A DNA stretch of 64,000 bases from Streptomyces sp. SCSIO 30461. GTDB lineage: Bacteria > Actinomycetota > Actinomycetes > Streptomycetales > Streptomycetaceae. The translations under genes were made by a program, and so were the position numbers. Positions 1 to 64,000 of this stretch are shown here, piece by piece (positions within the stretch are counted from its first letter, which is position 1; every line of letters begins with the position of its first letter). The notes beneath the pieces were generated by a model. It worked only from the letters and a program-made list of their open reading frames with translations. It was not told the origin of the DNA and made no database searches. Where the stretch lies: positions 4,704,001-4,768,000 of the forward strand of contig NZ_CP146101.1 in assembly GCF_037023745.1 (NCBI RefSeq), read 5' to 3'.

Positions 1-1
1 C

Positions 2-2065
2 GGCATCGTCCACCAGGTCAACCTGGAACGGCTCGCCACCGTCGTCACCGAGGGTCCGGACGGCACCCTGTTTCCTGACACCGTACTCGGCACCGACAGC
101 CACACCACCATGGTCAACGGCCTCGGCGTGCTCGGCTGGGGCGTCGGCGGCCTGGAGGCGGAGGCCCAGATGCTGGGCCTCGCCCAGCCGATCCGCATCC
201 CTCAGATCGTCGGCGTCTGCCTCACCGGCGCGGTGAGCCCCGGCACCTCGTCCACCGACGTGGTGCTCGCCCTGACCCGCCGGCTGCGCCAGGAGAACGT
301 ACGCGCCCTGATGCTGGAGTTCACCGGCCCGGGCGTCGCCGAGCTCTCCGCGCCCGACCGCTGCACCATCGCCAACATGGCTCCCGAGTACGGCGCCATG
401 TCCGCGTTCTTCCCGGTGGACGAGGAGATCCTGGACTATCTGCGACGCACCGGGCGCACGGAAGCCGCGGTGGCCCGGGTACGGGACTACTGCCTGCGCC
501 AGCGGATGCTGCGCGACGGCACCAAGCCCGTCTTCGGGCGGACCATCGACTTCGACCTCGGCGAGGTCGGCCCGAGCCTCGCCGGCCCGAGCCGCCCCGA
601 CCAGCGGATCTCCGTCGGCGAGCTGCCCGCCTCCTTCGCGACGCTGCACCCCGGCGAGATCCGCACCGAGGCGGACGTCTCCGACGGCGACCTGGTCATC
701 GCTGCCATCACATCCTGCACCAGCACCTCCAACCCGAAGGCGATGCTGGCCGCCGGACTGCTCGCCCGGCGCGCAGTCGAGCGAGGCCTGACGGTGCCCG
801 GGCACGTCAAGACCAGCCTCTCTCCCGGCTCCCGCGCGGTCACCCGCTACCTGGCGGACTCCGGGCTGCTCGCCGACCTGGAGAAGCTGGGTTTCCATGT
901 CACCGGATACGGCTGCATGACCTGCAACGGCGGCAGCGGCCCGCTCAACCCAGGGGTCGGCGAAGCCGTCGACAGCGCGGGCCTCACGGTTGCCGCCGTG
1001 CTCAGCGGCAACCGCAACTTCGAGTCCCGCGTCCACACTCAGGTCCGCGCCGGTTACCTCGCCTCCCCAGCCCTCGTGGTCGCCCTGGCTCTGGTCGGCA
1101 ACGTTCGCGCTGACCTGGAGAACGAGCCGCTCGGCAGGGACAGCGACGGCCAGCCCGTCCACCTGCGGGATCTGTGGCCGCACAACGGCGAACTGCGGGA
1201 ACTCGAAGACCAGTTCGTTACCCCCGAGGTGTTCGCGCACGACGAAGCGCCCAGCGCGTCCTGGGATGCGATCACCGCACCGGACAGCGAGGTGTACGCC
1301 TGGGACGAGACCTCCACGTACATCCGGCCCCCCGCCTACGTCGAACCGGCCCCCGCCCTCGGCCCGCTGACCGGAGCCCGTGCCCTGCTCGCGCTCGGCG
1401 ACGACATCAGCACCGACCACATCTCACCGGTCGGCGCCATCCCGGCGGACTCGCCCGCCGGGCGACACCTCATCGAGCGCGGGGTCCGCGACTTCAACTC
1501 CTACGGATCGCGCCGTGGCAATCACGAAGTGATGGCCCGCGGCACCTTCAGCAACCCCAGGCTGCGCAATCTGCTGGTCGGCGAGGGTGACAGCGGCGGT
1601 ACGACACTGCACCTGCCGAGCGGCGCAGTGCTGCCCGTCTTCGACGCCGCCCGGCGCTACACCGAAGCCGACACCCCCCTGATCGTGCTGGCCGGCCGCA
1701 GCTACGGCATGGGCTCCTCCCGCGACTGGGCCGCCAAGGGACCCTGGCTGCTCGGTGTCCGGGCCGTCCTCGCGGAGAGCTTCGAGCGCATCCACCGCGC
1801 CAACCTGTGCGCCATGGGCATCCTGCCTCTGCTGCTGCCCGCCGGGTACGGCTGGGCCGACCTCGGCCTGACCGGCCGGGAGCATTTCGCGCTGGACCTG
1901 GACCTGGTGCGGGAGACCGGCGAGGTGCGGGTCACCGCCGACGGGAAGGAATTCACCGTACGGGCCGATGTGCAGTCGGCGGGGGAGTGGGACGTCCTGC
2001 TGGCCGGCGGCACGCTGCCGTACCTGCTGCGGCGGATGCACGCGGAGGAGGGCGCGTCCTCATGA
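2..2065 (+). CDS. Aconitase-like isomerase/dehydratase, 5' end outside window
   Basis: Single-chain AcnA-type aconitase; the reading frame is open from base 2, so roughly the first 180-200 residues are missing. Seen: GTDSHTTMVNGLGVLGWGVG, the cluster cysteines in ITSCTSTSNP and YGCMTCNGGSGP, GDDISTDHISPVG, and the C-terminal swivel domain with YGMGSSRDWAAKG. The usual CIGNSGP stretch is CNGGSGP here, a change next to the [4Fe-4S] site that could alter the substrate. Aconitases interconvert hydroxy-tricarboxylates through an alkene. Divergent copies act in phosphinothricin (Pmi) and FR-900098 (FrbA) biosynthesis on phosphono- or phosphinomethylmalate. The stop overlaps the next start (ATGA). 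The company of ligases and a monooxygenase suggests a biosynthetic rather than TCA-cycle role (inference). Confidence 0.9.
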   Translation, partial: GIVHQVNLERLATVVTEGPDGTLFPDTVLGTDSHTTMVNGLGVLGWGVGGLEAEAQMLGLAQPIRIPQIVGVCLTGAVSPGTSSTDVVLALTRRLRQENVRALMLEFTGPGVAELSAPDRCTIANMAPEYGAMSAFFPVDEEILDYLRRTGRTEAAVARVRDYCLRQRMLRDGTKPVFGRTIDFDLGEVGPSLAGPSRPDQRISVGELPASFATLHPGEIRTEADVSDGDLVIAAITSCTSTSNPKAMLAAGLLARRAVERGLTVPGHVKTSLSPGSRAVTRYLADSGLLADLEKLGFHVTGYGCMTCNGGSGPLNPGVGEAVDSAGLTVAAVLSGNRNFESRVHTQVRAGYLASPALVVALALVGNVRADLENEPLGRDSDGQPVHLRDLWPHNGELRELEDQFVTPEVFAHDEAPSASWDAITAPDSEVYAWDETSTYIRPPAYVEPAPALGPLTGARALLALGDDISTDHISPVGAIPADSPAGRHLIERGVRDFNSYGSRRGNHEVMARGTFSNPRLRNLLVGEGDSGGTTLHLPSGAVLPVFDAARRYTEADTPLIVLAGRSYGMGSSRDWAAKGPWLLGVRAVLAESFERIHRANLCAMGILPLLLPAGYGWADLGLTGREHFALDLDLVRETGEVRVTADGKEFTVRADVQSAGEWDVLLAGGTLPYLLRRMHAEEGASS

Positions 2066-3438
2066 CGCACATTCTCGACCGGCTCGGCCTCCGGCGGGCC
2101 GTCGACGCCGATGCTCTCACCGCCGGGGCGAAGACCTTCGTCCCGGTGCACGTCGGTACCCACGACGTGCCCATCGGCGCCCTCCTCGACGCACTGGACG
2201 CCGACCCGACGCTGCTGCCGCCGCGCACCGGCCACCTGGGCAACTGGGAGGACATCGCGGCCGGCCGCTCCGGACCGATGGACTTCAACACCGCGATCTG
2301 CGGCGGTGGTCACGGCTATCCGCTGATCTACGGCTTCACCCGCACCGAGGCCGACACCGAGGGCGGCGACGAGGCGTACCAGCCCGGTTCGCTCATCGAC
2401 CAAGGCAGGCGGCACACCCTTCCGCTGCACACATGGGACGGCACCCGCTTCGTCCGCCGCGACCGCGGCAAGCCTCTCTTCTGCCCCCTGGTGCAGGCGG
2501 AGGTGGACGGGCAGCTGGTCCCACTGGTCGACCTGCACTGGCAGCGGATGCTCGCCCTGCCCGGCTACCGCTTCAGGCAGTGGGCCGCCGCTCTCACCGA
2601 CAAATCCCCGCTCGTCACCGACATGCTCGCCCTCCTTCTGGAACAGGCGGCCGCGCAGGGCCGCAACCAGGCGTTCGCCGAGCTGATCAGCCAGGCTGTG
2701 CGCCTGGACGGTGAGGTGCGCCGCTGCGATCTGCGGCCGGACGGCGCCGGTTTTGTGCTCGACGGTCAGCGCTATCCCTCGGCCCACGCCCTCGCCGAGG
2801 CAGTCATGCTCACGGTGCACGCGCTGGTGGAACCGGCAGAGTTCTTCGCGCGGCTGCCCGGACTACCGCCGGTCCTGCCAGTGATGTCGCTCCAGCTCAC
2901 CAACGTGCTGTTCGCGCTGCTCGACATGCACCACCCGGACCCCCCGGCGGGCCCGCCCGAGAGCCCTTTCATCACCCATCTCCACTGGGGCGCCCGGGCC
3001 ATGGCCGGCTGCCCGCCCCGGCGCGGTGGCTATCTATCCCGGCGCTCCACGGTGCGCTCCCTTCGCGCCATCACAGACCCGTTGGTCCAGCACTTTGACG
3101 CGGCCAACCCCGTGGCCTTCGTGCTGCTGCCCGCCCAGGCCTTCATGCTCTGCCCACCGAGTACGTCACCGTACGACGCCGAAATACTGGGGGAGCTGTT
3201 CCGCGGAGTACGAGCGGCGGGCCCTGAGGTCGCCTACGACACGACGCTGACCTGGCTGGACGGCAACCGCGACCGACTCTCGGAGTATCTGCGCGGCCGC
3301 TTCAGGAGCGGCAGCGGAGTGCCCGCCGACAACACCCTGCGCGACCCCGCCGTGCCCATCGAGCCCGAGGGCTTCCGCGAGCTGACCTTCCGCCAGGCAT
3401 GCGGTGTGGTCGGGGCGTTCGAGGAGGTACTGGGATGA
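2062..3438 (+). CDS. Unrecognised 458-aa protein inside the biosynthetic operon
   Basis: I do not recognise this family. The ATG at 2062 overlaps the aconitase stop by 4 nt, and its own stop overlaps the next ATG by 4 nt, so it is translationally coupled on both sides and very likely functional in the same pathway. The protein appears soluble, with no signal peptide or membrane span. The N-terminal part has HVGTHDVPIG and an FNTAICGGGHGYPLIYGF block rich in Gly/His. The C-terminal half has HLHWGARAMAGCPPRRGGY and AFVLLPAQAFMLCPP. The paired His and Cys residues could bind metal or form an active site, but this is speculation. Absence of a familiar motif makes it the best candidate for a new enzymatic step. 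Confidence 0.85.
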   Translation: MTHILDRLGLRRAVDADALTAGAKTFVPVHVGTHDVPIGALLDALDADPTLLPPRTGHLGNWEDIAAGRSGPMDFNTAICGGGHGYPLIYGFTRTEADTEGGDEAYQPGSLIDQGRRHTLPLHTWDGTRFVRRDRGKPLFCPLVQAEVDGQLVPLVDLHWQRMLALPGYRFRQWAAALTDKSPLVTDMLALLLEQAAAQGRNQAFAELISQAVRLDGEVRRCDLRPDGAGFVLDGQRYPSAHALAEAVMLTVHALVEPAEFFARLPGLPPVLPVMSLQLTNVLFALLDMHHPDPPAGPPESPFITHLHWGARAMAGCPPRRGGYLSRRSTVRSLRAITDPLVQHFDAANPVAFVLLPAQAFMLCPPSTSPYDAEILGELFRGVRAAGPEVAYDTTLTWLDGNRDRLSEYLRGRFRSGSGVPADNTLRDPAVPIEPEGFRELTFRQACGVVGAFEEVLG

Positions 3439-4433
3439 GGCTCGCCCACCGCGAGGTCGTCATCGCCCTCATGGAGCCGTTCGTCAGCAACACCGGCGTC
3501 ACCACCGAAGTGCGCCAGAGCATCGTCGAGATGACCTGGGAGGGACTGCTCGGACACGGGACCGCGCGCGGCGCCGACCCCGCGGAACTCGACACCTGCG
3601 CACGGCTGCTGGCCGGGACCTCACCGTACGGACTGCACGGTGCGCTGGATCGGCTTACGCGGGTGAGCCCCGCGACCCGGTCCGCCGTCGACATGGCGCT
3701 GCACGACCTGCTCGGCAAGGCGGCCGGGCAGCCCCTGCATCGGCTCCTCGGTCTCGACGGTCTGCCCGTCGAGCCCACCGCGCTCTCCATCGGCGCCTGT
3801 TCGGACGACGAACTCGTCAAGCAGGCAGGGCAGTTGGCCGACTGGCCGATCCTCAAGCTCAAACTTACCCCCGAGGACGACGGCAGTCGCGCCGGCGTTC
3901 TCCGCTCGGTCTATGACGGCCGCATCCGCGTTGACGGCAACGGCTCCTGGACCCCTGACCAGGCCCTCCGTGTCGCCGAGAAGTTGCACCGGCACGGCGT
4001 GGAGCTGCTGGAGCAGCCCGTCGCCCCCGGCACGCTCGACGACCTCCGGTACGTGCACGAACGTTCCCCGATCCCCGTCTTCGCCGACGAGGACTGCATC
4101 GGACGCGAGGACGTGCTGCGGCTCCGCGGCCGCGTGAGCGGCATCAACATCAAGCTGGTCAAGTGCGGCGGCCTGACCCACGCGCACGAGATGCTCACCC
4201 TCGCCCGGGCCTGCGGCCTGAAGACCATGCTCGGCTGCAAGGTGGAGAGCGCTCTTGGCACCACCGCCATGGCGCAGCTCGCCGGTCTCGCCGACCACCT
4301 CGACCTGGACGGACCGGTAGGCCTGCTCGACGACCCGTTCACCGGCGTACGCATCGACCGCGGCGTTCTCGCTCTGCCTGTGGCGCCCGGCATCGGCGCC
4401 ACCCCCGTCCACGAAATCCACGGAAAGGACTGA
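3435..4433 (+). CDS. Enolase-superfamily protein, dipeptide-epimerase-like
   Basis: 332 aa, muconate-lactonizing subgroup of the enolase superfamily, closest in motif pattern to L-Ala-D/L-Glu and other dipeptide epimerases. Seen: an LKLKLT strand carrying the first catalytic Lys, metal ligands in RVDGNGSW, LLEQPV and FADEDC, the second catalytic Lys in NIKLVKCGGL, and LGCKVESALGTTA near the barrel end. Such enzymes epimerise an alpha-carbon next to a carboxylate by a two-base mechanism with Mg2+. The ATG at 3435 overlaps the upstream stop, and the next gene starts 1 nt after this stop. In an operon with two ATP-grasp ligases, a role on a dipeptide or on an acid-amino acid conjugate is plausible. 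Cycloisomerase activity cannot be excluded. Confidence 0.88.
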   Translation: MRLAHREVVIALMEPFVSNTGVTTEVRQSIVEMTWEGLLGHGTARGADPAELDTCARLLAGTSPYGLHGALDRLTRVSPATRSAVDMALHDLLGKAAGQPLHRLLGLDGLPVEPTALSIGACSDDELVKQAGQLADWPILKLKLTPEDDGSRAGVLRSVYDGRIRVDGNGSWTPDQALRVAEKLHRHGVELLEQPVAPGTLDDLRYVHERSPIPVFADEDCIGREDVLRLRGRVSGINIKLVKCGGLTHAHEMLTLARACGLKTMLGCKVESALGTTAMAQLAGLADHLDLDGPVGLLDDPFTGVRIDRGVLALPVAPGIGATPVHEIHGKD

Positions 4434-4434
4434 C

Positions 4435-5394
4435 ATGCGGCTTCGCTGCGCCGTGCTCGACGACTTCCAGAACATCGCCACCACCGTGGCCGACTGGAGC
4501 CCCGTCCAGGAACGTGTGGAGGTCGTCAGCTTCACCGAGCACTTTGCCACCGAGAACGAACTGGCCTTCGCACTTGAGAACTTCGACATGGTGGTGACCC
4601 TGCGAGAGCGCGTGCCGTTCCGCGCTTCCCTGCTCGACCAGCTTCCCCGGCTCAAGCTGCTCATCGCCTCTGGCATGCGCAACTCGGTGATCGACTACGT
4701 GGCCGCCGAGCGCAACGGGGTGATCGTGTGCGGTACGGCAAGCACGTCGACCCCACCGGTCGAGCTGACGTGGGCGCTGCTACTCAGCCTCGCCCGCGGC
4801 ATCGTCACCGAGAATGACGCGCTGCGCGCAAACGGCCCCTGGCAGTCCACGGTCGGTGCCGACCTGCACGGTCGGCGTCTCGGCCTGCTCGGCCTGGGGA
4901 AGATCGGCAGCCGGGTGGCTCAGGTGGGCCTCGCCTTCGGCATGGAGGTGGTGGCGTGGAGCCAGAACCTCACCAAGGAACGCGCGGAGGAGGTCGGCGT
5001 CCAGTTGGCTGCCTCCAAGGAGGATCTCCTTGCCACCAGCGACTTCGTCTCCGTCCACCTCGTCCTGAGCGACCGGACCCGCGGGCTGCTCGGAGTGCCA
5101 GAGCTGGCCCTGCTCAAGTCGACCGCCTACCTGGTGAACACCTCGCGGGCGGCCCTTGTCGACCAGGACGCCCTGCTTGCTGTGCTGCAGGAGGGGCGGA
5201 TCGCCGGAGCCGGAGTTGACGTCTTCGACGTCGAGCCCCTGCCCGCCGCCCATCCCATGCGCACCGCGCCCCGGCTCTTGGCCACCCCCCACCTCGGCTA
5301 CGTCTCGCAGAGCAACTACCGCACCTATTACGGCCAGGCCGTCGAGGACATCCAGGCGTTCCTGGCCGGTGCTCCCGTACGGCGCCTCGGCTGA
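4435..5394 (+). CDS. D-isomer-specific 2-hydroxyacid dehydrogenase
   Basis: 319 aa NAD(P)-dependent dehydrogenase of the SerA/PdxB type. Seen: Rossmann motif GLGKIGSRVA near residue 145, catalytic Arg in VNTSRAALVDQDAL, Glu in GVDVFDVEPLP and His in TPHLGYVS. It has no ACT regulatory domain. It would interconvert a 2-oxoacid and a D-2-hydroxyacid in the pathway. The closest biosynthetic parallel I know is the SerA-like dehydrogenase of phosphinothricin clusters. The start is 1 nt after the epimerase stop, so it is part of the coupled operon; the next gene follows after about 50 nt. Confidence 0.93.
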   Translation: MRLRCAVLDDFQNIATTVADWSPVQERVEVVSFTEHFATENELAFALENFDMVVTLRERVPFRASLLDQLPRLKLLIASGMRNSVIDYVAAERNGVIVCGTASTSTPPVELTWALLLSLARGIVTENDALRANGPWQSTVGADLHGRRLGLLGLGKIGSRVAQVGLAFGMEVVAWSQNLTKERAEEVGVQLAASKEDLLATSDFVSVHLVLSDRTRGLLGVPELALLKSTAYLVNTSRAALVDQDALLAVLQEGRIAGAGVDVFDVEPLPAAHPMRTAPRLLATPHLGYVSQSNYRTYYGQAVEDIQAFLAGAPVRRLG

Positions 5395-5445
5395 CCTCGG
5401 CCCTGGCCGAACTTTCCCCGTCCCACGCCCATTGGAGAACCACCG

Positions 5446-6798
5446 GTGAGCCCGCACCGCCGCATGATGAAGCTCGGCGCCTTCCTTCCCGCGCCGGGGC
5501 ACCACGTCGCCGCCTGGCGGCACCCCAACGCCCGTCCCGACGGCGGACTCGACTTCGACTACTACCGCTCATTGGTACAGACCGCCGAACGCGGCAAGTT
5601 CGACATGATTTTCCTGTCCGACGGAGCCGGAGTGCGTACCAAGTACAAGGACGCCGACGAGCTGAGCCGTCAGGGCCGGATGGTGCACTTCGAGCCCCTG
5701 ACACTGCTCTCCGCGCTCGCTGTACACACCGAGCGCATCGGTCTTACGGCGACTGCATCCACGACTTACAACGAACCGTTCACTGTTGCCCGCCAGTTCG
5801 CCTCGCTCGACCACCTCAGCGCGGGCCGCTCCGGCTGGAATGTCGTCACCTCGGCGACCGACGCCGAGGCACGCAACTTCAACCTGGACAAGCAGCCAGA
5901 GCACGCCGCTCGCTACCACCGCGCCCGTGAGTTCATGGAGGTCGTCACCGGCCTGTGGGACAGCTGGGAGGACGACGCTTTCCTCTACGACAAGGAGTCG
6001 GGCCGGTTCTTCGACCCGGACAAGCTCCACATCCTCGGGCACAGGGGCGAGCACTTCTCAGTACAGGGACCGCTCAACGTAGCTCGTCCGCCCCAGGGAC
6101 ATCCGGTGATCGTGCAGGCCGGCTCCTCGCCGGACGGCCAGGATTTCGCCGCCCGCTGGGCGGAGGTCGTCTTCACGGTGCAGCAGACTCTGGACCAGGC
6201 GCAGACCTACTACCGCGGGCTGAAGAAGCAGATAGCCGACTACGGCCGCAACCCGGACGACGTGAAGATCCTGCCAGGTGCGTTCATCGTCGTGGGCCGC
6301 ACGCAGGCGGAGGCCGAGGACAAGTACGCCACCCTCCAGTCGCTGGTCGACCCAGTTGTCGGCCTCGGAATGCTCGCGTACCAGCTAGGCATGATCGACA
6401 TCTCCGGGTACCCGCTCGACGGTCCACTGCCCGAACTGCCCGCCGTCGAGGGCAGCACCAGCAAACAGCAGGTGATCTACGAGCAGGCCAGGAGACAGGG
6501 CCTGACCATCCGTGAGCTGTATCTCGCCGTCGCGGCCGGGCGGGGGCACCGCTTCCTGCTCGGCACGGCCGAGTCGATTGCCGACGAGCTGGAGGACTGG
6601 TTCGTCAACGAGGCTGCCGACGGCTTCAACATCATGCCCGACTTCCACCCCGACGGTCTGGACGCCATCGTCGACCTGCTTGTCCCCGAACTGCAGCGCC
6701 GCGGGCTCGTACGCACTGAGTACGAGGGCACCACGCTCCGGGAGAACCTCGGGCTGCCGCGGCCTGCCTTCCCGTCCGAGCCGGGAACGAAGACGTGA
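5446..6798 (+). CDS. NtaA/SnaA/DszA-type flavin-dependent monooxygenase
   Basis: 450 aa, GTG start with GGAGAA 9 nt upstream. Belongs to the bacterial-luciferase-like superfamily, nitrilotriacetate/pristinamycin monooxygenase branch: KLGAFLPAPGHHVAAWRHP at the N-terminus, GRSGWNVVTSATDAEARNF, ERGKFDMIFLSDG and PVIVQAGSSPDGQDFAARWA. These enzymes use FMNH2 supplied in trans and O2 to hydroxylate or cleave C-N or C-S bonds. The following gene is a flavin reductase overlapping by 4 nt, so both components of the system are present. In pantaphos biosynthesis a monooxygenase of this kind hydroxylates a phosphonomethylmaleate; together with the aconitase homologue this suggests oxidation of a small polycarboxylate or phosphonate (inference). 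Confidence 0.93.
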   Translation: MSPHRRMMKLGAFLPAPGHHVAAWRHPNARPDGGLDFDYYRSLVQTAERGKFDMIFLSDGAGVRTKYKDADELSRQGRMVHFEPLTLLSALAVHTERIGLTATASTTYNEPFTVARQFASLDHLSAGRSGWNVVTSATDAEARNFNLDKQPEHAARYHRAREFMEVVTGLWDSWEDDAFLYDKESGRFFDPDKLHILGHRGEHFSVQGPLNVARPPQGHPVIVQAGSSPDGQDFAARWAEVVFTVQQTLDQAQTYYRGLKKQIADYGRNPDDVKILPGAFIVVGRTQAEAEDKYATLQSLVDPVVGLGMLAYQLGMIDISGYPLDGPLPELPAVEGSTSKQQVIYEQARRQGLTIRELYLAVAAGRGHRFLLGTAESIADELEDWFVNEAADGFNIMPDFHPDGLDAIVDLLVPELQRRGLVRTEYEGTTLRENLGLPRPAFPSEPGTKT

Positions 6799-7292
6799 CC
6801 GTCGACGCATCGGCGCTGAGGTCCGTCCTGCGTTCGCACGCCTCGGGGGTCGCAGTACTCACTGCCTCTGGGGCGAACGGCCCGGTAGGAGTGACCGTCA
6901 CGTCGCTCAACTCCGTCAGCGCCACACCGGCACTGATCTCCGTCTCGCTCGCCGAGGTTTCGAACACCTTGGCCCAGATCAAGGACTGCGACCGGTTCGG
7001 CGTACAGCTGCTCGGCGCGCACCAGGCGGACGTGGCCCAACGGTTCGCGATGTCCGGCATCGATCGGTTCGCACCGCCCACCGGCTGGCACCACGGCGCC
7101 CACGGAGTGCCGCTTCTTGACGACTGCCTGAGCTGGCTGGTCTGTTCTCGATACCACCAGGTCAGGCTCGGTGACCACCACCTGCTGGTGGGTGCCGTCG
7201 ATCACGTGGAGCGCGGGATGCCGGGCGCCAGCCTGGTGCATCTGCACGGGAACCTGCAGCCGGTCACAGCCCTCACGCCAGCAAGGACCTGA
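6795..7292 (+). CDS. Flavin reductase partner of the monooxygenase
   Basis: 165 aa flavin reductase-like domain protein (NtaB/SnaC/HpaC type) that reduces FMN or FAD with NAD(P)H and hands it to a separate oxygenase. Seen: RSHASGVAVLTA near the N-terminus, GVTVTSLNSVSATPALISVS for flavin binding, FGVQLL and a C-terminal GDHHLLVGAVDHV strand. The GTG start lies inside the monooxygenase stop (GTGA, 4-nt overlap), which ties the two products stoichiometrically. Length matches the family. Confidence 0.93.
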   Translation: MTVDASALRSVLRSHASGVAVLTASGANGPVGVTVTSLNSVSATPALISVSLAEVSNTLAQIKDCDRFGVQLLGAHQADVAQRFAMSGIDRFAPPTGWHHGAHGVPLLDDCLSWLVCSRYHQVRLGDHHLLVGAVDHVERGMPGASLVHLHGNLQPVTALTPART

Positions 7293-7295
7293 AGC

Positions 7296-8528
7296 ATGCC
7301 CAAAATTCTGTTGCTCTCTCGCCAGCCGCTCGTCACGCGCCCTCTGCAGGAGTGGCTGGACCGCACTGCGGACGACATCGTCCTGGTCACGACTCCCAAG
7401 GCGGTCGTCGGTTCGGAGAGTGCCCTGGCCGCGTGCTTTCCACAGCACAAGCTTGTTGACGACTACCACTCCTGGTCCACGGAGCAGGCCGCCGAGGAAG
7501 CAGCCCGCGAGCACGGGGTGGACCTCGTTGCGAGCACGAGTGAGAGCGATGTACTGCGGGCCGCCCGGCTGCGGGCCCGCCTGGGTTTGCCGGGACAGGA
7601 CGTCGCGTCCGCGACTGCGTATCGGGACAAGGTGGTGATGAAGCAGCTGGCGCGCGCGGCCAGCGTCCGCGTCCCCGCGTTCGCCCCGGTCGACAACCCG
7701 CAGGATCTGCTCGACTTCATCGAGGCCGAAGGCTATCCCGCCGTGGTCAAGCCGCGCTCCGGGGCGGGAGCCGAGGGCGTGGCGATCCTGCGCGCCGCCG
7801 CAGACGTGACCGCCTTCCTCGGTCGTGAGCGGACATCGGACGTGCCCTATCTGCCGGGCCAGTGGATGGTCGAGAGCTATGTGACCGGCGATTTCTTCCA
7901 CGTCGACGGCATCATGCAGAACGGTCGGATCGTCTACGCCTGGCCAGGGCAGTACAGCGGAGGCCTGGCGGAGCGGATCCGTGACCAGCTGCATGTGGGG
8001 AGTGTCCTCCTCGCGCCAGAGGATGAGCGCACTGCAGTCATGATGCGGATGGCCAAGGATGTCATTGCGAGCCTGCCCGCGGCCGCGTTGCCCCTCGCCT
8101 TCCACCTCGAGGCATGGATCGGCCAGGACGGCGTACCGGTGCTGTGCGAGATCGCCAGCCGTGCGGGCGGATCCCTGATCGGCGAGCAATTCGAGCGCGC
8201 CTTCGGCATTCACTTGGCGCGGGAAGGGCTTCGGGCGCAGTGCGGCTTGGCTCTCGCCCAGACCGCCCAGCCTGCGGCCCCCTTGGTTGCCGTTGGCTGG
8301 GTGCTCCTCCCGCCTGGGCACGGCACCTTCGTACCACCAGCCCAGCCCTGCCCGGTTCCCGGGACGGAGGTCACGCTGCTGCGGGAACCCGGGGCGCATT
8401 GCGAGGGTGTGGAGCACGTAGGGGACGGGGCTGCCAGCGTTTTCGTCCAGGCCGATACCGCCGAGGCGGTCCGCAAGCTCCTTGCCGAAGCCATGGAGTG
8501 GTGGCACGAGAACACCGTCTGGCGCTAG
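7296..8528 (+). CDS. ATP-grasp ligase A
   Basis: 410 aa ATP-grasp carboxylate-amine ligase. Order: an N-terminal preATP-grasp domain (PKILLLSRQPLVTRPLQEWL), a central ATP-binding part with AVVKPRSGAGAEGVAIL, and the metal-binding end VLCEIASRAGG. The C-terminal 100 residues look like the substrate lid of bacilysin synthetase-type (BacD) dipeptide ligases. It would activate a carboxylate as an acyl phosphate and join it to an amine. It starts 3 nt after the flavin reductase stop with AAGGA upstream. A perfect palindrome covers its stop codon. Confidence 0.88.
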   Translation: MPKILLLSRQPLVTRPLQEWLDRTADDIVLVTTPKAVVGSESALAACFPQHKLVDDYHSWSTEQAAEEAAREHGVDLVASTSESDVLRAARLRARLGLPGQDVASATAYRDKVVMKQLARAASVRVPAFAPVDNPQDLLDFIEAEGYPAVVKPRSGAGAEGVAILRAAADVTAFLGRERTSDVPYLPGQWMVESYVTGDFFHVDGIMQNGRIVYAWPGQYSGGLAERIRDQLHVGSVLLAPEDERTAVMMRMAKDVIASLPAAALPLAFHLEAWIGQDGVPVLCEIASRAGGSLIGEQFERAFGIHLAREGLRAQCGLALAQTAQPAAPLVAVGWVLLPPGHGTFVPPAQPCPVPGTEVTLLREPGAHCEGVEHVGDGAASVFVQADTAEAVRKLLAEAMEWWHENTVWR

Positions 8529-8536
8529 CGCCAGAC
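8517..8536. promoter_or_regulatory. 20-bp perfect palindrome across a stop codon
   Basis: The two arms GTCTGGCGCT and AGCGCCAGAC abut with no spacer and include the TAG stop of ligase A. The gap to ligase B is about 78 nt, the longest in the operon. The palindrome could form an RNA hairpin that tunes downstream expression, or be a dimeric protein site. No U-tract follows, so it is not a standard terminator. Confidence 0.5.
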
Positions 8537-8606
8537 CGGCGCCTCGCGTCGAGTGGACGTCAGCCCGCTTCCCTTCCCCCTTCACAACCAGAGAGGACAA
8601 GCAGCC

Positions 8607-9863
8607 TTGTCTGAGCACGTTCTGATCGTCGGCCCAGGCCGCGACTTTCCCGCCCGTATCCGCCGTGCTCAGCCCGGCACCCGAACCACGGTGATCTGCC
8701 AGCTGGACTACATTGGCAAGGTTCGCACCCCCGGCGAGAACGCCCGGGTTATCGGCGTGCGCAGCGATGCACCCGAGCAGGAGTGGATCGACTTGGCCGC
8801 AGCGGTGCACGCACTGCACCCCTTCACTCGGATTGGCACCTTCGGTGAACGGGACCAGGACCACTACGCAGTGATCGCTGAGGCCCTGGGCTTGTCCGCC
8901 CACAGCCCGGTCACGGTATCTCTGGTCCACGACAAGGAAGCCATGAGGGTCCGTCTGCGCGAGGCAGGGGTCGACTCCACCAACAGCACCCGAGCTGCCG
9001 ATCTTGACGAGCTGCACACCTTCGTAAAGCAGTACGGCCTGCCCTGTGTGGTTAAGCCGATCTCCAGCTCGGGCAGTGCCGGCGTCACCAAGGTGATGCA
9101 CGAGAGCGAGCTGGCCGACGCCTTCGCAAGGGCCGGCGGCAGCTATCTCGGACTGTCGAACACGGGTGTCTTGGCCGAGGAGTTCCTTGATGGCCCGCAA
9201 TTCAGCGTCGAGGCCTTCTCCGAGCTGGGCGAGCACCAAGTGGTGGTCATCACCCGCAAGTTCTCAGAGCCGGAGACCTTCGTTGAACTCGGCCATGTGT
9301 CTCCCGCAGAGCTACCCGCAGACTTGTGTGAGGAGATCCACGCCTACGTGGGCGGCGTACTCGACGCACTGGGGGTGGAATTCGGCCCCACCCACACAGA
9401 GGTTGTCCTTGGTGAAGAGGGCCCTCGTCTGATCGAGACCCATGTCCGCATGGGCGGAGACCAGATCCCGGCTCTGACCCTCGACGCGACCGGCGTCGAT
9501 GTGGACGACTGCACGGCCCGCCAGACACTGGGGGAGAAGGTCTTGCCGGGTATCCGCGCCACCCTCGCCGAGGACCGTCCGGCACATAGCTCGGCCATCT
9601 GGTTCGCTTCGCTCGACGCCACCGGAGTGCTCGACGGCGTGTCCGGCCTCGATGAGGCCCGGGTACTCCCGGGCGTGAGCGAGATCGCTGTTCTGGCGCG
9701 CCAAGGTGCGGAGGTTGGCAGGCTCGAGACATCAGAATCACGAGTGGCATACGCACGTGCGCTTGGAAAGACTGCCGACGAGGCAGTGACCGCCGCGCGG
9801 GCGGCTGTGGAATGCCTTGAATTCCGGCTGAAGGTTCCCCATTGGCGTGGCGTGACGGTGTGA
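8607..9863 (+). CDS. ATP-grasp ligase B
   Basis: 418 aa. The TTG at 8607 is chosen because GAGAGGA sits 9 nt upstream and the family N-terminus (SEHVLIVGPGRDFPARI) begins there; the frame is open further upstream without a ribosome site. ATP-grasp fold: YGLPCVVKPISSSGSAGVTK for nucleotide binding, LAEEFLDGPQFSVEAF, and the metal-ligand strand LIETHVRMGGDQIP. It is only distantly similar to ligase A, so the two probably perform different couplings. It resembles PurK/carbamoyl-phosphate-like and BL00235/CarB-type ligases used in small peptide or amide biosynthesis. It is the last gene of the operon; IS debris follows within 100 nt. Confidence 0.88.
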   Translation: MSEHVLIVGPGRDFPARIRRAQPGTRTTVICQLDYIGKVRTPGENARVIGVRSDAPEQEWIDLAAAVHALHPFTRIGTFGERDQDHYAVIAEALGLSAHSPVTVSLVHDKEAMRVRLREAGVDSTNSTRAADLDELHTFVKQYGLPCVVKPISSSGSAGVTKVMHESELADAFARAGGSYLGLSNTGVLAEEFLDGPQFSVEAFSELGEHQVVVITRKFSEPETFVELGHVSPAELPADLCEEIHAYVGGVLDALGVEFGPTHTEVVLGEEGPRLIETHVRMGGDQIPALTLDATGVDVDDCTARQTLGEKVLPGIRATLAEDRPAHSSAIWFASLDATGVLDGVSGLDEARVLPGVSEIAVLARQGAEVGRLETSESRVAYARALGKTADEAVTAARAAVECLEFRLKVPHWRGVTV

Positions 9864-9964
9864 GAGTGCGGTTCGCGCCGTGATGCCGGGTTTGGTGTCG
9901 CTCGATGGGGTGACGTTGGAGCATGTCTGCCGGTCAGGCGTTCGGGGTTCGCTTGGGTGGCCGG

Positions 9965-10303
9965 ATGAGTGACCGCAAGCCGTACCCGAGTGATCTCACC
10001 GACGAACAGTGGCAGTTGGTCGAGCCCGTGATCAGTGCCTGGAAGGCCGAGCACCCCTCGGCCACCGGTCACCAGGGTAGATACGCGATGCGGGAGATCG
10101 TCAACGCGATCCTCTACCAGAACCGCACCGGCTGTCAGTGGCAGTACCTGCCGCACGATCTGCCGCCGAAGAGCGCGACGTACTACTACTTCGCCGCCTG
10201 GCGCGAGGACGGCACCGACCAGACCGTTCACGACCTCCTGCGCTGGCATCTGCGCGAGAGCCGGAAGCGATTAGCCGACCCGAGCCTGGTGGTCCTGGGC
10301 TGA
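9965..10303 (+). pseudogene. IS5-family transposase, N-terminal fragment
   Basis: About 112 aa of an IS5-type first ORF: PYPSDLTDEQWQLVEPVI, NRTGCQWQYLPHDLPPKSA and TVHDLLRWHLRES, ending at ADPSLVVL where the DDE part should begin. The frame then hits a stop in unrelated sequence, so the catalytic half is lost. It marks the right edge of the biosynthetic cluster. Confidence 0.88.
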
Positions 10304-10443
10304 AGCTTCCCCTTGATCGTGCAATGCCGCGTAGTTAAGGGGTGGTGAGGGGGCGTCAAGGGGGGCGATGAGCTGGGAAGAAGGGGCGGGGCCCGTGCTG
10401 TTTCAGGGATCGACCAAGATCTTCCTGAGAGCCGAGGCCCCGC

Positions 10444-11130
10444 GTGTCCCAGTCTGTCATGGTGGGCGGTCCGCCCGACGTCGACGTGTTCGCTCCCGGC
10501 CATCTCGGCGAGTTGACACAGGTCCTCCCAGTTGAGCTCATCGACGCAGTCCTCGACGAAACTCGGTCGCTGCAGCGACGGTTGCGTAGCCTTCCGTCTC
10601 GAGTCGGGGTGTACTTCGTCCTGACCCTGGGCCTGTTCGAGCACTTGGGAGCACGTCTGGTCTGGACGAAACTGATCGGCACCGCCAGCGCCCCCAAGCA
10701 CGCGTTCGTCCGCTCCCTCGGCGCGGACGAAGTGATCGACTACCGCACCACCGACTTCCGCGACGCCGTCCGGGACGTCGACATGGTCCTCGACCCCCTC
10801 TCCGGCGACACCCGCAGCCGCTCCCTCGACGTGCTGCGCCCCGGCGGCGTTCTCGTCTCCCTCCTGCCAGCCACGGACGCCGACGAGGAGGCGAGGGCCG
10901 CAGCCCGCAAGATCCGCGTGGAGACCCTCCTGGTCGAGGCCGACCACGCCGGCATGAACACCATCGCGGACCTCGCCGAATCCGGCACCCTGCGCGCCCA
11001 CATAGAAGCCACCTTCCCCCTCGCCGAGGCGGCGAGGGCGCACGCCCTGGGTGAGACAGACCGGACCACCGGCAAGATCGTCCTCTCCGTGGACGCGGCA
11101 GCACGACCCTCCGAACTGCCGGGCGGGTGA
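10444..11130 (+). pseudogene. In-frame chimera: IS4 transposase N-terminus joined to quinone oxidoreductase C-terminus
   Basis: A 228-aa open frame with two unrelated halves. Residues 1-77 match the N-terminus of IS4-family transposases (ELIDAVLDETRSLQRRLRSL, then LTLGLFEHLGARLVW). From about base 10674 the sequence becomes the C-terminal half of a zinc-less NADPH:quinone oxidoreductase (SAPKHAFVRSLGADEVIDYR, then ALGETDRTTGKIVLSV). Upstream at about 10321, CAATGCCGCGTAGTTAAG resembles the terminal repeat of the IS4 element at 27.1 kb, so the IS left end is retained. The oxidoreductase lacks its catalytic domain and part of the Rossmann motif. A product is possible but probably inactive. Confidence 0.8.
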
Positions 11131-11550
11131 TGGCCCACTGGCGCGCGGTAGCGGAGAGCGCCGGGCGTCGAGGAGTCCCGGAGCAACCGCCTGCCGTGAC
11201 ACTCGGCGCCGAGGTCGCGGACTTGGCGGACTCGTCCGAGTCGATGTGCCCGGCCCTGAAGGGAGGCGCGAGTGAAATCGTCGACCGCATCGCGCTCAGG
11301 ATCAGCCGTGGCCTGGAGAGAGTCTGCCGTCGGCAGAGAGGCCCGCGACGTCGCACCGGCCCGTACGAGATGCGGCTCGGCGCAAGCGACGCCATGATCA
11401 GGACGCATCGCAGTCCACCCCGCTCGACGCCGTCGCAACTGCAACCCCGCCGGCTTCTGCGCCTTTGGAAGGTCCACGCCCCACGCCGGATCCGGGCGTG
11501 GACATGCCCACCCGAAACTTCGACCACGTCACCCGAGTAAAGGGCGTGTC
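11131..11550. other. Intergenic, no recognisable gene
   Basis: 420 nt between the oxidoreductase remnant and the DJ-1 gene. Short frames exist on both strands but none resembles a protein. Promoter elements for the DJ-1 gene are expected here but not obvious. Confidence 0.5.
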
Positions 11551-12261
11551 ATGAAAGTTCTGATTGTTCTCACCTCCCACGACGAACTGGGGGACACCGG
11601 CCGCAAGACCGGGTTCTGGCTGGAGGAACTTGCGGCACCGTACTACCGCTTCAAGCAGGCGGGCGCGCAGATCGTGCTCTCCTCGCCCCAGGGCGGCAGG
11701 CCACCGCTGGACCCCAAGAGCAACGAGCCCGACTTCCAGACCGACCAGACCCGGCGCTTCGAGGCCGACCCCGAGGCGACCCGGGCACTGGCCAACACTG
11801 TGCGCCTTGACTCGATCTCGGTCAGCGACTTCGATGCCGTCTTCTATCCCGGCGGGCACGGGCCACTCTGGGACCTGGCCGAGGACACCGTCTCTGCGCG
11901 GCTGATCGAAACGGCGCTCCGTTCCGGCAAGCCGGTCGGACTGGTGTGCCACGCGCCCGGCGTACTGCGACACACCGTCAACGATGACGGAACCGCGCTG
12001 GTCTCGGGCAGGAAGGTCACCGGATTCACCAACTCCGAGGAGGAAGCCGTCCAGCTCAGCAACATCGTCCCCTTTCTGGTCGAGGACGAACTCACCAGGC
12101 TCGGAGGGGTCTACTCCAAGACCGACGACTGGCAGCCCTATGTCGTGCAGGACGGTCTGCTGATCACCGGGCAGAACCCCGCTTCCTCGGCTTCCGCGGC
12201 TGACGCCCTGATGGAACTGGCCGGCAAGGGCGAGGGTGAGCGCGCACCCCGTGGCGTGTGA
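11551..12261 (+). CDS. DJ-1/PfpI-family protein (Hsp31-like, type 1 glutamine amidotransferase fold)
   Basis: 236 aa with the flavodoxin-like DJ-1/PfpI fold. Seen: KVLIVLTSHDELGDTGRKTG at the N-terminus, AVFYPGGHGPLWDL carrying the acidic and oxyanion positions, and the nucleophile elbow GLVCHAPGVL with the reactive Cys. Closest to the Hsp31/YhbO group of glyoxalase III or deglycase-like stress proteins. Start ATG at 11551, in a stand-alone position. It is intact, unlike almost everything on either side. Confidence 0.93.
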   Translation: MKVLIVLTSHDELGDTGRKTGFWLEELAAPYYRFKQAGAQIVLSSPQGGRPPLDPKSNEPDFQTDQTRRFEADPEATRALANTVRLDSISVSDFDAVFYPGGHGPLWDLAEDTVSARLIETALRSGKPVGLVCHAPGVLRHTVNDDGTALVSGRKVTGFTNSEEEAVQLSNIVPFLVEDELTRLGGVYSKTDDWQPYVVQDGLLITGQNPASSASAADALMELAGKGEGERAPRGV

Positions 12262-12548
12262 GGCATGCAGTGCCGACCCTGCGGGGCGTCAGCGCCGGGA
12301 GACGGTAGGGACGCAGGCGGCTGAGCTGTTCGGGCAGAAGACCAGCCTACGGAAGTGGCACGGCCGCTGCGGGTGAGCCGGAAGCCGGCCTGTCAGTGGC
12401 ACCGGACGTGGATGGGTGCGGTACGGCGGCGGTGGCCCCGGCCGGGTCATTGATGCTGTTGGTCAATTCCGGGGTCCGTGCGTCACATCGGCCTTCGAGA
12501 TCTGGTTGTGGTCTTGAAGGCCGACGTTGTCGTATGGGGTGGGTGCGG

Positions 12549-12645
12549 ATGTCGTTGCAGCAGAAGGGGTCTGGGGAGATTCCGGCGGAGACGGTGCGGG
12601 TGGCGCGGGCCGCGTTCCCGAAGGGGAGTCTGACGATCCGGCTGG
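12549..12645 (+). pseudogene. IS1182-family transposase, N-terminal stub
   Basis: The ATG at 12549 begins a short stretch typical of IS1182 transposases (ETVRVARAAFPKGSLTIRL) and then breaks off at about 12645, exactly where the opposite-strand histidine kinase remnant begins. The insertion probably removed the 3' end of the kinase. Confidence 0.65.
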
Positions 12646-13457
12646 TCGGCGAGGATGTCCAGATTGGTCCGCACGCTCATCAGCGGGGTGCGCAGTTCGT
12701 GTGAGGCCGCGGCCGAGAAGGAGCGGGCCGTGGCGAGTCCTTCGGCGGTACGAGCGGCCTGCTCGTCATATCGGGGCAACACCGTCTGGAGGGTGCGGGC
12801 CAGGTCGTCCACCTCGGCGAGCCCGGTCGGGGCATGCTCCAGCCGGGTCGAAGTGGAGCGCGGGTCGAGCCCGCTGGTGCGCTGCTGCAGGTGCCGCAGC
12901 GGCCGGTGGCCCGGGCGGCCACGGCCCTGGCGAGGAGGCCCGCCAGGGGCGCGGTCACCCCGGCGACGGTGAGGACACGGGTGCGGACGACCCCGAGTTG
13001 TTCCTCGCTCGTCGTATCGGGAGGGAACGGCCACAGCGTGCCGTCCACTCCGTTGCGCCGTCCGGTGATCCGCACCGACAGGGCCCGCCAGCCGGTGTCC
13101 CCGTCCCGCACCGTGATCGGCTCGGGGGCGTCGTCGGGAAGCGGTACGGACACGTCGGGCTGCGGTCCGCCCCAGGCGGTCCCGTCGGGTCCGATCAGCC
13201 GGACGCCCACATCGAGTGCGGCGTTGTACAGACCGCGCTCCCGCGCGCGCTCTACTGCCGGAGCGCGGTCCGTCACCACCGCCCGGAGCAGTCCGCGGGT
13301 GTTCCCGGCGACGACGGCGGCCCGTTCGCGCAACTGTGCGTCCTGCTGGGTGTGCGGATCCGGCCGCCACCAGTTGGACGAGCAGCCAACCGGCGCCCAG
13401 GACCAGAAGAGGGACGGTGATCCCCACCACGAGGGCGATCCGTGTGGAGAGCTTCAT
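12645..13457 (-). pseudogene. Sensor histidine kinase, frameshifted and truncated
   Basis: Starts as MKLSTRIALVVGITVPLLVL (membrane segment). An extracytoplasmic sensor region follows in another frame (TDRAPAVERARERGLYNAAL), then a HAMP-like stretch, then the phosphoacceptor H box ASHELRTPLMSVRTNLDILA in the first frame. At least two frameshifts are needed. The ATP-binding domain is missing, cut by an IS1182 stub. Its cognate regulator upstream is also broken. Confidence 0.82.
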
Positions 13458-13489
13458 GTGCGTGGACGGCCTCAGGCGGGCAGCGAGCC

Positions 13490-13955
13490 TCACCGGCCTG
13501 CCGCCCCGGGGCCCGCGTCACGGGTGGTGCCTCCGTCGTCGCGCAGGACGAAACCGACTCCCCGGACGGTGTGGATGGAGCCGGGGCCAGCCGTCGGCCT
13601 CCAACTTACGGCGCAGGTAGCTGACGAAGGTATCCACCACGCCCGTCCGGACGTCGAAGTCGTACCCCCCACACCCGGTCCAGCGACTGGTCCCGGGTGA
13701 GGACCACGCCCGCGTTGCGGGCCAGTGTCCTCGGCAGCTCGAATCCCGCCGGGTCAACGGCAGCAAGAAGCCGCCCAGTTGAGCCTCGCGGGCCGTGAGG
13801 TCGATGGTGAGGGATCCGGCCCGCAACCGACCGGAGCTCTCCGGTGGTCGCCGGCGCAGCAGGGCCCGCAACCGTAGCAGCAGTTCCTGGAGTGCGAAGA
13901 GCTTGACGAGGTAGTCGTCGGCACCGACCTGGAGCCCCGCGATCCGTACCAGGCC
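13490..13955 (-). pseudogene. OmpR-family response regulator, 5'-truncated and frameshifted
   Basis: What remains is the end of the receiver (VGADDYLVKLFALQELLLRL; the family usually has KPF) and the winged-helix domain spread over three frames: DFDVRTGVVDTFVSYLRRKL in one, IHTVRGVGFVLRDD in another. The first half of the receiver with the phosphorylated Asp is gone. It lies just upstream of the kinase remnant, in the normal regulator-kinase order. Confidence 0.82.
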
Positions 13956-14074
13956 GGGTCCGGCCCGGCGGGCAGTGCCGTCCCGACCGCCGCGCTGCCG
14001 CAAAGAGGCCGACGGCCAGGACCGGGCCGGTGCGGCGAAGGGCGAACCGTCCACGCGGGAGCAGCTCATAACTC

Positions 14075-14797
14075 ATGGCGGTCCTGGCGGAGGCGACGGA
14101 CGCGACGACTGCCGGCACCGCGGGCCACGTCGCCGCAGCAGTCATGGGCCTGACAACGGGACGGAGCGCAGCGGCCGGCGACGGCCACGCATTCACCACG
14201 GCCGGCATCGTCAAGGTCGACATCCTCGCAGCACTGCTCCTGACAGCCCAGGACGGGGATCGCGCGCTCACCGGCCAGAAGCGCCGGCAGGCCGCGGCGA
14301 TGATCCATATGAGCGACAACGCGTCGGCGACCGCCCTGTGGGACGCCGTCGGAGGGGCGGACGGCCTGGCGCAGGCGAACCGGCGGCTGGGACTGCCGGA
14401 GACGACGCCCGGTTCCGACGGGCTGTGGGGCCTGCCCCAGACCACCGCGGCCGATCAGCTCCATCTGCCGCGGGCCGTCTTCGCCGACGACTCACCGCTC
14501 TCCTCGGCCTCCCGCGACTATGCGCAGCAGCTCATGGGCGGCATCGCCGCAGACCAGGACTGGGGCATATCGGCCGCGGCCGACGACGCCTCCGCCGCCC
14601 GGCTGAAGAACGGCTGGCTGTCCAGGAGCGAGACCGGGCTCTGGGTGATCAACAGCATCGGTGTGGTCGAGAAGGACGGCAACCGGTTCCTCGTGGCCGT
14701 CCTCAGCGACGACCAGCCCAGCCGAGCGGCCGGGATCTCCCTCGTCGAGACCGTAGCGGTGCGAGCCGTGTCCCTGCTCGCACCGGACAACCCTTAG
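14075..14797 (+). pseudogene. Class A beta-lactamase-like serine hydrolase, catalytic Ser replaced, no signal peptide
   Basis: 240 aa resembling Streptomyces secreted serine hydrolases of the beta-lactamase class A fold. The SxxK motif, normally TASIVKVDILA in these proteins, reads TAGIVKVDILA: the nucleophile codon is GGC (Gly). The second motif is present as MSDNASATAL. The expected signal peptide is missing, and the upstream side abuts the truncated regulator. It is probably a dead enzyme left after a deletion; a non-catalytic binding role cannot be excluded. Confidence 0.72.
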
Positions 14798-14803
14798 CAA
14801 GGC

Positions 14804-15052
14804 ATGGTCGGCTCGCCCCACCCCGCGGACGATCTTGCTCAGGAGATGTGGACCGCGGTGGTGCGAGGCCTGCCGCACCTGCGGAAGCCGGAGCGGTTCA
14901 CCCCGTGGCTGTTCACCATCGCCCGGCGCAGGGTCACCGACCACCTGCGCCAGGCGTACAGGGCTCAGGCCCCCTGGAGGAAGCCGGGTCGCGGCGCGCA
15001 GGAGGTGCTCGGTGGGGCCTTCGTCTCCCCGGCGGCGGACGAAGGGAGGTAG
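14804..15052 (+). pseudogene. ECF sigma factor region 2 fragment
   Basis: An 82-aa frame whose first 60 residues match sigma-70 region 2: ADDLAQEMWTAVVRGLPHL and FTPWLFTIARRRVTDHLRQA. Region 4 and the true N-terminus are missing, and the last 20 residues look non-coding. It cannot work as a sigma factor. Confidence 0.75.
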
Positions 15053-15249
15053 GGCTGGGGCACCGTGTCGTCCACGGTCAGGGCTTTGTTCTCGCGTGGG
15101 TACGGCCACGTGGCGTCGGTGGCCATCCGTCCTGACCAGCGGCTCTGGCCGCCGCCGCGGCAAGTCGAGCAGCGTGTCGCCACAGATCGCCCGCAGTCCG
15201 CCCACCACAATCGGTTCGACCTTTCGAGAGTGACGATCGTGGTGGGGCA

Positions 15250-17196
15250 TTGGGAGTCTTCGAATCCGGGAAACGGCACACGCGGCAGCCGCGTCCAGTG
15301 CGGACAACCATGGGAGTGCTCCAACTCGGGATGCTCGTGGCCGCCTTCGACCAGACGGCTCTCGGTGTCGCCCTGCCCAACCTCGTGGCCGACCTCGGAC
15401 ACGTGCACGACCTGGTATGGGTGGTGGGGGTCAACCTGCTGGCCGCCACTGTCTCCGCCCCGCTCTGGGGCAAGTTCGGCGACATGTACGGCAGGCGGCG
15501 GGCACTTCAGGCCGACCTTCTCATCCTGCTGGTGGGCTGCGTCCTGGCAGGCGCCGCCCAGAGCATGACCCAACTCATCGCCTTCCGGGCCGTCCAGGGC
15601 CTCGGCAGCGGCGGACTGGTGGTGCTCTCGCTGGCCATGGTCAGCGATCTGGTGCCGCCGGACGATCGCGGGCGCCGGCAGGGTTCCCTGAACGCGGTGT
15701 TCGCCATCGGCACGGGGCTGGCCCCGCTGGCGGGAGGCCTCCTCGCGCAGTACGCCTCCTGGCGCTGGATCTTCTACGGCACCGCCGCCCTCAGCGCCCT
15801 CGCGTTCGCCGCCAGCAGCATTGCCCTGCGTGTGCCCGCACCGCACGCGGTGCGCCGCGGCTTCGACTACATCGGCCTGGGGCTCCTCGCCGCCCTCAGT
15901 ACCTGCCTGCTGCTGAGCCTCTCCCCGGGGGGGCTGTCCTGGAAGGCCTGGCAGGTGATCGCGTACCTCGTGCTCGCCGTCATGTTCGGTGGGTTGTTCC
16001 TGGCCCGCGAGCGCAGGGCGCCGCATCCCTTGCTGCCACCCAGGCTGTTCGAAAGCAGTGTCTTCACGCTCCTGGCCGCGGTCGCGTTCCTCACGGGCGC
16101 CGCGATGGCCGCGACGTCCGTCTACCTCCCGCTGTTCCTCCAGATCGCCATGGGCGCCAGCCCCTTCGGTACGGGCCTGATCATGGTGTGGCTGGTCGTC
16201 GGGATCACCGCGGGATCGCTGGCGAGCGGGGAACTGGTCAGCCGGACCGGACGCTACAAGCCGTACCTGATCGCCGGCGCCGGCCTGACCTCCGCCGGTC
16301 TCGTACTGAGCCACCTGCTGGACGCGCGGAGCAGCGGTTGGACGGTCGTCGGCACGCTCCTCGTCTTCGGTGTCGGCTTCGGTCTCACGGCTCCGATCCT
16401 CACCCTGGCCGTGCAGAACGCGGTGGGGTACGAGGACTTGGGCGTGTCCGTGTCCGGCATCAGCTACTTCCGGTCCCTGGGCGGGACACTCGGCGTCGCC
16501 GTCGTGGGCGCGGTGTTCGCCACCCGGTTGGGGCACAACCTCGCGGGGGAGGAGGACATGCGCGATCTCGACATCGCCGCCCTCCGCGCCGTTCCGACCC
16601 TGCTGGACGCGTACACGCTGTCCATCAGGGAGACGTACCTGGGGTCCGTCGGCCTGGCGCTCATCGCCTTCACACTGTCGTGGTTCCTGCGGGAGATCCC
16701 GCTCCAGCCCGGTGCCACTCCCCCGGAGATCACCGCCCCGCTCCGCACCGCACCGGTCCCCCGCACGTCCGTCGAGGAGATGGAGCGCATCCTCTCGGCG
16801 GCCGGCAACCGGCAGGCACTGCGCAGCCTCTTCACCCGGATCGCCGAGACCGCCGACGTCCGGCTGCCGCCCCATGCCTGCTGGCTGCTCATCACGGCGC
16901 TCCATGAGGAGCCCTTGGACCTGCGAGGGCTCGAACAGCACAGCGTGGTCGACGCGAGCATCATCGGCAACGCCGTGGAGGCGCTCGAAGCCCGCGCTCT
17001 CGCCAGGGTCTCCGGCACCACCCTGGTCCTGACGGGAGAGGGCCGTGAGATCGCCAAACAGCTGACGGCCGCGCGCCGACGCATACTGCGCGATGTCGTC
17101 GGCATCTGGGCCACAGAGGGACATGCAACCGTCGATGCCCTCCTGGAGCAGCTCGACAAGGCGCTGACCGGCCAGGACGGCCTCCCTCCGAGGTGA
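15250..17196 (+). CDS. DHA2-type MFS efflux transporter with C-terminal winged-helix-like domain
   Basis: 648 aa. Residues 20-500 are a 14-span drug:H+ antiporter of the EmrB/QacA type (FDQTALGVALPNLVADLG in span 1; GKFGDMYGRRRAL in the 2-3 loop). Residues about 510-648 are soluble and resemble a MarR-like helix-turn-helix: VEEMERILSAAGNRQALRSL, LLITALHEEPLDLRGLEQ, a wing with SGTTLVLTGEGREIA, then a helical tail. Family members normally stop near residue 500-550. TTG 15250 supplies a basic cytosolic lead before span 1; ATG 15310 is the alternative. The added domain might sense ligand or DNA, or simply stabilise the protein. Confidence 0.88.
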   Translation: MGVFESGKRHTRQPRPVRTTMGVLQLGMLVAAFDQTALGVALPNLVADLGHVHDLVWVVGVNLLAATVSAPLWGKFGDMYGRRRALQADLLILLVGCVLAGAAQSMTQLIAFRAVQGLGSGGLVVLSLAMVSDLVPPDDRGRRQGSLNAVFAIGTGLAPLAGGLLAQYASWRWIFYGTAALSALAFAASSIALRVPAPHAVRRGFDYIGLGLLAALSTCLLLSLSPGGLSWKAWQVIAYLVLAVMFGGLFLARERRAPHPLLPPRLFESSVFTLLAAVAFLTGAAMAATSVYLPLFLQIAMGASPFGTGLIMVWLVVGITAGSLASGELVSRTGRYKPYLIAGAGLTSAGLVLSHLLDARSSGWTVVGTLLVFGVGFGLTAPILTLAVQNAVGYEDLGVSVSGISYFRSLGGTLGVAVVGAVFATRLGHNLAGEEDMRDLDIAALRAVPTLLDAYTLSIRETYLGSVGLALIAFTLSWFLREIPLQPGATPPEITAPLRTAPVPRTSVEEMERILSAAGNRQALRSLFTRIAETADVRLPPHACWLLITALHEEPLDLRGLEQHSVVDASIIGNAVEALEARALARVSGTTLVLTGEGREIAKQLTAARRRILRDVVGIWATEGHATVDALLEQLDKALTGQDGLPPR

Positions 17197-17306
17197 CACG
17201 CAGCGCTGCCGCGTCGCCGGGCCGGGCTCGCCTCAGCGGGCACCCCCGGCTCTGCACCGTCAGGGGACCTGCGGCCACGGACCGACGGGATCCCTGAGCT
17301 TGTTTT

Positions 17307-18683
17307 TTATGGTTTGCGAGCTTTGAGTTGATTACGTTCGGTGATGGTCTCGGGGCGTCTGGTCGTTTTGCCCACGTCATATCGGGTGGCGGGCCGCCGG
17401 TTCTTCGAGCCAAGTGGGCGTCCTGGTCCTGGAGTTGAAGGTTTGGGTGCACGGGCCGGGCAGTGCAGGTGGGGGCGGATGTTCCTGAACCCGCGGCGGA
17501 CGCGGGCCGGGGTGAGACGGCCGGGTTCGGCCGGTTTCTCCCAGGGGCGGCGGAGGTCGGCGGCGGCTTCGCGGGTGAGCCGGAGCTGGGTGTGGGCGGC
17601 GATGACGATCCATGTCCACCGGTCCGCCGCCTCGGGAGTGCGGAGTCTGGGACGCGTCCAGCCGAGCGTCTGCTTTTCGAAGCGGAAGGTGTGTTCCAAA
17701 TCGAAGCGGCGAAGGAATCCTCGCCAGCGCAGGTCGACGTCTTCGCTGGTCATCCCGGTCTTGGAGGACCACAGCCAGAGGGGCAGCGGCTCGCGGTCAC
17801 CGGGCAGATGGTCCACCTGGAGGCGGATCAGGGTGCCTTCGATGATGGGGAGTTCGCCGTCGTGGGCGATCCACGCACTGCGGGTGGTGAGGCGGGGGTG
17901 GATGCGGTCCCAGGCCATCGCCTGTGCGGTGCCGTAGCGGTCGGTGACCTGCACGGTTTCGGCGTCCGGGTCACCCCAGGTGTCGGGCTTGGCGAAGCGG
18001 AACTCCTTGCCGTGCTTGGGATAGCGGCCGCCCAAGGGGTGGGCCAGGTCCCACTCCTTGCGGGAGGGCGCCGGGCGGCGCATCACCCGGTCCGAACGCA
18101 TCCTTCCGAGCACCTCGATGGGGAGGCCGTCGAGGAGGTAGGCCATGCGTGGGGCGTCGTAGCCGGCGTCGAAGACGACCAGGACGTCGGGGTCTCCGTC
18201 TTCCCACTGGCCGCCGTCGATCAGGTCGGTGACGACGCGGCGGACCTGGACCGCGGTGACCTCAGCGACGTCGTCGTCAGGGCCGAGCCGGACCGCGTCC
18301 AGCAGCTGGCACCACGAGGTGCGTCCCGTTTCCAGCGCGGCGACGAACGAGTACGGCCAGCCGGGGATGAACTGGTCCGAGGAGCGTCCCGAGCGGCCGT
18401 AGACGTGGCAGAACAGGCGGTCCGGGCTGGTCGGCGCGTCGGGCCGCAGCCACGCGGAGACATCGACGGCCAGGACCAGACGGTTGTCGGCGGCCTTGGG
18501 CTGCGGCAGCATCGCCAGGGCCTTGCGCAGCCTGGCCACGTCGATGCGGCCCTGGCTGAGCGCGTCGTACATCGCGCCGTGCCCGCGCCGGTGCTCGGCC
18601 AACAGCGTCAGGTCGACCGGCGAGGTCTCGACGATCGCGGCGAGTAGGTCGCGGACGGGCTCAGGGATGTCGGTGGTGGTCAC
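17307..18683 (-). CDS. DDE-type putative transposase
   Basis: 458 aa DDE-superfamily transposase of a type widespread in actinobacteria. Seen: VLAVDVSAWLRPDAPTSPDR with the first acidic residue, VLVVFDAGYDAPRMAYLLDG with the second, and the RFDLEHTFRFEKQTLGWTRP helix with the catalytic Glu. The GTG start overlaps the end of a small upstream gene (GTGA), a two-gene arrangement. I could not define terminal repeats with confidence. Confidence 0.85.
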   Translation of the reverse strand: MTTTDIPEPVRDLLAAIVETSPVDLTLLAEHRRGHGAMYDALSQGRIDVARLRKALAMLPQPKAADNRLVLAVDVSAWLRPDAPTSPDRLFCHVYGRSGRSSDQFIPGWPYSFVAALETGRTSWCQLLDAVRLGPDDDVAEVTAVQVRRVVTDLIDGGQWEDGDPDVLVVFDAGYDAPRMAYLLDGLPIEVLGRMRSDRVMRRPAPSRKEWDLAHPLGGRYPKHGKEFRFAKPDTWGDPDAETVQVTDRYGTAQAMAWDRIHPRLTTRSAWIAHDGELPIIEGTLIRLQVDHLPGDREPLPLWLWSSKTGMTSEDVDLRWRGFLRRFDLEHTFRFEKQTLGWTRPRLRTPEAADRWTWIVIAAHTQLRLTREAAADLRRPWEKPAEPGRLTPARVRRGFRNIRPHLHCPARAPKPSTPGPGRPLGSKNRRPATRYDVGKTTRRPETITERNQLKARKP

Positions 18684-19068
18684 TGGCCGGCCTCCGTCCT
18701 GCAGGTAAAGGAGCAGATGACCCGTAGTCCGGTGGTGTCGAGGGTGAGCGTGCGGCCGGTGGTCCGGCGGATGAATCCGGCGGCGACGAGTCGGCGGCCG
18801 GAACGGCCCGCGTGGGGCGGACCGTCCCGGCCTGGTTCGTCACCGGGCACCCCCGGCGGGGCGCCCGGAACGGGCAGGGGCTGGCGAGGAGATCGGTGAT
18901 CTCCCGCATGCGGGCCTTCAGCTCAAGAGCCTCGGCGACCATCTCGACGACCAGGTTGTGGAAGTCGCCCAGGGCGGGGCCGCGGAGCCCGGCGGCGATG
19001 TTCGCGGCGTGGTAGGCGTTGAACTGGCCGATCATGCGGTCGGCGGCGGCACTGATGATGGTGGTCAT
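18680..19068 (-). pseudogene. Small transposase-linked gene, apparently frameshifted
   Basis: Starts MTTIISAAADRMIGQFNAY, then HNLVVEMVAEALELKARM. The first frame continues into low-quality sequence. A second frame carries convincing coding sequence, LVAAGFIRRTTGRTLTLDTT, and ends in a TGA that overlaps the transposase GTG by 4 nt. One frameshift near 18850 would join them into a roughly 130-aa protein coupled to the transposase. Either the gene is broken, a programmed shift is used, or there is a base-call error. Function unknown. Confidence 0.6.
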
Positions 19069-19220
19069 CGGGCACCACCGGCGAACGCGGCGATCACGTA
19101 AGTGCGGCAGCCACGTCTGCACGCGCGGCAAGGCACGATGTGCCCAAGAGGACGCGCCAGCCACCGAATCCTGACAGCGGCAAAACGGCCGTCTCACACT
19201 CGTCTCACAGACCCACCGGA

Positions 19221-19253
19221 GAGTGCAGGTCGGAGTACACGCGACCTGCACTC
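19221..19253. promoter_or_regulatory. 11-bp inverted repeat upstream of purB
   Basis: Arms GAGTGCAGGTC and GACCTGCACTC are separated by 11 nt and sit 57 nt before the purB start. Candidate operator or leader hairpin. No known purine regulator motif is recognised. Confidence 0.45.
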
Positions 19254-19309
19254 GCTGGACTCTATGGACGTCCCACAGCCCTCACCGACGCCGGGTAAAC
19301 TCCGTGTAC

Positions 19310-20743
19310 GTGACTGCCAAGCCCCGCATCCCCAATGTCCTGGCCGGCCGCTACGCCTCCGCGGAGCTAGCCGTCCTGTGGTCCCCCGAGCACAAGGTGA
19401 AGCTGGAGCGCCGGCTCTGGCTGGCCGTGCTGCGCGCCCAGCGGGACCTCGGGATCGAGGTGCCCGAGGCCGCGCTCGCCGACTACGAGCGGGTGCTCGA
19501 CCAGGTTGATCTGGTCTCGATCGCCGAGCGCGAGAAGGTCACTCGGCACGATGTCAAGGCTCGTATCGAGGAGTTCAACGCCCTCGCCGGTCATGAGCAT
19601 GTGCACAAGGGCATGACCTCCCGCGATCTGACCGAGAACGTGGAGCAGCTCCAGATCCGGCTCTCGCTGGAGCTGATGCGGGACCGCACGGTGGCGGTTC
19701 TCGCCCGCCTCGGCGCCCTGTCCGGGCAGTACGCGGAGCTGGTGATGGCCGGGCGCTCGCACAACGTCGCCGCGCAGGCCACGACGCTCGGCAAGCGCTT
19801 CGCCACGGCCGCCGACGAACTGCTCGTCGCCTACGGGCGGCTTGAGGAGCTGCTGGGCCGCTATCCGCTGCGCGGGATCAAGGGGCCGGTCGGCACCGCC
19901 CAGGACATGCTCGACCTACTCGGCGGTGACGCCGCCAAGCTCGCCGACCTGGAGCAGCGCATCGCCGCCCATCTGGGCTTCGCGCACGCCTTCACCTCCG
20001 TCGGCCAGGTCTACCCGCGGTCGCTGGACTACGACGTGGTCACGGCACTGGTGCAGCTCGCCGCCGCACCGTCCTCGCTCGCCAAGACCATCCGGCTGAT
20101 GGCCGGGCACGAGTTGGTCACCGAGGGTTTCAAGCCCGGCCAGGTCGGCTCGTCCGCGATGCCGCACAAGATGAACACCCGTTCCTGCGAGCGTGTCAAC
20201 GGCCTGATGGTCATCCTGCGCGGCTACGCCTCGATGACCGGCGAGCTGGCGGGCGACCAGTGGAACGAGGGAGACGTTTCCTGCTCGGTGGTACGCCGGG
20301 TCGCGCTGCCGGACGCCTTCTTCGCCTTCGACGGGCTGCTGGAGACATTCCTGACCGTGCTGGACGAGTTCGGCGCCTTCCCGGCGGTCGTCGCGCGTGA
20401 ACTCGACCGCTACCTGCCCTTCCTGGCCACGACCAAGGTCCTGATGGGCGCGGTGCGCGCCGGTGTCGGCCGGGAGGTCGCGCACGAGGTCATCAAGGAG
20501 CACGCCGTCGCCTCCGCGCTGGCGATGCGCGAGCAGGGTGTGGAGCGCAACGAACTGCTGGACAAGCTCGCGGCCGACGAGCGCATCCCGCTGGACCGGG
20601 CCGCCCTCGACGCCCTCATGGCGGACAAGCTGTCCTTCACGGGTGCGGCGGGAGACCAGGTCGCTTCGGTGGTCTCGCGGGTCGAGGAGATCGCCAAGCA
20701 GCACCCGGATGCCGCCGGATACGCCCCCGGCGCGATTCTCTGA
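19310..20743 (+). CDS. purB: Adenylosuccinate lyase
   Basis: 477 aa, fumarase/aspartase superfamily. It cleaves SAICAR and adenylosuccinate in de novo purine synthesis. Seen: KPRIPNVLAGRYAS at the N-terminus, HEHVHKGMTSRDLTENVEQL with the catalytic His region, and the signature loop GSSAMPHKMNTRSCERVNGL. The GTG at 19310 (VTAKPRIP) fits homologues; GTG 19304 is also possible, and the frame runs open further upstream. It is an intact housekeeping gene and marks the conserved chromosome on the left side of the island. Confidence 0.96.
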   Translation: MTAKPRIPNVLAGRYASAELAVLWSPEHKVKLERRLWLAVLRAQRDLGIEVPEAALADYERVLDQVDLVSIAEREKVTRHDVKARIEEFNALAGHEHVHKGMTSRDLTENVEQLQIRLSLELMRDRTVAVLARLGALSGQYAELVMAGRSHNVAAQATTLGKRFATAADELLVAYGRLEELLGRYPLRGIKGPVGTAQDMLDLLGGDAAKLADLEQRIAAHLGFAHAFTSVGQVYPRSLDYDVVTALVQLAAAPSSLAKTIRLMAGHELVTEGFKPGQVGSSAMPHKMNTRSCERVNGLMVILRGYASMTGELAGDQWNEGDVSCSVVRRVALPDAFFAFDGLLETFLTVLDEFGAFPAVVARELDRYLPFLATTKVLMGAVRAGVGREVAHEVIKEHAVASALAMREQGVERNELLDKLAADERIPLDRAALDALMADKLSFTGAAGDQVASVVSRVEEIAKQHPDAAGYAPGAIL

Positions 20744-20812
20744 TCGATAAGCACCGGACACCACTGATACACCGGACACCTCGAAATTCCCCGTCCGCAC
20801 CGGACGCCCCGG

Positions 20813-20903
20813 CTCACACCAGACGAGCTGGAGGCCGCCCGCGATCGCCTCGTTCCCGATGTGGTCGCGAACGGTCTGGCGGTGCTGTTCTGCGGGATCA
20901 ACC
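20813..20903 (+). pseudogene. mug: mug-type mismatch-specific DNA glycosylase, N-terminal fragment
   Basis: The frame from 20813 reads TPDELEAARDRLVPDVV, then GLAVLFCGIN, the N-terminus and active-site motif (GINPG in intact enzymes) of G:T/U mismatch glycosylases. The sequence departs from the family at the left end of an IS701 element. The start codon also seems lost. A C-terminal piece of the same kind of gene lies at 51239-51457 on the same strand. Confidence 0.8.
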
Positions 20904-22354
20904 ACGGCAGCTGTAGTTCCAGCGTCTGTGCTGGTCAGCGCCTTGCCAGGGTGCGTGCGGGCATGAGGACGGCCACCGCGATCATGAACGTTTGTGACGA
21001 CGTATCAAGACACGGTGGCCGCAGAGGCCACGGTAGCCGAGCGGGCGTGGGGCGAGACATTCGGGAGGGTCATGGCGGCCGTCGCGGGCTGCTTCGCGCG
21101 CCGGGAGGCACGCGCGACGGCGGCGGAGCTGATCGCGGGCCTGTTGCCGGAGCTGGACACGCGGAACTGCTGGACTCTCGCGCAGGCGCTGGGACATCCG
21201 GGCCCGCACCGGCTGCAGCACCTGTTGTCGCGAGCCCGGTTCGATCACAATCAAGCACGGGAGGAGGTCGTCCGTCTGGTGACCGATGAACTCGCCGGGC
21301 AGGACGTGGTGTTGGTGGTGGATGAGACGGGCGATGCGAAGTAGTCCACGGAGTGTGTGGGGGCCGGCAGGCAGTACTCCGGTGCGATCGGCGGTGTCGG
21401 ACTGTGTCAGGTGGCGGTGCACCTGGCAGCGGTCTCGGCGACCACGAAGGTGATCATCGACCGGGCCTTGTATCTCCCGGCGGACTGGGCCGAGGACGAG
21501 GAACGCCGCGAGGCCGCCGGGGTGCCAGAGGAGATCGGGTTCGCGACGAAGCCGCAGCAGGCGCTGTCCATGGTCACCGGCGCGCTCCAGGCCGGGCTGA
21601 AGAGCCGCTGGTTCGCGGGCGACGAGGTGTACTGCGGCCGTGAACTGCGCCGGGGCATGCGCTCGCTGGGTCTCGGCTACACGGTCGGTATCGCCGCTAC
21701 GCACCAGGTCACTGACGGGGCCGGCCGTCGGTGGGAGGCCCGCAAACTGATCAACAAGGTGCGGCCTGAGCAGTGGATGCGCCGGCAGACCGGACACGGC
21801 ACGAAGGGCACCCGCGAGTACGACTGGGCCTGGCTCGACGTCCGCCCCGACGAGAACGAGAACGCGGCCGGAGCGGGAACGGGTGTGCTGGTCGCACGGC
21901 GGCACCGCTACACCGGCGAGGTGTCCTACTTCCGCTGCTGGGCGCCCGGCGACGTCTCGCTCGGCACGCTGGTGGAAGTGATCTCGCGCAGGTGGCGGAT
22001 CGAGGAAGCCTTCCAGCTCGCCAAGGGCTTCACCGGACTCGACCAGGGGCAGGTGACCTGCTGGAACTCCTGGATGCGCTGGTCACTGTTCTCCCTGATC
22101 GCCGCAGTCGTCCTCGCTCTCACGGCCGCCGCCGTCCATGAGGTCCCCGAGCGGCGGCCCGGACTCGTCCCGCTGACCTGTCCCGAACTCGTCCGTCTCC
22201 TGCGGACCATCGTGCTGCCCCCACCCGCCCGCGACCGTGATCACGTCCTGCGCTGGATCGCCTGGAGGCGCCATCACCAAGCCGTCGCCACCGCCTGCCA
22301 CCAGCAACGACACCACCTTCACGACCAGCCGTGATCAAGAACTACAGCTACCGT
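20904..22354 (+). mobile_element. IS701-family element A
   Basis: Ends carry imperfect inverted repeats (AGCTGTAGTTC at the left, GAACTACAGCT at the right, with ACGG flanks). It contains one transposase frame with an internal stop. It lies directly in the mug remnant. The same AGCTGTAG core occurs in the ends of the IS701 element at 24.8-27.1 kb. Confidence 0.75.
20994..22334 (+). pseudogene. IS701 transposase with one in-frame stop codon
   Basis: About 446 codons in a single frame, interrupted only by TAG at 21342-21344. The sequence before it ends VVLVVDETGDAK and after it continues STECVGAGRQYSGAIGGVGL, where related enzymes read through (GDAKSST); a TCG-to-TAG change explains it. The DDE region (VVDETGDAK; FAGDEVYCG; RWRIEEAFQLAKG) is otherwise complete. 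Non-functional unless suppressed. Confidence 0.88.
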
Positions 22355-22606
22355 GTCCGTGCACGACCTCGCTCGGGAGTCAACCCCGAAGGATTTCCGA
22401 CGCCGACCACTCGGCCCCGGCCTCAAAGCTGAGGCGTCCCCTTTTCGGGGGGCAAGGTCGTCCACCCGTTGGACCAACCCATCAGTGGTACCCGGTAGTA
22501 GCGACGAGGACCAGTCTGAAGTAGTGCCTGTCGGGAAGCCCCGGCCCAGGAGGGCGAGCGGCAACACGATTGGGAAAAACTCCTGGGTATCAGAAAGGGA
22601 CAGGAA

Positions 22607-23437
22607 ATGCTTCAGACGCTTACGGGTGGGGCGAATCGCCAGGCTCTCACCTCTCGTGAGGTTTCCACGCTGCACGATGTCCAGAACGAGCGCGATACAC
22701 GAGGCATCGAAATCGATAAGGTCGGCATCAGCGGTCTGCGCTATCCCGTGAGGCTCGATGACGGTGACATCCGTCAGGAGGGCATCGCTGACTTCACGGT
22801 CACCGCACGGCTCCAGCATGACCGGCGTGGTACACACATGAGCCGCATGGTTGCACTCGTCCACAACGAGCTGCGGGACTTCGACCCCCGAGCCATCGGT
22901 TCCGTCCTCAAGTCCGGCATCGAAGCCCTCGACACCCCGGGGTTGTCGGTTCACCTGTCCATGAACGTGGCGACCGAGGTCACTGCACCCGCAAGCGGAC
23001 TCCCGTCCTGGACGGTGCACCACGTCGGGTTTTCGATGCACTGGGATGATGAGCAGGTGAAGCTCGACACCTCGGTCACCTCCGAAGTCACCAGTCTGTG
23101 CCCCTGCTCGAAGCACATATCTGACTATGGCGCGCACAATCAGCGCAGTGAGGTGACACTGACGGTGACAGGAGAAGGCGACCTGCCGTATCCGGTCCGG
23201 GTGAATGAGATGGTCGCTCTGGTCACTTCCCTCGCCTCGGCGCCGGTCGTTCCCCTGGTCAAGCGCCCGGACGAGCGTGTACTGACCATGCAGGCCTACG
23301 ACAACCCGGTGTTCGTCGAGGACATGGCCCGGGAAATCTCCGCGGCTTGCCAGCTGCGCGATCTCGTGCACCGCGTCCGGGTGAAGAATCTTGAGAGCAT
23401 CCACAGCCACGACGCCATCGCCGTGGTGAACGGTTAG
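22607..23437 (+). CDS. folE2: GTP cyclohydrolase IB (FolE2)
   Basis: 276 aa COG1469/GCYH-IB enzyme that converts GTP to 7,8-dihydroneopterin triphosphate, the first step of folate, biopterin and 7-deazaguanine pathways. Seen: the metal Cys and surroundings SLCPCSKHISDYGAHNQRSE, and GTHMSRMVALVHNEL in the N-terminal T-fold. ATG 22607 is preceded by AAAGGGACAGGAA. queD follows about 200 nt downstream. GCYH-IB is metal-flexible and often replaces FolE under zinc limitation, but I see no Zur box. The region is lower in GC than its surroundings, suggesting recent acquisition. Confidence 0.95.
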   Translation: MLQTLTGGANRQALTSREVSTLHDVQNERDTRGIEIDKVGISGLRYPVRLDDGDIRQEGIADFTVTARLQHDRRGTHMSRMVALVHNELRDFDPRAIGSVLKSGIEALDTPGLSVHLSMNVATEVTAPASGLPSWTVHHVGFSMHWDDEQVKLDTSVTSEVTSLCPCSKHISDYGAHNQRSEVTLTVTGEGDLPYPVRVNEMVALVTSLASAPVVPLVKRPDERVLTMQAYDNPVFVEDMAREISAACQLRDLVHRVRVKNLESIHSHDAIAVVNG

Positions 23438-23645
23438 GCCCGCATCTGGTCCGGCCATTCGAGTTCCATTGTCGGTCGCGACGGATCCGGGAAGCACGAT
23501 GGCACCCGGGTTCGCCCGGTGTACGGGTCCGTGGATGGCTTACCCTGCCGCGACAGGGGATTCCTTTCCAGGTCCCAGCGAACCCGACCGGATGAGAAAT
23601 ATTCCAAATAAATTCTCACTGACTACCGCAAGGAGATATCGAGCC

Positions 23646-24023
23646 ATGTTGTCCATTTCCAAGGAATTCCATTTCTCGGCGAGTCACGTGCTCGACAGCC
23701 TCCCTCCGGACCATCCATGTGGACGAATGCACGGACACAACTACGTATTCGTCATCGAGCTCGCGGCGGCTCCCGATGAGCTCACGGAAGCTGGCTTCGT
23801 TCGCGACTACAGGGACCTGGCAGAGTTCAAAAACTGGATCGATACCACATTGGACCATCGCCATCTGAACGACTGCATCCCTGAACGTAACCCAAGTGCA
23901 GAGAATATTGCTATGTGGGTTTACGAAGTGTGGTCTCCACGGATTCCCGAGCTCGTCGCCATCCGCGTCTCGGAGACTCCGAAGACGTGGGCAGAGTACC
24001 GTCCCGTCAGGGCGAGGTGCTGA
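23646..24023 (+). CDS. queD: 6-carboxytetrahydropterin synthase / PTPS family (QueD)
   Basis: 125 aa T-fold enzyme. ATG 23646 follows a strong AAGGAGATATC ribosome site; the longer upstream frame lacks support. Zinc and catalytic residues: FSASHVLDSL, HPCGRMHGHNY (Cys nucleophile and two zinc His), TTLDHRHLND and NPSAENIAMWVYE. The Cys before HGH places it with QueD, which makes 6-carboxy-5,6,7,8-tetrahydropterin from dihydroneopterin triphosphate in preQ0/queuosine-type synthesis. It directly follows folE2, which supplies the substrate. No queE or queC is in the window. Confidence 0.93.
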   Translation: MLSISKEFHFSASHVLDSLPPDHPCGRMHGHNYVFVIELAAAPDELTEAGFVRDYRDLAEFKNWIDTTLDHRHLNDCIPERNPSAENIAMWVYEVWSPRIPELVAIRVSETPKTWAEYRPVRARC

Positions 24024-24387
24024 TGTCACGCCAGATCACCCTCGAGCCCCCTTCCTCGCTTATCGCGACAGACGTCTCCGTCACCGGTAGACCACTTCGG
24101 ATCAGGTGCAGTCCCAGTTCGCGAGCCATCGCCTCGCATGACGCAGAACCAAATTCATGCTCGCCCGGCCCCCACCAGGCCCGGATTCGGTCCGCGACAT
24201 CGAAGAACTCGAGGTCTCGCTCATCATGCTTGACGAGCATCTCCGCTCGCACTCGAAAGACATGACGGTGACGATGTGCAAGAAAGTCGCGCTCGGGCGG
24301 CGCATCGGGCCAGTTATGGAAACCGGGAAGGCTCTGCTCCACCCAAATGACGGATATCTCCGAAGCTTGTGAATGCGACTCACTCAT
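24007..24387 (-). CDS. Small T-fold-like (QueD-related) protein, function unknown
   Basis: 126 aa, ATG 24387 preceded by GGAGGGATCC. It converges on queD with a 17-nt overlap. The layout echoes a QueD T-fold: FHNWPDAPPERDFLAHRHRH (an HRH pair where QueD has HGH), VKHDERDLEFFDVADRI, then GSASCEAMARELGLHL in the place of the NPSAEN helix. The Cys before the His pair is absent, so CPH4-synthase chemistry is unlikely. It may be a paralogue recruited for a later pterin or deazapurine step; this is inference from pattern only. Confidence 0.65.
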   Translation of the reverse strand: MSESHSQASEISVIWVEQSLPGFHNWPDAPPERDFLAHRHRHVFRVRAEMLVKHDERDLEFFDVADRIRAWWGPGEHEFGSASCEAMARELGLHLIRSGLPVTETSVAISEEGGSRVIWRDISTSP

Positions 24388-24803
24388 GGAAAGGATCCCT
24401 CCTGGTCCGCGTAATTCTCATTGCAAGCAGGATGCATAGTCCTTCACGATGCATGCAGTCGACCGCGCATCGGGTCACGGGCTTGAATCGCCGAAGATTG
24501 CGGGAATCTCTTGGCCTAGGAATGTCCTGAGTCGCAGAGAGCACGTGATACTTATCATCGATTATACGACTCTTGGGAGTTCTCAGTGCGGTCTTCCGGC
24601 TGCCCACTTGTGTCTTGCGTGTCGGCGTACTCGTGAACGTGACTCTGACGTGATTTTCGTAGCCGGAGATCATTTCGGCGACGTGCGCAACTGCTACCCA
24701 GTGAGCACGACCACCCTGCCAACTACGTGATCAATCACGGTCCCATGGTCAGTACCTGGTCGAGTGCGTGCCTCGTCGCAGCGGCCCGGGCAGGCGGCGG
24801 CTT
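24388..24803. other. Intergenic, AT-richer than average, no gene recognised
   Basis: 416 nt between the T-fold gene and the CTAG at the left end of the next IS. It probably holds the promoter of the leftward gene. Short open frames on the minus strand (24380-24673) look non-coding. Confidence 0.5.
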
Positions 24804-24976
24804 CTAGTACTCCAGCTGTAGATCGTGATCTTGCTGGGGGCGTGATCGAGAGCCTCAGCTGGCCGATGTGCGTGTTGTGCTGAGGGGTCTGGGGCGTTGG
24901 GCCAGTCTTGAGCCCGTCGGGACCGTAGCAGTGGGCCCGCGCCCCAGGTGTCGGTGGCTGCACGTACGGTCTGCGC

Positions 24977-25657
24977 ATGACTGATCAGTGGTGGGTGGGC
25001 GTGCGTCAGCGGCTCGAGGCGGCGGGTGCAGGGCCTTCCGGCAGCAGGGTGTTTGGGGCATTGGGGCACAGGTGGATCGTGGAGGACCCGCTTACCCAGG
25101 GTGAGCTTGCCGAACTCGAGGCTCAGACGGGCGTGCGGCTGCCGGAGGAGTACCGGACATTCCTGCTCCACGTTGGTGCGGGTGGCGCCGGCCCCGCGTA
25201 CGGCCTGTTCCCAGTTCGGCGCGTGCAAGGCCGCTGGCGTTGGGAAGGCGACGGCGCGGACCTGGCCGACCTGACGAGACTTGCCGCGCCGTTTCCCGAC
25301 CAGGGCCCGGACCCGAAACTGCTCGACGACCTTCTTGCCCAACGCCCCGAGGAAGAGGACTTCGACGACATCGAGGACTTCGACGACGCCATCGAGGCTT
25401 GGGACGAGCGGTGGGAGGCCATCATGTTCGCCCCGGAGCGCACCGCCGGCGCCATCGTGATCTCCCACCTGGGCTGCGCCCAGAGAGAATGGCTGGTCAT
25501 CAACGGCAGCCACCGTGGCACGATCTGGTCCGATTGCCGGGTGGACGACGTCGACCTCGCCCCGCTGCTCGACGACGACGGTACGCCGGTGACGTTCGCC
25601 CGCTGGTACACCGACTGGCTGGAGAAAGCCGAGAGCACAGCCCTGTCGGCACCGTAG
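24977..25657 (+). CDS. SMI1/KNR4 (SUKH) family protein, IS passenger
   Basis: 226 aa. The SUKH-superfamily pattern is clear: LTQGELAELEAQTGVRLPEE, then YRTFLLHVGAGGAGPAYGLF, a later GAIVISHLGCAQREWLVING strand and WSDCRVDDVDLAPL, ending FARWYTDWLEKA. An acidic insert (RPEEEDFDDIEDFDDAIEAW) lies in the middle. SUKH proteins are best known as immunity proteins against polymorphic toxins and also as regulatory scaffolds. No toxin gene is adjacent; the next gene is a transposase. It lies wholly inside the terminal repeats of the IS, so it travels as cargo. Confidence 0.9.
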   Translation: MTDQWWVGVRQRLEAAGAGPSGSRVFGALGHRWIVEDPLTQGELAELEAQTGVRLPEEYRTFLLHVGAGGAGPAYGLFPVRRVQGRWRWEGDGADLADLTRLAAPFPDQGPDPKLLDDLLAQRPEEEDFDDIEDFDDAIEAWDERWEAIMFAPERTAGAIVISHLGCAQREWLVINGSHRGTIWSDCRVDDVDLAPLLDDDGTPVTFARWYTDWLEKAESTALSAP

Positions 25658-25767
25658 GCCCATCGGCCTGTGCTGTTGAGCGTTACGGTGAAACGGGCTA
25701 AGCAGGGCCCTCAGCCAAGGTGGGCCGGTGTGGAGACGGGTGCGGCCACCGTTGATCATCGTGACTT

Positions 25768-27084
25768 GTGTGGAGTAACGATGAGACGGTGGCCGCAGGT
25801 CACAGCATAGATCCCGTCCGTTGGCGGGATGCGTTCGAGGTGGCCATGGGCCGGATCGCGGGCCGGTTCGTCCGGGTCGAACCACGGATGCGGGCCGGGC
25901 GGTTGGTGCTGGGCCTGCTGGCGGACCTGCCGCGCAAGAACTGCTGGACGATCGCGGAGTGGGCCGGGGAGGCCAGCCCGCACGGCATGCAGCATCTGCT
26001 GTGCCGAGCCGTTTGGGATGCCGACGGCATCCGTGACGACGTGCGCGAATACGTCGTCGAGCACCTCTATGACGAGGCCGCGGTCCTGGTTGTCGACGAG
26101 ACCGGCGACGTGAAGAAGGGCACCCACACGGTCGGGGTCCAGCGCCAGTACACCGGCACCGCCGGCCGGATCGAGAACTCCCAGGTCGCGGTCTACCTCG
26201 TCTACGCCGGGACGCGCGGGCACGCGGCGGTCGACCGGGAGCTGTACATCCCGCGCTCCTGGACGTGCGACCCGGACCGCTGCCGGGCAGCCGGACTCGG
26301 CCAGGACACCGTCTTCGCGACCAAGCCGGAACTGGCCCGCACGATGATCGAACGATTCCTGGACGCCGGACACCACGTCGGCTGGGTCACCGGGGACGAG
26401 GTCTACGGCGGCAACCCAAGACTCCGTACGGCTCTGGAGGAACGCGGCATCGGCTATGTCCTCGCGGTGGCCTGCTCGGCCGAAGTGCCCACCGGCGCAG
26501 GCAAGTTCCGCGCCGATGCCCTGGCGGCGAAGGTGCCGAAGCGGGCCTGGCAGAAGCTCTCGGCCGGACACGGCGCGAAGGGGCAGCGATTCTACGACTG
26601 GGCCGTCATCGACCTCGCCGAGGCAGCCCCGGGCCACCACCAGCTGCTGATCCGCCGCAACCGCAGCACCGGTGAACTCGCCTACTACCGCTGTCACTCC
26701 ACCACGCCAGCATCCCTGGCCACCCTGGTCAAGGTCGCAGGTTCCAGATGGCGGGTGGAGGAGACCTTCCAAACAGAGAAGGGACTGGCCGGGCTGGATG
26801 AGCACCAGGTCCGCCGCTACCCCTCGTGGGCCCGCTGGGTCACCCTCGCGATGCTGGCCCACGCCTTCCTCGCCGTCGTCCGCGCCGACGAACACGCACA
26901 CCGACCCACGCCGGACGACCTGATCCCGCTGTCCTGCAACGAGATCTGCCGCCTGTTCATCGCGCTCGTCGTCCGGCCCGTCCTCGACGCGGCCCACCGG
27001 CTTGCCTGGTCCGACTGGCGCCGCCGCCACCAGGCACGATCACGCACCAGTCACTACCGGCGGCAAGCCGCATCCCAGACATGA
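25768..27084 (+). CDS. IS701-family transposase (intact)
   Basis: 438 aa, GTG start. Seen: LGLLADLPRKNCWTIAEWAG, the first catalytic Asp in VLVVDETGDVKKGTHTVGVQ, GWVTGDEVYGGNPRLRTALE with the second, and WRVEETFQTEKGLAGLDEHQ with the Glu. The frame is uninterrupted, unlike the copy at 21-22 kb, so element B may still be mobile. Its stop lies 25 nt before the right inverted repeat region ends. Confidence 0.93.
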   Translation: MWSNDETVAAGHSIDPVRWRDAFEVAMGRIAGRFVRVEPRMRAGRLVLGLLADLPRKNCWTIAEWAGEASPHGMQHLLCRAVWDADGIRDDVREYVVEHLYDEAAVLVVDETGDVKKGTHTVGVQRQYTGTAGRIENSQVAVYLVYAGTRGHAAVDRELYIPRSWTCDPDRCRAAGLGQDTVFATKPELARTMIERFLDAGHHVGWVTGDEVYGGNPRLRTALEERGIGYVLAVACSAEVPTGAGKFRADALAAKVPKRAWQKLSAGHGAKGQRFYDWAVIDLAEAAPGHHQLLIRRNRSTGELAYYRCHSTTPASLATLVKVAGSRWRVEETFQTEKGLAGLDEHQVRRYPSWARWVTLAMLAHAFLAVVRADEHAHRPTPDDLIPLSCNEICRLFIALVVRPVLDAAHRLAWSDWRRRHQARSRTSHYRRQAASQT

Positions 27085-27128
27085 AGATCACGATCTACAG
27101 CTGGAGTACTAGACCCAATGCCGCTGCT

Positions 27129-28102
27129 TTAAGCCGTGGCCTTGGGTTTTCGCTTGGTCGGGGCGATCTTGGAGGCGGGGGTGATGGTGACTGCTTCGGC
27201 CGTGGGGGCGGCGGGCTGGAGCCAGGTGCGGTGGTGGGCACGTTTGAGGGGTCTTCGAAGTTAAGCGGTGCGGCATGGCCATGCCAATGCGACGGTCGTC
27301 GGCCGGGAGGGCGGTCAGGCCAGTCATTGCACGGGCAGCGCACCGCGTCGGCCGTCCGCCCGGAAGCTGTCATGTACGCACGCACCGCTTAACTTCGAAG
27401 ACCCTCGTAACCGGGAAAGCCCCGGCCGGCGAGCAGCAGCATCCCCGGCTGGAGGTGCGGCAGCAGTGTGTCGGCGAGCACCGTCTCGGCCGCTCTGCAC
27501 GCCCCGGTGGCCGCGGCGAAGACCGCATGCGTGCCGCACTCGGCCAGCACCACCAGCCGCACCTGCGGAAACGCGCCCTTCTTCTCACCCCGCCCGGACC
27601 CCGGCCGTCCGAAGAACACATCGTTGGCAGGGGTGTCCGCCACATCCAGGGTCGTGCCGTCCACCGCCACCAGCCGCCGGCCCCGGTACCAAGCACCGAC
27701 CGTGTCCGGCGTCGCCACCGGACGGCACACCCGGCCGAACAGGGCCCGCAGCGGCTCCGGCCCCAGCCGGGCACGCGCCCGGGAGATCGCCCCGGTCGAG
27801 GGCACCTCCCACCTGCCCCGCCACCGGCCCGCCCAGGCCAGACCCTCCGTCAGCAGCCGCGCGACCTCCTCATACGCCTGCCCGGAGAACAGACACATCG
27901 CCAGCACGAAGTAGACCGTCACCCGAGCCGGCAGCAACCGGCTCCGCTGCTCAACCCGACCCGTCTCGGCGACGACCTCATCGACCAACTCCGCCGGGAA
28001 CGCCCGCGTCAACGCACCCAACGCAATCCGGTCCGACAACCGCTCCTCAACCGGCGGCTTCACCTGCCCAGCCCGTGGCACAGCACCCCTCCCCGACCAC
28101 AA
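27129..28102 (-). pseudogene. IS4 transposase split by a deletion and a MITE
   Basis: The N-terminal 233 residues are intact: LSDRIALGALTRAFPAELVD, then RRLVAVDGTTLDVADTPAND with the first catalytic Asp, breaking at GRGFPGYE. After the MITE the C-terminus reappears as HHRTWLQP and KIAPTKRKPKATA. Compared with the usual length of about 430-450 aa, some 150-190 residues including the catalytic Glu region are lost. Confidence 0.82.
27249..27404. repeat. 156-bp MITE-like element
   Basis: Perfect 24-bp terminal inverted repeats, starting GGGTCTTCGAAGTTAAGC at 27249 and mirrored up to 27404. There is no coding capacity between them, and the termini differ from those of the surrounding IS4. It sits inside the IS4 transposase. 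No clear target duplication is visible. Confidence 0.78.
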
Positions 28103-28139
28103 GCTACAAGCAACTCACCCCAAAGTCAGCGGCATTGGG

Positions 28140-29853
28140 CCTAGAAGATCACTGAAAATCTCGGGTTTGGGCCCCGCGGGTGGCCCCGCGGGGCCAGACT
28201 GCTGTGTGTGCAGGGGGAATGGGCCGGGGAGACGGTCGGGCCGGATGTGTGGGAGACCTGCCGGGAGCTGATCCCGGCAGGGAGTGTGTTCGCGTTCCTG
28301 GCCGAGCACCGCGAGCGGCTGCTGCCGCCGGAGATGTTCGCGGACATGTACCCCTCGGCCAACGGGCGGCCGAGCCTGCCGCCGCAGGTGCTGGCGACGG
28401 CGGTGGTGCTGCAGAGCCTGTTCGGGACCTCGGATGTGGAGACCGTGCTGGAGCTGCGGTGCGACCTGCGGTGGAAGGCGGCGTGCGGACTGGGGCTGAA
28501 CGACACGGCGTTCGACCCGTCGCTGCTGACCTACTTCCGGCGCCGCCTGCAGCGGTCCTCGGATCCGGGGCGGATCTTCACCCGGGTCAAGGAGGTCGTG
28601 GCCGCCACCGGCATCCTGCGCGGGAAGCGGCGCCGCGCGCTGGACTCCACGGTGTTCGACGACGCGGTGGCCACCCAGGACACGGTCACCCAGCTGATCT
28701 CGGCGATCCGCCGGGTGATCCGCGAGGTCCCCGGCGCCGGCCGCGTCGCCGCCGGGCATTGCACCGCTCACGACTACACCGACCCGGGCAAGCCGAAGAT
28801 CGCCTGGGACGACGAGCAGGCCCGCGCCGGGTTGGTGGACGCGCTGGTCACGGACGCGCTCAACCTGTTGGGCCGCCTGCCCGAGCAGGAGCTGGGCGAG
28901 CGGGCCGCGAACGCGGTCGGCCTGCTGGCGCTGGTCGCGGGCCAGGATGTGGAGCCCGCCGAGGGCTCCGACGGGCGCGACGGGCGCTGGCGCATCACCC
29001 AGGGGACCGTCCGCGACCGCGTGGTGTCCACCGTCGATCCCGAGGCCAGGCACATCCACAAGAACCGCACCCGCCACCAGGAAGGCTTCAAGGGCCACGT
29101 CGCCGTCGAGCCGGAGACCGGCTTATTCACCGAGGTCGCCCTCGCCGCGGGCTGCGGCCCCGAGAACCACGAGGCGAAGATCGCCGAGGACCTCCTCGCC
29201 GCCGAGGACGAGCCGTGCGAGGTGCTCGGCGACTCCGCCTACGGCACCGCCGACCTGCGCGACCACCTCGAACAGCAGGGCCACGACGCCGTCCTCAAAC
29301 CACCCCCGCTTCGCGCGGCCGTGCCCGGCGGCTTCACCAGCGACGACTTCCACATCGACACCGAGAACGGCCAGGTCACCTGCCCTGCCGGGCACATCGT
29401 CCCCCTCGGCAAGCCCCGGAAGACCGGCTTGCGGCAGGCTCAGTTCAAGAAGCTGTGTGCCGGCTGCCCGCTGCGCGAACGCTGCACCACCTCCAAGACC
29501 GGCCGCGTCCTGCAAGTCCACCCCCAGCACCAGCGCCTGGCCGACGCCCGTGCCCAGGCCACCGACCCCGCCTGGAAAGACACCTACCGCCGCTGGCGGC
29601 CACCCGTCGAACGCGGCATCGCCTGGCTGACCACCAAAGGCAACCGCAGACTGCGCTACCTCGGCACCCTCAAGAACGACACCTGGCTCCGCAACCGAGC
29701 CGCCGCCCTCAACCTCCGACGGCTCGTCAACCTCGGCCTCGAAGTGGCCGCCGACGGCACCTGGACCCTGACCCCGGCCACACCGTGAAGCACGGAGGGC
29801 GGCCCCGCCACCGGCGGACCGCCCCCACAACAAGATTTTCAGCAGCCTTCTAG
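28140..29853 (+). mobile_element. IS1182-family element (intact)
   Basis: CTAG at 28140-28143 and 29850-29853. Imperfect inverted ends: TAGAAGATCACTGAAAATCT at the left; the right end is the complement of TAGAAGGCTGCTGAAAATCT. It carries one complete transposase gene and abuts the IS4 remnant, sharing its CTAG. Confidence 0.85.
28208..29788 (+). CDS. IS1182-family transposase
   Basis: 526 aa, GTG start. N-terminal DUF772-like region (YPSANGRPSLPPQVLATAVV, VLELRCDLRWKAACGLGLND), then RALDSTVFDDAVATQDTVTQ with the first Asp, and CEVLGDSAYGTADLRDHLEQ with the second. A Cys-rich zinc-knuckle-like segment (FKKLCAGCPLRERCTTSK) and the Glu in RPPVERGIAWLTTKGNRRLR follow. Full length and open throughout. 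Confidence 0.94.
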   Translation: MQGEWAGETVGPDVWETCRELIPAGSVFAFLAEHRERLLPPEMFADMYPSANGRPSLPPQVLATAVVLQSLFGTSDVETVLELRCDLRWKAACGLGLNDTAFDPSLLTYFRRRLQRSSDPGRIFTRVKEVVAATGILRGKRRRALDSTVFDDAVATQDTVTQLISAIRRVIREVPGAGRVAAGHCTAHDYTDPGKPKIAWDDEQARAGLVDALVTDALNLLGRLPEQELGERAANAVGLLALVAGQDVEPAEGSDGRDGRWRITQGTVRDRVVSTVDPEARHIHKNRTRHQEGFKGHVAVEPETGLFTEVALAAGCGPENHEAKIAEDLLAAEDEPCEVLGDSAYGTADLRDHLEQQGHDAVLKPPPLRAAVPGGFTSDDFHIDTENGQVTCPAGHIVPLGKPRKTGLRQAQFKKLCAGCPLRERCTTSKTGRVLQVHPQHQRLADARAQATDPAWKDTYRRWRPPVERGIAWLTTKGNRRLRYLGTLKNDTWLRNRAAALNLRRLVNLGLEVAADGTWTLTPATP

Positions 29854-29886
29854 ACGAGCCGACCCGCATCGGACCGCACGGCACCA

Positions 29887-29928
<42 letters not shown>

Positions 29929-29972
29929 AGCAAGCAGAGGACGCCGGCCGCACGAGCCACGGGGCGCACGGG

Positions 29973-30947
29973 ATGCGTTCCCCCACACCCCGTACGATTT
30001 CGCCGGAGGACGATCGATTGCTTCGGGACACGTACGGCACCGCACCGCGCCGCCACCGGCGGCTGTTCGCCGTGGGCGCGGCCCTGGCCTGCCTCGTCGC
30101 CGCGGTGTCCGCGCACCTCGCCGGGGACGCCGAGCGCTCGATCGCCGTACCTCGGGAGGTGCGGGAGCTGAAGGTAGCCACCTGGAACATGTGCGGCGTG
30201 CGGCAGTGGGGCTGCGGGGCGACCGGGAGCAGCGGCCGCAAGGTGCGCGAGCTGACGCTGCTGGCCACCGCCGACGGCGCACGGGTGATCCTGCTCCAGG
30301 AGACCTGCTCGGGTGACCTCGACGCGGCCCGCAGGGAACTGGGAAGCGCCTGGCACAGCACGTTCCGGGCGTACGTCTCCGTGGACGGGGCGGGGAAGCG
30401 CCGGACGGTGCGGTGCGCGGTGCCGGAGCAGGGTTCGGCGGGCTACGGGATCATGGCGGCGTTCCCGCTTTCCCGGGTCACCCCGGTGCGCTCGCACCAG
30501 CCGGCGACCGGTCTGCAACGCGGCATCGTCTGCGCCACGGTTGCCGCGCACGGCATCCGGGTGTGCAACGCCCACCTCAGCCTGCCCGGCGGCGATCGGG
30601 CCCATCCGGACCGGGAGTACCGCGACGACCAGCTGACGGCCCTGGTCCGGGCGGCGGCGGGTCCGCGGACGGTGTTCGGCGGCGACCTGAACATCGGGCC
30701 GCCGTCGTTCCGCAATCCCGACAGCCGGCTCTGGCCGCACGAGCTCCACCGCCGCTACCGCGAGTGCGACCAGTCGTCCGCCGCGACGCGAGGCGCGACG
30801 CCGACCCACCGCTCCGGACACAAGGTGGATCACCTCTTCACCGGGCTGCCGCGGAACGGCTGCTCCGTGCGGGACACCGGCGCTTCGGACCACCGTGCGC
30901 TGATCCTGTCGGTGAGGACGGGGCGGGCACCCGCCGCCGGGGCCTGA
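29973..30947 (+). CDS. Exported endonuclease/exonuclease/phosphatase (EEP) family protein
   Basis: 324 aa. A single N-terminal membrane segment (LFAVGAALACLVAAVSAHLA) follows a basic stretch, so the catalytic part is extracytoplasmic or membrane-anchored. The EEP (DNase I-like) core follows: ELKVATWNMCGVRQWGC, VILLQETCSGDL, NAHLSLPGGDRAHPDREY, FGGDLNI and the final SDHRAL. Typical metal-dependent phosphoesterase residues (Asn, Glu, Asp-Asn, Asp-His) are all present. Substrate unknown: nucleic acid or phospholipid headgroup. It converges on the glycopolymer genes with an 18-nt gap. Confidence 0.88.
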   Translation: MRSPTPRTISPEDDRLLRDTYGTAPRRHRRLFAVGAALACLVAAVSAHLAGDAERSIAVPREVRELKVATWNMCGVRQWGCGATGSSGRKVRELTLLATADGARVILLQETCSGDLDAARRELGSAWHSTFRAYVSVDGAGKRRTVRCAVPEQGSAGYGIMAAFPLSRVTPVRSHQPATGLQRGIVCATVAAHGIRVCNAHLSLPGGDRAHPDREYRDDQLTALVRAAAGPRTVFGGDLNIGPPSFRNPDSRLWPHELHRRYRECDQSSAATRGATPTHRSGHKVDHLFTGLPRNGCSVRDTGASDHRALILSVRTGRAPAAGA

Positions 30948-30965
30948 TCCGCCGGCCGACTCCGG

Positions 30966-32405
30966 TCAGTGGCTCCGGCTGAAGTAGCCGTCCGGCTGGT
31001 GTGCGGCGAATGCGCTCGTCACGGTGAAGTCGACCGACGACCGCGCGGACTCGTTGCCGGCCCGATCCACCCCGAAGACCTCGACCACGTGCCGGCCTTC
31101 GCTCCAGGACCAGCCGGATTCCCAGGCCCAACCGCCGTCGGGGGCCACATCGCCCCACCCGAGGCTGATGCCGCCCTCCTCGAACCCCACGCGCACGGCT
31201 CCCGGGGCGAAACCCATGAAGCCGACGACTGGCCCCGGCACCTGCTGACCCGGCACCGGAACCGTGAACACCGGCGTGGGCGTCCCCTCCACGACCGTGA
31301 AGGTGACCTCGGTCCGCTCCGAGTGGTAGCCGGCTGCGCTCACCGCGAAGATGCGGACGACGTGCTCGCCCTTGCTCCAGGCTCTGCCCGGATCCCAGGT
31401 CCAGCCGCCGTCGGGGGCCACACCCGGAGACCCCATGAACTTCCCGTTCTCCCAGATGCTCACGCGCACGGCGCCGGGGGCGGACCCCGTGAACCGTACG
31501 ATGCCGCCGGGCACGCGCTCGCCGACCGCCGGCACCGAGACCACCGGCGCGGGGAACGACGACTGCACCTTCGAGGTGGCTTCGAGGTAGGCGTTGATGC
31601 CCGACCTGTCGGCATCGGGCTGTTCGTGGCCGTTGCGGACGAACCCCAGGCGGGGAGCGATCCCGTCGATCAGGAGGTTGACGATTCCCATGAGAATCGG
31701 AACGTTCCGCCTGGTCACCAGCGTGTGGTCGGTGATGTACGGGGATTCGCTGTAGACGAAGTTGAAGTTCTCGTACCCGCTGAAGAGCTGCAGGAACGGT
31801 TCGACCTGCTCTGTGTACTGCTCGTCCCGGGGCGAGGAGAGCATGTAGACGTTGGCTCCACGGTTCGCTCCCTGCCGCACCAGGTCGGGAATGACGGAGT
31901 CGAGGACGCGGACGTTCTCGTCCGTCACCTCGCCCATCATGAACTGCGCGACCGTCGGATGCTTCAGGACGTAGCTGCCGACCTTGAACTGCGGCACGAT
32001 GGACACGATGTTCCGGAAGCCGTACTTCAGCCCGAAATAGAGCGCCGCGCTGCCGCCCTTCGAACCGCCGAACATCGTGCAGTCGTCCGGAGTCAGGTCG
32101 AGGGACCGCATGACGTTGGATATCAGCCTGACGACGGACTGCTCCAGAGAGAAGTCCATCCCCTTGCACAGGTAGTAGCTGTTCTTTCCGTCGAACAGGT
32201 CCCGGATCCAGAGGATGTTGGACCGGAGGTTGTCGAAGACACCGTTCGACCAACCGTATTCCTCGGGTGCCGAGAAGTTGGCGAACACCACCACCAGGTG
32301 CCGGTTGCCGTTCTTCGCGTGCGCGAACCGGTATTCGACGGGATGAGTCCTGGAGGCCTCGATGCCGGTGAGTGTCGGGCGCCCGCCGGAGGCTGCCTTA
32401 GACAT
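30966..32405 (-). CDS. Asp2-like alpha/beta-hydrolase with two C-terminal Ig-like repeats
   Basis: 479 aa. ATG 32405 overlaps the stop of the upstream gene by 8 nt. Residues 1-290 form an alpha/beta-hydrolase-like domain with the nucleophile elbow MFGGSKGGSAALYFGLKYGF, seen also in Asp2 of accessory Sec systems and in hydrolases beside teichoic-acid transferases. Residues 290-470 contain two copies of an Ig-like/adhesin-type repeat, each with PVPGxxVPGxxVxFxGxAPGAVRV and a W-rich VAPDGGWTWDPGRAWSKGEH hairpin. No signal peptide is visible. It probably acts on, or acylates/deacylates, the glycopolymer made by the coupled TagF-like enzyme (inference). Confidence 0.82.
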   Translation of the reverse strand: MSKAASGGRPTLTGIEASRTHPVEYRFAHAKNGNRHLVVVFANFSAPEEYGWSNGVFDNLRSNILWIRDLFDGKNSYYLCKGMDFSLEQSVVRLISNVMRSLDLTPDDCTMFGGSKGGSAALYFGLKYGFRNIVSIVPQFKVGSYVLKHPTVAQFMMGEVTDENVRVLDSVIPDLVRQGANRGANVYMLSSPRDEQYTEQVEPFLQLFSGYENFNFVYSESPYITDHTLVTRRNVPILMGIVNLLIDGIAPRLGFVRNGHEQPDADRSGINAYLEATSKVQSSFPAPVVSVPAVGERVPGGIVRFTGSAPGAVRVSIWENGKFMGSPGVAPDGGWTWDPGRAWSKGEHVVRIFAVSAAGYHSERTEVTFTVVEGTPTPVFTVPVPGQQVPGPVVGFMGFAPGAVRVGFEEGGISLGWGDVAPDGGWAWESGWSWSEGRHVVEVFGVDRAGNESARSSVDFTVTSAFAAHQPDGYFSRSH

Positions 32406-35400
32406 GCGCGGAGTCCAATCTGCCCGTCGATTGCTGCGGCACCCCGGCAAGGGTGCGATCGTGCCGTGACACGACCTGGTCGGTGATGTAGTGCCTGGCG
32501 GCGCCGACCGCCGGCGCCTTAGCCTGCGCGGGGTCGAGGTCCCCGCCGGCGATCAGAATCCGGTCGGCCAGCCGTGCCGCCGCGTAGCCGTCGTCGAGAT
32601 CGCAGAACTCTTCCTGGAACCACTCGTAGCGGGCGGCGTACGCCTCCTGGATGGCGTCGATGTCGCGGACCGCGGAGATGAGTTCCGCCGACTCGAAGAG
32701 CAGCGGTCCCGGAGCGCTTTCCTCGAAGTCGAAGTAGAAGCCCCGGAGAGTGTCGCGGTAGTGGTCGAGGTCGTACGTGAAGAACAGGAGCGGACGTCCC
32801 GTGTTGACGAAGTCGAACATCAGCGACGAATAGTCGGTGATCATTACGTCGGTGATCAGCGAGAGATCGGCCATGTCGGGGTAGTCCGACACGTCGAACA
32901 CGAATCCGTCGCCCGCCCCGGGGACCGGGTCCACCACGTTGGGGTGGCGGCGCACCATGAGCACGTGGTCCGCTCCGAGCCGGGCGCGGGCATCCTCGAG
33001 ATCGATACGGAAGTCGAACTTGTACTTTCCGGGTGCGTAGAACTGGTCGTCCCGCCACGTGGGGGCGTACATGATGACGCGCTTGCCCCGCGGGAGACCG
33101 ATCCGCTGCCTGATCTGCGCCGCTCTGTTCTCCGTCCCGGAGCGGCGCAGGATGTCGTTGCGGGGATAGCCGCACTCGACCATTTCGCCGGGAAACCGGA
33201 AGGCGCGCTGGAGGATCGGAGTGGAGAAGCTGTTGGGGGACACCAGCATGTCCCAGTTCTGCACTTCCTTCTCGACACGTTCGAGGTAGCGTTTGTCGGC
33301 GAAATGCACCGACTCGATGTCGTGGCCGATCTTCTTCAGCGGCGTGCCGTGCCAGGTCTGTACGACCACCTGCTCAGGACGCTTCGTGAACCAGTCGGGG
33401 AGATGGTTGTTGGCCACGACGTAGCGCGCGGTGGCCAGTGCCTCGTACCATTCCGGTGACCACATGCGGATCGCGCGGGCCGTGGCGGGCACGTCGACCT
33501 GGTCGTCCCGAACCACCCACAGGTGTTCCAGCGGCAGCCCTCTGCGGACGAGTTCCTCGTGCACGACACGCGGGCTGTCCGAGTACTGCGTGCCCTTGAA
33601 CGCGTCGAAGAGCACGGCGGGGCGGATCGGGTCGCGCCTGGCGGCCGGGTACAGCTCGGTGCGCATCTGCTTCTGGCGGTACGGTCCGCGCGCGCGATCG
33701 GGCATGGCGGAGTGCACCAGGAGCGACAGCCTGTCGTAGGCCTCCGACTGGAGCTCGTACTCCCGGCCGTCGACCTCGACCGCGAGGGGAAGCTCGCCGA
33801 TGAGCTCCTGTTCGATCTTGACCATCAGGTCTTCGCGTCGCTCTTCGGGCGCGACCGTGGACAGGTCCTGGCGGCGCAGGAAGAAGTCCCATCGGCCGGC
33901 CGCGAGCGGGATGGCGCCGGCGAGGGTCCGCACGGCCGCCGGTGTGACGACACAGCGGAACTCGTGGCCGGTCCAGGCGAGAGAGAACCTCCGTTCCGCG
34001 CCCTGGGCACGCGAGCGGACGACCATGTGCGAGGCCAGGTACTCCGCGCTGGTGAGCCGGTCGACCGCCGAGTAGCGCCCCGAGATCTCCAGGGAGCCGT
34101 CCTCCCTCCAGGCCACCTTCGTCGTCGACGGAAGGCAAGCCCGCTCGAAGAGTACGACGTAGCCGGAACCGTTGCGGTGCACCACGACCTCGCGGTCACC
34201 TTCTGGCGTCTGGAGGGAGGCGGGCAGGTGGTAGCGGCCGTCCGCGGTCTCCTCGGCCATCACCGGATAGATCGGCGCCTTCCGGCCCTCGACGTGGAGC
34301 GTGGTCTTCCAGCCGTTGCTGCCCATGTTCCAGGAGCTCGGGAGGCCGGCGCTCTCCTCGCCGCGCGAGCCCGGGACGAGCCCGGCGAGCGGGATGCGGG
34401 TGGTGAAGGTGCACCACCCCTCACCTCCCTGGGAGAAGTGCACCCAGGAGTCGTGCTGCGCGGCGCCGCTGAGGCCGCGTACCCGGAACTTGCCCCACTC
34501 GGGAACCGTGGGACCGAGGTACACGCCGCCGAGTTCGAGCGCGTCACCGACGATCCGGTGGCGGGTGATGCGGCACCGGACGATCTCGACCCGGAGCTTC
34601 AGGGTGCCCTGGAGGAAGAGCGGAACGATGCGTGTGTTCTTGTCGACGTAGCGGTACGGAGGGTTGGAGGCGCTGCCCGCGCCACCGCGGGCCAGTCCCT
34701 TGTACCGGAACAGGCCCCGGCTCAGCACCCCCGCGGCAACGTCCCAGGTTCCCTCGACCCACTTGCCCTTGTGCTTGAGCCGCGTGGTGTTGATCCGTAC
34801 ATCGAATCCCGACCAGTCGTAGCAGTAGCGGTTCTGGTTGGAGTGCTCGGTGGCCTGGGGGTGGTACGTGGTCGTGGCCGGGGTCACGAGCATCCGGCCC
34901 TGCTTCTTGTTGCGCAGGGCCAGTGCCTTCACCGACATCCGGCGCCTGTGCACATTGATGAAGCGGATGTACGCCGCACCGGAGAGGTGCAGCGAGTCGC
35001 CCGACCACTGGGCGTTCGCGACCGAACCGTGCAGCGACAGTTCCTTGTCGAGCCGGTACGTCTTCTTGTCGAGTCCGATCTCGCGGTCGCCGAGGTACGG
35101 GTAATTCAGGTAGCGGTGGAGCCGGCGCCGGACGGGCATCGGACCGCCCTTGCGCTCGAACGCGATGACCTCCAGGAGTTCGTCGAGCTTCCGGGAGCGC
35201 ACGAGGTGCCACTTCACCCGGGACGCGGCGTCGAGGTCGTCGATGACGTTCTCGGCGGCCTCGTCGAGGAACTCGTTGGACCACTCCATGAAGGCGTGCC
35301 GGTACTCCTCGTCCGCGTCGGGCAGCACCTTGAGGTGCAGCATCAGGTCCGATTTCAGGCAGGCGAGGTCGTACTTGCGCTTGTGTTCGAGGTAGGCGCG

Positions 35401-36153
35401 GGAGCGGTGGCGGCCGAGGAAGCGGCTCACCGACTGTACGGCGGCGACACGGTCCCGCAGGTTGCTCAGCTCGGTGTGCCGTTGGGTGATGGAGGGCGCC
35501 GAGGCGCCGTCCCGGCGCCGCCAGAAGTAGACGAAGTCGCTGATGACGTCGACCTTGGTGGCGCGGAAGTGGGCGACCATGTTCACCCAGGAGTCCTCGT
35601 AGAGGACGCCCTCGGGGAACCGGATGAAGTGGTAGTCCCAGAATGAGCGCCGGAAGACCTTGTTCCACACCGTGCGGTCGTAGATCAGTGCGTCGAACCG
35701 GGTGATGTGCGTATGGCGCTTGTCCTTGGCCATCGCGCCTTTGTGGAGGGGAGACTGCCACTTCGAGGTGGAGTTCATCATCTGCACGTTCCCGGAGACG
35801 AAGTCGGACTCCGAGCCCTCCAGGCGACGGATGAGCAGCTCGTAGGCGTGCTCCGGGACGACGTCGTCACCGTCGGCGAAGGCGAGGAACTCGGCCTCCG
35901 GATGCGCGGCACCGATGCCGGTGTTGCGCGCGTGACCGGGGCCGTGCGAGGCCTGGCGTATGAGCTTGAAGCGCGGATCGCGCCCGCAGAACTCGGCGGC
36001 GATGCGGGTCGACGCGTCGGTGGAGCCGTCGTCGACGAGAAGGACCTCCAGTTCCCTGAAGGTCTGTCGCGCGATCGACTCCAGACACTCGCCGAGGTAC
36101 TCCTCGACGTCCATGAACGGCACGACGACGCTCAGCCGAGGCCTGTCCGCCAC
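32398..36153 (-). CDS. Fused GT2 glycosyltransferase / CDP-polyol phosphotransferase (TagF-like)
   Basis: 1251 aa, GTG start with GGAGG upstream. Residues 1-330 are a GT-A family 2 glycosyltransferase: LSVVVPFMDVEEYLGECLES, VLLVDDGSTDAS, FLAFADGDDVVPEHAYELLI (DxD region). A middle all-beta linker of about 400 residues follows. Residues about 830-1190 are a CDP-glycerol glycerophosphotransferase domain: VVQTWHGTPLKKIGHD, RVIMYAPTWRDDQFYAPGKY and VMITDYSSLMFDFVNTGRPL. Such bifunctional enzymes polymerise teichoic-acid-like or capsule polymers with alternating sugar and polyol-phosphate units at the cytoplasmic membrane face. It is coupled to the hydrolase downstream. Confidence 0.93.
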   Translation of the reverse strand: MADRPRLSVVVPFMDVEEYLGECLESIARQTFRELEVLLVDDGSTDASTRIAAEFCGRDPRFKLIRQASHGPGHARNTGIGAAHPEAEFLAFADGDDVVPEHAYELLIRRLEGSESDFVSGNVQMMNSTSKWQSPLHKGAMAKDKRHTHITRFDALIYDRTVWNKVFRRSFWDYHFIRFPEGVLYEDSWVNMVAHFRATKVDVISDFVYFWRRRDGASAPSITQRHTELSNLRDRVAAVQSVSRFLGRHRSRAYLEHKRKYDLACLKSDLMLHLKVLPDADEEYRHAFMEWSNEFLDEAAENVIDDLDAASRVKWHLVRSRKLDELLEVIAFERKGGPMPVRRRLHRYLNYPYLGDREIGLDKKTYRLDKELSLHGSVANAQWSGDSLHLSGAAYIRFINVHRRRMSVKALALRNKKQGRMLVTPATTTYHPQATEHSNQNRYCYDWSGFDVRINTTRLKHKGKWVEGTWDVAAGVLSRGLFRYKGLARGGAGSASNPPYRYVDKNTRIVPLFLQGTLKLRVEIVRCRITRHRIVGDALELGGVYLGPTVPEWGKFRVRGLSGAAQHDSWVHFSQGGEGWCTFTTRIPLAGLVPGSRGEESAGLPSSWNMGSNGWKTTLHVEGRKAPIYPVMAEETADGRYHLPASLQTPEGDREVVVHRNGSGYVVLFERACLPSTTKVAWREDGSLEISGRYSAVDRLTSAEYLASHMVVRSRAQGAERRFSLAWTGHEFRCVVTPAAVRTLAGAIPLAAGRWDFFLRRQDLSTVAPEERREDLMVKIEQELIGELPLAVEVDGREYELQSEAYDRLSLLVHSAMPDRARGPYRQKQMRTELYPAARRDPIRPAVLFDAFKGTQYSDSPRVVHEELVRRGLPLEHLWVVRDDQVDVPATARAIRMWSPEWYEALATARYVVANNHLPDWFTKRPEQVVVQTWHGTPLKKIGHDIESVHFADKRYLERVEKEVQNWDMLVSPNSFSTPILQRAFRFPGEMVECGYPRNDILRRSGTENRAAQIRQRIGLPRGKRVIMYAPTWRDDQFYAPGKYKFDFRIDLEDARARLGADHVLMVRRHPNVVDPVPGAGDGFVFDVSDYPDMADLSLITDVMITDYSSLMFDFVNTGRPLLFFTYDLDHYRDTLRGFYFDFEESAPGPLLFESAELISAVRDIDAIQEAYAARYEWFQEEFCDLDDGYAAARLADRILIAGGDLDPAQAKAPAVGAARHYITDQVVSRHDRTLAGVPQQSTGRLDSAHV

Positions 36154-36478
36154 CCCTCACCCCTCCGTTGAACCTGTGCGGCGGGCCACGGAAAGTGTTC
36201 GGGCCACCGGTAGACCTGCCCCCAGCGCCGGCGTCTTCGCCGGCTTCCCGTCCATGACAAGGATGTCCATCAAGCGAACATAAAGGGAATACATCCTTCA
36301 TGGAGCTTGCACATATTAAGCCACACCCGAAGATCGTCAACACTTTAATCACTGTGCCGAATCGGGACATTCCACTCGATGGGCACCGTAAAAATCGGTC
36401 ATAAGTGACCAATGATGGTCATTGCTTGGTAGCGGTTGTCACGATGTGAGGAAGACCTCGGGCGGGCAGTGGCTGATC
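36154..36478. other. Intergenic, AT-rich, promoter of the glycopolymer operon
   Basis: 325 nt with an unusually AT-rich core (36280-36430). It includes a short inverted repeat TGACC/GGTCA at 36406-36421 around ATGAT. No gene recognised; it probably holds the promoter of the leftward GT2-TagF gene. Confidence 0.45.
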
Positions 36479-37633
36479 TCATCCCACGCCGCGCCAGGCC
36501 TCGAAGCTCAGCCCGCGGTCGAGCATGCTCTGCCGGGACAGCCAGAGGCTTCCGTCCGGGCGGATCATCGCCAGCACGATCCGCCCCATGCCGTCGACCT
36601 GCACGGAGGGCAGGCCGACACACGGCTCGCCGACCGGAGCCCACCAGGCTCCGTAGTGCTCGCCCTCGGTGGGGTAGGCGGCGACCTCGGGTCCGCCGTG
36701 GGCACCGCGCTGGACCAGCACCGTGCAGTCGTACCCGTTGATCGGATGCCGCACCACGCCGACAGGTCCCTCGCCGCCGTCGCCGCCCAGGGACGTCAGC
36801 GCGCCGGGTGCACCCTGCCCGCCCTGCTGTCGCCGATAGGCCACCACGGCGCCGGCCGGGTGCCGCCAGAAGAACGTGACGCTCCCGCGGCCGGTCTCGC
36901 AGCCGGTGTGGGTCAGCTCGACGACGTGCCCGCTCGGCCTGCCCAGCAGCCGGAAGTCCTCGCCCGGCGCCTCCCGCGCCCAGTGCACGACGCCGTCCTT
37001 GAACGTCGCGAGCGCCTGGACGGAACCGAGCGAGGTGGCCACGGGTGCCAGGGGTGTGCGCACCCATCGATTGCCCATGTCCGTCCAGGGTCCCCACATT
37101 CCTCCGGGGTCTCGTCTGCGGGCCCGTACCCCGTGACCGAAGCAGTGGACGAAGACATGGAGGGCGCCCGAGGCGTCGGCGGCGACCGACGGCTCGCCGA
37201 GCCGCTCGGCCGTGTACGCGTCGTCGGGGAAGGGGTTTCCGACGGAGCGCCAGGAGCTGAGCGGACGTCCCGTCTGGAACTGCGTGGCGAGGACGATCTC
37301 GCGGCCGCCCGGCGCACCGTCCCGGTGACGCATTCCGGCGAAGTACACCAAACCATCCGAACCCTGGCTCAGGAAGGCACGGCCCGTCCAGCCGTCGACG
37401 CGGAACAGTTCGGGGCCTGTCCACTCGGTGGACCCCGGAGCGGACTCCGTCCAGCGGACGATGCCCTCCGGCACCGGGCAGTACGCCGAGAGCCGGCCGT
37501 CCTTCCCGAGGAAGAGCCAGCGCGCGGTGGGGGTCGCCCCCTCCCGCAGAGCCTCGGCGATCGACGATCCGGGTACGCCACGGACCGCTGTCGCGAAGCC
37601 GCGGTCCGCGGTCGTACGCCTTCCTCGCGCCAT
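36479..37633 (-). CDS. Putative beta-propeller (PLL-like lectin fold) protein
   Basis: 384 aa from ATG 37633, chosen because AGGAAAGG lies 9 nt upstream; the longer frame lacks support. It has regularly spaced W- and G-rich blades of about 45-50 residues (DGLVYFAGMRHRDGA, SGALHVFVHCFGHGV, DGVVHWAREAPGE, GRIVLAMIRPDGSLWLSRQS), as in sialidase/PLL-type propellers. A SIAEAL helix and an RGRR-containing basic N-terminus precede it, with no clear signal peptide. It lies between the polymer synthase and an LCP gene, so a surface-glycan-binding role is plausible. I do not recognise a named family. Confidence 0.75.
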   Translation of the reverse strand: MARGRRTTADRGFATAVRGVPGSSIAEALREGATPTARWLFLGKDGRLSAYCPVPEGIVRWTESAPGSTEWTGPELFRVDGWTGRAFLSQGSDGLVYFAGMRHRDGAPGGREIVLATQFQTGRPLSSWRSVGNPFPDDAYTAERLGEPSVAADASGALHVFVHCFGHGVRARRRDPGGMWGPWTDMGNRWVRTPLAPVATSLGSVQALATFKDGVVHWAREAPGEDFRLLGRPSGHVVELTHTGCETGRGSVTFFWRHPAGAVVAYRRQQGGQGAPGALTSLGGDGGEGPVGVVRHPINGYDCTVLVQRGAHGGPEVAAYPTEGEHYGAWWAPVGEPCVGLPSVQVDGMGRIVLAMIRPDGSLWLSRQSMLDRGLSFEAWRGVG

Positions 37634-38062
37634 GCCGCGGGCCGCCTTTCCTGGGTGTGAGCCACCCGCCGGGGCCACCGGTCCGGCCGCTTCGAGGGGC
37701 GCGGACCGGCCGTGCTCGGCCAGTGTGTAGGGTTCGGATCGAGTAGATGCGCATTCACATTTTGACCGCTGGATAGTCATACTACGTTCACGTACGATCG
37801 CTTCGCCGCTGCCCTGCTCGGTACAGGCACGTCGGAGGAGGCCGTCCCCACCGGCCCCGGCCGGTCGTTCAGTGAGCCTCTTCAGGCTGGTCACCGATCG
37901 GGTGACACGGCTCGCTGAATGTGCTGGTCAGATGGCCGTTGATTCACCAGCGAGTGACGGAGCTTAAGAAGCTCAGTGGCAGCGGCTCCCCACACCCAAC
38001 GGCCGTTCACGGCGACGCGATGACACATGCCCGAACGGGCTCGGTACGAAGGTTGGACGACC
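37634..38062. other. Divergent intergenic region, no gene recognised
   Basis: 429 nt between the leftward propeller gene and the rightward LCP gene, expected to hold both promoters. No motif stands out. Confidence 0.5.
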
Positions 38063-39118
38063 ATGGCTCACGAAGGCGGCCGCAGGAAGCGGAGCCGTTC
38101 CGCGAAGCGGCCCGTTCTGCGGATCATCCTCGGGACGCTGCTCGTACTCGTCCTCGCGGGGGCGGGGACCGGCTACTGGCTGTACAGCAGTCTCGACGGC
38201 AACATCGAGTCGTTCGACATCGACGACGCCATCAACGGTGAGCGTCCCGAAAAGCTCGCCACCGGCGCCAAGGACATCCTCGTGCTCGGGTCCGACTCGC
38301 GCTCGGGGGACAACCAGGCGCTCGCCGGCGGCAACGTGGGCGGCACGGCCCGTTCCGACACGGCCCTGGTCGTCCACATACCCGAGGGCCGGCAGAAAGC
38401 CGTGGCCGTGAGCATTCCGCGCGACACGCTGGTGACCCGGCCCGAGTGCACCAGGAAGGACGGCTCCACGCTTCCCTCGGCGCAGCGGGTGATGTTCAAC
38501 TCCGTCTACACCAGCGCCGGTCCCGCCTGTGTGATCAAGACCGTGGAGAAGATGTCCGGCGTCCGCATCGACCACTACATGGAGATCGACTTCTCCGGCT
38601 TCAAGGAACTGGTCGACGCCATCGGCGGCGTGACCGTCGACATGGACGAACCGATCCACGACAAGGCCTCGGGGCTCGATCTCGCGGCCGGGTCCCACAA
38701 GCTCGACGGCACCGAGTCACTGGCGTTCGTACGGACGCGGCACGGGATCGGCGACGGCAGCGACCTCGGCCGGATCGGTCTGCAGCAGCAGTTCATGCTG
38801 GCACTGCTCAACGAAGTGAAGTCGCAGGACCTGTTGGGCAGTCCCGCCAAGTCGTACACCATCGCGGACTCGCTCACGAAGTCGCTGACCACCGACTCCG
38901 GGCTGGACTCGCTCACCAAGCTCGCGGAGTTCGCTCACAGCATGGAGGGCGTCGACCCCGCCTCCATGGAGACGATCATGCTGCCGGTCAGGTACGACCC
39001 GGTGGACCCGAACCGCGTCGTGGCGGCCGAACCGCAGGCGGGACAGCTGTGGGCGGCGATTCGGGACGACGCCGGGATCCCGGCCTCCGCGAAGAGGTCT
39101 CCGGCCACCGGCGGCTGA
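38063..39118 (+). CDS. LytR-CpsA-Psr (LCP) family glycopolymer transferase
   Basis: 351 aa from ATG 38063 (GAAGG upstream). Basic N-terminus, then one membrane span (VLRIILGTLLVLVLAGAGTG), then an extracellular LCP domain: DILVLGSDSRSGDN, GGTARSDTALVVHIPEGRQK, VSIPRDTLV, HYMEIDFSGFKELVDAIGGV, and LAFVRTRHGIGDGSDLGRIG. These Asp/Arg residues bind the polyprenyl-pyrophosphate substrate. LCP proteins attach teichoic acids or capsule to peptidoglycan, matching the TagF-like synthase to the left. Confidence 0.95.
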   Translation: MAHEGGRRKRSRSAKRPVLRIILGTLLVLVLAGAGTGYWLYSSLDGNIESFDIDDAINGERPEKLATGAKDILVLGSDSRSGDNQALAGGNVGGTARSDTALVVHIPEGRQKAVAVSIPRDTLVTRPECTRKDGSTLPSAQRVMFNSVYTSAGPACVIKTVEKMSGVRIDHYMEIDFSGFKELVDAIGGVTVDMDEPIHDKASGLDLAAGSHKLDGTESLAFVRTRHGIGDGSDLGRIGLQQQFMLALLNEVKSQDLLGSPAKSYTIADSLTKSLTTDSGLDSLTKLAEFAHSMEGVDPASMETIMLPVRYDPVDPNRVVAAEPQAGQLWAAIRDDAGIPASAKRSPATGG

Positions 39119-39411
39119 ACGCCGCGTCGAGGGTCGCCGGCGTACGCAGGTGACCCCGGGACGCGGCGATCGGCGGGATCCAGGCACCCGGGTCGCCGGA
39201 CGGCTCGAAGCGCCGCAACGGCTTGCGTCCGTACGAGCAGTCGCGCAGGTCCGCCCGCCGCGGCGGACCGGCTCGTCCAGGGACGGGTCCACGAGGGGTG
39301 GCCAGGTCCGGCAGTGGCGGCCCGGACCACCGGCACCGCAGCGTGCTCGGTCTGCGAAGCGTCAAGCGGATGGTCGTGGGGCATGTCGGTCTCCTGTGGC
39401 CGCGGGCACAC
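39119..39411. other. Convergent gap with a possible truncated minus-strand gene
   Basis: A minus-strand ATG at 39385 has GGAG upstream and follows the dikinase genes, as a third operon gene would. A neighbouring minus-strand frame holds coding-like text (DCSYGRKPLRRFEPSGDPG). No frame is open for long without overlapping the LCP gene, so at most a frameshifted remnant remains. Confidence 0.35.
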
Positions 39412-41283
39412 TCAGTCGAGAAGGGTGACCGTGCCGGCCATGCCGTCCACCCGGATCCGCTGTCCCGTCCTGATACGGGTGGACGCCGTCCCTGTTCCCG
39501 TGACGGCGGGCAGGGAGTACTCGCGGCAGACGATGGCGGCGTGCGACATCACCCCGCCGATGTCGGTTACCACGGCACGTATCCGGCCGAACACCGGGGC
39601 CCAGCTGGGCGAGGTGACCGGCGCGATGAGGATCTCGCCGTCCTGTACCAGGTCCAGTTCGGCGGGACTGTGGACGATCCGGGCCCGGCCGTCCGCGCAT
39701 CCCGGTGAGGCGGCCATGCCGGTCAGATCGCCGCCCATAGTGGGGTCGGTTAGCCAGGAACGGACCCGTTCGCTGGTGATGCCCCACAACATGATGCTGA
39801 ACGGCTCCGTGACGGCCTCCGGGGGGCGGTTCAGCGCCGGTTGCGGGCGCCGGGCCGCGAGGATCCCTACGAGCCGCCGTCGCCGTTCCACCTCGGGCGG
39901 CCAGTAGGCAGGGCCGATCGGTGCGCTGCCCTGCGCCCAGGCGGCTGCGAAGTCGAACAGCGCGCCGCGGACCTCGTCGCGGGTGAGGTACAGCATGTCG
40001 TTCTCGCCCGGCCAGAAGCCCGCCCGCTGCAGCAGCGCGGACAGCTGCCGGACCTTGCGCCAGAAGACGCCCATGGCCCAGTGCTCGATGTAGAAGTTGT
40101 GGTTCTCGACGTACGGGTAGACCTGGCGGGCGAGCCGCAGCTTGGCCTCGAAGTCCGCGCGCCGACCGGGGTCGAGCAGAGCGGCGTACTCACCGGTGAT
40201 CCGGACGCGTTCGGAGACCAGCTCGGCAAGGCGGCGGCCGATGCACTCGCCGCGCCGCAGCCGCCGGACGTAGTCGCGGATGTACCCCAGGGGCAGCGCG
40301 GGTTCGTCCCGCCAGTACCGGTCGTCGCTGTACAAGCCGTTGCCCGAGGTGAAGTTGAACCATGGGTCGCGAGCCGCCTCCCAGGCGTCCAGCCAGACAC
40401 GGCCCCGGGGCGCCCGGGCGATGGCGGCAAGGGTGTCGTGGCCGGGGCCGGACGTAGGTCCCTCCGTCCGGGCGAAGCCGGGAGTGGGGGAGGTCAGCAG
40501 CTCTTCCAGGCCCAGTTCGACGGCCAGCTCCGCCAGCCGCTTCAGCTCGTCGTCCGGGCGGAACAGCTCCATGTCCACGCCCTGGACCATGGCTGCGATG
40601 CCCTGGTCCGGGATGCCGGGGAACCACTGCCGACATGCCTGGAATAGGTCCAGGTAGGCCGAATAGCCGAGGTTGAGGAACTCGAAGTGGTATTGCCAGG
40701 CACGGTGGCACAGCGTCAGCAGCCGGTCGTAGTCGCCCAGCAGGGAGTCGGCCGCGTCCAGCCCGATGCCGCGCTCGATCTCCTCGTACGGCTGCGCGTC
40801 GGGCAGTTCGGCGAAGCGGATCGCCTCAAGTTCCCGGATCGTGGCGAGGACCTTGCGTTTCCAGTTGTCCAGGAGCGCGTCCCAGTGCTCGAAGTAATAC
40901 CCCGCGCGTCTGAGGAACTCCGGGACCCGCGCCGCGGCCTCGTCCGGTGGTGCGGAGATCGGGCTGAGATAGACGTAGCCGAGGTGGACACGGCACTCCA
41001 TGCCCGAGGCGGGCGGCACGAGGAAGTGGCGGGTGTTGAACTGGCCCAGGCACTTGGCCGCCAGCTCGGGGCCGATCGTCTCGAACGGTTTGAGCACCGT
41101 GGGCCAGTGCTGGCTGTCGCAGAACCAGAACGCCGCTTCATCCGCCGTACGCCGCTCGGGCTGGAAGAGCACGGAGTACGGGTACAGGCTCCGCCAGTCC
41201 TCGGCTCCGGCGGGTGTCGGCAGCTCGTGGGGGCTGGGGAAGGTCCTACGTGTTCCGGATGTCGTGCGCGGCTGGGTCGCCAT
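39412..41283 (-). CDS. PEP-utilising-type phosphohistidine swivel protein, split dikinase subunit
   Basis: 623 aa from ATG 41283 (AAGGGAAG upstream), overlapping the upstream gene by 38 nt. Residues 1-540 are a helical domain with many aromatic residues ([20 protein letters not shown]) and no known catalytic motif. The C-terminal 80 residues are the swivelling phosphohistidine domain: [20 protein letters not shown], then [20 protein letters not shown] with the phosphorylated His. There is no PEP-binding barrel. With its partner this reproduces the rifampin phosphotransferase order (ATP-grasp, substrate domain, His domain) split over two genes. The substrate is unknown. Confidence 0.82.
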
Positions 41284-42409
41284 GGCGACTTCCCTTCGGA
41301 GGGTGCGCGGTGCCCCGACCAGGGTCCCGGGTCGAGTCACCGCGGAGGCCGAGCATGGTCTCGGCGATGCTGATGACACCCGCCCCGGGCACCACCTCGG
41401 CGGTCGTGCGCGGCCTGCTGCTCCAGACCGTCTCGGGACGTGTCTGGAGCAGCAGCACTCGGGGACTGCCGTCCGGCAGCGGGGCGGGGGCGCGGTCGAT
41501 GGCCCACTCGATGTCCTGTGGGCATCCGTAGTAACTCTCGACGGCCTTGGCCAGCCGGGCGACTGCGGTGACCTCGGCCGACGCCAGGCAGGTCACCTCC
41601 CGGCGTGCGTTCTCGACCGGGCGCCGGACGAGGGTGCCCCTGTCCGGCGCTGCGACGAGTTCCTGGTGCTTGCGCGAAACCGTCGTCCGTACGGGGACGA
41701 GCAGCACCTTGTCCACGACGTAGTGGTCGGGGGTCATCTCACCGGACACGATCGGTCCTCCGAGTCCCCATGTCGCGTCGATGACGATCTTCGACGGGTC
41801 GCCGTCGGACGGGTTCAGGGTCAGTGCGACGCCGGCCGTGCGGGCGTCGACCATCCTCTGCACGCCGACCGCCATCGCCAGCCCCCGCTCGGACACGCCC
41901 CTGGCGATGCGGTAGCTGATCCCGCGGGCCGTCCACAGGCTCGCCCAGCAGCCGCGTACGGCGTCGAGGACGGCATCGGCGCCCCGGACCCACAGGTACG
42001 TGTCGTACTGTCCGGCGAAGCTCATGGCAGGCAGGTCCTCCATCCCCGCACTGGACCGTACCGCCACCGGGGTGTCACCGGCCTCCCCGAGGGCCTGGTA
42101 GGCGCTGGTGACGGCCGCCGCGACCGGGGACGGCACGGGCCACTCGGTCACCAGTCGGCGGACCTCCACAGCGCGCGCCTCGGTGTCGGCCGTGTCGGTG
42201 ACATCGATCCCGGCGAGGACGGTTTCGATCTCCGCGCGCAGGCCGCCGCCGTCGAGCAGTGCGCCGAAGGCGTCCGTGGTCAACGCGAACCCGGTGGGCA
42301 CCGGGAGACCGGCGGCGGTCATCGTCAGCAGCCCAGCGCACTTGCCCCCGAACCGCGCCGTGGCCGCATCGGCGCCGGAGTCAAAAGGAGTAGTGTACAT
42401 GCAGCTCAT
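41246..42409 (-). CDS. PEP/pyruvate-binding (PPDK N-terminal) ATP-binding subunit of split dikinase
   Basis: 387 aa. ATG 42409 gives [12 protein letters not shown] with GAGGACAG upstream; ATG 42400 is an alternative. ATP-grasp domain of PEP synthase / pyruvate phosphate dikinase / rifampin phosphotransferase: [79 protein letters not shown] and [18 protein letters not shown]. It would transfer the beta-phosphate of ATP to the His of the next protein. Its 3' end overlaps the start of that gene. Confidence 0.88.
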
Positions 42410-42589
42410 GCGGCTGTCCTCCGCACTGAGACAATTGCGACAGCACCTCTTGGGATCGAGCCTACGGCGCATCTTGGTGTCCAGCGCCGTCGGCGGGACG
42501 ACGAGCGCGTCCTCAGGCGGGTATGACTGCCGGCCTGGTCTCAGCTTGACTCTGTCGGGGATCTTGGTGCTGCCGAGGTCAGGTGCCGA

Positions 42590-43110
42590 GGGTTCGCCAG
42601 GACTTCGACCGGGGGATCTCGCGCTGGTCGAGGTAGTTCTGGAAGGCAGTCGGGCGGCGGGGCGGGTGCGAGTCGGGCAGGGGCGGTGCTGGCTCTTGGT
42701 GAACCGTGCCACGATCAGCGGGGCAGCGGTGGGCGAGGAAGTCGGGTAGGGGCCGTGCCGGCCCGCGCTGACCTGGTCCTGGGGACAGGTGACCTGCCGA
42801 AGATCGAAGTCGATGTGGAAGTCGTCCCGGGCGAGGCCCTCGCCTCGTCGGTGCTGGTGCGTGGGGTTGCTTTTCAGCGGCCCGGAGACGGTGACCTGGT
42901 GTTCACGGGCGGCTTGTTCCAGATGAGGCAGGGAGGTGTAGCCGGCGTCGACCAGGTGTTCGGCGGGCAGCAGCCCGCGGCGGGACAGGCGGGTGTGGAT
43001 GCCGGGCAGGACCCGGCTGTCGTGGGTGGTGGCCGCGGTGGTGGCCACGTCTGTCATCACGTCGGGGCCGTCGGACGCGCAGGTCTCGGTCAGATGGCTG
43101 GTGGCCGCCA
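42590..43110 (-). pseudogene. IS1182 transposase fragment
   Basis: The minus-strand frame reads [60 protein letters not shown], the central-to-C-terminal part of IS1182 transposases, then shifts frame near 42760. Both ends of the gene are missing. It abuts the murF fragment at 43110/43111. Confidence 0.85.
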
Positions 43111-43512
43111 TGGCTCCCCGCACCCGCGCCCGGGTCCTGACGTTCGGCACTGGGCAGGACGCCGACGTACGGGCGGTGGACGTCAAGCTCGACTCGGCGG
43201 GCCGGGTCTCCTTCACCACGTCGCCGCCGGCCGCGACGCACAGGTGACCCTGCCCCTTCACGGCGCGCACCACGTGTCCAACGCGCTGGCTGCGGCGGCG
43301 GTCGCGATCGGGTTGGGCGCCGACGTGGACAAGACGGCCGCCGCGCTATCCCGTGCGGTGCTGGTGGCGTCGGGCCGCATGGAGGTCACCGACCGGCCCG
43401 ACCAGGTACGGGTCATCAACGACGCGTTCAACGCGAACCCCGATTCGGTGAAGGCCGCCCTCGGCGCCCTTGAGGCCATGAGCAGCGGGCGGCGGACCAT
43501 CGCGGTCCTGGG
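43111..43512 (+). pseudogene. murF: murF fragment, frameshifted
   Basis: The central part of UDP-MurNAc-tripeptide:D-Ala-D-Ala ligase: [20 protein letters not shown] in one frame, then from 43244 [40 protein letters not shown] and RRTIAVLG in another. One frameshift near 43235 and loss of both ends. Probably a second, imported copy rather than the essential gene. Confidence 0.85.
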
Positions 43513-43517
43513 GCCTT

Positions 43518-43602
43518 CGAGCGGGTCACCGCCGCAGCCCTTCCCGCCGACCAGTCGAGGGAAGTCATCAAGAAGATGATCGTCAAGGAGAAGAACCAGT
43601 GA
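43518..43602 (+). pseudogene. C-terminal stub of an XRE-type regulator
   Basis: The frame reads FERVTAAALPADQSREVIKK, then MIVKEKNQ and a TGA that overlaps the GTG of the DUF397 gene. Such tails end the Streptomyces XRE (DUF5753) regulators that pair with DUF397 proteins. The rest of the regulator was replaced by murF sequence. Confidence 0.6.
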
Positions 43603-43829
43603 TCGAATCCCGAAGCGACCTGCACACCGCTTCACTCGAAGGAGCTTCATGGAGGAAGTCCTCCTACTCGGGTGGGGAAGGCGAGTGCGTCGAGATCGCC
43701 GACGTGCCCGCCCACGGCGGCATCGCCGTTCGAGACTCGAAGAACCCGAGCGGCCCCGCCATCGTCCTCGCGGTAACGGCCTTCGCCACGCTCATCGGCG
43801 CCATCCAGGACGACGCCCTCACCTGCTGA
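43599..43829 (+). CDS. DUF397 protein
   Basis: 76 aa, GTG start with AAGGAG 7 nt upstream. The DUF397 signature is clear: WRKSSYSGGEGECVEIAD, GIAVRDSKNPSGPAIV, and a hydrophobic C-terminus. These small BldB/WhiJ-system proteins act with an XRE-type regulator, often as toxin-antitoxin-like or developmental modules. Here the partner is reduced to a C-terminal stub, so the gene is orphaned. Confidence 0.9.
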   Translation: MIESRSDLHTASLEGASWRKSSYSGGEGECVEIADVPAHGGIAVRDSKNPSGPAIVLAVTAFATLIGAIQDDALTC

Positions 43830-44409
43830 CGATCCAGTGCCGCAGCCCGGCTCCCATGCGCACAGCGGGGGCCGGGTTCTTCTCATACGTCCGCGCACCC
43901 AGTCGGCCTCCGCGTACTGCTTACACCACGCAGATGCGGACGGGCGTGGCGGGGCGCCGGACAGCCTGGCAGCATCCGCCGCGACCAGGGCCATCCCGCG
44001 GCACCCGGGCCCTCCGGATGCAGAATCCTTCTGCCCAGGGTGTGTCGGCCCGCATGACTACACGCCGGTTCACGATGGGCTGTGCCCCATCCAGCTGGTG
44101 CTCGCGAAGTCCTGGAGCAACCATCCTGACTTCCTTCCTGGATCACCCACGAACGCGTGACCCAGTGCGAGCACCTTCCTGTCGTGGCACCCGCCCAGGA
44201 CGGGAACGGCTGGTAGCACGCGGCACGTCCCGGTGCTACGTGTCCGCGGCCGGTGTAGCCTCGGCTCGAGATGTCGCGGTTCCGAAGTCTTCTCCGCCCG
44301 TGGAGCACATGCGCGGGCGGTTTTGCTGCCCAGCGTTGCTGAGGGCCCGGCGATCACCTCCGGCCCGCACGGTGCGAGGCCGGTACCCCGAGTTCTTTGG
44401 AGGACGTGC
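43830..44409. other. Long leader/intergenic region before the cold-shock gene
   Basis: 580 nt with only weak open frames. It probably contains the promoter and the long structured 5' UTR typical of cold-shock genes. No protein-like sequence recognised. Confidence 0.5.
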
Positions 44410-44613
44410 ATGGCCAGCGGAACGGTGAAGTGGTTCAACTCGGAAAAGGGCTTCGGCTTCATTGAGCAGGACGGGGGCGGACCGGATGTCTTCGCCCACT
44501 ACTCCAACATTTCTGGCGGCGGCTTCCGAGAGCTGCAGGAAGGCCAGAAGGTGAACTTCGACGTCACGCAGGGCCAGAAGGGCCCCCAGGCCGAGAACAT
44601 CACCCCCGCCTGA
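44410..44613 (+). CDS. Cold-shock protein, CspA family
   Basis: 67 aa single cold-shock domain that binds single-stranded nucleic acid and melts RNA structure. Seen: [20 protein letters not shown] with RNP1, DVFAHYSNI with RNP2, and [13 protein letters not shown] at the end. ATG 44410 with TTTGGAGGACG upstream. A strong hairpin follows the stop. Confidence 0.97.
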
Positions 44614-44632
44614 GTGAGTCTCAAGGCATCCT

Positions 44633-44662
44633 GGTGCCCTCGCCCGGCTGGACGAGGGCACC
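44633..44662 (+). terminator. Hairpin terminator after the cold-shock gene
   Basis: A perfect 10-bp stem GGTGCCCTCG/CGAGGGCACC with a 10-nt loop, starting 20 nt after the stop. No long T-run follows, as usual in Streptomyces. Confidence 0.8.
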
Positions 44663-44799
44663 TGTGCCGAGCTCCCCGCCGAACGGCGAAAGCTGTGCTG
44701 TGTCCTTTCAGAGCCACTTCCTCGCCTCCGGGTCACAGGCGCTCGCGGCCTGGTCGCGTATCGAGGGCGGGGCGACGACCGCGAGTTCACCGGCCGGTT

Positions 44800-45081
44800 T
44801 CAGCTGGTGGTCGCGCAGGTGGAGCCGGCAGGCTCGGTCAGGGACTCGATGAGTTCGTCGCCGCTGGCGGTACGGTGCAGGCCGTAGAAGCGAGTGAAGG
44901 GTTGAATGCGCGCAGCCAGGATCCGGGTGTCGGTGAAACCTTTGCGGTCGGCGTCCGCGATCAGGCGGCCGAGGTGGCCGGCGTCGGCCCGGCTTTTGAG
45001 AAGGTCGCAGACGGTGCGGTCGACTGTGGTGACCGGTAGGCCTTCCACGAGGGTGACGTCCTTGACGGGCCGATCAGGCAA
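44800..45081 (-). pseudogene. AbiEi-type antitoxin C-terminal fragment
   Basis: A TTG-started 93-aa frame overlapping the Mrr stop. LVEGLPVTTVDRTVCDLLKS and HLGRLIADADRKG match the C-terminal region of AbiEi-like antitoxins/regulators. The N-terminal winged helix is missing and no AbiEii toxin is next to it. Confidence 0.55.
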
Positions 45082-45763
45082 AGGGGCGCCGCTTGATGCC
45101 GCCGCCGCTTCCGTTCAGTGGGATCAGGGTTTCCAGGTGAGCGCCTTTGGCCCAGGAGCCCAGCAGGTCGCGGTGCAGGGCCACGATGTCCTGGCGCAGC
45201 GCGAGGCCCAGTGCGGCCTTCGTGAACGTGCGGCAGGTGGTGACGAACAGTGCGACGTCCGCGCCGTGCTCAAGACGGGCAGTGCCGACGAACTTCTGCA
45301 TGTCCTGCGAGGACACGCTCCGGTGCGGCGCATACTTTTTGCATTGAACGACCAGTTTGCGGCCGTCGGCCAGATAGCCGACGACGTCCGCGCCCAGGTC
45401 ACCGCTCTTGCCGCTGACGACGACGTCTCTGCAACCGTCCCGCCGGCACAGATCGGCGATGTACGCCTCGAACTCCTGCCACGACAACGCGTCGACCTCG
45501 GCCATCGACAGCTCCCGCGCCCTGGCCTCCTCCCGCGCTCGCCACGCGCGGTCCTGGCTGACCGCGAGACGGTGCGATCGCAGCAGCGCCCAGCCAGCCC
45601 CGCCCACCACGGCCGCGGCGAGCACGGTCACCAGAACGGGCCACACCACCGACCAGTGCCGGGCCACCCACACCGCGGCAGCCACCGCCGCCACCGCACC
45701 CCAGCCCTGCAGCTGCCTGCGCGTCTGCTTCTTCAAGCGCCGACGCCGTCGTGCCGCCATCAC
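45074..45763 (-). CDS. Membrane-anchored Mrr-type restriction endonuclease
   Basis: 229 aa. Basic N-terminus, then two membrane spans (WGAVAAVAAAVWVARHW; VLVTVLAAAVVGGAGWALL), then an Mrr_cat domain of the PD-(D/E)xK fold: LSWQEFEAYIADLCRRDG, SGKSGDLGADVVGYLADG, KLVVQCKKYA (QxK), and DMQKFVGTARLEHGADVALF. Mrr-like nucleases with membrane anchors are common on Streptomyces plasmids and islands; targets may be methylated or foreign DNA. The 3' end overlaps an AbiEi remnant. Confidence 0.9.
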   Translation of the reverse strand: MMAARRRRRLKKQTRRQLQGWGAVAAVAAAVWVARHWSVVWPVLVTVLAAAVVGGAGWALLRSHRLAVSQDRAWRAREEARARELSMAEVDALSWQEFEAYIADLCRRDGCRDVVVSGKSGDLGADVVGYLADGRKLVVQCKKYAPHRSVSSQDMQKFVGTARLEHGADVALFVTTCRTFTKAALGLALRQDIVALHRDLLGSWAKGAHLETLIPLNGSGGGIKRRPFA

Positions 45764-45836
45764 TCCCCCGCCCTCCAGAACCGTGCCCCGCAGCGCGCAC
45801 CGCGCAACGCCGTCCGGCCCTTCCGTGTGCGGGGGC

Positions 45837-46046
45837 TCATCGGCCAGCCTGGGTGACGCCGCTCGCGAGCTGCCCCAGGATGTTCAGGACCCCCTCGCCT
45901 GCCGGGGTGGGTGCGATCAGGATGCCCAGCGCCAGGACGATGACGACGGTCAGCTTCTCGTCGAAGCGGCTACGGGCCTCCGTACGACGCCGCAGCCGGA
46001 AGAACACCATGACTGCGAGCAACACCGCCACGTTGATGGTCAGCAA
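45837..46046 (-). CDS. Small membrane protein of plasmid type
   Basis: 69 aa. TTG 46046 is chosen from a GGGGGAGG site 9 nt upstream. Two hydrophobic segments (INVAVLLAVMVFF; LTVVIVLALGILIA) flank a basic RLRRRTEAR loop. Similar small proteins lie in plasmid-derived regions of Streptomyces. Function unknown. Confidence 0.7.
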   Translation of the reverse strand: MLTINVAVLLAVMVFFRLRRRTEARSRFDEKLTVVIVLALGILIAPTPAGEGVLNILGQLASGVTQAGR

Positions 46047-46303
46047 CCGTCACAACCTCCCCCACACGACCGGCCACCGCGCGGAGAGGCATCACGCCGC
46101 CCCAGCCTCCTTATGAAGCCACGCCTGATTGACGTTGGAGGCGGGTTGCCGACGAATGGCACAAATCCATCGGGCCTGGCCGAATACAGCAGCGGGCGCC
46201 GCGACCCAGCACACCACCGGCCCTTGGCCCGCAAGGGGCGTAGAGCAGGCAACCGTGCAGCCGGTCCGGGCCGCTTTCACCAGCTGATCTCCGTGGCATA
46301 CAG

Positions 46304-46347
46304 CTGTGGCCCCGAACACCAGGTTCACCTGGTGCTCGGGGCCACAG
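46304..46347 (-). terminator. Strong hairpin terminator
   Basis: A stem of about 20 bp (arms CTGTGGCCCCGA and TCGGGGCCACAG continuing into CACCAGG/CCTGGTG) with a tiny loop. It lies 17 nt downstream of the minus-strand coiled-coil gene. Confidence 0.82.
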
Positions 46348-46363
46348 CCATGTGTGGGTCGAA

Positions 46364-46624
46364 TCAGCCGACGCCGGAGTCCCGGCCGACCAGCCGAGTA
46401 AGCAGTTCAACGATCTGCGCCTGGTTACGGTCCATCTTCTCGGCCAGCTCCCCCAGCTTCGCGTCGAGGTTGCTCACCTTCTGATCAAGGTTGCCTACCT
46501 GCAGGCGGAGCGCGGTGAGGTCGCTCTTGACGATGCCGAACTCGCGGTCGGACCGCTCTGCCACTTCCTCGAAGCGCCGCGTCAGAGCAGCGAGCTCGCC
46601 GTGGGCGATGGGATCTTCGGGCAC
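46364..46624 (-). CDS. Small coiled-coil protein
   Basis: 86 aa from GTG 46624 (GGAG 8 nt upstream; the in-frame TTG at 46651 has none). Almost entirely heptad-rich helix: LTRRFEEVAERSDREFGIVK, LRLQVGNLDQKVSNLDAKLG, ELAEKMDRNQAQIVELL. Expected to form a dimeric coiled coil. Function unknown. A strong terminator follows. Confidence 0.75.
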   Translation of the reverse strand: MPEDPIAHGELAALTRRFEEVAERSDREFGIVKSDLTALRLQVGNLDQKVSNLDAKLGELAEKMDRNQAQIVELLTRLVGRDSGVG

Positions 46625-46764
46625 GTGGTGCTCTCCTGCCAGATCATGCAAAGACGGTCATCAGAGCCCCACGATATCGGTACCCCGGACCATGGCGGGG
46701 GCTGATCCCCCAACGCCTGTGCCGGCCCGCGGCGCCCGTCGGCAGCAGCGACTGCCGTGCGGCG

Positions 46765-47325
46765 CTATCGGGGACGGCTCCCGCGGCTCCGGTCAGGGCG
46801 CTGTGCTCTCGCTCGGCGGGGACGGGCAGGTGCAAGGGTTTCCTCTGTGCCCTGCGGGGATGGCGCGGAGAAGCCCTGCGGCACCGTAGACCGGGCCGGT
46901 GGGAGGGTGGGCCGGGTTGTTTCGGCTGCAGGGCGTGCCGCGCGGGCGACGACACGGGCGTGGGGTAGCAGCGGTGCGCAGGACTCGCACACCTCGGCGA
47001 TCGTCCAGACCCGGCTCACGGTTGGATCGTGGCGCATGACGAGCACGACGTCTCCGGCGCAGCGGACCTTCTGCTCCGGGTGTCCGGCGCACTGCTGGAT
47101 GCGGCAGTGGCAGGCCGCGCGAGAGCGGACGGTGGCCGCGCGGGCGTGGGCTGTGGCATGCGCTGCGGCGAAGGCACGCAGCTCGGTGATGTTCCTGGAG
47201 CGGGCCGGCATCCGGCAGGCGTCGGTGGAACAAGTGACGGTGGCGGTCTTGTCGCTGTGGCCGGTCAGCCGGATAGTCCAGGACCGGCCCGGGGCGCGGT
47301 CGGTGGTGTGTTCGCTGTGCGCCAT
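46765..47325 (-). CDS. Cys-rich hypothetical protein of plasmid/island type
   Basis: 186 aa from ATG 47325; ATG 47349 is an alternative. An N-terminal 100 residues with spaced cysteines (VTCSTDACRM; AACHCRIQQCAGHPEQKVRC; AEVCESCAPLL) look like zinc-ribbon-type sites; a disordered, Arg/Pro-rich tail follows. I do not recognise the family. Neighbours are other small island genes on the same strand. Confidence 0.7.
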   Translation of the reverse strand: MAHSEHTTDRAPGRSWTIRLTGHSDKTATVTCSTDACRMPARSRNITELRAFAAAHATAHARAATVRSRAACHCRIQQCAGHPEQKVRCAGDVVLVMRHDPTVSRVWTIAEVCESCAPLLPHARVVARAARPAAETTRPTLPPARSTVPQGFSAPSPQGTEETLAPARPRRARAQRPDRSRGSRPR

Positions 47326-47533
47326 GGTCACGGGCAGCCGTCCATTCATGATCGTGAGGATGTCCGTTCTCTAGGGGATACCCATCCAGCAGCCACTCAA
47401 CGAGGCGCCGGCCCTGGTCGTGACCGCATTCCTGCGACCAGAACACCCCATGATCGGCGCGCCACAGGGCCTGATGCTTCAGCTCACCGTCCGCATCAAC
47501 GGTTCGGGCCCTGCCATCGGCACGGGCTGGGGT

Positions 47534-47878
47534 CTACGCCTCGGCCACGGCGCTCGGGGGCTCCTTCAGCGCCATGCGCGCTTTGACGACAGCTTCCCGC
47601 TCGTAGGTGGCCCAGTGCGGATGGGTCACCACCTCTTCGGATAGCTCGACGAGCAGACCGCGGAGCCGTGCTTCCTCGGTGCGCTGCTCGTCGGTGTAGC
47701 CGGGGCTGTCGTCACGGCCTCCGGTGACCTCGCCGGTGTGGGGGTGTTCGGTGCCGGGCCAGCCGGGCAGGGGCTCGACGGACCACGGGAGGGTGCGGCA
47801 CAGCGCCTCGTACGCGGTGCGGGTCTCGTGCAGGCGACGCTGCGCGTCGATCAAGTCGGGTGGGAAGCTGTCGGCCAC
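47534..47878 (-). CDS. Hypothetical protein
   Basis: 114 aa from GTG 47878, which begins ADSFPPDLIDAQRRLHETRT; the longer upstream frame reads as non-coding. Predicted helical (EEARLRGLLVELSEEVVTH) with no known motif. Common type of short gene in Streptomyces accessory regions. Confidence 0.65.
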   Translation of the reverse strand: MADSFPPDLIDAQRRLHETRTAYEALCRTLPWSVEPLPGWPGTEHPHTGEVTGGRDDSPGYTDEQRTEEARLRGLLVELSEEVVTHPHWATYEREAVVKARMALKEPPSAVAEA

Positions 47879-48014
47879 GGCACAATGATACGCGCGTTCG
47901 ATTCTCCGGCCGGGCGGACACCCCGGCCGCTCCTCTACGCGCTGCGCGGCTTCCGACCGTCGGTCTTCATTCCCCTGCAACGGCAGCGGGCGGCGGACCT
48001 GGCCGACCGTGAGC

Positions 48015-48170
48015 CGGTCCGGGTGGAACTATCCGCAGAAGGAACTCATCGCGAGGCTCCTGGCGGATACTTGCGAGATCTGCGGAACCAAGGGCAACGT
48101 GCAAGTGCACCACGTCCGGGCTCTCGCCGCCCTCTGCTGCTACGAACGACTCATCCGCCTCACCGCGTAG
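48015..48170 (+). pseudogene. Group II intron maturase, C-terminal HNH fragment
   Basis: 52 codons reading RSGWNYPQKELIARLLADTC, EICGTKGNVQVHHVRALAAL, the start of the HNH endonuclease domain that ends group II intron reverse transcriptases. The RT part is absent and the HNH fold is cut short. A relic of intron insertion. Confidence 0.72.
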
Positions 48171-48419
48171 GACACGGTCTTGGCACGGTAGTGAGACCGG
48201 AGAGGCGGAGGCCATTGCTGGCCTCCACCCCCTGTGGCACCTCGCTCGCACTCTCCGCCCCAAGTTCGATCACGCGGGAAACCGGGAAACCGATGGGAAG
48301 ACGATCATGCAAATACCTGCGCCGAACTACACGAAGACGCAGCAAACTACCCGAACACGCATGCTGCGTTGCAGGTCAGTGGATCGACACCGCCCTGACC
48401 AGCCGTATCCCAGCTCGGC

Positions 48420-48449
48420 ATGCTGTTCTGCGGCATCAACCCCGGTCTG
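48420..48449 (+). pseudogene. Second, very short mug-like fragment
   Basis: Ten codons, MLFCGINPGL, matching the active-site motif of mug-type glycosylases and about 21 of 26 bases of the 20.88-kb remnant. The sequence on both sides is unrelated. Too short to exclude chance. Confidence 0.4.
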
Positions 48450-48543
48450 ACGATCGCCTGCAACGAAGCGGATGGGACAGCCCGCTCTCGCGGGGAACAC
48501 GGCCGCACCTCAGATCAACGATCGGCGGATCACGCGCTCTCCC

Positions 48544-49128
48544 TCAAGGTGTCTCGTGATCCTCTTTCCGCCAAGGAGGGGTCGGCAATCCGGGTTCAAT
48601 CGAAATACCGAATGCGGTAGCCATATAGCCCATGAGAGCATAAAGTCCACAGAGGGCCACGATTTCCACAACCCCTGCATTCCCGACGACCTTGACCAGT
48701 GCGTCTTGGACCTCGGCAGGGATCTCGTCGTCGGCGACGACGTGGTCGACCGCCTGCACGACAGCGCGCTGGGCAGGGGTTGTGTTTGCGGGCACGGCGT
48801 CACCGGCCAGCGCTTCGATCTGTGCCGCAGTAAGACCTGCCTGGGTTGCCGGGCGTACATGGTGCGCCCACTCGTAGTCCGCGCCTCGGCGAGCGGAGAA
48901 GCGCAGGATCACCGTCTCGCGGAGGTCGTCCGGAAGAATCCCCTGGAACCGCAACCGCTCACCGAGCTCACCGACAGCCCTTGCGACCTTCGGGTTGTTG
49001 AACATGGCGACATAGATCTCGGCGAGCTGCCGTCGGCCGTCTGCGTGGCTGCGCACAGCTGCCATTCGCTCTATTTCAGCGCGGTCTTCGCGGTTCGCTT
49101 GCGAGGCAGGGTCTGGAAGCCGGGCCAT
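48544..49128 (-). CDS. Carboxymuconolactone decarboxylase/AhpD-like protein
   Basis: 194 aa alpha-helical CMD-family protein. Seen: NPKVARAVGELGERLRFQG, LRETVILRFSARRGADYEWA, HHVRPATQAGLTAAQIEAL and the second half-repeat with VEIVALCGLYALMGYMATAF. The CxxC pair of peroxidase-reducing AhpD is absent; YEWAHH marks the CMD-like type whose activity is often unknown. The ATG shares one base with the TGA of the preceding ThDP enzyme, so the two are translationally coupled. Confidence 0.88.
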   Translation of the reverse strand: MARLPDPASQANREDRAEIERMAAVRSHADGRRQLAEIYVAMFNNPKVARAVGELGERLRFQGILPDDLRETVILRFSARRGADYEWAHHVRPATQAGLTAAQIEALAGDAVPANTTPAQRAVVQAVDHVVADDEIPAEVQDALVKVVGNAGVVEIVALCGLYALMGYMATAFGISIEPGLPTPPWRKEDHETP

Positions 49129-50861
49129 CAGTGACTGTCCTCCCATTCCGCCACGGCCTGACGCCACGGGGCGATGGGCGTGGGATAGTGCTTGTCGATC
49201 CGGGCCGATACAAGGAACGGTTTGTTCTGTGCGAGCCCGTGGGCCACTGCCTCTCCCACCTCGCCGGGGTGGGAGACCGCCACGCCGTCGGCGCCCATGG
49301 CGCGCGCGAACTCCGGCCATGAGAGGCCGGGGATATCAGTAAGCGCCTCAGGTCCGGCGCCCATCCCCTTTGCCCGATACCAGATGTTTCCATATGCGTG
49401 GTTGTCGAAGACGAGAATCACGAGAGGGATGCTGTAGCGGGCGGCCGTATGGAGCTCCATACCATGCATCAGCATGCAGCCGTCGCCCGTGGCAACCACT
49501 ATCGGACGCTCGGGCCTGGCGAGCTTGGCGCCGATACCCAGCGGGATTGCGCCGCCCATCGGGGCCAGGTTCGCCAGCGACACATAGTCCCCGTTGCCGT
49601 AGCTGGGCCAGTACTGCGAGCACCAGGCACGATGAGCGCCGGAGTCCACTGATAGCACGGTCTCGCGCGGGCAGGCAGCGCGAGCCTCCGTGACGAAACG
49701 GGCCGGGTGCATGGGTTCGGCGTCTCGGGTGGTGTCTTCCGCTTCGTAGGCGTGCGGCCCACGGCCGCGCACATCGCCCAGGAACGCTTGCCGGGCCGAA
49801 CGGCCGTCCTCGAATCCGGCGGCGATCGACCCGTCGACGCTGGCGAGCAGTTCGAGGAAGGCCCGCGGGCTGGCGGTGACCGGCCGGCTCGAGGGCCAGG
49901 TCCGTCCGATGAGTGCCGGATCAGCTTCGACATGGACGAGTTCTCTCGCCGGCAGCATCTTCGGATTCCAGTTCAACGTATCCCTCTGGGACAGCCCCGA
50001 ACCAATGACGACGAGTACTTCGACGGCGGGATCGAGAATCGCTTCGCTGGCCCAGCGCGAGCCGCCGTAGCCGAAGACACCCAGTGAGAGGGGGTGGTCT
50101 TCGGGCACCAGCCCCTTCCCGCTGAGGGTGGTCGCAATGGGGATGTCGAAGCGCTCCGCCGCGGCGATCAGAGCCGCTTCCGCTCTCGCGTGGCGTACCC
50201 CCGGTCCCGCGAGAATGATGACATTCGCAGCAGGCCGCCCATTGGCATCCATGGAGAAGACGGACAGAGCGGCGTCGGTCGCTTCCCGGTCGATCGCCAA
50301 CGGTCGATATGCCGCCTCGGGCAGTGGCGTCCAGTCCACAGGCTGTTCACTACGCTGAACGTCCAGCGGGATTGACAGATGTACGGGCGCCCGCTCGCGC
50401 AGCGCGGTGAGTGCCGCAACCCTCAGGTAGGGCTGGAGGTTGGCAGGCGAGTTCACGCTGAGGCTACGGGCCGTGACCGGCCTGAGGACGGAAACGTCAT
50501 CCAGTGCGGCGCCGCTGGCGTCCTGGAAGGCACCGCGCCCCTCCGTACCGGTCGCGACCTCGCCGCTGATGGCGAGAAGCGCGGAGCGGTCGGCTCGTGC
50601 CGCGGCAAGCGCGGTCACCATGTTTGTGACACCGGGTCCGCCGATACCGAAGGCGACTCCGAGGCGACCAGAAGCACGGGCGTAGCCATCGGCCATGTAG
50701 GCTGCACCGGCTTCATGGGCAGCCACGACGGTACGCACGCCCTCAGTCTCGGTCATCGGCGGCATGAAGGGATCGTTCAGCCCTCCCGGGACCATGAAGA
50801 GGTGATCGACGCCTTCGGCTGCGAGGGAGCTGACGACGCAGGTGGCTCCGTCCATTGTCAT
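49128..50861 (-). CDS. ThDP-dependent enzyme, acetolactate synthase/benzoylformate decarboxylase-like
   Basis: 577 aa with the three-domain POX fold. Pyrimidine-binding Glu in VVAAHEAGAAYMADGYARAS, central domain with GVFGYGGSRWASEAIL, and pyrophosphate/Mg motif VVATGDGCMLMHGMELHTAA through VILVFDNHAYGN (GDG-N). It would decarboxylate a 2-oxoacid and either release or carboligate the aldehyde. Coupled to a CMD-family protein, it may form a dedicated catabolic or tailoring pair. Start ATG 50861 or 50855; no strong ribosome site. Confidence 0.9.
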   Translation of the reverse strand: MTMDGATCVVSSLAAEGVDHLFMVPGGLNDPFMPPMTETEGVRTVVAAHEAGAAYMADGYARASGRLGVAFGIGGPGVTNMVTALAAARADRSALLAISGEVATGTEGRGAFQDASGAALDDVSVLRPVTARSLSVNSPANLQPYLRVAALTALRERAPVHLSIPLDVQRSEQPVDWTPLPEAAYRPLAIDREATDAALSVFSMDANGRPAANVIILAGPGVRHARAEAALIAAAERFDIPIATTLSGKGLVPEDHPLSLGVFGYGGSRWASEAILDPAVEVLVVIGSGLSQRDTLNWNPKMLPARELVHVEADPALIGRTWPSSRPVTASPRAFLELLASVDGSIAAGFEDGRSARQAFLGDVRGRGPHAYEAEDTTRDAEPMHPARFVTEARAACPRETVLSVDSGAHRAWCSQYWPSYGNGDYVSLANLAPMGGAIPLGIGAKLARPERPIVVATGDGCMLMHGMELHTAARYSIPLVILVFDNHAYGNIWYRAKGMGAGPEALTDIPGLSWPEFARAMGADGVAVSHPGEVGEAVAHGLAQNKPFLVSARIDKHYPTPIAPWRQAVAEWEDSH

Positions 50862-51238
50862 GCCGGGGAATCTAACGCGTGGCGTCGATCATCTGGTGTA
50901 CCCGCGCCGCCGCGCGCCCTGAGCTCGTGGCTGACGTCGCCTCAGGAGACCACTGCAGGGTTGGCTGGCACCGGGCCCGGTGTTGGACCGCCGACCGTTC
51001 TCCCGGATCACCCAGAGCCTGTGCGGACAGCCGTTGACCAGCCGCGAGGTACTGCAGCAGACCGTCTCAGCCACCCCACCACCACCGGATCGACCGTCCA
51101 GGACGTGCTGGACGAGAACGCGTACCCCACCGGCCGCGCACGTCACCCGGGCCGAGCGCAAGAGCGTCGAGCGGCGGGTCGAGCGCGACGAGTCGAACTA
51201 CACCACCGCCCCGCAGGACCCCGACCAGCAGCTTCCGG
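50862..51238. other. Junk-like gap between the ThDP gene and the mug tail
   Basis: 377 nt, presumably with the promoter of the leftward ThDP gene. Plus-strand frames hold fragments (RRPFSRITQSLCGQPLTSRE) I cannot place. No intact gene. The right junction of the island should lie in or near this stretch. Confidence 0.45.
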
Positions 51239-51457
51239 AAGATCCACTGGCTCGCGGTCGCCGGGGTCACCGCGTACCGCACGGCCTTCGGGGAGCGCAG
51301 TGCGCGGATCGGCCCGCAGGAGCGGACGATCGGTGGGACTCGGATCCGGGCGCTGCCCAATCCCAGCGGTCTGAACGCGCACTGGACCGCACGGTCCATG
51401 GCTGACGAGTACCGTCGGCTGCGGCTGGCCGCGGGTATGGCCGAGCCCTCCGCCTGA
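51239..51457 (+). pseudogene. mug: mug-type mismatch glycosylase, C-terminal fragment
   Basis: 73 codons reading KIHWLAVAGVTAYRTAFGER, then LPNPSGLNAHWTARSMADEY and RRLRLAAGMAEPSA before TGA. LPNPSGLNAH is the conserved C-terminal motif of mug/TDG-like enzymes. There is no start or active-site part upstream. It is the natural complement of the N-terminal piece at 20.8 kb. Confidence 0.82.
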
Positions 51458-51523
51458 GCCGGGAGGTGGACCTGCGGGACCGCGGTGTTGCGGGGTCCCC
51501 GCGCGCGGTCCATAGTCCGAAGC

Positions 51524-52912
51524 ATGGACCCCGCAGGGGCGGCGGACCCGCGAGAGGCGGCGCTGCGCCGGGCGCACGACCATGCCGTTCGCTGGCTCGC
51601 AAGCCTCGCCGAGCGGCCGGTCCCGGCCCGTGCCACGGTCGCCGAGGTGACGCGTGCGCTCGGCACCGAGCTCCCGGATGGGCCGTGCCCGGCCGAGGAG
51701 GTCATCGACCTGCTGGCCACCGCCTGCGAGCCGGGTCTCACGGCCTTCCCCAGCGGACGCTTCTACGGCTTTGTGATAGGGGGCAGCGAACCCGCGGCAC
51801 TGGCCGCCGACTGGCTGGTGAGCGCATGGGACCAGAACTCCGCGCTGCGTCTGGTCTCACCGGCGCACACGGCGGTGGAGGACATCGCCGAGGCATGGCT
51901 GCTGGACCTCCTGGGCCTGCCACCGGACAGCGCCGTCGGCTTCACCACAGGGGCCACCATGGCCAACTTCACCTGTCTCGCCGCCGCCCGCGACACCGTG
52001 CTGCGGCAGGTGGGCTGGAACACCGCACGCGACGGTCTCAGCGGCGGTCCGAGGGTCCGGGTGCTCGCCGGTGAGAGCCGGCATATGACGATGGATCTGG
52101 CGCTCCGCTATCTCGGGTTGGGGGAGCCGTGGCTGGTGGCGACGGACCGCCAGGGGCGCATCGTTCCCTCCGCGCTGCTGGACGCCCTTACCACGGGCAG
52201 CCCGGACGAGCCGACGATCGTGTCACTCCAGGCCGGGGAGATCCACACCGGCGCCTTCGACCCGTTCGAGGAGGCGATCGAGGCCGCACACGCCTCGGGC
52301 GCGTGGGTGCACGTCGACGGCGCCTTCGGCCTGTGGGCCGCGGCGTCCCCCGCGTACGCCCGGCTCACCGCCGGGTGTGGACGCGCCGACTCCTGGGCCA
52401 CCGACGCACACAAGACTCTGAACGTGCCCTACGACTGCGGTCTCGCGGTCGTACGGGACGCCCCGGCCCTGCGGGCGGCGATGGGCCGGCGCGGCGAGTA
52501 CCTGATGCACCACGAGCACGGTGATCCCTTCGACAAGGTGCCCGAACTCTCCCGGCGCGGCCGGGCTTTCACCGTGTGGGCCGCGCTGCGCTCGCTGGGC
52601 CGGTCAGGTGTCGCCGCCCTCGTCGAGCGGCTGTGTCGCCATGCGTCGGCGTTCGCCCGCGGCATCGCCGCGATCGAGGGGGTGCGCGTGCTGAACGACG
52701 TGGTGTTCACCCAGGTGGTCGCGGACTTCGGTGACGACGCGCGCACGGATCGGGTGCTGGACGGGCTGCTCGCGGACGGCACGGTCTGGATCAGCGGCTC
52801 CACCTGGCACGGTCGGCGGGTGATGCGGATCTCGGTGAGCAACTGGTCCACCACCGACGACGATGTGGACCGGGCACTGGACGCGATCCGCCGTGCGGTG
52901 GCGGCTTCCTGA
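51524..52912 (+). CDS. PLP-dependent group II decarboxylase
   Basis: 462 aa from ATG 51524. Fold type I PLP enzyme of the aromatic-amino-acid/glutamate decarboxylase group: GFTTGATMANFTCLAAARDT, HTGAFDPFEEAIEAAHASGA, WVHVDGAFGLWAAAS with the PLP Asp, and DSWATDAHKTLNVPYDCGLA with the PLP Lys. Substrate not predictable; an L-amino acid is expected. First intact gene right of the island. Confidence 0.92.
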   Translation: MDPAGAADPREAALRRAHDHAVRWLASLAERPVPARATVAEVTRALGTELPDGPCPAEEVIDLLATACEPGLTAFPSGRFYGFVIGGSEPAALAADWLVSAWDQNSALRLVSPAHTAVEDIAEAWLLDLLGLPPDSAVGFTTGATMANFTCLAAARDTVLRQVGWNTARDGLSGGPRVRVLAGESRHMTMDLALRYLGLGEPWLVATDRQGRIVPSALLDALTTGSPDEPTIVSLQAGEIHTGAFDPFEEAIEAAHASGAWVHVDGAFGLWAAASPAYARLTAGCGRADSWATDAHKTLNVPYDCGLAVVRDAPALRAAMGRRGEYLMHHEHGDPFDKVPELSRRGRAFTVWAALRSLGRSGVAALVERLCRHASAFARGIAAIEGVRVLNDVVFTQVVADFGDDARTDRVLDGLLADGTVWISGSTWHGRRVMRISVSNWSTTDDDVDRALDAIRRAVAAS

Positions 52913-52921
52913 CCGGGCCGG

Positions 52922-53359
52922 TCAAGGGGGATCCGTCTCGGTGACGACGGCCAGCAGCTGGTACGGGAGCTCGGTGTCCCATTTGGCTATGCCGAGCGCC
53001 ACCCACCGGCCGTCCACACGCCACAGATGCAGGTCCGGCACCGAGTTGCCGAGCGCCTGCCAGGGCTCGGGTATCTCCTCACCGTCCTCCATGGAGCGGA
53101 TGAGGAGCGAACGCAGGCTGAACACCTGCGGCTCGCCCCAGCGTTCCCCCAGCAGCAACGCCAGGGCCTCGCGCTCCGCCTCGAACTGTTCCCCGACGGG
53201 CTCCATCCGGGAGCGGTCCTCCCAGAACTCCTCGCTGGTGCTCAGTTCGGCGGTGTGGAAGCCGGGGCCGCTGTGGCCCACGTCCGACCGGCCGGACTCG
53301 GCGGGGAAGGGACGGGAGCACAGCAGGTCGATGGTCGCCAGATGCCGCGCGAGGGTCAT
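52922..53359 (-). CDS. Hypothetical protein
   Basis: 145 aa from ATG 53359. Soluble, with W-rich strands (VPDLHLWRVDGRWVALGIAK; TELPYQLLAVVTETD). No family recognised. It converges on the decarboxylase gene; a short palindrome (GACCGGGCCGGTC) lies between the two stops. Confidence 0.75.
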   Translation of the reverse strand: MTLARHLATIDLLCSRPFPAESGRSDVGHSGPGFHTAELSTSEEFWEDRSRMEPVGEQFEAEREALALLLGERWGEPQVFSLRSLLIRSMEDGEEIPEPWQALGNSVPDLHLWRVDGRWVALGIAKWDTELPYQLLAVVTETDPP

Positions 53360-53461
53360 GTATGCCAGTAAATACGCCCCCACTGACATCTGGCGTGACG
53401 TCAGGCGCCCCGGCAGCGAGTACGATCCGCCAGACACCCGCACGACCAGGAAGGACCCACC

Positions 53462-54628
53462 GTGGGGCGGCTGACCGGCGGAGACCCGTCGCTGCTGCGG
53501 CGCATCAACTCCGCGGTGGTATTGGACGCGCTGCGGGGCGCCGGGGCGGCGACGCTCACCGATCTGACCCGCGCCACCGGCCTGTCCCGGCCGACGGTCG
53601 AGGGTGTGGTCGAGGGGCTGATCAGTGAGGGCCTGGTCGCCGAGGCCGCACCTGAGGAACCCGAGCGGGGCGAGACCAGGCGGCAGGGCCGGCCCGCCCG
53701 GCACTTCCGGTTCCGCGCCGAGGCGGGACATCTGCTCGGCGTGGAGATCGGCCCGCACCGGGTGGCCGTGCTGCTGTCCGGTCTTGACGGCCGGGTCACG
53801 GGCACCGGCTCACGGGAGGTGGCGCACACCGCGTCCGCCGATGAGCGCCTGGAGCAGGTACGTACGCTCGTCGCTCAGGTGCTGCGCCGCTCCGGGGTTC
53901 CCCGGAGCTCGCTACGCGCAGTGGGCGTCGGCACTCCGGGGATCGTGGCGGCCGACGGCAGTGTGCGGTTGTGCACCGCGCTGCCCGGCTGGACGGGGCT
54001 GCCACTGGGCGAGCGGTTGCGGCGGTCGTTCCGCTGCCCCGTTCTGGTGGAGAACGACGCCAACGCGGCGGCCGTCGCCGAGCACTGGGAGGGCGCCGCC
54101 ACTGGATCCGACGATCTGGTCTTCGTACTCGCCGGGCTGAGTCCGGGCGCCGGTTCGCTGATCGGAGGACGGCTGCATCGGGGCCACGGCGGCGCGGCCG
54201 GGGAGATCGGCGCACTGCATCTGCTCGGCCGTGAGGCCACCCCGGAGGCGCTGCTGTCGACGACGGACGAGCCGCTGCCCCCGCTCGACGAGCAGGCCGT
54301 CGCGAAGGTCTTCGCCGATGCCCGAGGCGGCGATGCACGGGCTTCTGCGGCGGTCGACCGGTTCCTCCAGCGGCTGGTACACGATGTGGCGGCACTGGTG
54401 CTGGCGCTGGACCCCGAGTTGGTCGTGGTCGGCGGCTGGGCCGCCGGGCTGGAGGGTGTCCTCGATCCGCTGCGCGCCGAGCTGTCGCGCTACTGCCTGC
54501 GCCCGCCCAGAGTGGCCCTCTCGGCGCTGGGTGAGACCGCGGTGGCGACAGGGGCGTTGCGGCTCGCGCTTGGCCATGTCGAGGAACGGCTGTTCACCGT
54601 GGAGAGGCCGTTGCCGGAGCGGCGCTGA
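53462..54628 (+). CDS. ROK-family transcriptional regulator
   Basis: 388 aa, GTG start. N-terminal winged helix (AATLTDLTRATGLSRPTVEG, VVEGLISEGLV), then a ROK sugar-kinase-like domain: HLLGVEIGPHRVAVLLSGLD, VGVGTPGIV, VLVENDANAAAVAEHWEG, LIGGRLHRGHGGAAGEIGAL, PELVVVGGWAAG. The CxCGxxGC zinc motif of NagC/Mlc is missing, as in many Streptomyces members. Likely a sugar-responsive repressor. The GntR gene converges on it, another sign of amino-sugar control. Confidence 0.92.
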   Translation: MGRLTGGDPSLLRRINSAVVLDALRGAGAATLTDLTRATGLSRPTVEGVVEGLISEGLVAEAAPEEPERGETRRQGRPARHFRFRAEAGHLLGVEIGPHRVAVLLSGLDGRVTGTGSREVAHTASADERLEQVRTLVAQVLRRSGVPRSSLRAVGVGTPGIVAADGSVRLCTALPGWTGLPLGERLRRSFRCPVLVENDANAAAVAEHWEGAATGSDDLVFVLAGLSPGAGSLIGGRLHRGHGGAAGEIGALHLLGREATPEALLSTTDEPLPPLDEQAVAKVFADARGGDARASAAVDRFLQRLVHDVAALVLALDPELVVVGGWAAGLEGVLDPLRAELSRYCLRPPRVALSALGETAVATGALRLALGHVEERLFTVERPLPERR

Positions 54629-54631
54629 ATG

Positions 54632-54646
54632 CCCCGCTCCGCGGGG
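54632..54646. terminator. Short bidirectional hairpin between convergent genes
   Basis: CCCCGC-TCC-GCGGGG, followed by ACGTTT, lies between the ROK and GntR stops. Confidence 0.6.
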
Positions 54647-54651
54647 ACGTT

Positions 54652-55368
54652 TCAGTCGCCGAAGGTGAGCCGGCAGGTGTCCGCGCGATACGTGGCCACG
54701 GAAACTGCCGCGGTGCGGTCCGCGCTGACATAGCGCGTGGTCACGACCAGCACGGGCGCGCCCGGTAGCCGGTCGAGCTGTTTGGCGTCGTCGGCTCCTG
54801 CGGAGCCCAGCTCCACGGCGCGGTCCTGTCCGTCGAGGGGCAGTCGCCGCAGCGCGCGCAGAACCTCGACCGCTCCGGCGGTTGCCGAGGGCACGTCGGT
54901 GCCCTCAGGGGCGAACACCTGAGGGACGTAGAGCAGTTCGGCGGCGACAGGTTGACCGTGCCGGACCAGTGTCCGGCGCACGGTGTGGACTTGCTCGTCA
55001 CCGTCGGAATCCGTACCGAGGGCGATGGAAACCGCCGTCGGCGGGGCTGTGAGCAGGCAGCCGGCGGATTCCCAGGCGTCCCCCGGTCCGCCGGGCCAGT
55101 CCTGGGAGGAGGTGGAGACATCGACGCCCATGCGGGGTGGCGCCACGGTGGTGCCCACGCCCCGGCGCCGCTGCAACCGTCCCTCCAGCGTGAGCTGTTC
55201 AAGGGCTTGCCGGAGGGTGGCGCGCGCCACGCCGAAGCGGGCGGCCAGCTCGCGCTCGTTGGGCAGGATCTGGCCCACCGCGAACTCGGAGTCCAGGGCC
55301 TCACCGATCACCGTCTTGAGATGCCGGTGTTTCGGCTCCTGTACGGCCTCCAACCGCGTGGTCCCCAC
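54652..55368 (-). CDS. GntR/HutC-family regulator, DasR-like
   Basis: 238 aa, GTG start. Winged helix: LKTVIGEALDSEFAVGQILP, NERELAARFGVARATLRQAL, LEGRLQRRRGVGTTV. The C-terminal UTRA ligand domain (VHTVRRTLVRHGQPVAAELL; LVVTTRYVSADRTAA) binds small molecules such as phosphosugars in DasR. Upstream, a TTTATTAAAGG stretch may be part of its promoter. Confidence 0.92.
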   Translation of the reverse strand: MGTTRLEAVQEPKHRHLKTVIGEALDSEFAVGQILPNERELAARFGVARATLRQALEQLTLEGRLQRRRGVGTTVAPPRMGVDVSTSSQDWPGGPGDAWESAGCLLTAPPTAVSIALGTDSDGDEQVHTVRRTLVRHGQPVAAELLYVPQVFAPEGTDVPSATAGAVEVLRALRRLPLDGQDRAVELGSAGADDAKQLDRLPGAPVLVVTTRYVSADRTAAVSVATYRADTCRLTFGD

Positions 55369-55536
55369 CTTGTCCTCCGCGCGTGCCCGTCCTGGTGGTT
55401 TTCCGATGCCTTGTTTATTAAAGGTTCCTGCACTATGTCTGCGACCATAGGACGGCTCCGTCAGCTGGTCAAGACCAATCCGGACCCCGGCCGTGGCCCG
55501 TGCACAGCCCCGAGGAGTCGCTCGGAGCCACTCGGT

Positions 55537-56445
55537 TCACTCGGGCAGCTGGAGCACCCGGAGTACGTTCGCGAGTTTGTCGGGGTTGCGCACCAGATAG
55601 ACGCACTGAATCCGGCCGTCCCTGAGCTCTACCTGCACGACGGTGTCCGGCAGCCCGTCGACGAGCACCAGCAGGGCGGGAGCGCCGTTGATCTCCGTGA
55701 AGCGGTATTCCACCCCCGGCACGGATTCCCCGGCGACCGCGAACAGGAAGCGGCCCACCTTGTCGGCGGTCTCGATGACCCGCCGTGGCGCCTTGCTCTT
55801 GCCGCCGCTGTCGCTGACCAGCCGCACATCGGGGGCGAGCAGCCCGAGCAGGGCGTCGAGGTCCCCGCCGCCCGCCGCGACCATGAACCGCTCGGTGAGC
55901 TCACGGCGCTGCGCCACGTCGACGTCGTACCGCGGCTTGCGCTCATCGACGTGGCGGCGCGCTCGCCCGGCCAGTTGCCGCACCGCGGTCTCACTGCGTT
56001 CAAGGGTGGCCGCGATGTCCGCGTACGGGAATCCGAACGCCTCCCTGAGCACGAACACGGCCCGCTCCAGGGGCGACAGCGACTCGAGGACGATCAGTAC
56101 CGCCAGCGATACGGACTCCTGGAGCTCGGCGCGCTCGGCGGCGTCCGGCGACGACGGGCCGAACCGGGTCGCGATGGGCTCGGGCAGCCAGGGCCCGACA
56201 TAGGTCTCGTGCCGGGTCTGGGCCTGCCGCAGCCGGTCGATGGCCAGCCGGGTGGTGATGGTGACGAGGTAACCGCGGGGCTCCCGGACGTCCGCGCGTC
56301 CCTCGGCAGACCAGCGGAGCCAGGCGTCCTGCACCACGTCCTCGGCGTCGGCGAACCGACCCAGCATGCGGTAGGCCACACCGGTCAGCACCGGGCGGTG
56401 GGCCTCGAAGACAGCGGTCGCGTCGGTGGCGGATTCGGCAGGCAC
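55537..56445 (-). CDS. ECF41-type sigma factor (SigJ-like) with SnoaL domain
   Basis: 302 aa from GTG 56445. Region 2 (VLTGVAYRMLGRFADAEDVV, QDAWLRWS), region 4 (LSPLERAVFVLREAFGFPYA, LERSETAVRQLAGRARRHVD) and a C-terminal SnoaL/NTF2-like domain (FMVAAGGGDLDALLGLLAPD). In ECF41 factors this extension modulates activity instead of a classical anti-sigma factor. It is divergent from an alpha/beta hydrolase gene 100 nt away, a likely target. I could not pick out an ECF41 promoter in the gap. Confidence 0.93.
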   Translation of the reverse strand: MPAESATDATAVFEAHRPVLTGVAYRMLGRFADAEDVVQDAWLRWSAEGRADVREPRGYLVTITTRLAIDRLRQAQTRHETYVGPWLPEPIATRFGPSSPDAAERAELQESVSLAVLIVLESLSPLERAVFVLREAFGFPYADIAATLERSETAVRQLAGRARRHVDERKPRYDVDVAQRRELTERFMVAAGGGDLDALLGLLAPDVRLVSDSGGKSKAPRRVIETADKVGRFLFAVAGESVPGVEYRFTEINGAPALLVLVDGLPDTVVQVELRDGRIQCVYLVRNPDKLANVLRVLQLPE

Positions 56446-56544
56446 GTGTGGCGCGCATCCCCTTGAACTGAAGGCTACTGAGCGGTAATCCTGTGCTGGC
56501 AACCGTATCAGCGGGCGTGGCCGCCAAGTTCCAGGAGTAGCAGC

Positions 56545-57375
56545 ATGACCTCGAAGGTCTCGTTCGACGTCGATTCGGCCGGTGTGCGGCACACCCTGAC
56601 GGTGGCATACGAGCGCACGGGCTCGGGTGAGCCGCTCCTGCTGCTGCACGGCATAGGCCACCACTGGCAGGCCTGGGAGCCGGTCATCCCGCTGCTCGCG
56701 CCGGAACGCGATGTGATCGCCATCGACCTGCCCGGTTTCGGCACCTCCCCCGGGCTGCCCGACGGTATGGCGTACGACCTGCACACCGTGGTGCCGGTGC
56801 TCGGCGCCCTCTGTGAGGCGCTGGGCGTCGAACGCCCCCATGTCGCGGGCAACTCGCTCGGAGGGCTGCTCGCCCTCGAACTCGGCCGCGGAAGGCTCGT
56901 CCGCTCGGTGACCGCGCTCTCCCCCGCCGGGTTCTGGACGGAGGCCGAACGCCGCTACGCGTTCGGAACGCTGCTCGCCCTGCGCCGCGCAGCCCTGGCT
57001 CTGCCCCGGCCGGTGATGGACGGCCTTGCGCGCAGCTCCGCCGGCCGCGCGGTGCTCACCGGCTCCATCTACGCCCGCCCGGGCCGCCGCTCACCCGAGG
57101 CGGTGGTCGCCGAGACCCTCGCGCTCCGCGAGGCGACCGGATTCCACCGAACCCTGCGCGCCGGCGGCGGTGTCCGGTTCACCGACGACGTCCCCGGGCT
57201 CCCGGTCACGGTCGCCTGGGGAAGCCGAGACCGCCTGCTGCTGCGCCGCCAGGGAATCCGAGCCAAGCACACCATCCCCGGCGCCCGGCTGGTGCGGCTG
57301 CCCGGCTGCGGCCATGTGCCGATGAACGACGACCCCGCACTGGTGGCGAGGGTGATCCTCGACGGCAGTCGCTGA
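56545..57375 (+). CDS. Alpha/beta hydrolase
   Basis: 276 aa. HG oxyanion motif (LLLLHGIGHHWQAWEPVIPL), nucleophile Ser in HVAGNSLGGLLALELG, acid VAWGSRDRLLL and His GCGHVPMNDDP. No signal peptide. ATG 56545 has AGGAG 9 nt upstream. Substrate unknown. It shares a divergent promoter region with sigJ. Confidence 0.93.
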   Translation: MTSKVSFDVDSAGVRHTLTVAYERTGSGEPLLLLHGIGHHWQAWEPVIPLLAPERDVIAIDLPGFGTSPGLPDGMAYDLHTVVPVLGALCEALGVERPHVAGNSLGGLLALELGRGRLVRSVTALSPAGFWTEAERRYAFGTLLALRRAALALPRPVMDGLARSSAGRAVLTGSIYARPGRRSPEAVVAETLALREATGFHRTLRAGGGVRFTDDVPGLPVTVAWGSRDRLLLRRQGIRAKHTIPGARLVRLPGCGHVPMNDDPALVARVILDGSR

Positions 57376-57729
57376 GTCGGCGGGCGACGGAAGCCGCGCG
57401 GCAACGGCGCCCACCGGGCTCGCCCTGCGAGGAGGACGGACCGCGGAAGCGGTGGGCGCGCGGGAGTGACCCGCGGTTGTTCACGCGGGGTTCGTGTGGA
57501 AGCCGTCCTCAGCCGCTAGGCATGGACACGGCAAGCTCTGCTCCCCGTCCTCCTGGAGGCTTCCGATGCCCTACGACCGCCGCGCCCTGCTGCGCGGTTC
57601 GCTGTCGGCCGGGTGCAGATCGGCCACCCCGGAGCATTGCCGTTGCACGCCGGCCGAGGTGGCGCCCTTCAAACCGCCCCTAAACAGGGAAAACGTCACA
57701 GTGCCGCTGGAGCGCCAAGGGGTCTGCGA
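57376..57729. other. Gap with a truncated Tat-signal gene start
   Basis: 354 nt. The ATG at 57566 has TGGAGG upstream and begins MPYDRRALLRGSLSAG, a twin-arginine signal beginning; the sequence then turns non-coding, so only the 5' end of an exported-protein gene remains. Nothing else seen. Confidence 0.55.
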
Positions 57730-58287
57730 TCACGGCGAGCGTCGAGCCAGCAGGTCGCTGACGGTCGTGACGCGGATCAGCGGCCGGTACAGATCCATCA
57801 GCTGAAGGGCTCCGGCGTGGGAGCGGTCGTCCGCTCCCGCGCACGCGTCAGCTGCCACCAGTACCTCGATTCCCGCGTCGGCTGCAGCGAGCGCGGTGGA
57901 CAGCACACAGCAGTCGGTGCTGACACCGGCGAGGACGAGGGTGCCGTCCGGTCTGACACGTTCGGCAAGCTCGGGAGTCCACTTGCCGAACGTGGCGGTG
58001 TCCAGCGTGTCGACGACGCAGGTACTGAACTCATCTGTCAGCCGCCAGATTTCGGAGTCCGGCGGCTGGAGGGCGAAGGGCCACCGGTCGAAGTAGGCGC
58101 GCCAGGCTCCGGTGGGATGCTCGGGTGCCACGAACCGGGTGAAGACGACGTGGCCGGCGAATGCGGGCAACAGCCGGCGTACTCCTGCGGTCGCGTCTGC
58201 GAAGCGAGGCGTGGCCCAGGGACTGGCAAGGTCAGCGAAGACGCGTTGCATGTCGATGACGGCCAGGAGGAAGGGGGACGGGGTCAC
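57730..58287 (-). CDS. Isochorismatase-family cysteine hydrolase
   Basis: 185 aa from GTG 58287, overlapping the permease stop by 4 nt. Catalytic triad: Asp in LLAVIDMQRVFAD, Lys in ATFGKWTPEL, Cys in LVLAGVSTDCCVLSTALAAA. The family hydrolyses amides or ureides (nicotinamide, N-carbamoylsarcosine, biuret, peroxyureidoacrylate) or isochorismate. Coupling to an NCS1 nucleobase/hydantoin-type permease favours a ureide or pyrimidine-breakdown amide. Confidence 0.9.
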   Translation of the reverse strand: MTPSPFLLAVIDMQRVFADLASPWATPRFADATAGVRRLLPAFAGHVVFTRFVAPEHPTGAWRAYFDRWPFALQPPDSEIWRLTDEFSTCVVDTLDTATFGKWTPELAERVRPDGTLVLAGVSTDCCVLSTALAAADAGIEVLVAADACAGADDRSHAGALQLMDLYRPLIRVTTVSDLLARRSP

Positions 58288-59789
58288 GAGCCGTACCGCT
58301 CTGTGTGAGGCTCCGGGCTCGGGGGCTGGGCCTCCTGTGCGCGTACGCGGCCCCGCCCCGACAGCAGAGTGCCGAGGAACGTGATCGCCAGGGCGGCCAG
58401 AACGCCGAGGTTGGCGGGGGCCCACGCCCCCGTCTTGCCGCCGAGTCCGAAGGGTTCGAGTAGATAGCCCTGCCAGGTGAGCCAGCCGGCGGCGGTGTTG
58501 GTGACCAGGCCCCAGCCGATGGCGGAGGCCCCCAGGGTCAGCAACAGCGGCCGCATGGGTACGTCGCCGTAACGTCCGAGGGGGTGGTACAGGTCGCCCT
58601 CGTCGTAGTCGCGCCGGCGTGACGCGATGTCGGCGAGCATGATCCCGCACCAAGCGGCGATGGGCACGCCGAGCGTGGTGAGGAACCCCGTGAACTGGGT
58701 GAGGAAACCGCCCGTGACGAAGATGATGTACACGGAGCCCGCGATCATCAGAAGGCCATCGACGAGCGCGGCGAGGTAGCGCGGCACGCGTACGCCTGCG
58801 GACAGCAGCGCCAGCCCGGAGGAGTAGATGTCGAGGACCGCGCCGCCCACCAGGCCGAGGACGGCGACCACCGCGAACGGCACCAGGAACCAGGTCGGCA
58901 GGATCGTGGTCAGAGCACCGATCGGGTCGGCCGCGACCGCCTGGCGCAGATGGCCGGATGATCCGGCGAGGAGGAGGCCGAAGAACAGCAGGAACAGGGG
59001 AGCGACGGAGGCGCTGAACGCGGTCCAGCCGACCACACCCCGGCTGGACGAACTGCGCGGCAGATAGCGTGAGTAGTCGGCAGCGGCGTTGACCCAGCCG
59101 AGGCCGAAGCCGGTCATCATGAACACCAGCGCGCCGGTGAACTCCTGGACGGAACCCGACGGGACCGCGCTTACCGCGCTCCAGTGGATGTGGGTGGCGG
59201 CCATGCCTATGTAGGCGACGGTGAGCGAGCCGGTGATCACGGTGATCCAGGTCTGCAGCCGCATGATCAGGTCAAAACCCATGACCCCGCCGACCACGGT
59301 CAGCAAGGCCACCACCATCAGGGCGATCAGCTTCGTCTGCGTTCCGCCACCCCAGCCGAGCTCGCTGAAGACGGTGGCGGTGGCCAGGGTGGCGAGCACG
59401 ATGAGCACGGTCTCCCAGCCGAGGGTGAGCATCCAGGCGACCACCGACGGCAGCCGGTTGCCGCGCACTCCGAACGCGGCGCGGCTGAGCACCATCGTCG
59501 GCGCCGAGCCGCGCTTGCCCGCCACCGCGACGAAGCCGCAGAGCAGGAAGGAGACGGTGATACCGAGCACGCCAGCGGCAAGGGCCTGGGCGAAGGAAAT
59601 GCCGAAGTCCAGGGCGAAGGCGCCGTAGCTCATGCCGAGGACGGAGATGTTCGCCGCGAACCAGGGCCAGAACAGCGTGCGCGGGGTGCCCTTGCGCTCG
59701 GCATCCCCGATCACGTCGAGTCCGTGCGTCTCCAGCCGGATCTGACGGCCGTCGCGTTTGTGGTCGGGGGTGCCCTGCGGATAGGTCAT
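58284..59789 (-). CDS. NCS1-family cytosine/purine/hydantoin permease
   Basis: 501 aa, about 12 membrane spans. Seen: GTPRTLFWPWFAANISVLGM and SYGAFALDFGISFAQALAAG at the N-terminus, SAPTMVLSRAAFGVRGNRLP, FGLGWVNAAADYSRYLPRSS (the YxRY signature) and FGLLLAGSSG. It imports a nucleobase-like compound with H+ or Na+. Forms an operon with the isochorismatase-family hydrolase. Confidence 0.93.
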   Translation of the reverse strand: MTYPQGTPDHKRDGRQIRLETHGLDVIGDAERKGTPRTLFWPWFAANISVLGMSYGAFALDFGISFAQALAAGVLGITVSFLLCGFVAVAGKRGSAPTMVLSRAAFGVRGNRLPSVVAWMLTLGWETVLIVLATLATATVFSELGWGGGTQTKLIALMVVALLTVVGGVMGFDLIMRLQTWITVITGSLTVAYIGMAATHIHWSAVSAVPSGSVQEFTGALVFMMTGFGLGWVNAAADYSRYLPRSSSSRGVVGWTAFSASVAPLFLLFFGLLLAGSSGHLRQAVAADPIGALTTILPTWFLVPFAVVAVLGLVGGAVLDIYSSGLALLSAGVRVPRYLAALVDGLLMIAGSVYIIFVTGGFLTQFTGFLTTLGVPIAAWCGIMLADIASRRRDYDEGDLYHPLGRYGDVPMRPLLLTLGASAIGWGLVTNTAAGWLTWQGYLLEPFGLGGKTGAWAPANLGVLAALAITFLGTLLSGRGRVRAQEAQPPSPEPHTERYGS

Positions 59790-60047
59790 CGTCGATCAAT
59801 CTGTCTCGCCTGTCCCGACGCGTCCATGCCGATGCCGGGGCGTTTCGCCGGACGGGTCACGAGCAGCGGGTTACCCCGGGATCATCATGACGGTAGGTGG
59901 TGGTGGAGGCCGTCACCTTGGAGCTCACCACGCCGTACGTCATGTGAGATGCGGGCCAGAACGGCTGATAAACGATGGAAAGCATGCTTAACCAGGCAGT
60001 CACAAATCGTTCGTGATCACGCAACAACGCTCCGACACAGTGGTGAC

Positions 60048-61439
60048 ATGACCGATATCGACTCCGCGAAGCGCCCCCACCGTCATCACCACTGGCGGCG
60101 TGACCTCGTCGAACTGGCTGCCCTCTTCACCGCCGTCGCCGTGGCCGACGCCGTCGCGAACACAGTCGCCCACAACCCCGGCGGCTCACGGCTTCTGATC
60201 ATCTCGGCCGTCGCACTCATCGCCACGGCCGTGTTCCACATCTGGTGGGCACGCCGCCGCAGCCATGCACCCCCGGCCGTGGATACCGGCGGTCCCGGAA
60301 CACCCGAAGGCGAGCCCGTGCTGTGGCGGATGCGGACCACGGTGCAGGACCAGCCGGGCAGCCTGGCCGCGCTGTGCACGGCGCTGGCCCGCCACCGGGT
60401 GGACATCCTCACGCTCCAGACCCATCCGCTGGCCGACGGCACAGCCGACGAGTTCCTGCTGCGCGCCCCCGCCGCACTGCCCGCCCAGCGGATCACCCGC
60501 GAAGTGTCGTCCGCCGGCGGTACCAGCACCTGGATCGAGCGTGCCGACGCGCATGACCTGGTGGACATCCCCACCCGGCTGCTGGGCCTCGCCACCCGCA
60601 CCGCCCTCGACGCCGCCGAACTCCCCCTCGCGCTTCGCCAACTGCTCGGCAGGTGCACCATCCACGCACAGCCCGCGATCACCCTCGGGGGCCGTCCGGT
60701 CGGCGAACCCGTTCCCGTCGAAGGCGTTCTGGAAGAGACCAGACTGCGGCTGCGTGATCCGAACGGCGGAACAATCACCGTGGAACGGCCTTATCTTCCG
60801 TTCACTCCCACCGAGTTCGCCCGTGCTCGCGCCCTGGTGGAACTCGACGCACGGCTCGGGCCGCGCGTCCCGCGCGGCCAGGAGGTGCTGACACTGCCGG
60901 AGGCGGGCGAGATCACCGTGCACCGCGCCGACCGAGGCGATGTCCCCGCGGCCCGCGCGATGCACGACCGCTGCTCCGCGCGCACCCTGGCGCTGCGCTA
61001 CCACGGTCCTGTCGGTGACACGGACCGCTATCTGAACCATCTGCTCAGCCCGAGCTTCGGCCGCAGCCTGGCCGTCGAAACGGCGTCCGGGCGACTCATC
61101 GCCCTCGGCCATCTGCTCTGGGACGGCGATGAGACCGAAGTGGCCCTCCTCGTCGAGGACGACTGGCAGCGCCGAGGCATCGGCTCCGAACTGCTCGCTC
61201 GCCTGATCGCCATGGCCGGCGAAGCAGGGTGCGAGAGCGTGTACGCCGTGACCCAGGCCTCCAACACCGGCATGGTGGCCGCCATGCGCGGTCTCGGTCT
61301 GCCGCTCGACTACCAAATCGAGGAGGGCACCCTCGTGATCAGCGCACGGCTGACTGCGGCTCCCCAGCCTGGCAATGGGCAGCAGACGCCGCTCCCACAC
61401 GGCCGGACCGCTCGGAGCCGGCTCCCAGCGCCTCGCTGA
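60048..61439 (+). CDS. Membrane-anchored ACT-domain GNAT acetyltransferase-like protein
   Basis: 463 aa from ATG 60048. Two N-terminal membrane spans (LAALFTAVAVADAVANTVAH; LLIISAVALIATAVFHIWWA), an ACT-like domain (RMRTTVQDQPGSLAALCTAL, ARHRVDILTLQTHPL), a linker, and a C-terminal GNAT domain (GEITVHRADRGDVPAARAMH, WQRRGIGSELLARLIAMAGE). ACT usually binds amino acids; the GNAT part would acetylate or sense acetyl-CoA. The 3' end overlaps the opposite-strand PLP gene by 101 bp. Confidence 0.85.
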   Translation: MTDIDSAKRPHRHHHWRRDLVELAALFTAVAVADAVANTVAHNPGGSRLLIISAVALIATAVFHIWWARRRSHAPPAVDTGGPGTPEGEPVLWRMRTTVQDQPGSLAALCTALARHRVDILTLQTHPLADGTADEFLLRAPAALPAQRITREVSSAGGTSTWIERADAHDLVDIPTRLLGLATRTALDAAELPLALRQLLGRCTIHAQPAITLGGRPVGEPVPVEGVLEETRLRLRDPNGGTITVERPYLPFTPTEFARARALVELDARLGPRVPRGQEVLTLPEAGEITVHRADRGDVPAARAMHDRCSARTLALRYHGPVGDTDRYLNHLLSPSFGRSLAVETASGRLIALGHLLWDGDETEVALLVEDDWQRRGIGSELLARLIAMAGEAGCESVYAVTQASNTGMVAAMRGLGLPLDYQIEEGTLVISARLTAAPQPGNGQQTPLPHGRTARSRLPAPR

Positions 61440-62568
61440 GGTCGGACCAGAGGTCGTCCACGTCCTCGAGTCCGACCGACATCCGGAGCAGCCGGTCGCT
61501 GACACCCGCGGCATGCCGGTCTCCCTCGGCCACGATGCGGTGACTGATGGAGGCCGGGTGCTGGATCAGTGTGTCGACGCTGCCGAGACTCACCGCGGGC
61601 GTGATCAGCCTGACACCGGCGATCACCTCGCGCGGATCTCCGTGGACCTCGAAGGAGACCATGGCGCCGCCGACCGCCGGGTAGTGCACGCGGGACACGC
61701 GCGGATCGCCGGCGAGACGCCTGGCCAGCTCGGCAGCGCTCGCCGATGCCGCCCGGACCCGGACCGGAAGGGTGGAGAGCCCCCTCAGCAGGAGGTAGCC
61801 GGCCAACGGGTGCAGCACACCTCCGGTGGCGAACCGCACCTGGCGCAGCGCGGCGGCGAATTCCGCGTCGCAGGCGACGACGCCTCCCATGACGTCGCCG
61901 TGGCCGCCGAGGTACTTGGTCGCGCTGTGCAGCACGATCCGTGCGCCCTGCTTCACTGGGCGCTGGAGCACCGGGGTGGCGAAGGTGTTGTCGACCAGCA
62001 GCGGCACCGAACCGCAGGCATGGGCGAGCGCCCTGACGTCGGTCTCGGAGAGCGTCGGGTTGGCCGGTGTCTCGACCATCACCAGTCCGGTGTCCGGCCT
62101 GATCGCCGCGGCGACGCCCGCCGGGTCGGTCCAGGTGACCTCGGTGCCGAGCAGCCCGCCGTCGAGCAGGTGGTCGCTGCATCCGTACAGCGGCCGCACG
62201 GCGACCACGTGGCGCAGCCCCATCGAGGCCCTGACCAGCAGTACGGCGGTCAGCGCGGCCATTCCGCTGGCGAAGGCCACCGCGTCCGCCGCCCCTTCGA
62301 GCCGGGCGAGTGCCGTTTCGAAGCGGGCCGTGGTGGGGTTGTCGAGCCGGGCGTAGACGGGCGGTCCGTCGAGCCGGACGCCGGTCGACGCGAAGGCGTC
62401 GATCCGTGCCGCCTCCTCCGCCACATCATGCGAGGGGTAGGTGGTGGACAGATCGATGGGTGCGGCGTGCAGACCGAGCGACACGAGGTCCTCGCGGCCG
62501 GCGTGCACGGCTTCGGTGGCGAGGGCTCGGATGCCCGGGGTGGGGACGTTCGAGGCGACGTGGTCCAT
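61339..62568 (-). CDS. Cys/Met metabolism PLP enzyme (cystathionine gamma-lyase / gamma-synthase type)
   Basis: 409 aa. Fold type I trans-sulfuration enzyme: [96 protein letters not shown] with the PLP Lys, and [19 protein letters not shown]. The normal family end ([16 protein letters not shown]) is followed by an extra tail of about 28 residues lying over the neighbour. A divergent Lrp regulator is 59 nt away. Confidence 0.93.
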
Positions 62569-62627
62569 GCGTGAACTGTGAACAATTACCGGCGAGTAGG
62601 GCTCTCACTCCGTGTTACGTTCGGGCC
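62569..62627. promoter_or_regulatory. Divergent promoter region, probable Lrp operator
   Basis: 59 nt between the PLP enzyme start and the Lrp gene start. It is AT-richer (GTGAACTGTGAACAATTACC) and includes a repeated GTGAAC. The arrangement implies control of both genes by the Lrp protein. Confidence 0.5.
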
Positions 62628-63110
62628 ATGGGTGAATCCGTCGTACTGGACACGGTCGATCTGCACATACTGCGCGTTCTCCAGAACGACGCCCGGACCA
62701 CCTACCGGGAGGTGGCCGCCGAAGTGGGTGTCGCCCCTTCGACCTGCCTTGACCGGGTGGCTCGGCTGAGACGCAGCGGAGTGATCCTCGGCCACCAGCT
62801 CCGAATCGATCCAGCCAAACTTGGGCGCGGGCTTGAAGCGCTGCTCTCCGTTCAGGTACGCCCGCACCGGCGCGAACTGATCGGCCCGTTCGTCGACCGG
62901 ATCCGGGCACTGCCGGAGTCGCGCGCGCTGTTCCATCTGACGGGCCCGGACGACTATCTGGTGCACGTGGCCGTTGCTGACACGGCCGATCTCCAGCGCC
63001 TGGTGCTGGACGAGTTCACCTCGCGTCCCGAAGTGGCCCGGGTGGAAACCCGGTTGATCTTCCAGCACTGGGACTGCGGACCGCTGCTGCCACCCGGTCC
63101 CGACGCCTGA
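62628..63110 (+). CDS. Lrp/AsnC-family regulator
   Basis: 160 aa. N-terminal helix-turn-helix (LDTVDLHILRVLQNDARTTY, REVAAEVGVAPSTCLDRVAR) and C-terminal RAM effector domain (ALFHLTGPDDYLVHVAVADT, ARVETRLIFQHW). Divergent from the Cys/Met-metabolism enzyme, which it probably controls in response to an amino acid. Confidence 0.94.
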   Translation: MGESVVLDTVDLHILRVLQNDARTTYREVAAEVGVAPSTCLDRVARLRRSGVILGHQLRIDPAKLGRGLEALLSVQVRPHRRELIGPFVDRIRALPESRALFHLTGPDDYLVHVAVADTADLQRLVLDEFTSRPEVARVETRLIFQHWDCGPLLPPGPDA

Positions 63111-63195
63111 GACGGGTCCGATGGCAGGCTCGTTTGTCAGCCGACCGAGATCGAACGATGATGACGGCGCAGTCCCGGGGCATCAGGATGACCGC

Positions 63196-64000
63196 ATGCC
63201 AGAGACACCGAGCAGCGCACTGCCCCGCCAGATCGCAGACGCCTATGTCGACGCCCTCATCGATCTCGACCCGGTCATCGGAACCTACCTGGGGGTCCCG
63301 GAGAGCTCGGGCCGTCTCCCCGATTTCTCTCCGGCGGGCCAGGAGTCCGTTGCCGCGCTCGCACGGGCGACACTGGCCCGGCTCGACCCGGCAGAGGCAC
63401 TGCCCGGGGCCGACGCGGATCAGGAACGGCGCTGCGCCCGGCTGCTGAGGGAGCGGCTCACGGCCGCGCTGGCAGTGCACGAGGCCGGCGAAGGGCTGCG
63501 CGCGGTCAGCAATCTGCGCTCCCCCATCCACTCGGTGCGCGGCGTCTTCACGATGATGCCGACCGAGTCGAAGGCCGACTGGGCCGCGGTGGCCGAGAGG
63601 TTGCGGGCGGTACCTGAGGCACTCGACGGCTACCGGTCCGCGCTGGCCCTCGGTCTCGAACGCGGGCTCCCGGCCGGACCGCGCGCCACCGCCGAGGTGA
63701 TCAAGCAGTTGGCGAAGTGGGCGGGTTGCGCGGAGCCGCCGGCTGACGGCGTGCGCAGTTGGTTCGAGGACTTCGTCTCGGCGGGCCCGGACGATCTGCG
63801 CGCCGAACTGGACGACGCCGCCCGGATGGCCACGGCGGCGTTCACCGGCCTGCATGACTGGATGCGCGATGTCTACGCTCCGGCCATCGCGGGAGCCCCC
63901 GACACGGTGGGCCGCGAGCGGTACACCCTTTGGAGCCGCTACTTCCTGGGGATCGACCTGGACCCGGACGAGGCCTACGCCTACGGCTGGTCCGAGTACC
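63196..64000 (+). CDS. DUF885 family protein, 3' end outside window
   Basis: The frame is open from ATG 63196 to the end of the window (268 codons). DUF885 N-terminal features: ADAYVDALIDLDPVIGTYLG, LRAVSNLRSPIHSVRGVFTM, MPTESKADWAAVAERL, YTLWSRYFLGIDLDPDEAYA. Family members are about 550-600 aa, and the metallopeptidase-like HExxH part would lie beyond the window. Function is poorly defined; some are putative carboxypeptidase-like hydrolases. Confidence 0.9.
   Translation, partial: MPETPSSALPRQIADAYVDALIDLDPVIGTYLGVPESSGRLPDFSPAGQESVAALARATLARLDPAEALPGADADQERRCARLLRERLTAALAVHEAGEGLRAVSNLRSPIHSVRGVFTMMPTESKADWAAVAERLRAVPEALDGYRSALALGLERGLPAGPRATAEVIKQLAKWAGCAEPPADGVRSWFEDFVSAGPDDLRAELDDAARMATAAFTGLHDWMRDVYAPAIAGAPDTVGRERYTLWSRYFLGIDLDPDEAYAYGWSEY

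Follow-up and report, generated by a model that had tools for sequence, protein, structure and literature searches.

The probable product of the operon at the left end of this DNA is a small exported peptide with an unusual residue, which would come from chemistry like that of the TCA cycle, carried out on a carrier-bound amino acid. A more specific reading, which we put forward tentatively as a serious possibility, is that glycine on a carrier-fused citrate synthase serves as a nucleophile on oxaloacetate to give alpha-amino tricarboxylic acids, with amino-aconitate as the key product and a DUF6025 protein as a new type of enzyme, in a pathway common to streptomycetes and a marine Vibrio plasmid. 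If this glycine version of TCA chemistry is true, amino-aconitate would be a carboxylated vinylglycine, the kind of compound that inhibits PLP enzymes.

Extent and gene content of the operon

The window, that is, the whole stretch of 64,000 nucleotides that was analysed, opens in the middle of a gene. The operon is longer than the eight genes of Table 1 and begins upstream of the window; its aconitase gene starts 467 nt before the first position, leaving 687 codons inside. The preliminary description had placed eight consecutive genes here and named their families, and profile matches confirm all of them. It had also described most of the genes as overlapping by 4 nt or lying 1-3 nt apart, which holds for five of the seven junctions (from ACN to LAL: 4-nt overlap, 4-nt overlap, 1 nt, 51 nt, 4-nt overlap, 3 nt and 24 nt) and fails for the gaps of 51 nt and 24 nt, the latter becoming 78 nt if the later start of LAL is used. 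An upstream citrate-synthase-like gene, an exporter and a regulator, which it had suggested looking for, are indeed there: the first is a carrier-citrate synthase fusion and the second an MFS exporter, both in the same operon together with an RraA-like aldolase and a stand-alone adenylation (A) enzyme, and a histidine kinase/response regulator pair lies immediately before the MFS gene. The A enzyme and the fusion, which lie upstream, outside the window, change the chemistry to be considered to that of an amino acid as a carbon nucleophile. Gene content, gene order, conservation, the intact catalytic motifs and the fusion architecture can all be read from the DNA. By eye, the stretch with the transposase fragment is also present in locus L011.

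Table 1. Genes of the operon inside the window, and the element at its 3' boundary
Feature	Position in window	Strand	Basis
ACN: aconitase AcnA paralogue, 843 aa	1..2065 (3' part)	+	gene start G000:4703534
DUF6025 protein, 458 aa	2062..3438	+	Pfam PF19490
EPI: enolase-superfamily dipeptide-epimerase-like protein, 332 aa	3435..4433	+	profile match and motifs
HDH: D-isomer-specific 2-hydroxyacid dehydrogenase, 319 aa	4435..5394	+	profile match
LLM: NtaA/DmoA-family FMNH2-dependent mono-oxygenase, 450 aa	5446..6798	+	TIGR03860, 600.8 bits
FR: flavin reductase partner, 165 aa	6795..7292	+	PF01613
ATPG1: ATP-grasp ligase, 410 aa	7296..8528	+	nearest solved relative 4wd3 (L-amino acid ligase)
LAL: L-amino acid ligase, LAL_C2 domain, 436 aa	8553..9863 (start possibly 8607)	+	PF13535 and PF18603
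IS4/5-type transposase fragment; 3' boundary marker of the operon, outside the pathway	9923..10303	+	DUF4096

A candidate route from carrier-bound glycine to a peptide

Glycine, the aminocitrate and the final product are what we infer from these genes. Features of NRPS-type activation are present, namely an A domain with Asp235 and a carrier domain with the phosphopantetheine Ser; the operon proteins scanned gave no Pfam match to a peptide-bond-forming condensation domain. The stand-alone A enzyme would load glycine on the carrier domain of the fusion. Its specificity code, DLFFLCLIAK, is identical in all ten operon genes read, down to 40% identity, a count that leaves out Streptomyces sp. AW19M42 (L029) and G175 (L033/L034), where the gene crosses the edge of the fetched stretch. 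By the usual rule, Asp235 (D235) of the code presumably means an alpha-amino acid substrate. L236 and C301 fall, in an alignment to IdnL7 and with the AlmE position placed by equal spacing, on L248 and C316 of AlmE, which are thought to permit glycine-specific activation (PMC11253843). It is to be noted that one of eight control A domains from outside such operons, that of Azospirillum (L069, 45% identical), carries the identical code, and three others (L067, L071, L074) differ at one or two positions; the controls were chosen from the 15 listed of 3192 records. Thus, the code is a mark of an A-domain subtype and not of the pathway, and the argument that an identical code proves the same substrate is weakened.

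In the citrate synthase domain, the alpha-carbon of the glycyl-S-carrier would attack oxaloacetate as a nucleophile, and an aminocitrate, HOOC-CH(NH2)-C(OH)(COOH)-CH2-COOH, would be released. The carrier Ser (WDSL/WDSM) is intact in all 11 fusions read, as are the HGGA, GFGHRVYR and NVDLY motifs, to which we assign the catalytic His, His and Asp of citrate synthase (S. lilacinus, L026, with its genes in separate pieces, was left out of the fusion and aconitase alignments). In small, unrooted trees of seven operon sequences, with references taken from plasmid hits and from the genome itself, the fused Vibrio and streptomycete synthases cluster apart from eight reference citrate synthases (UFBoot 99), and the operon aconitases apart from five reference aconitases (UFBoot 100); the match of one own-genome synthase reference (L045) contains a stop, and its open frame was used. 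A search of plasmids, in which 249 records gave a match to citrate synthase and only two of these, both of V. tubiashii, covered at least 80% of the query, had suggested that the fusion is private to this pathway. This idea was corrected by the family genomes. Nine of 394, among the matches listed, match over both the carrier and the synthase parts (query start at or before residue 8), and these comprise seven with the operon and two with distant relatives at 35% identity (G341 and G260). The two relatives are degenerate, having neither the Ser of the carrier nor the catalytic His loop, and belong to another kind of cluster, where BLAST to the operon proteins finds an A enzyme and a flavin reductase. 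Therefore, the fusion architecture can persist without this catalysis. By eye, a crotonyl-CoA-reductase-like gene is seen near both relatives and an acyl-CoA-dehydrogenase-like gene near that of G341.

The dedicated aconitase may then convert the aminocitrate to amino-aconitate by dehydration, or to amino-isocitrate by isomerisation. Its Cys ligands and NRN/SSRD are kept in all 11 operon members aligned, and in the same 11 the signatures CNGGSG and CT[STH]TSN replace CIGNSG and CTNTSN. The notion of CNGGSG as a private mark of these aconitases is weakened by a Roseibium reference that carries CAGGSG.

Tailoring of the amino acid could be the task of LLM with its flavin reductase, of HDH and of the DUF6025 protein. 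LLM is the best-conserved operon protein in most loci (81-92% identical to the other ten streptomycete copies and 64% to the Vibrio copy). HDH is found in ten of the 11 streptomycete operons, the one where it was not found being that of Streptantibioticus silvisoli. The DUF6025 protein matches its Pfam family with 668.8 bits against a cut-off of 25, and no further family in Pfam at E<=10. Its predicted model (pLDDT 76.6, pTM 0.80, with residues 54-106 poorly defined) gives 35 matches in the PDB at E<=10 and none at E<=0.001. The family occurs in one of 394 genomes of the class sample, its own, and in three of 396 of the phylum sample at E<=0.001, where only its own genome scores above the cut-off; a member is also seen in a different cluster in G001.

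For the last steps the families give a strong basis: the two ATP-grasp ligases would couple the tailored residue to ordinary amino acids, EPI would set the alpha-carbon configuration of the unusual residue in the dipeptide, and export of the peptide would fall to the MFS protein. The ATP-grasp fold and LAL_C2 domain make LAL a putative L-amino acid ligase, while ATPG1 just exceeds the PF13535 cut-off (27.6 bits against 27), has no LAL_C2 match at E<=0.001 and has as its nearest chain 4wd3, which we take to be RizA. A DxD near the C-terminus is a feature of enolase-superfamily dipeptide epimerases, and all 12 EPI members aligned have it together with two Lys (KxK and NxKL) and the metal ligands D/E/D, within the shared motifs KxK, VDGN, LEQP, ADED, N[IV]KL, DLDG and GCK. 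In place of GCK, which could bind an extra carboxylate, GCM is found in the L011 epimerase and in three solved relatives.

Distribution, alternatives and meaning

The order A enzyme, carrier-citrate synthase, aconitase, DUF6025, EPI, (HDH), LLM, FR and ATP-grasp ligase is held in 11 streptomycete genomes, and therefore the operon is not a chance association. A plasmid of Vibrio tubiashii carries a rearranged version of the gene set. Its HDH is only 33% identical to the streptomycete one, no counterpart of the flavin reductase is annotated in its cluster, and both of its ligases are closer to LAL than to ATPG1, so that the late steps may differ in Vibrio. Since homologous clusters occur in two phyla, a useful, selected product can be argued for.

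What amino acid other than glycine could the carrier hold? The same type of pathway loaded with D-Ala, L-Ala, L-Ser or a beta-amino acid, leading to a substituted aminocitrate, seems rather unlikely. Alanine would require formation of a quaternary carbon, D235 speaks against beta-amino acids, and the residues C217/A285/T318, to which available accounts of IdnL7 ascribe its Gly/Ala/Ser range, are replaced by Leu/Cys/Ala in the alignment. Such a pathway would nevertheless agree with the nearest solved A enzymes, 8k4r (presumably VinM) and 6akd (IdnL7), both described as accepting Gly, L-Ala and L-Ser, with the pocket of the D-Ala enzyme DltA, for which Leu and Cys are likewise described, and with the top NCBIfam model of the synthase domain, 2-methylcitrate/citrate synthase II, which reaches 375 of the 421 bits set as its cut-off. 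That ACN is a drug-insensitive spare copy, protecting the producer from a product that inhibits aconitase or the TCA cycle, is improbable. An aconitase family member inside a biosynthetic operon would suit this idea, and a citrate-like product could bind aconitase, but ACN is an old paralogue, 47-51% identical to the housekeeping aconitase of the genome, it is placed between the fusion and DUF6025 in 11 streptomycete operons, and its changes adjoin the Fe-S ligands, as expected for an altered substrate.

Alahopcin consists of a C6 amino acid, with a carbon skeleton equal to glycine plus oxaloacetate, joined to L-Ala. A cyclic-hydroxamate dipeptide of this type would need two reductions, one of them of a carboxylate to an aldehyde, and a single dehydrogenase is present, which makes such a product very improbable in spite of the match of the skeleton, the possibly N-oxidising LLM enzyme and the two ligases. 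Alahopcin itself is a natural cyclic hydroxamic acid, cited as a dipeptide antibiotic in the part of the source at hand (PMC9712658). A catabolic operon, for the methylcitrate cycle or for breakdown of aminopolycarboxylates, has a slim chance, even though a 2-methylcitrate synthase-like domain, aconitase, an NtaA-family enzyme and an RraA-like aldolase do occur in catabolism. The preliminary description had named an ordinary catabolic operon upstream as the outcome that would speak against it; this is not supported, because the genes upstream appear to be biosynthetic ones and the operon has a patchy distribution (seven of 394 family genomes, among the matches listed). We reject the catabolic reading on this patchiness and on gene content: an A enzyme, a fused carrier, two peptide ligases, a dipeptide epimerase and an exporter are present, and 2-methylisocitrate lyase, which we take to belong to the PEP-mutase/PrpB family PF13714, was not found near the operon. 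A profile search of the genome for PF13714 gave matches at 1.32, 6.05 and 6.15 Mb only, the last below the cut-off and the other two above it, and none near 4.69-4.71 Mb. Thus a phosphonate or phosphinate pathway of the kind that makes pantaphos, FR-900098 and phosphinothricin, for which downstream enzymes of the same kinds as in the hvr cluster might speak, has hardly any chance and is likewise rejected; no PEP mutase is annotated in the Vibrio cluster either. Of the small hydroxylated polycarboxylate or phosphonate, peptidyl-linked, that had been proposed from the window, the peptidyl-linked polycarboxylate fits, while the phosphonate, together with the upstream PEP mutase it had called for, falls away.

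If the reading with carrier-bound glycine is true, a citrate synthase uses aminoacyl-carrier thioesters for C-C bond formation, a use for which we know of no precedent and for which none was found in the literature, among the matches listed. It would also give the uncharacterised family DUF6025 an assignable role, and offer a compact set of about ten genes in which new peptide antimetabolites could be sought.

Relation to known systems

The preliminary description knew of no described cluster with this gene set, and among the matches listed none was found in the open-licence literature, although a subscription paper could hold one. Parts of the scheme have known counterparts. Stand-alone ATP-grasp ligases such as BacD of bacilysin, and RizA, also join a non-protein to an ordinary amino acid, whereas the operon has two ligases plus a dipeptide epimerase, and its special amino acid would have another origin. 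Like VinM, IdnL7, AlmE and DltA, its A enzyme is a single enzyme that would activate a small amino acid; it differs in its code and in its likely acceptor, a carrier domain at the N-terminus of a citrate synthase. A citrate synthase homologue, BolR, was also recruited to the bolagladin cluster, but it makes citrate from acetyl-CoA, and the portion of the source available mentions no carrier fusion (PMC7756342). EPI shares with the L-Ala-D/L-Glu epimerases YcjG and YkfB the enolase-superfamily fold and, as described for them, the use of two lysines to epimerise the residue at the C-terminus of a dipeptide (PMC5808125); it departs from them in GCK instead of GCM and in belonging to a biosynthetic operon. 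A penicillin route, which is engineered and starts from Cys and Val, likewise uses an L-amino acid ligase, TabS, and after it a dipeptide epimerase of the enolase type; neither citrate synthase nor aconitase is mentioned in the accessible text (PMC13338154).

Pantaphos, to which the preliminary description had pointed, is a good parallel: an NtaA-type enzyme, a flavin reductase, an MFS protein, ATP-grasp proteins and an aconitase stand in one cluster type, the aconitase itself being present in type VIII clusters of the pantaphos kind, as far as the source was available (PMC7858074). In hvr of Pantoea ananatis, as proposed there, a C2 acyl unit is condensed with an alpha-keto acid and dehydration follows by an aconitase-superfamily enzyme; hvr starts with a PEP mutase and uses acetyl-CoA and phosphonopyruvate (PMC7858074). 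The operon resembles hvr in its aconitase-superfamily dehydratase, NtaA-type mono-oxygenase, flavin reductase, MFS and ATP-grasp proteins. It differs from hvr in that it has no PEP mutase, that the acyl unit would be an amino acid bound to the carrier domain of a citrate synthase fusion, and that it has DUF6025, dipeptide epimerase and 2-hydroxyacid dehydrogenase genes in addition. On the best reading of these likenesses the logic of the pathway would be that of pantaphos without phosphorus and, if this is true, the operon gives the pantaphos route a phosphorus-free counterpart: it works like a phosphonate pathway of the hvr kind, but is not a member of it.

Genes of the operon and its surroundings

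The window covers G000:C1:4704001-4768000 of a genome that is a single contig of 8.05 Mb. The eight genes of the preliminary description (aconitase, a 458-aa unknown, epimerase, 2-hydroxyacid dehydrogenase, NtaA/DmoA-family mono-oxygenase, flavin reductase and two ATP-grasp ligases, ATPG1 and LAL) were all recovered as described by gene and family searches, and the unknown is Pfam DUF6025. When spacing and start choice were rechecked, the tight packing reported for them held at five of seven junctions (4-nt overlap or 1-3 nt gap). All listed genes in the preceding 14 kb lie on the same strand (see table), and the last of them shares 4 nt with the aconitase gene. It had been proposed to look upstream for a citrate-synthase-like gene, an exporter, a regulator and a PEP mutase: the first is present, fused to a carrier domain, an MFS transporter and a histidine kinase with response regulator stand for the next two, and no PEP mutase lies near the operon. 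With a stand-alone adenylation (A) enzyme and this fusion at its head, the operon thus opens with amino-acid activation and citrate-synthase-type condensation. The propeller protein has, by eye, no obvious signal peptide.

Some 50 kb further upstream than the MFS gene of the operon lies a second dipeptide-type cluster. Its L-amino acid ligase has 66% nucleotide identity to LAL, and it also encodes an MFS protein, a class IV aminotransferase, a FemAB-like protein, an Ldh2-type dehydrogenase, a dipeptide-epimerase-like protein, an AurF-type N-oxygenase and a radical-SAM-like protein (named by eye, as Pfam gave nothing for it at E<=1e-5). The same IS4/5-type transposase stretch (family by search, sameness by eye) lies near both clusters. 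Elsewhere, next to unrelated genes, are remnants of a second set of operon genes, namely 127 aconitase residues (78% identity) and the final 89 RraA residues (88%).

Features upstream of the operon and at related loci
Feature	Location	Strand	Remark
Histidine kinase + response regulator	L009 (stretch before window), first in listed order	operon strand
320-aa protein	L009, after kinase/regulator	operon strand	no Pfam match
MFS transporter	L009, after 320-aa protein	operon strand
YCF48-like beta-propeller	L009 about 6983-9634, after MFS	operon strand	~883 aa
RraA-like aldolase	L009, after propeller	operon strand
A enzyme	L009, after RraA	operon strand
Carrier-citrate synthase fusion	L009, after A	operon strand	PF00550 22.3 bits; PF00285 363 bits
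Second dipeptide-type cluster	L011 (G000:4628001-4648000)
IS4/5-type stretch	window 9923-10303; L011 3603-4067
Operon-gene remnants	G000:6388648-6389412 (L012 about 8648-9412)
Distant fusions	L087 11122-12531 (G341); L089 within 10763-13858 (G260)
DUF6025 relative's cluster	L038 5341-15156 (G001)
Operon variants with ketopantoate-hydroxymethyltransferase-like gene	L036 1-7948 (S. silvisoli); L037 3256-4221 (G179)

Proposed activation, condensation and later steps

Which amino acid might be activated? The code DLFFLCLIAK is found in all ten A genes read, the Vibrio copy being just 40% identical overall. Its positions were assigned by hand from motifs and the GrsA positions, and alignment to IdnL7 supports them. 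Leu 236 and Cys 301 would correspond, from equal spacing, to L248 and C316 of AlmE, a pair that has been suggested to permit glycine-specific activation (PMC11253843). Among eight control A domains from plasmids (43-48% identity), the code is identical in one, differs at one or two positions in three and at five or six in four; it is thus common to an A-domain subtype. In all 11 fusions read, the carrier keeps its serine and the citrate synthase keeps its His, His and Asp motifs intact. Since distant fusions in two other genomes, G341 and G260, have lost both the carrier serine and the second-His loop, this retention is not trivial. Those two sit in clusters of a different type, which contain an A enzyme, a flavin reductase and, by eye, a crotonyl-CoA-reductase-like gene; the fusions are possibly pseudo-enzymes with a new role.

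Every chemical step of the following route is deduced from family and motif. The A enzyme would supply a carrier-bound amino acid as acyl donor, and glycyl-carrier and oxaloacetate would give aminocitrate. If an aconitase reaction then takes place on the CH2 side of this product, it may yield amino-aconitate, which is a beta,gamma-unsaturated amino acid, or alternatively amino-isocitrate, which the 2-hydroxyacid dehydrogenase could oxidise. The operon aconitase, 47-51% identical to the housekeeping enzyme, is by its sequence an old paralogue; it retains the cluster ligands and substrate-arginine motifs, with neighbouring residues changed. For the mono-oxygenase, nitrogen and the alpha-carbon are possible sites of oxidation. 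Residues suited to two-base epimerisation are present in the epimerase, as is a DLD motif. Where three solved relatives and the L011 epimerase have methionine, 12 of 12 members have the lysine of GCK, which possibly contacts an additional carboxylate. Dipeptide epimerases are described as acting on the C-terminal residue (PMC5808125). Nearest to ATPG1 is the L-amino acid ligase 4wd3; LAL comes closest to 30vh and BL00235. At E<=0.001 the predicted DUF6025 structure (mean pLDDT 76.6) matches no PDB fold.

Distribution in streptomycetes and Vibrio

DUF6025 is rare (8 of 394 family genomes, 0 of 14 controls). The operon accompanies it in seven of these eight; in the remaining genome, G001, a DUF6025 of 35% identity lies in a different cluster. 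That cluster, unrelated to the operon, holds by eye a FAD-dependent enzyme, two diiron/haem-oxygenase-like proteins, an acyl-CoA ligase and hydrolases. Eight loci came from scanning named genomes, four of them apparently duplicating family-sample loci. The order A, carrier-citrate synthase, aconitase, DUF6025, epimerase, (dehydrogenase), mono-oxygenase, flavin reductase, ATPG1 is found in 11 streptomycete genomes, own included. Among these, the AW19M42 locus is cut within the A gene by the edge of its contig, S. lilacinus has fragmented genes and its second ligase misplaced between synthase and aconitase, and Streptantibioticus silvisoli lacks the dehydrogenase and has a 3-hydroxyisobutyrate-dehydrogenase-like gene nearby. 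LAL keeps its position at 71-79% identity in seven of the ten other loci; S. silvisoli and G179 have a different LAL upstream of A. RraA occurs in four of 11 (own genome, K. indigofera, XY006, G175), the propeller in these and TRM49041. In most loci the mono-oxygenase is the most conserved protein (81-92% identity within streptomycetes, 64% to Vibrio). A ketopantoate-hydroxymethyltransferase-like gene occurs in the S. silvisoli and G179 variants, and two aminotransferases and an AurF-type N-oxygenase adjoin the S. silvisoli core; such extra genes perhaps mean a different partner amino acid.

On plasmids, a protein search for DUF6025 gave two records, both of Vibrio tubiashii. Plasmid p251 carries contiguously dehydrogenase, A, ATP-grasp, MFS, citrate synthase (also with an N-terminal carrier domain), AcnA, mono-oxygenase, DUF6025, ATP-grasp and an enolase-type gene. 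Small unrooted trees group Vibrio and streptomycete synthases against eight references (UFBoot 99) and do likewise for the aconitases against five (UFBoot 100), which fits one ancestral pathway.

Comparison with known systems

Among the literature matches listed for the gene set, DUF6025, alahopcin, and aminocitrate with related names, in a library mostly of open-licence papers, no cluster of this kind is described; the sole aminocitrate paper among them concerns a phosphonic analogue tried as inhibitor. We place the operon with the peptide-ligase antimetabolite clusters, as a variant not described before among those matches. The pathway proposed for pantaphos starts with a condensation, continues with dehydration by an aconitase-type enzyme and oxygenation by an NtaA-type enzyme paired with flavin reductase, and includes MFS export; its ATP-grasp proteins are suspected of making peptides (PMC7858074). 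The operon follows this same proposed logic, from condensation through dehydration and oxygenation to export and ATP-grasp ligation, but its entry differs: PEP mutase is missing nearby, and the acyl donor would be a carrier-bound amino acid. If the citrate synthase step on the carrier is proved, it would represent a new type of reaction.
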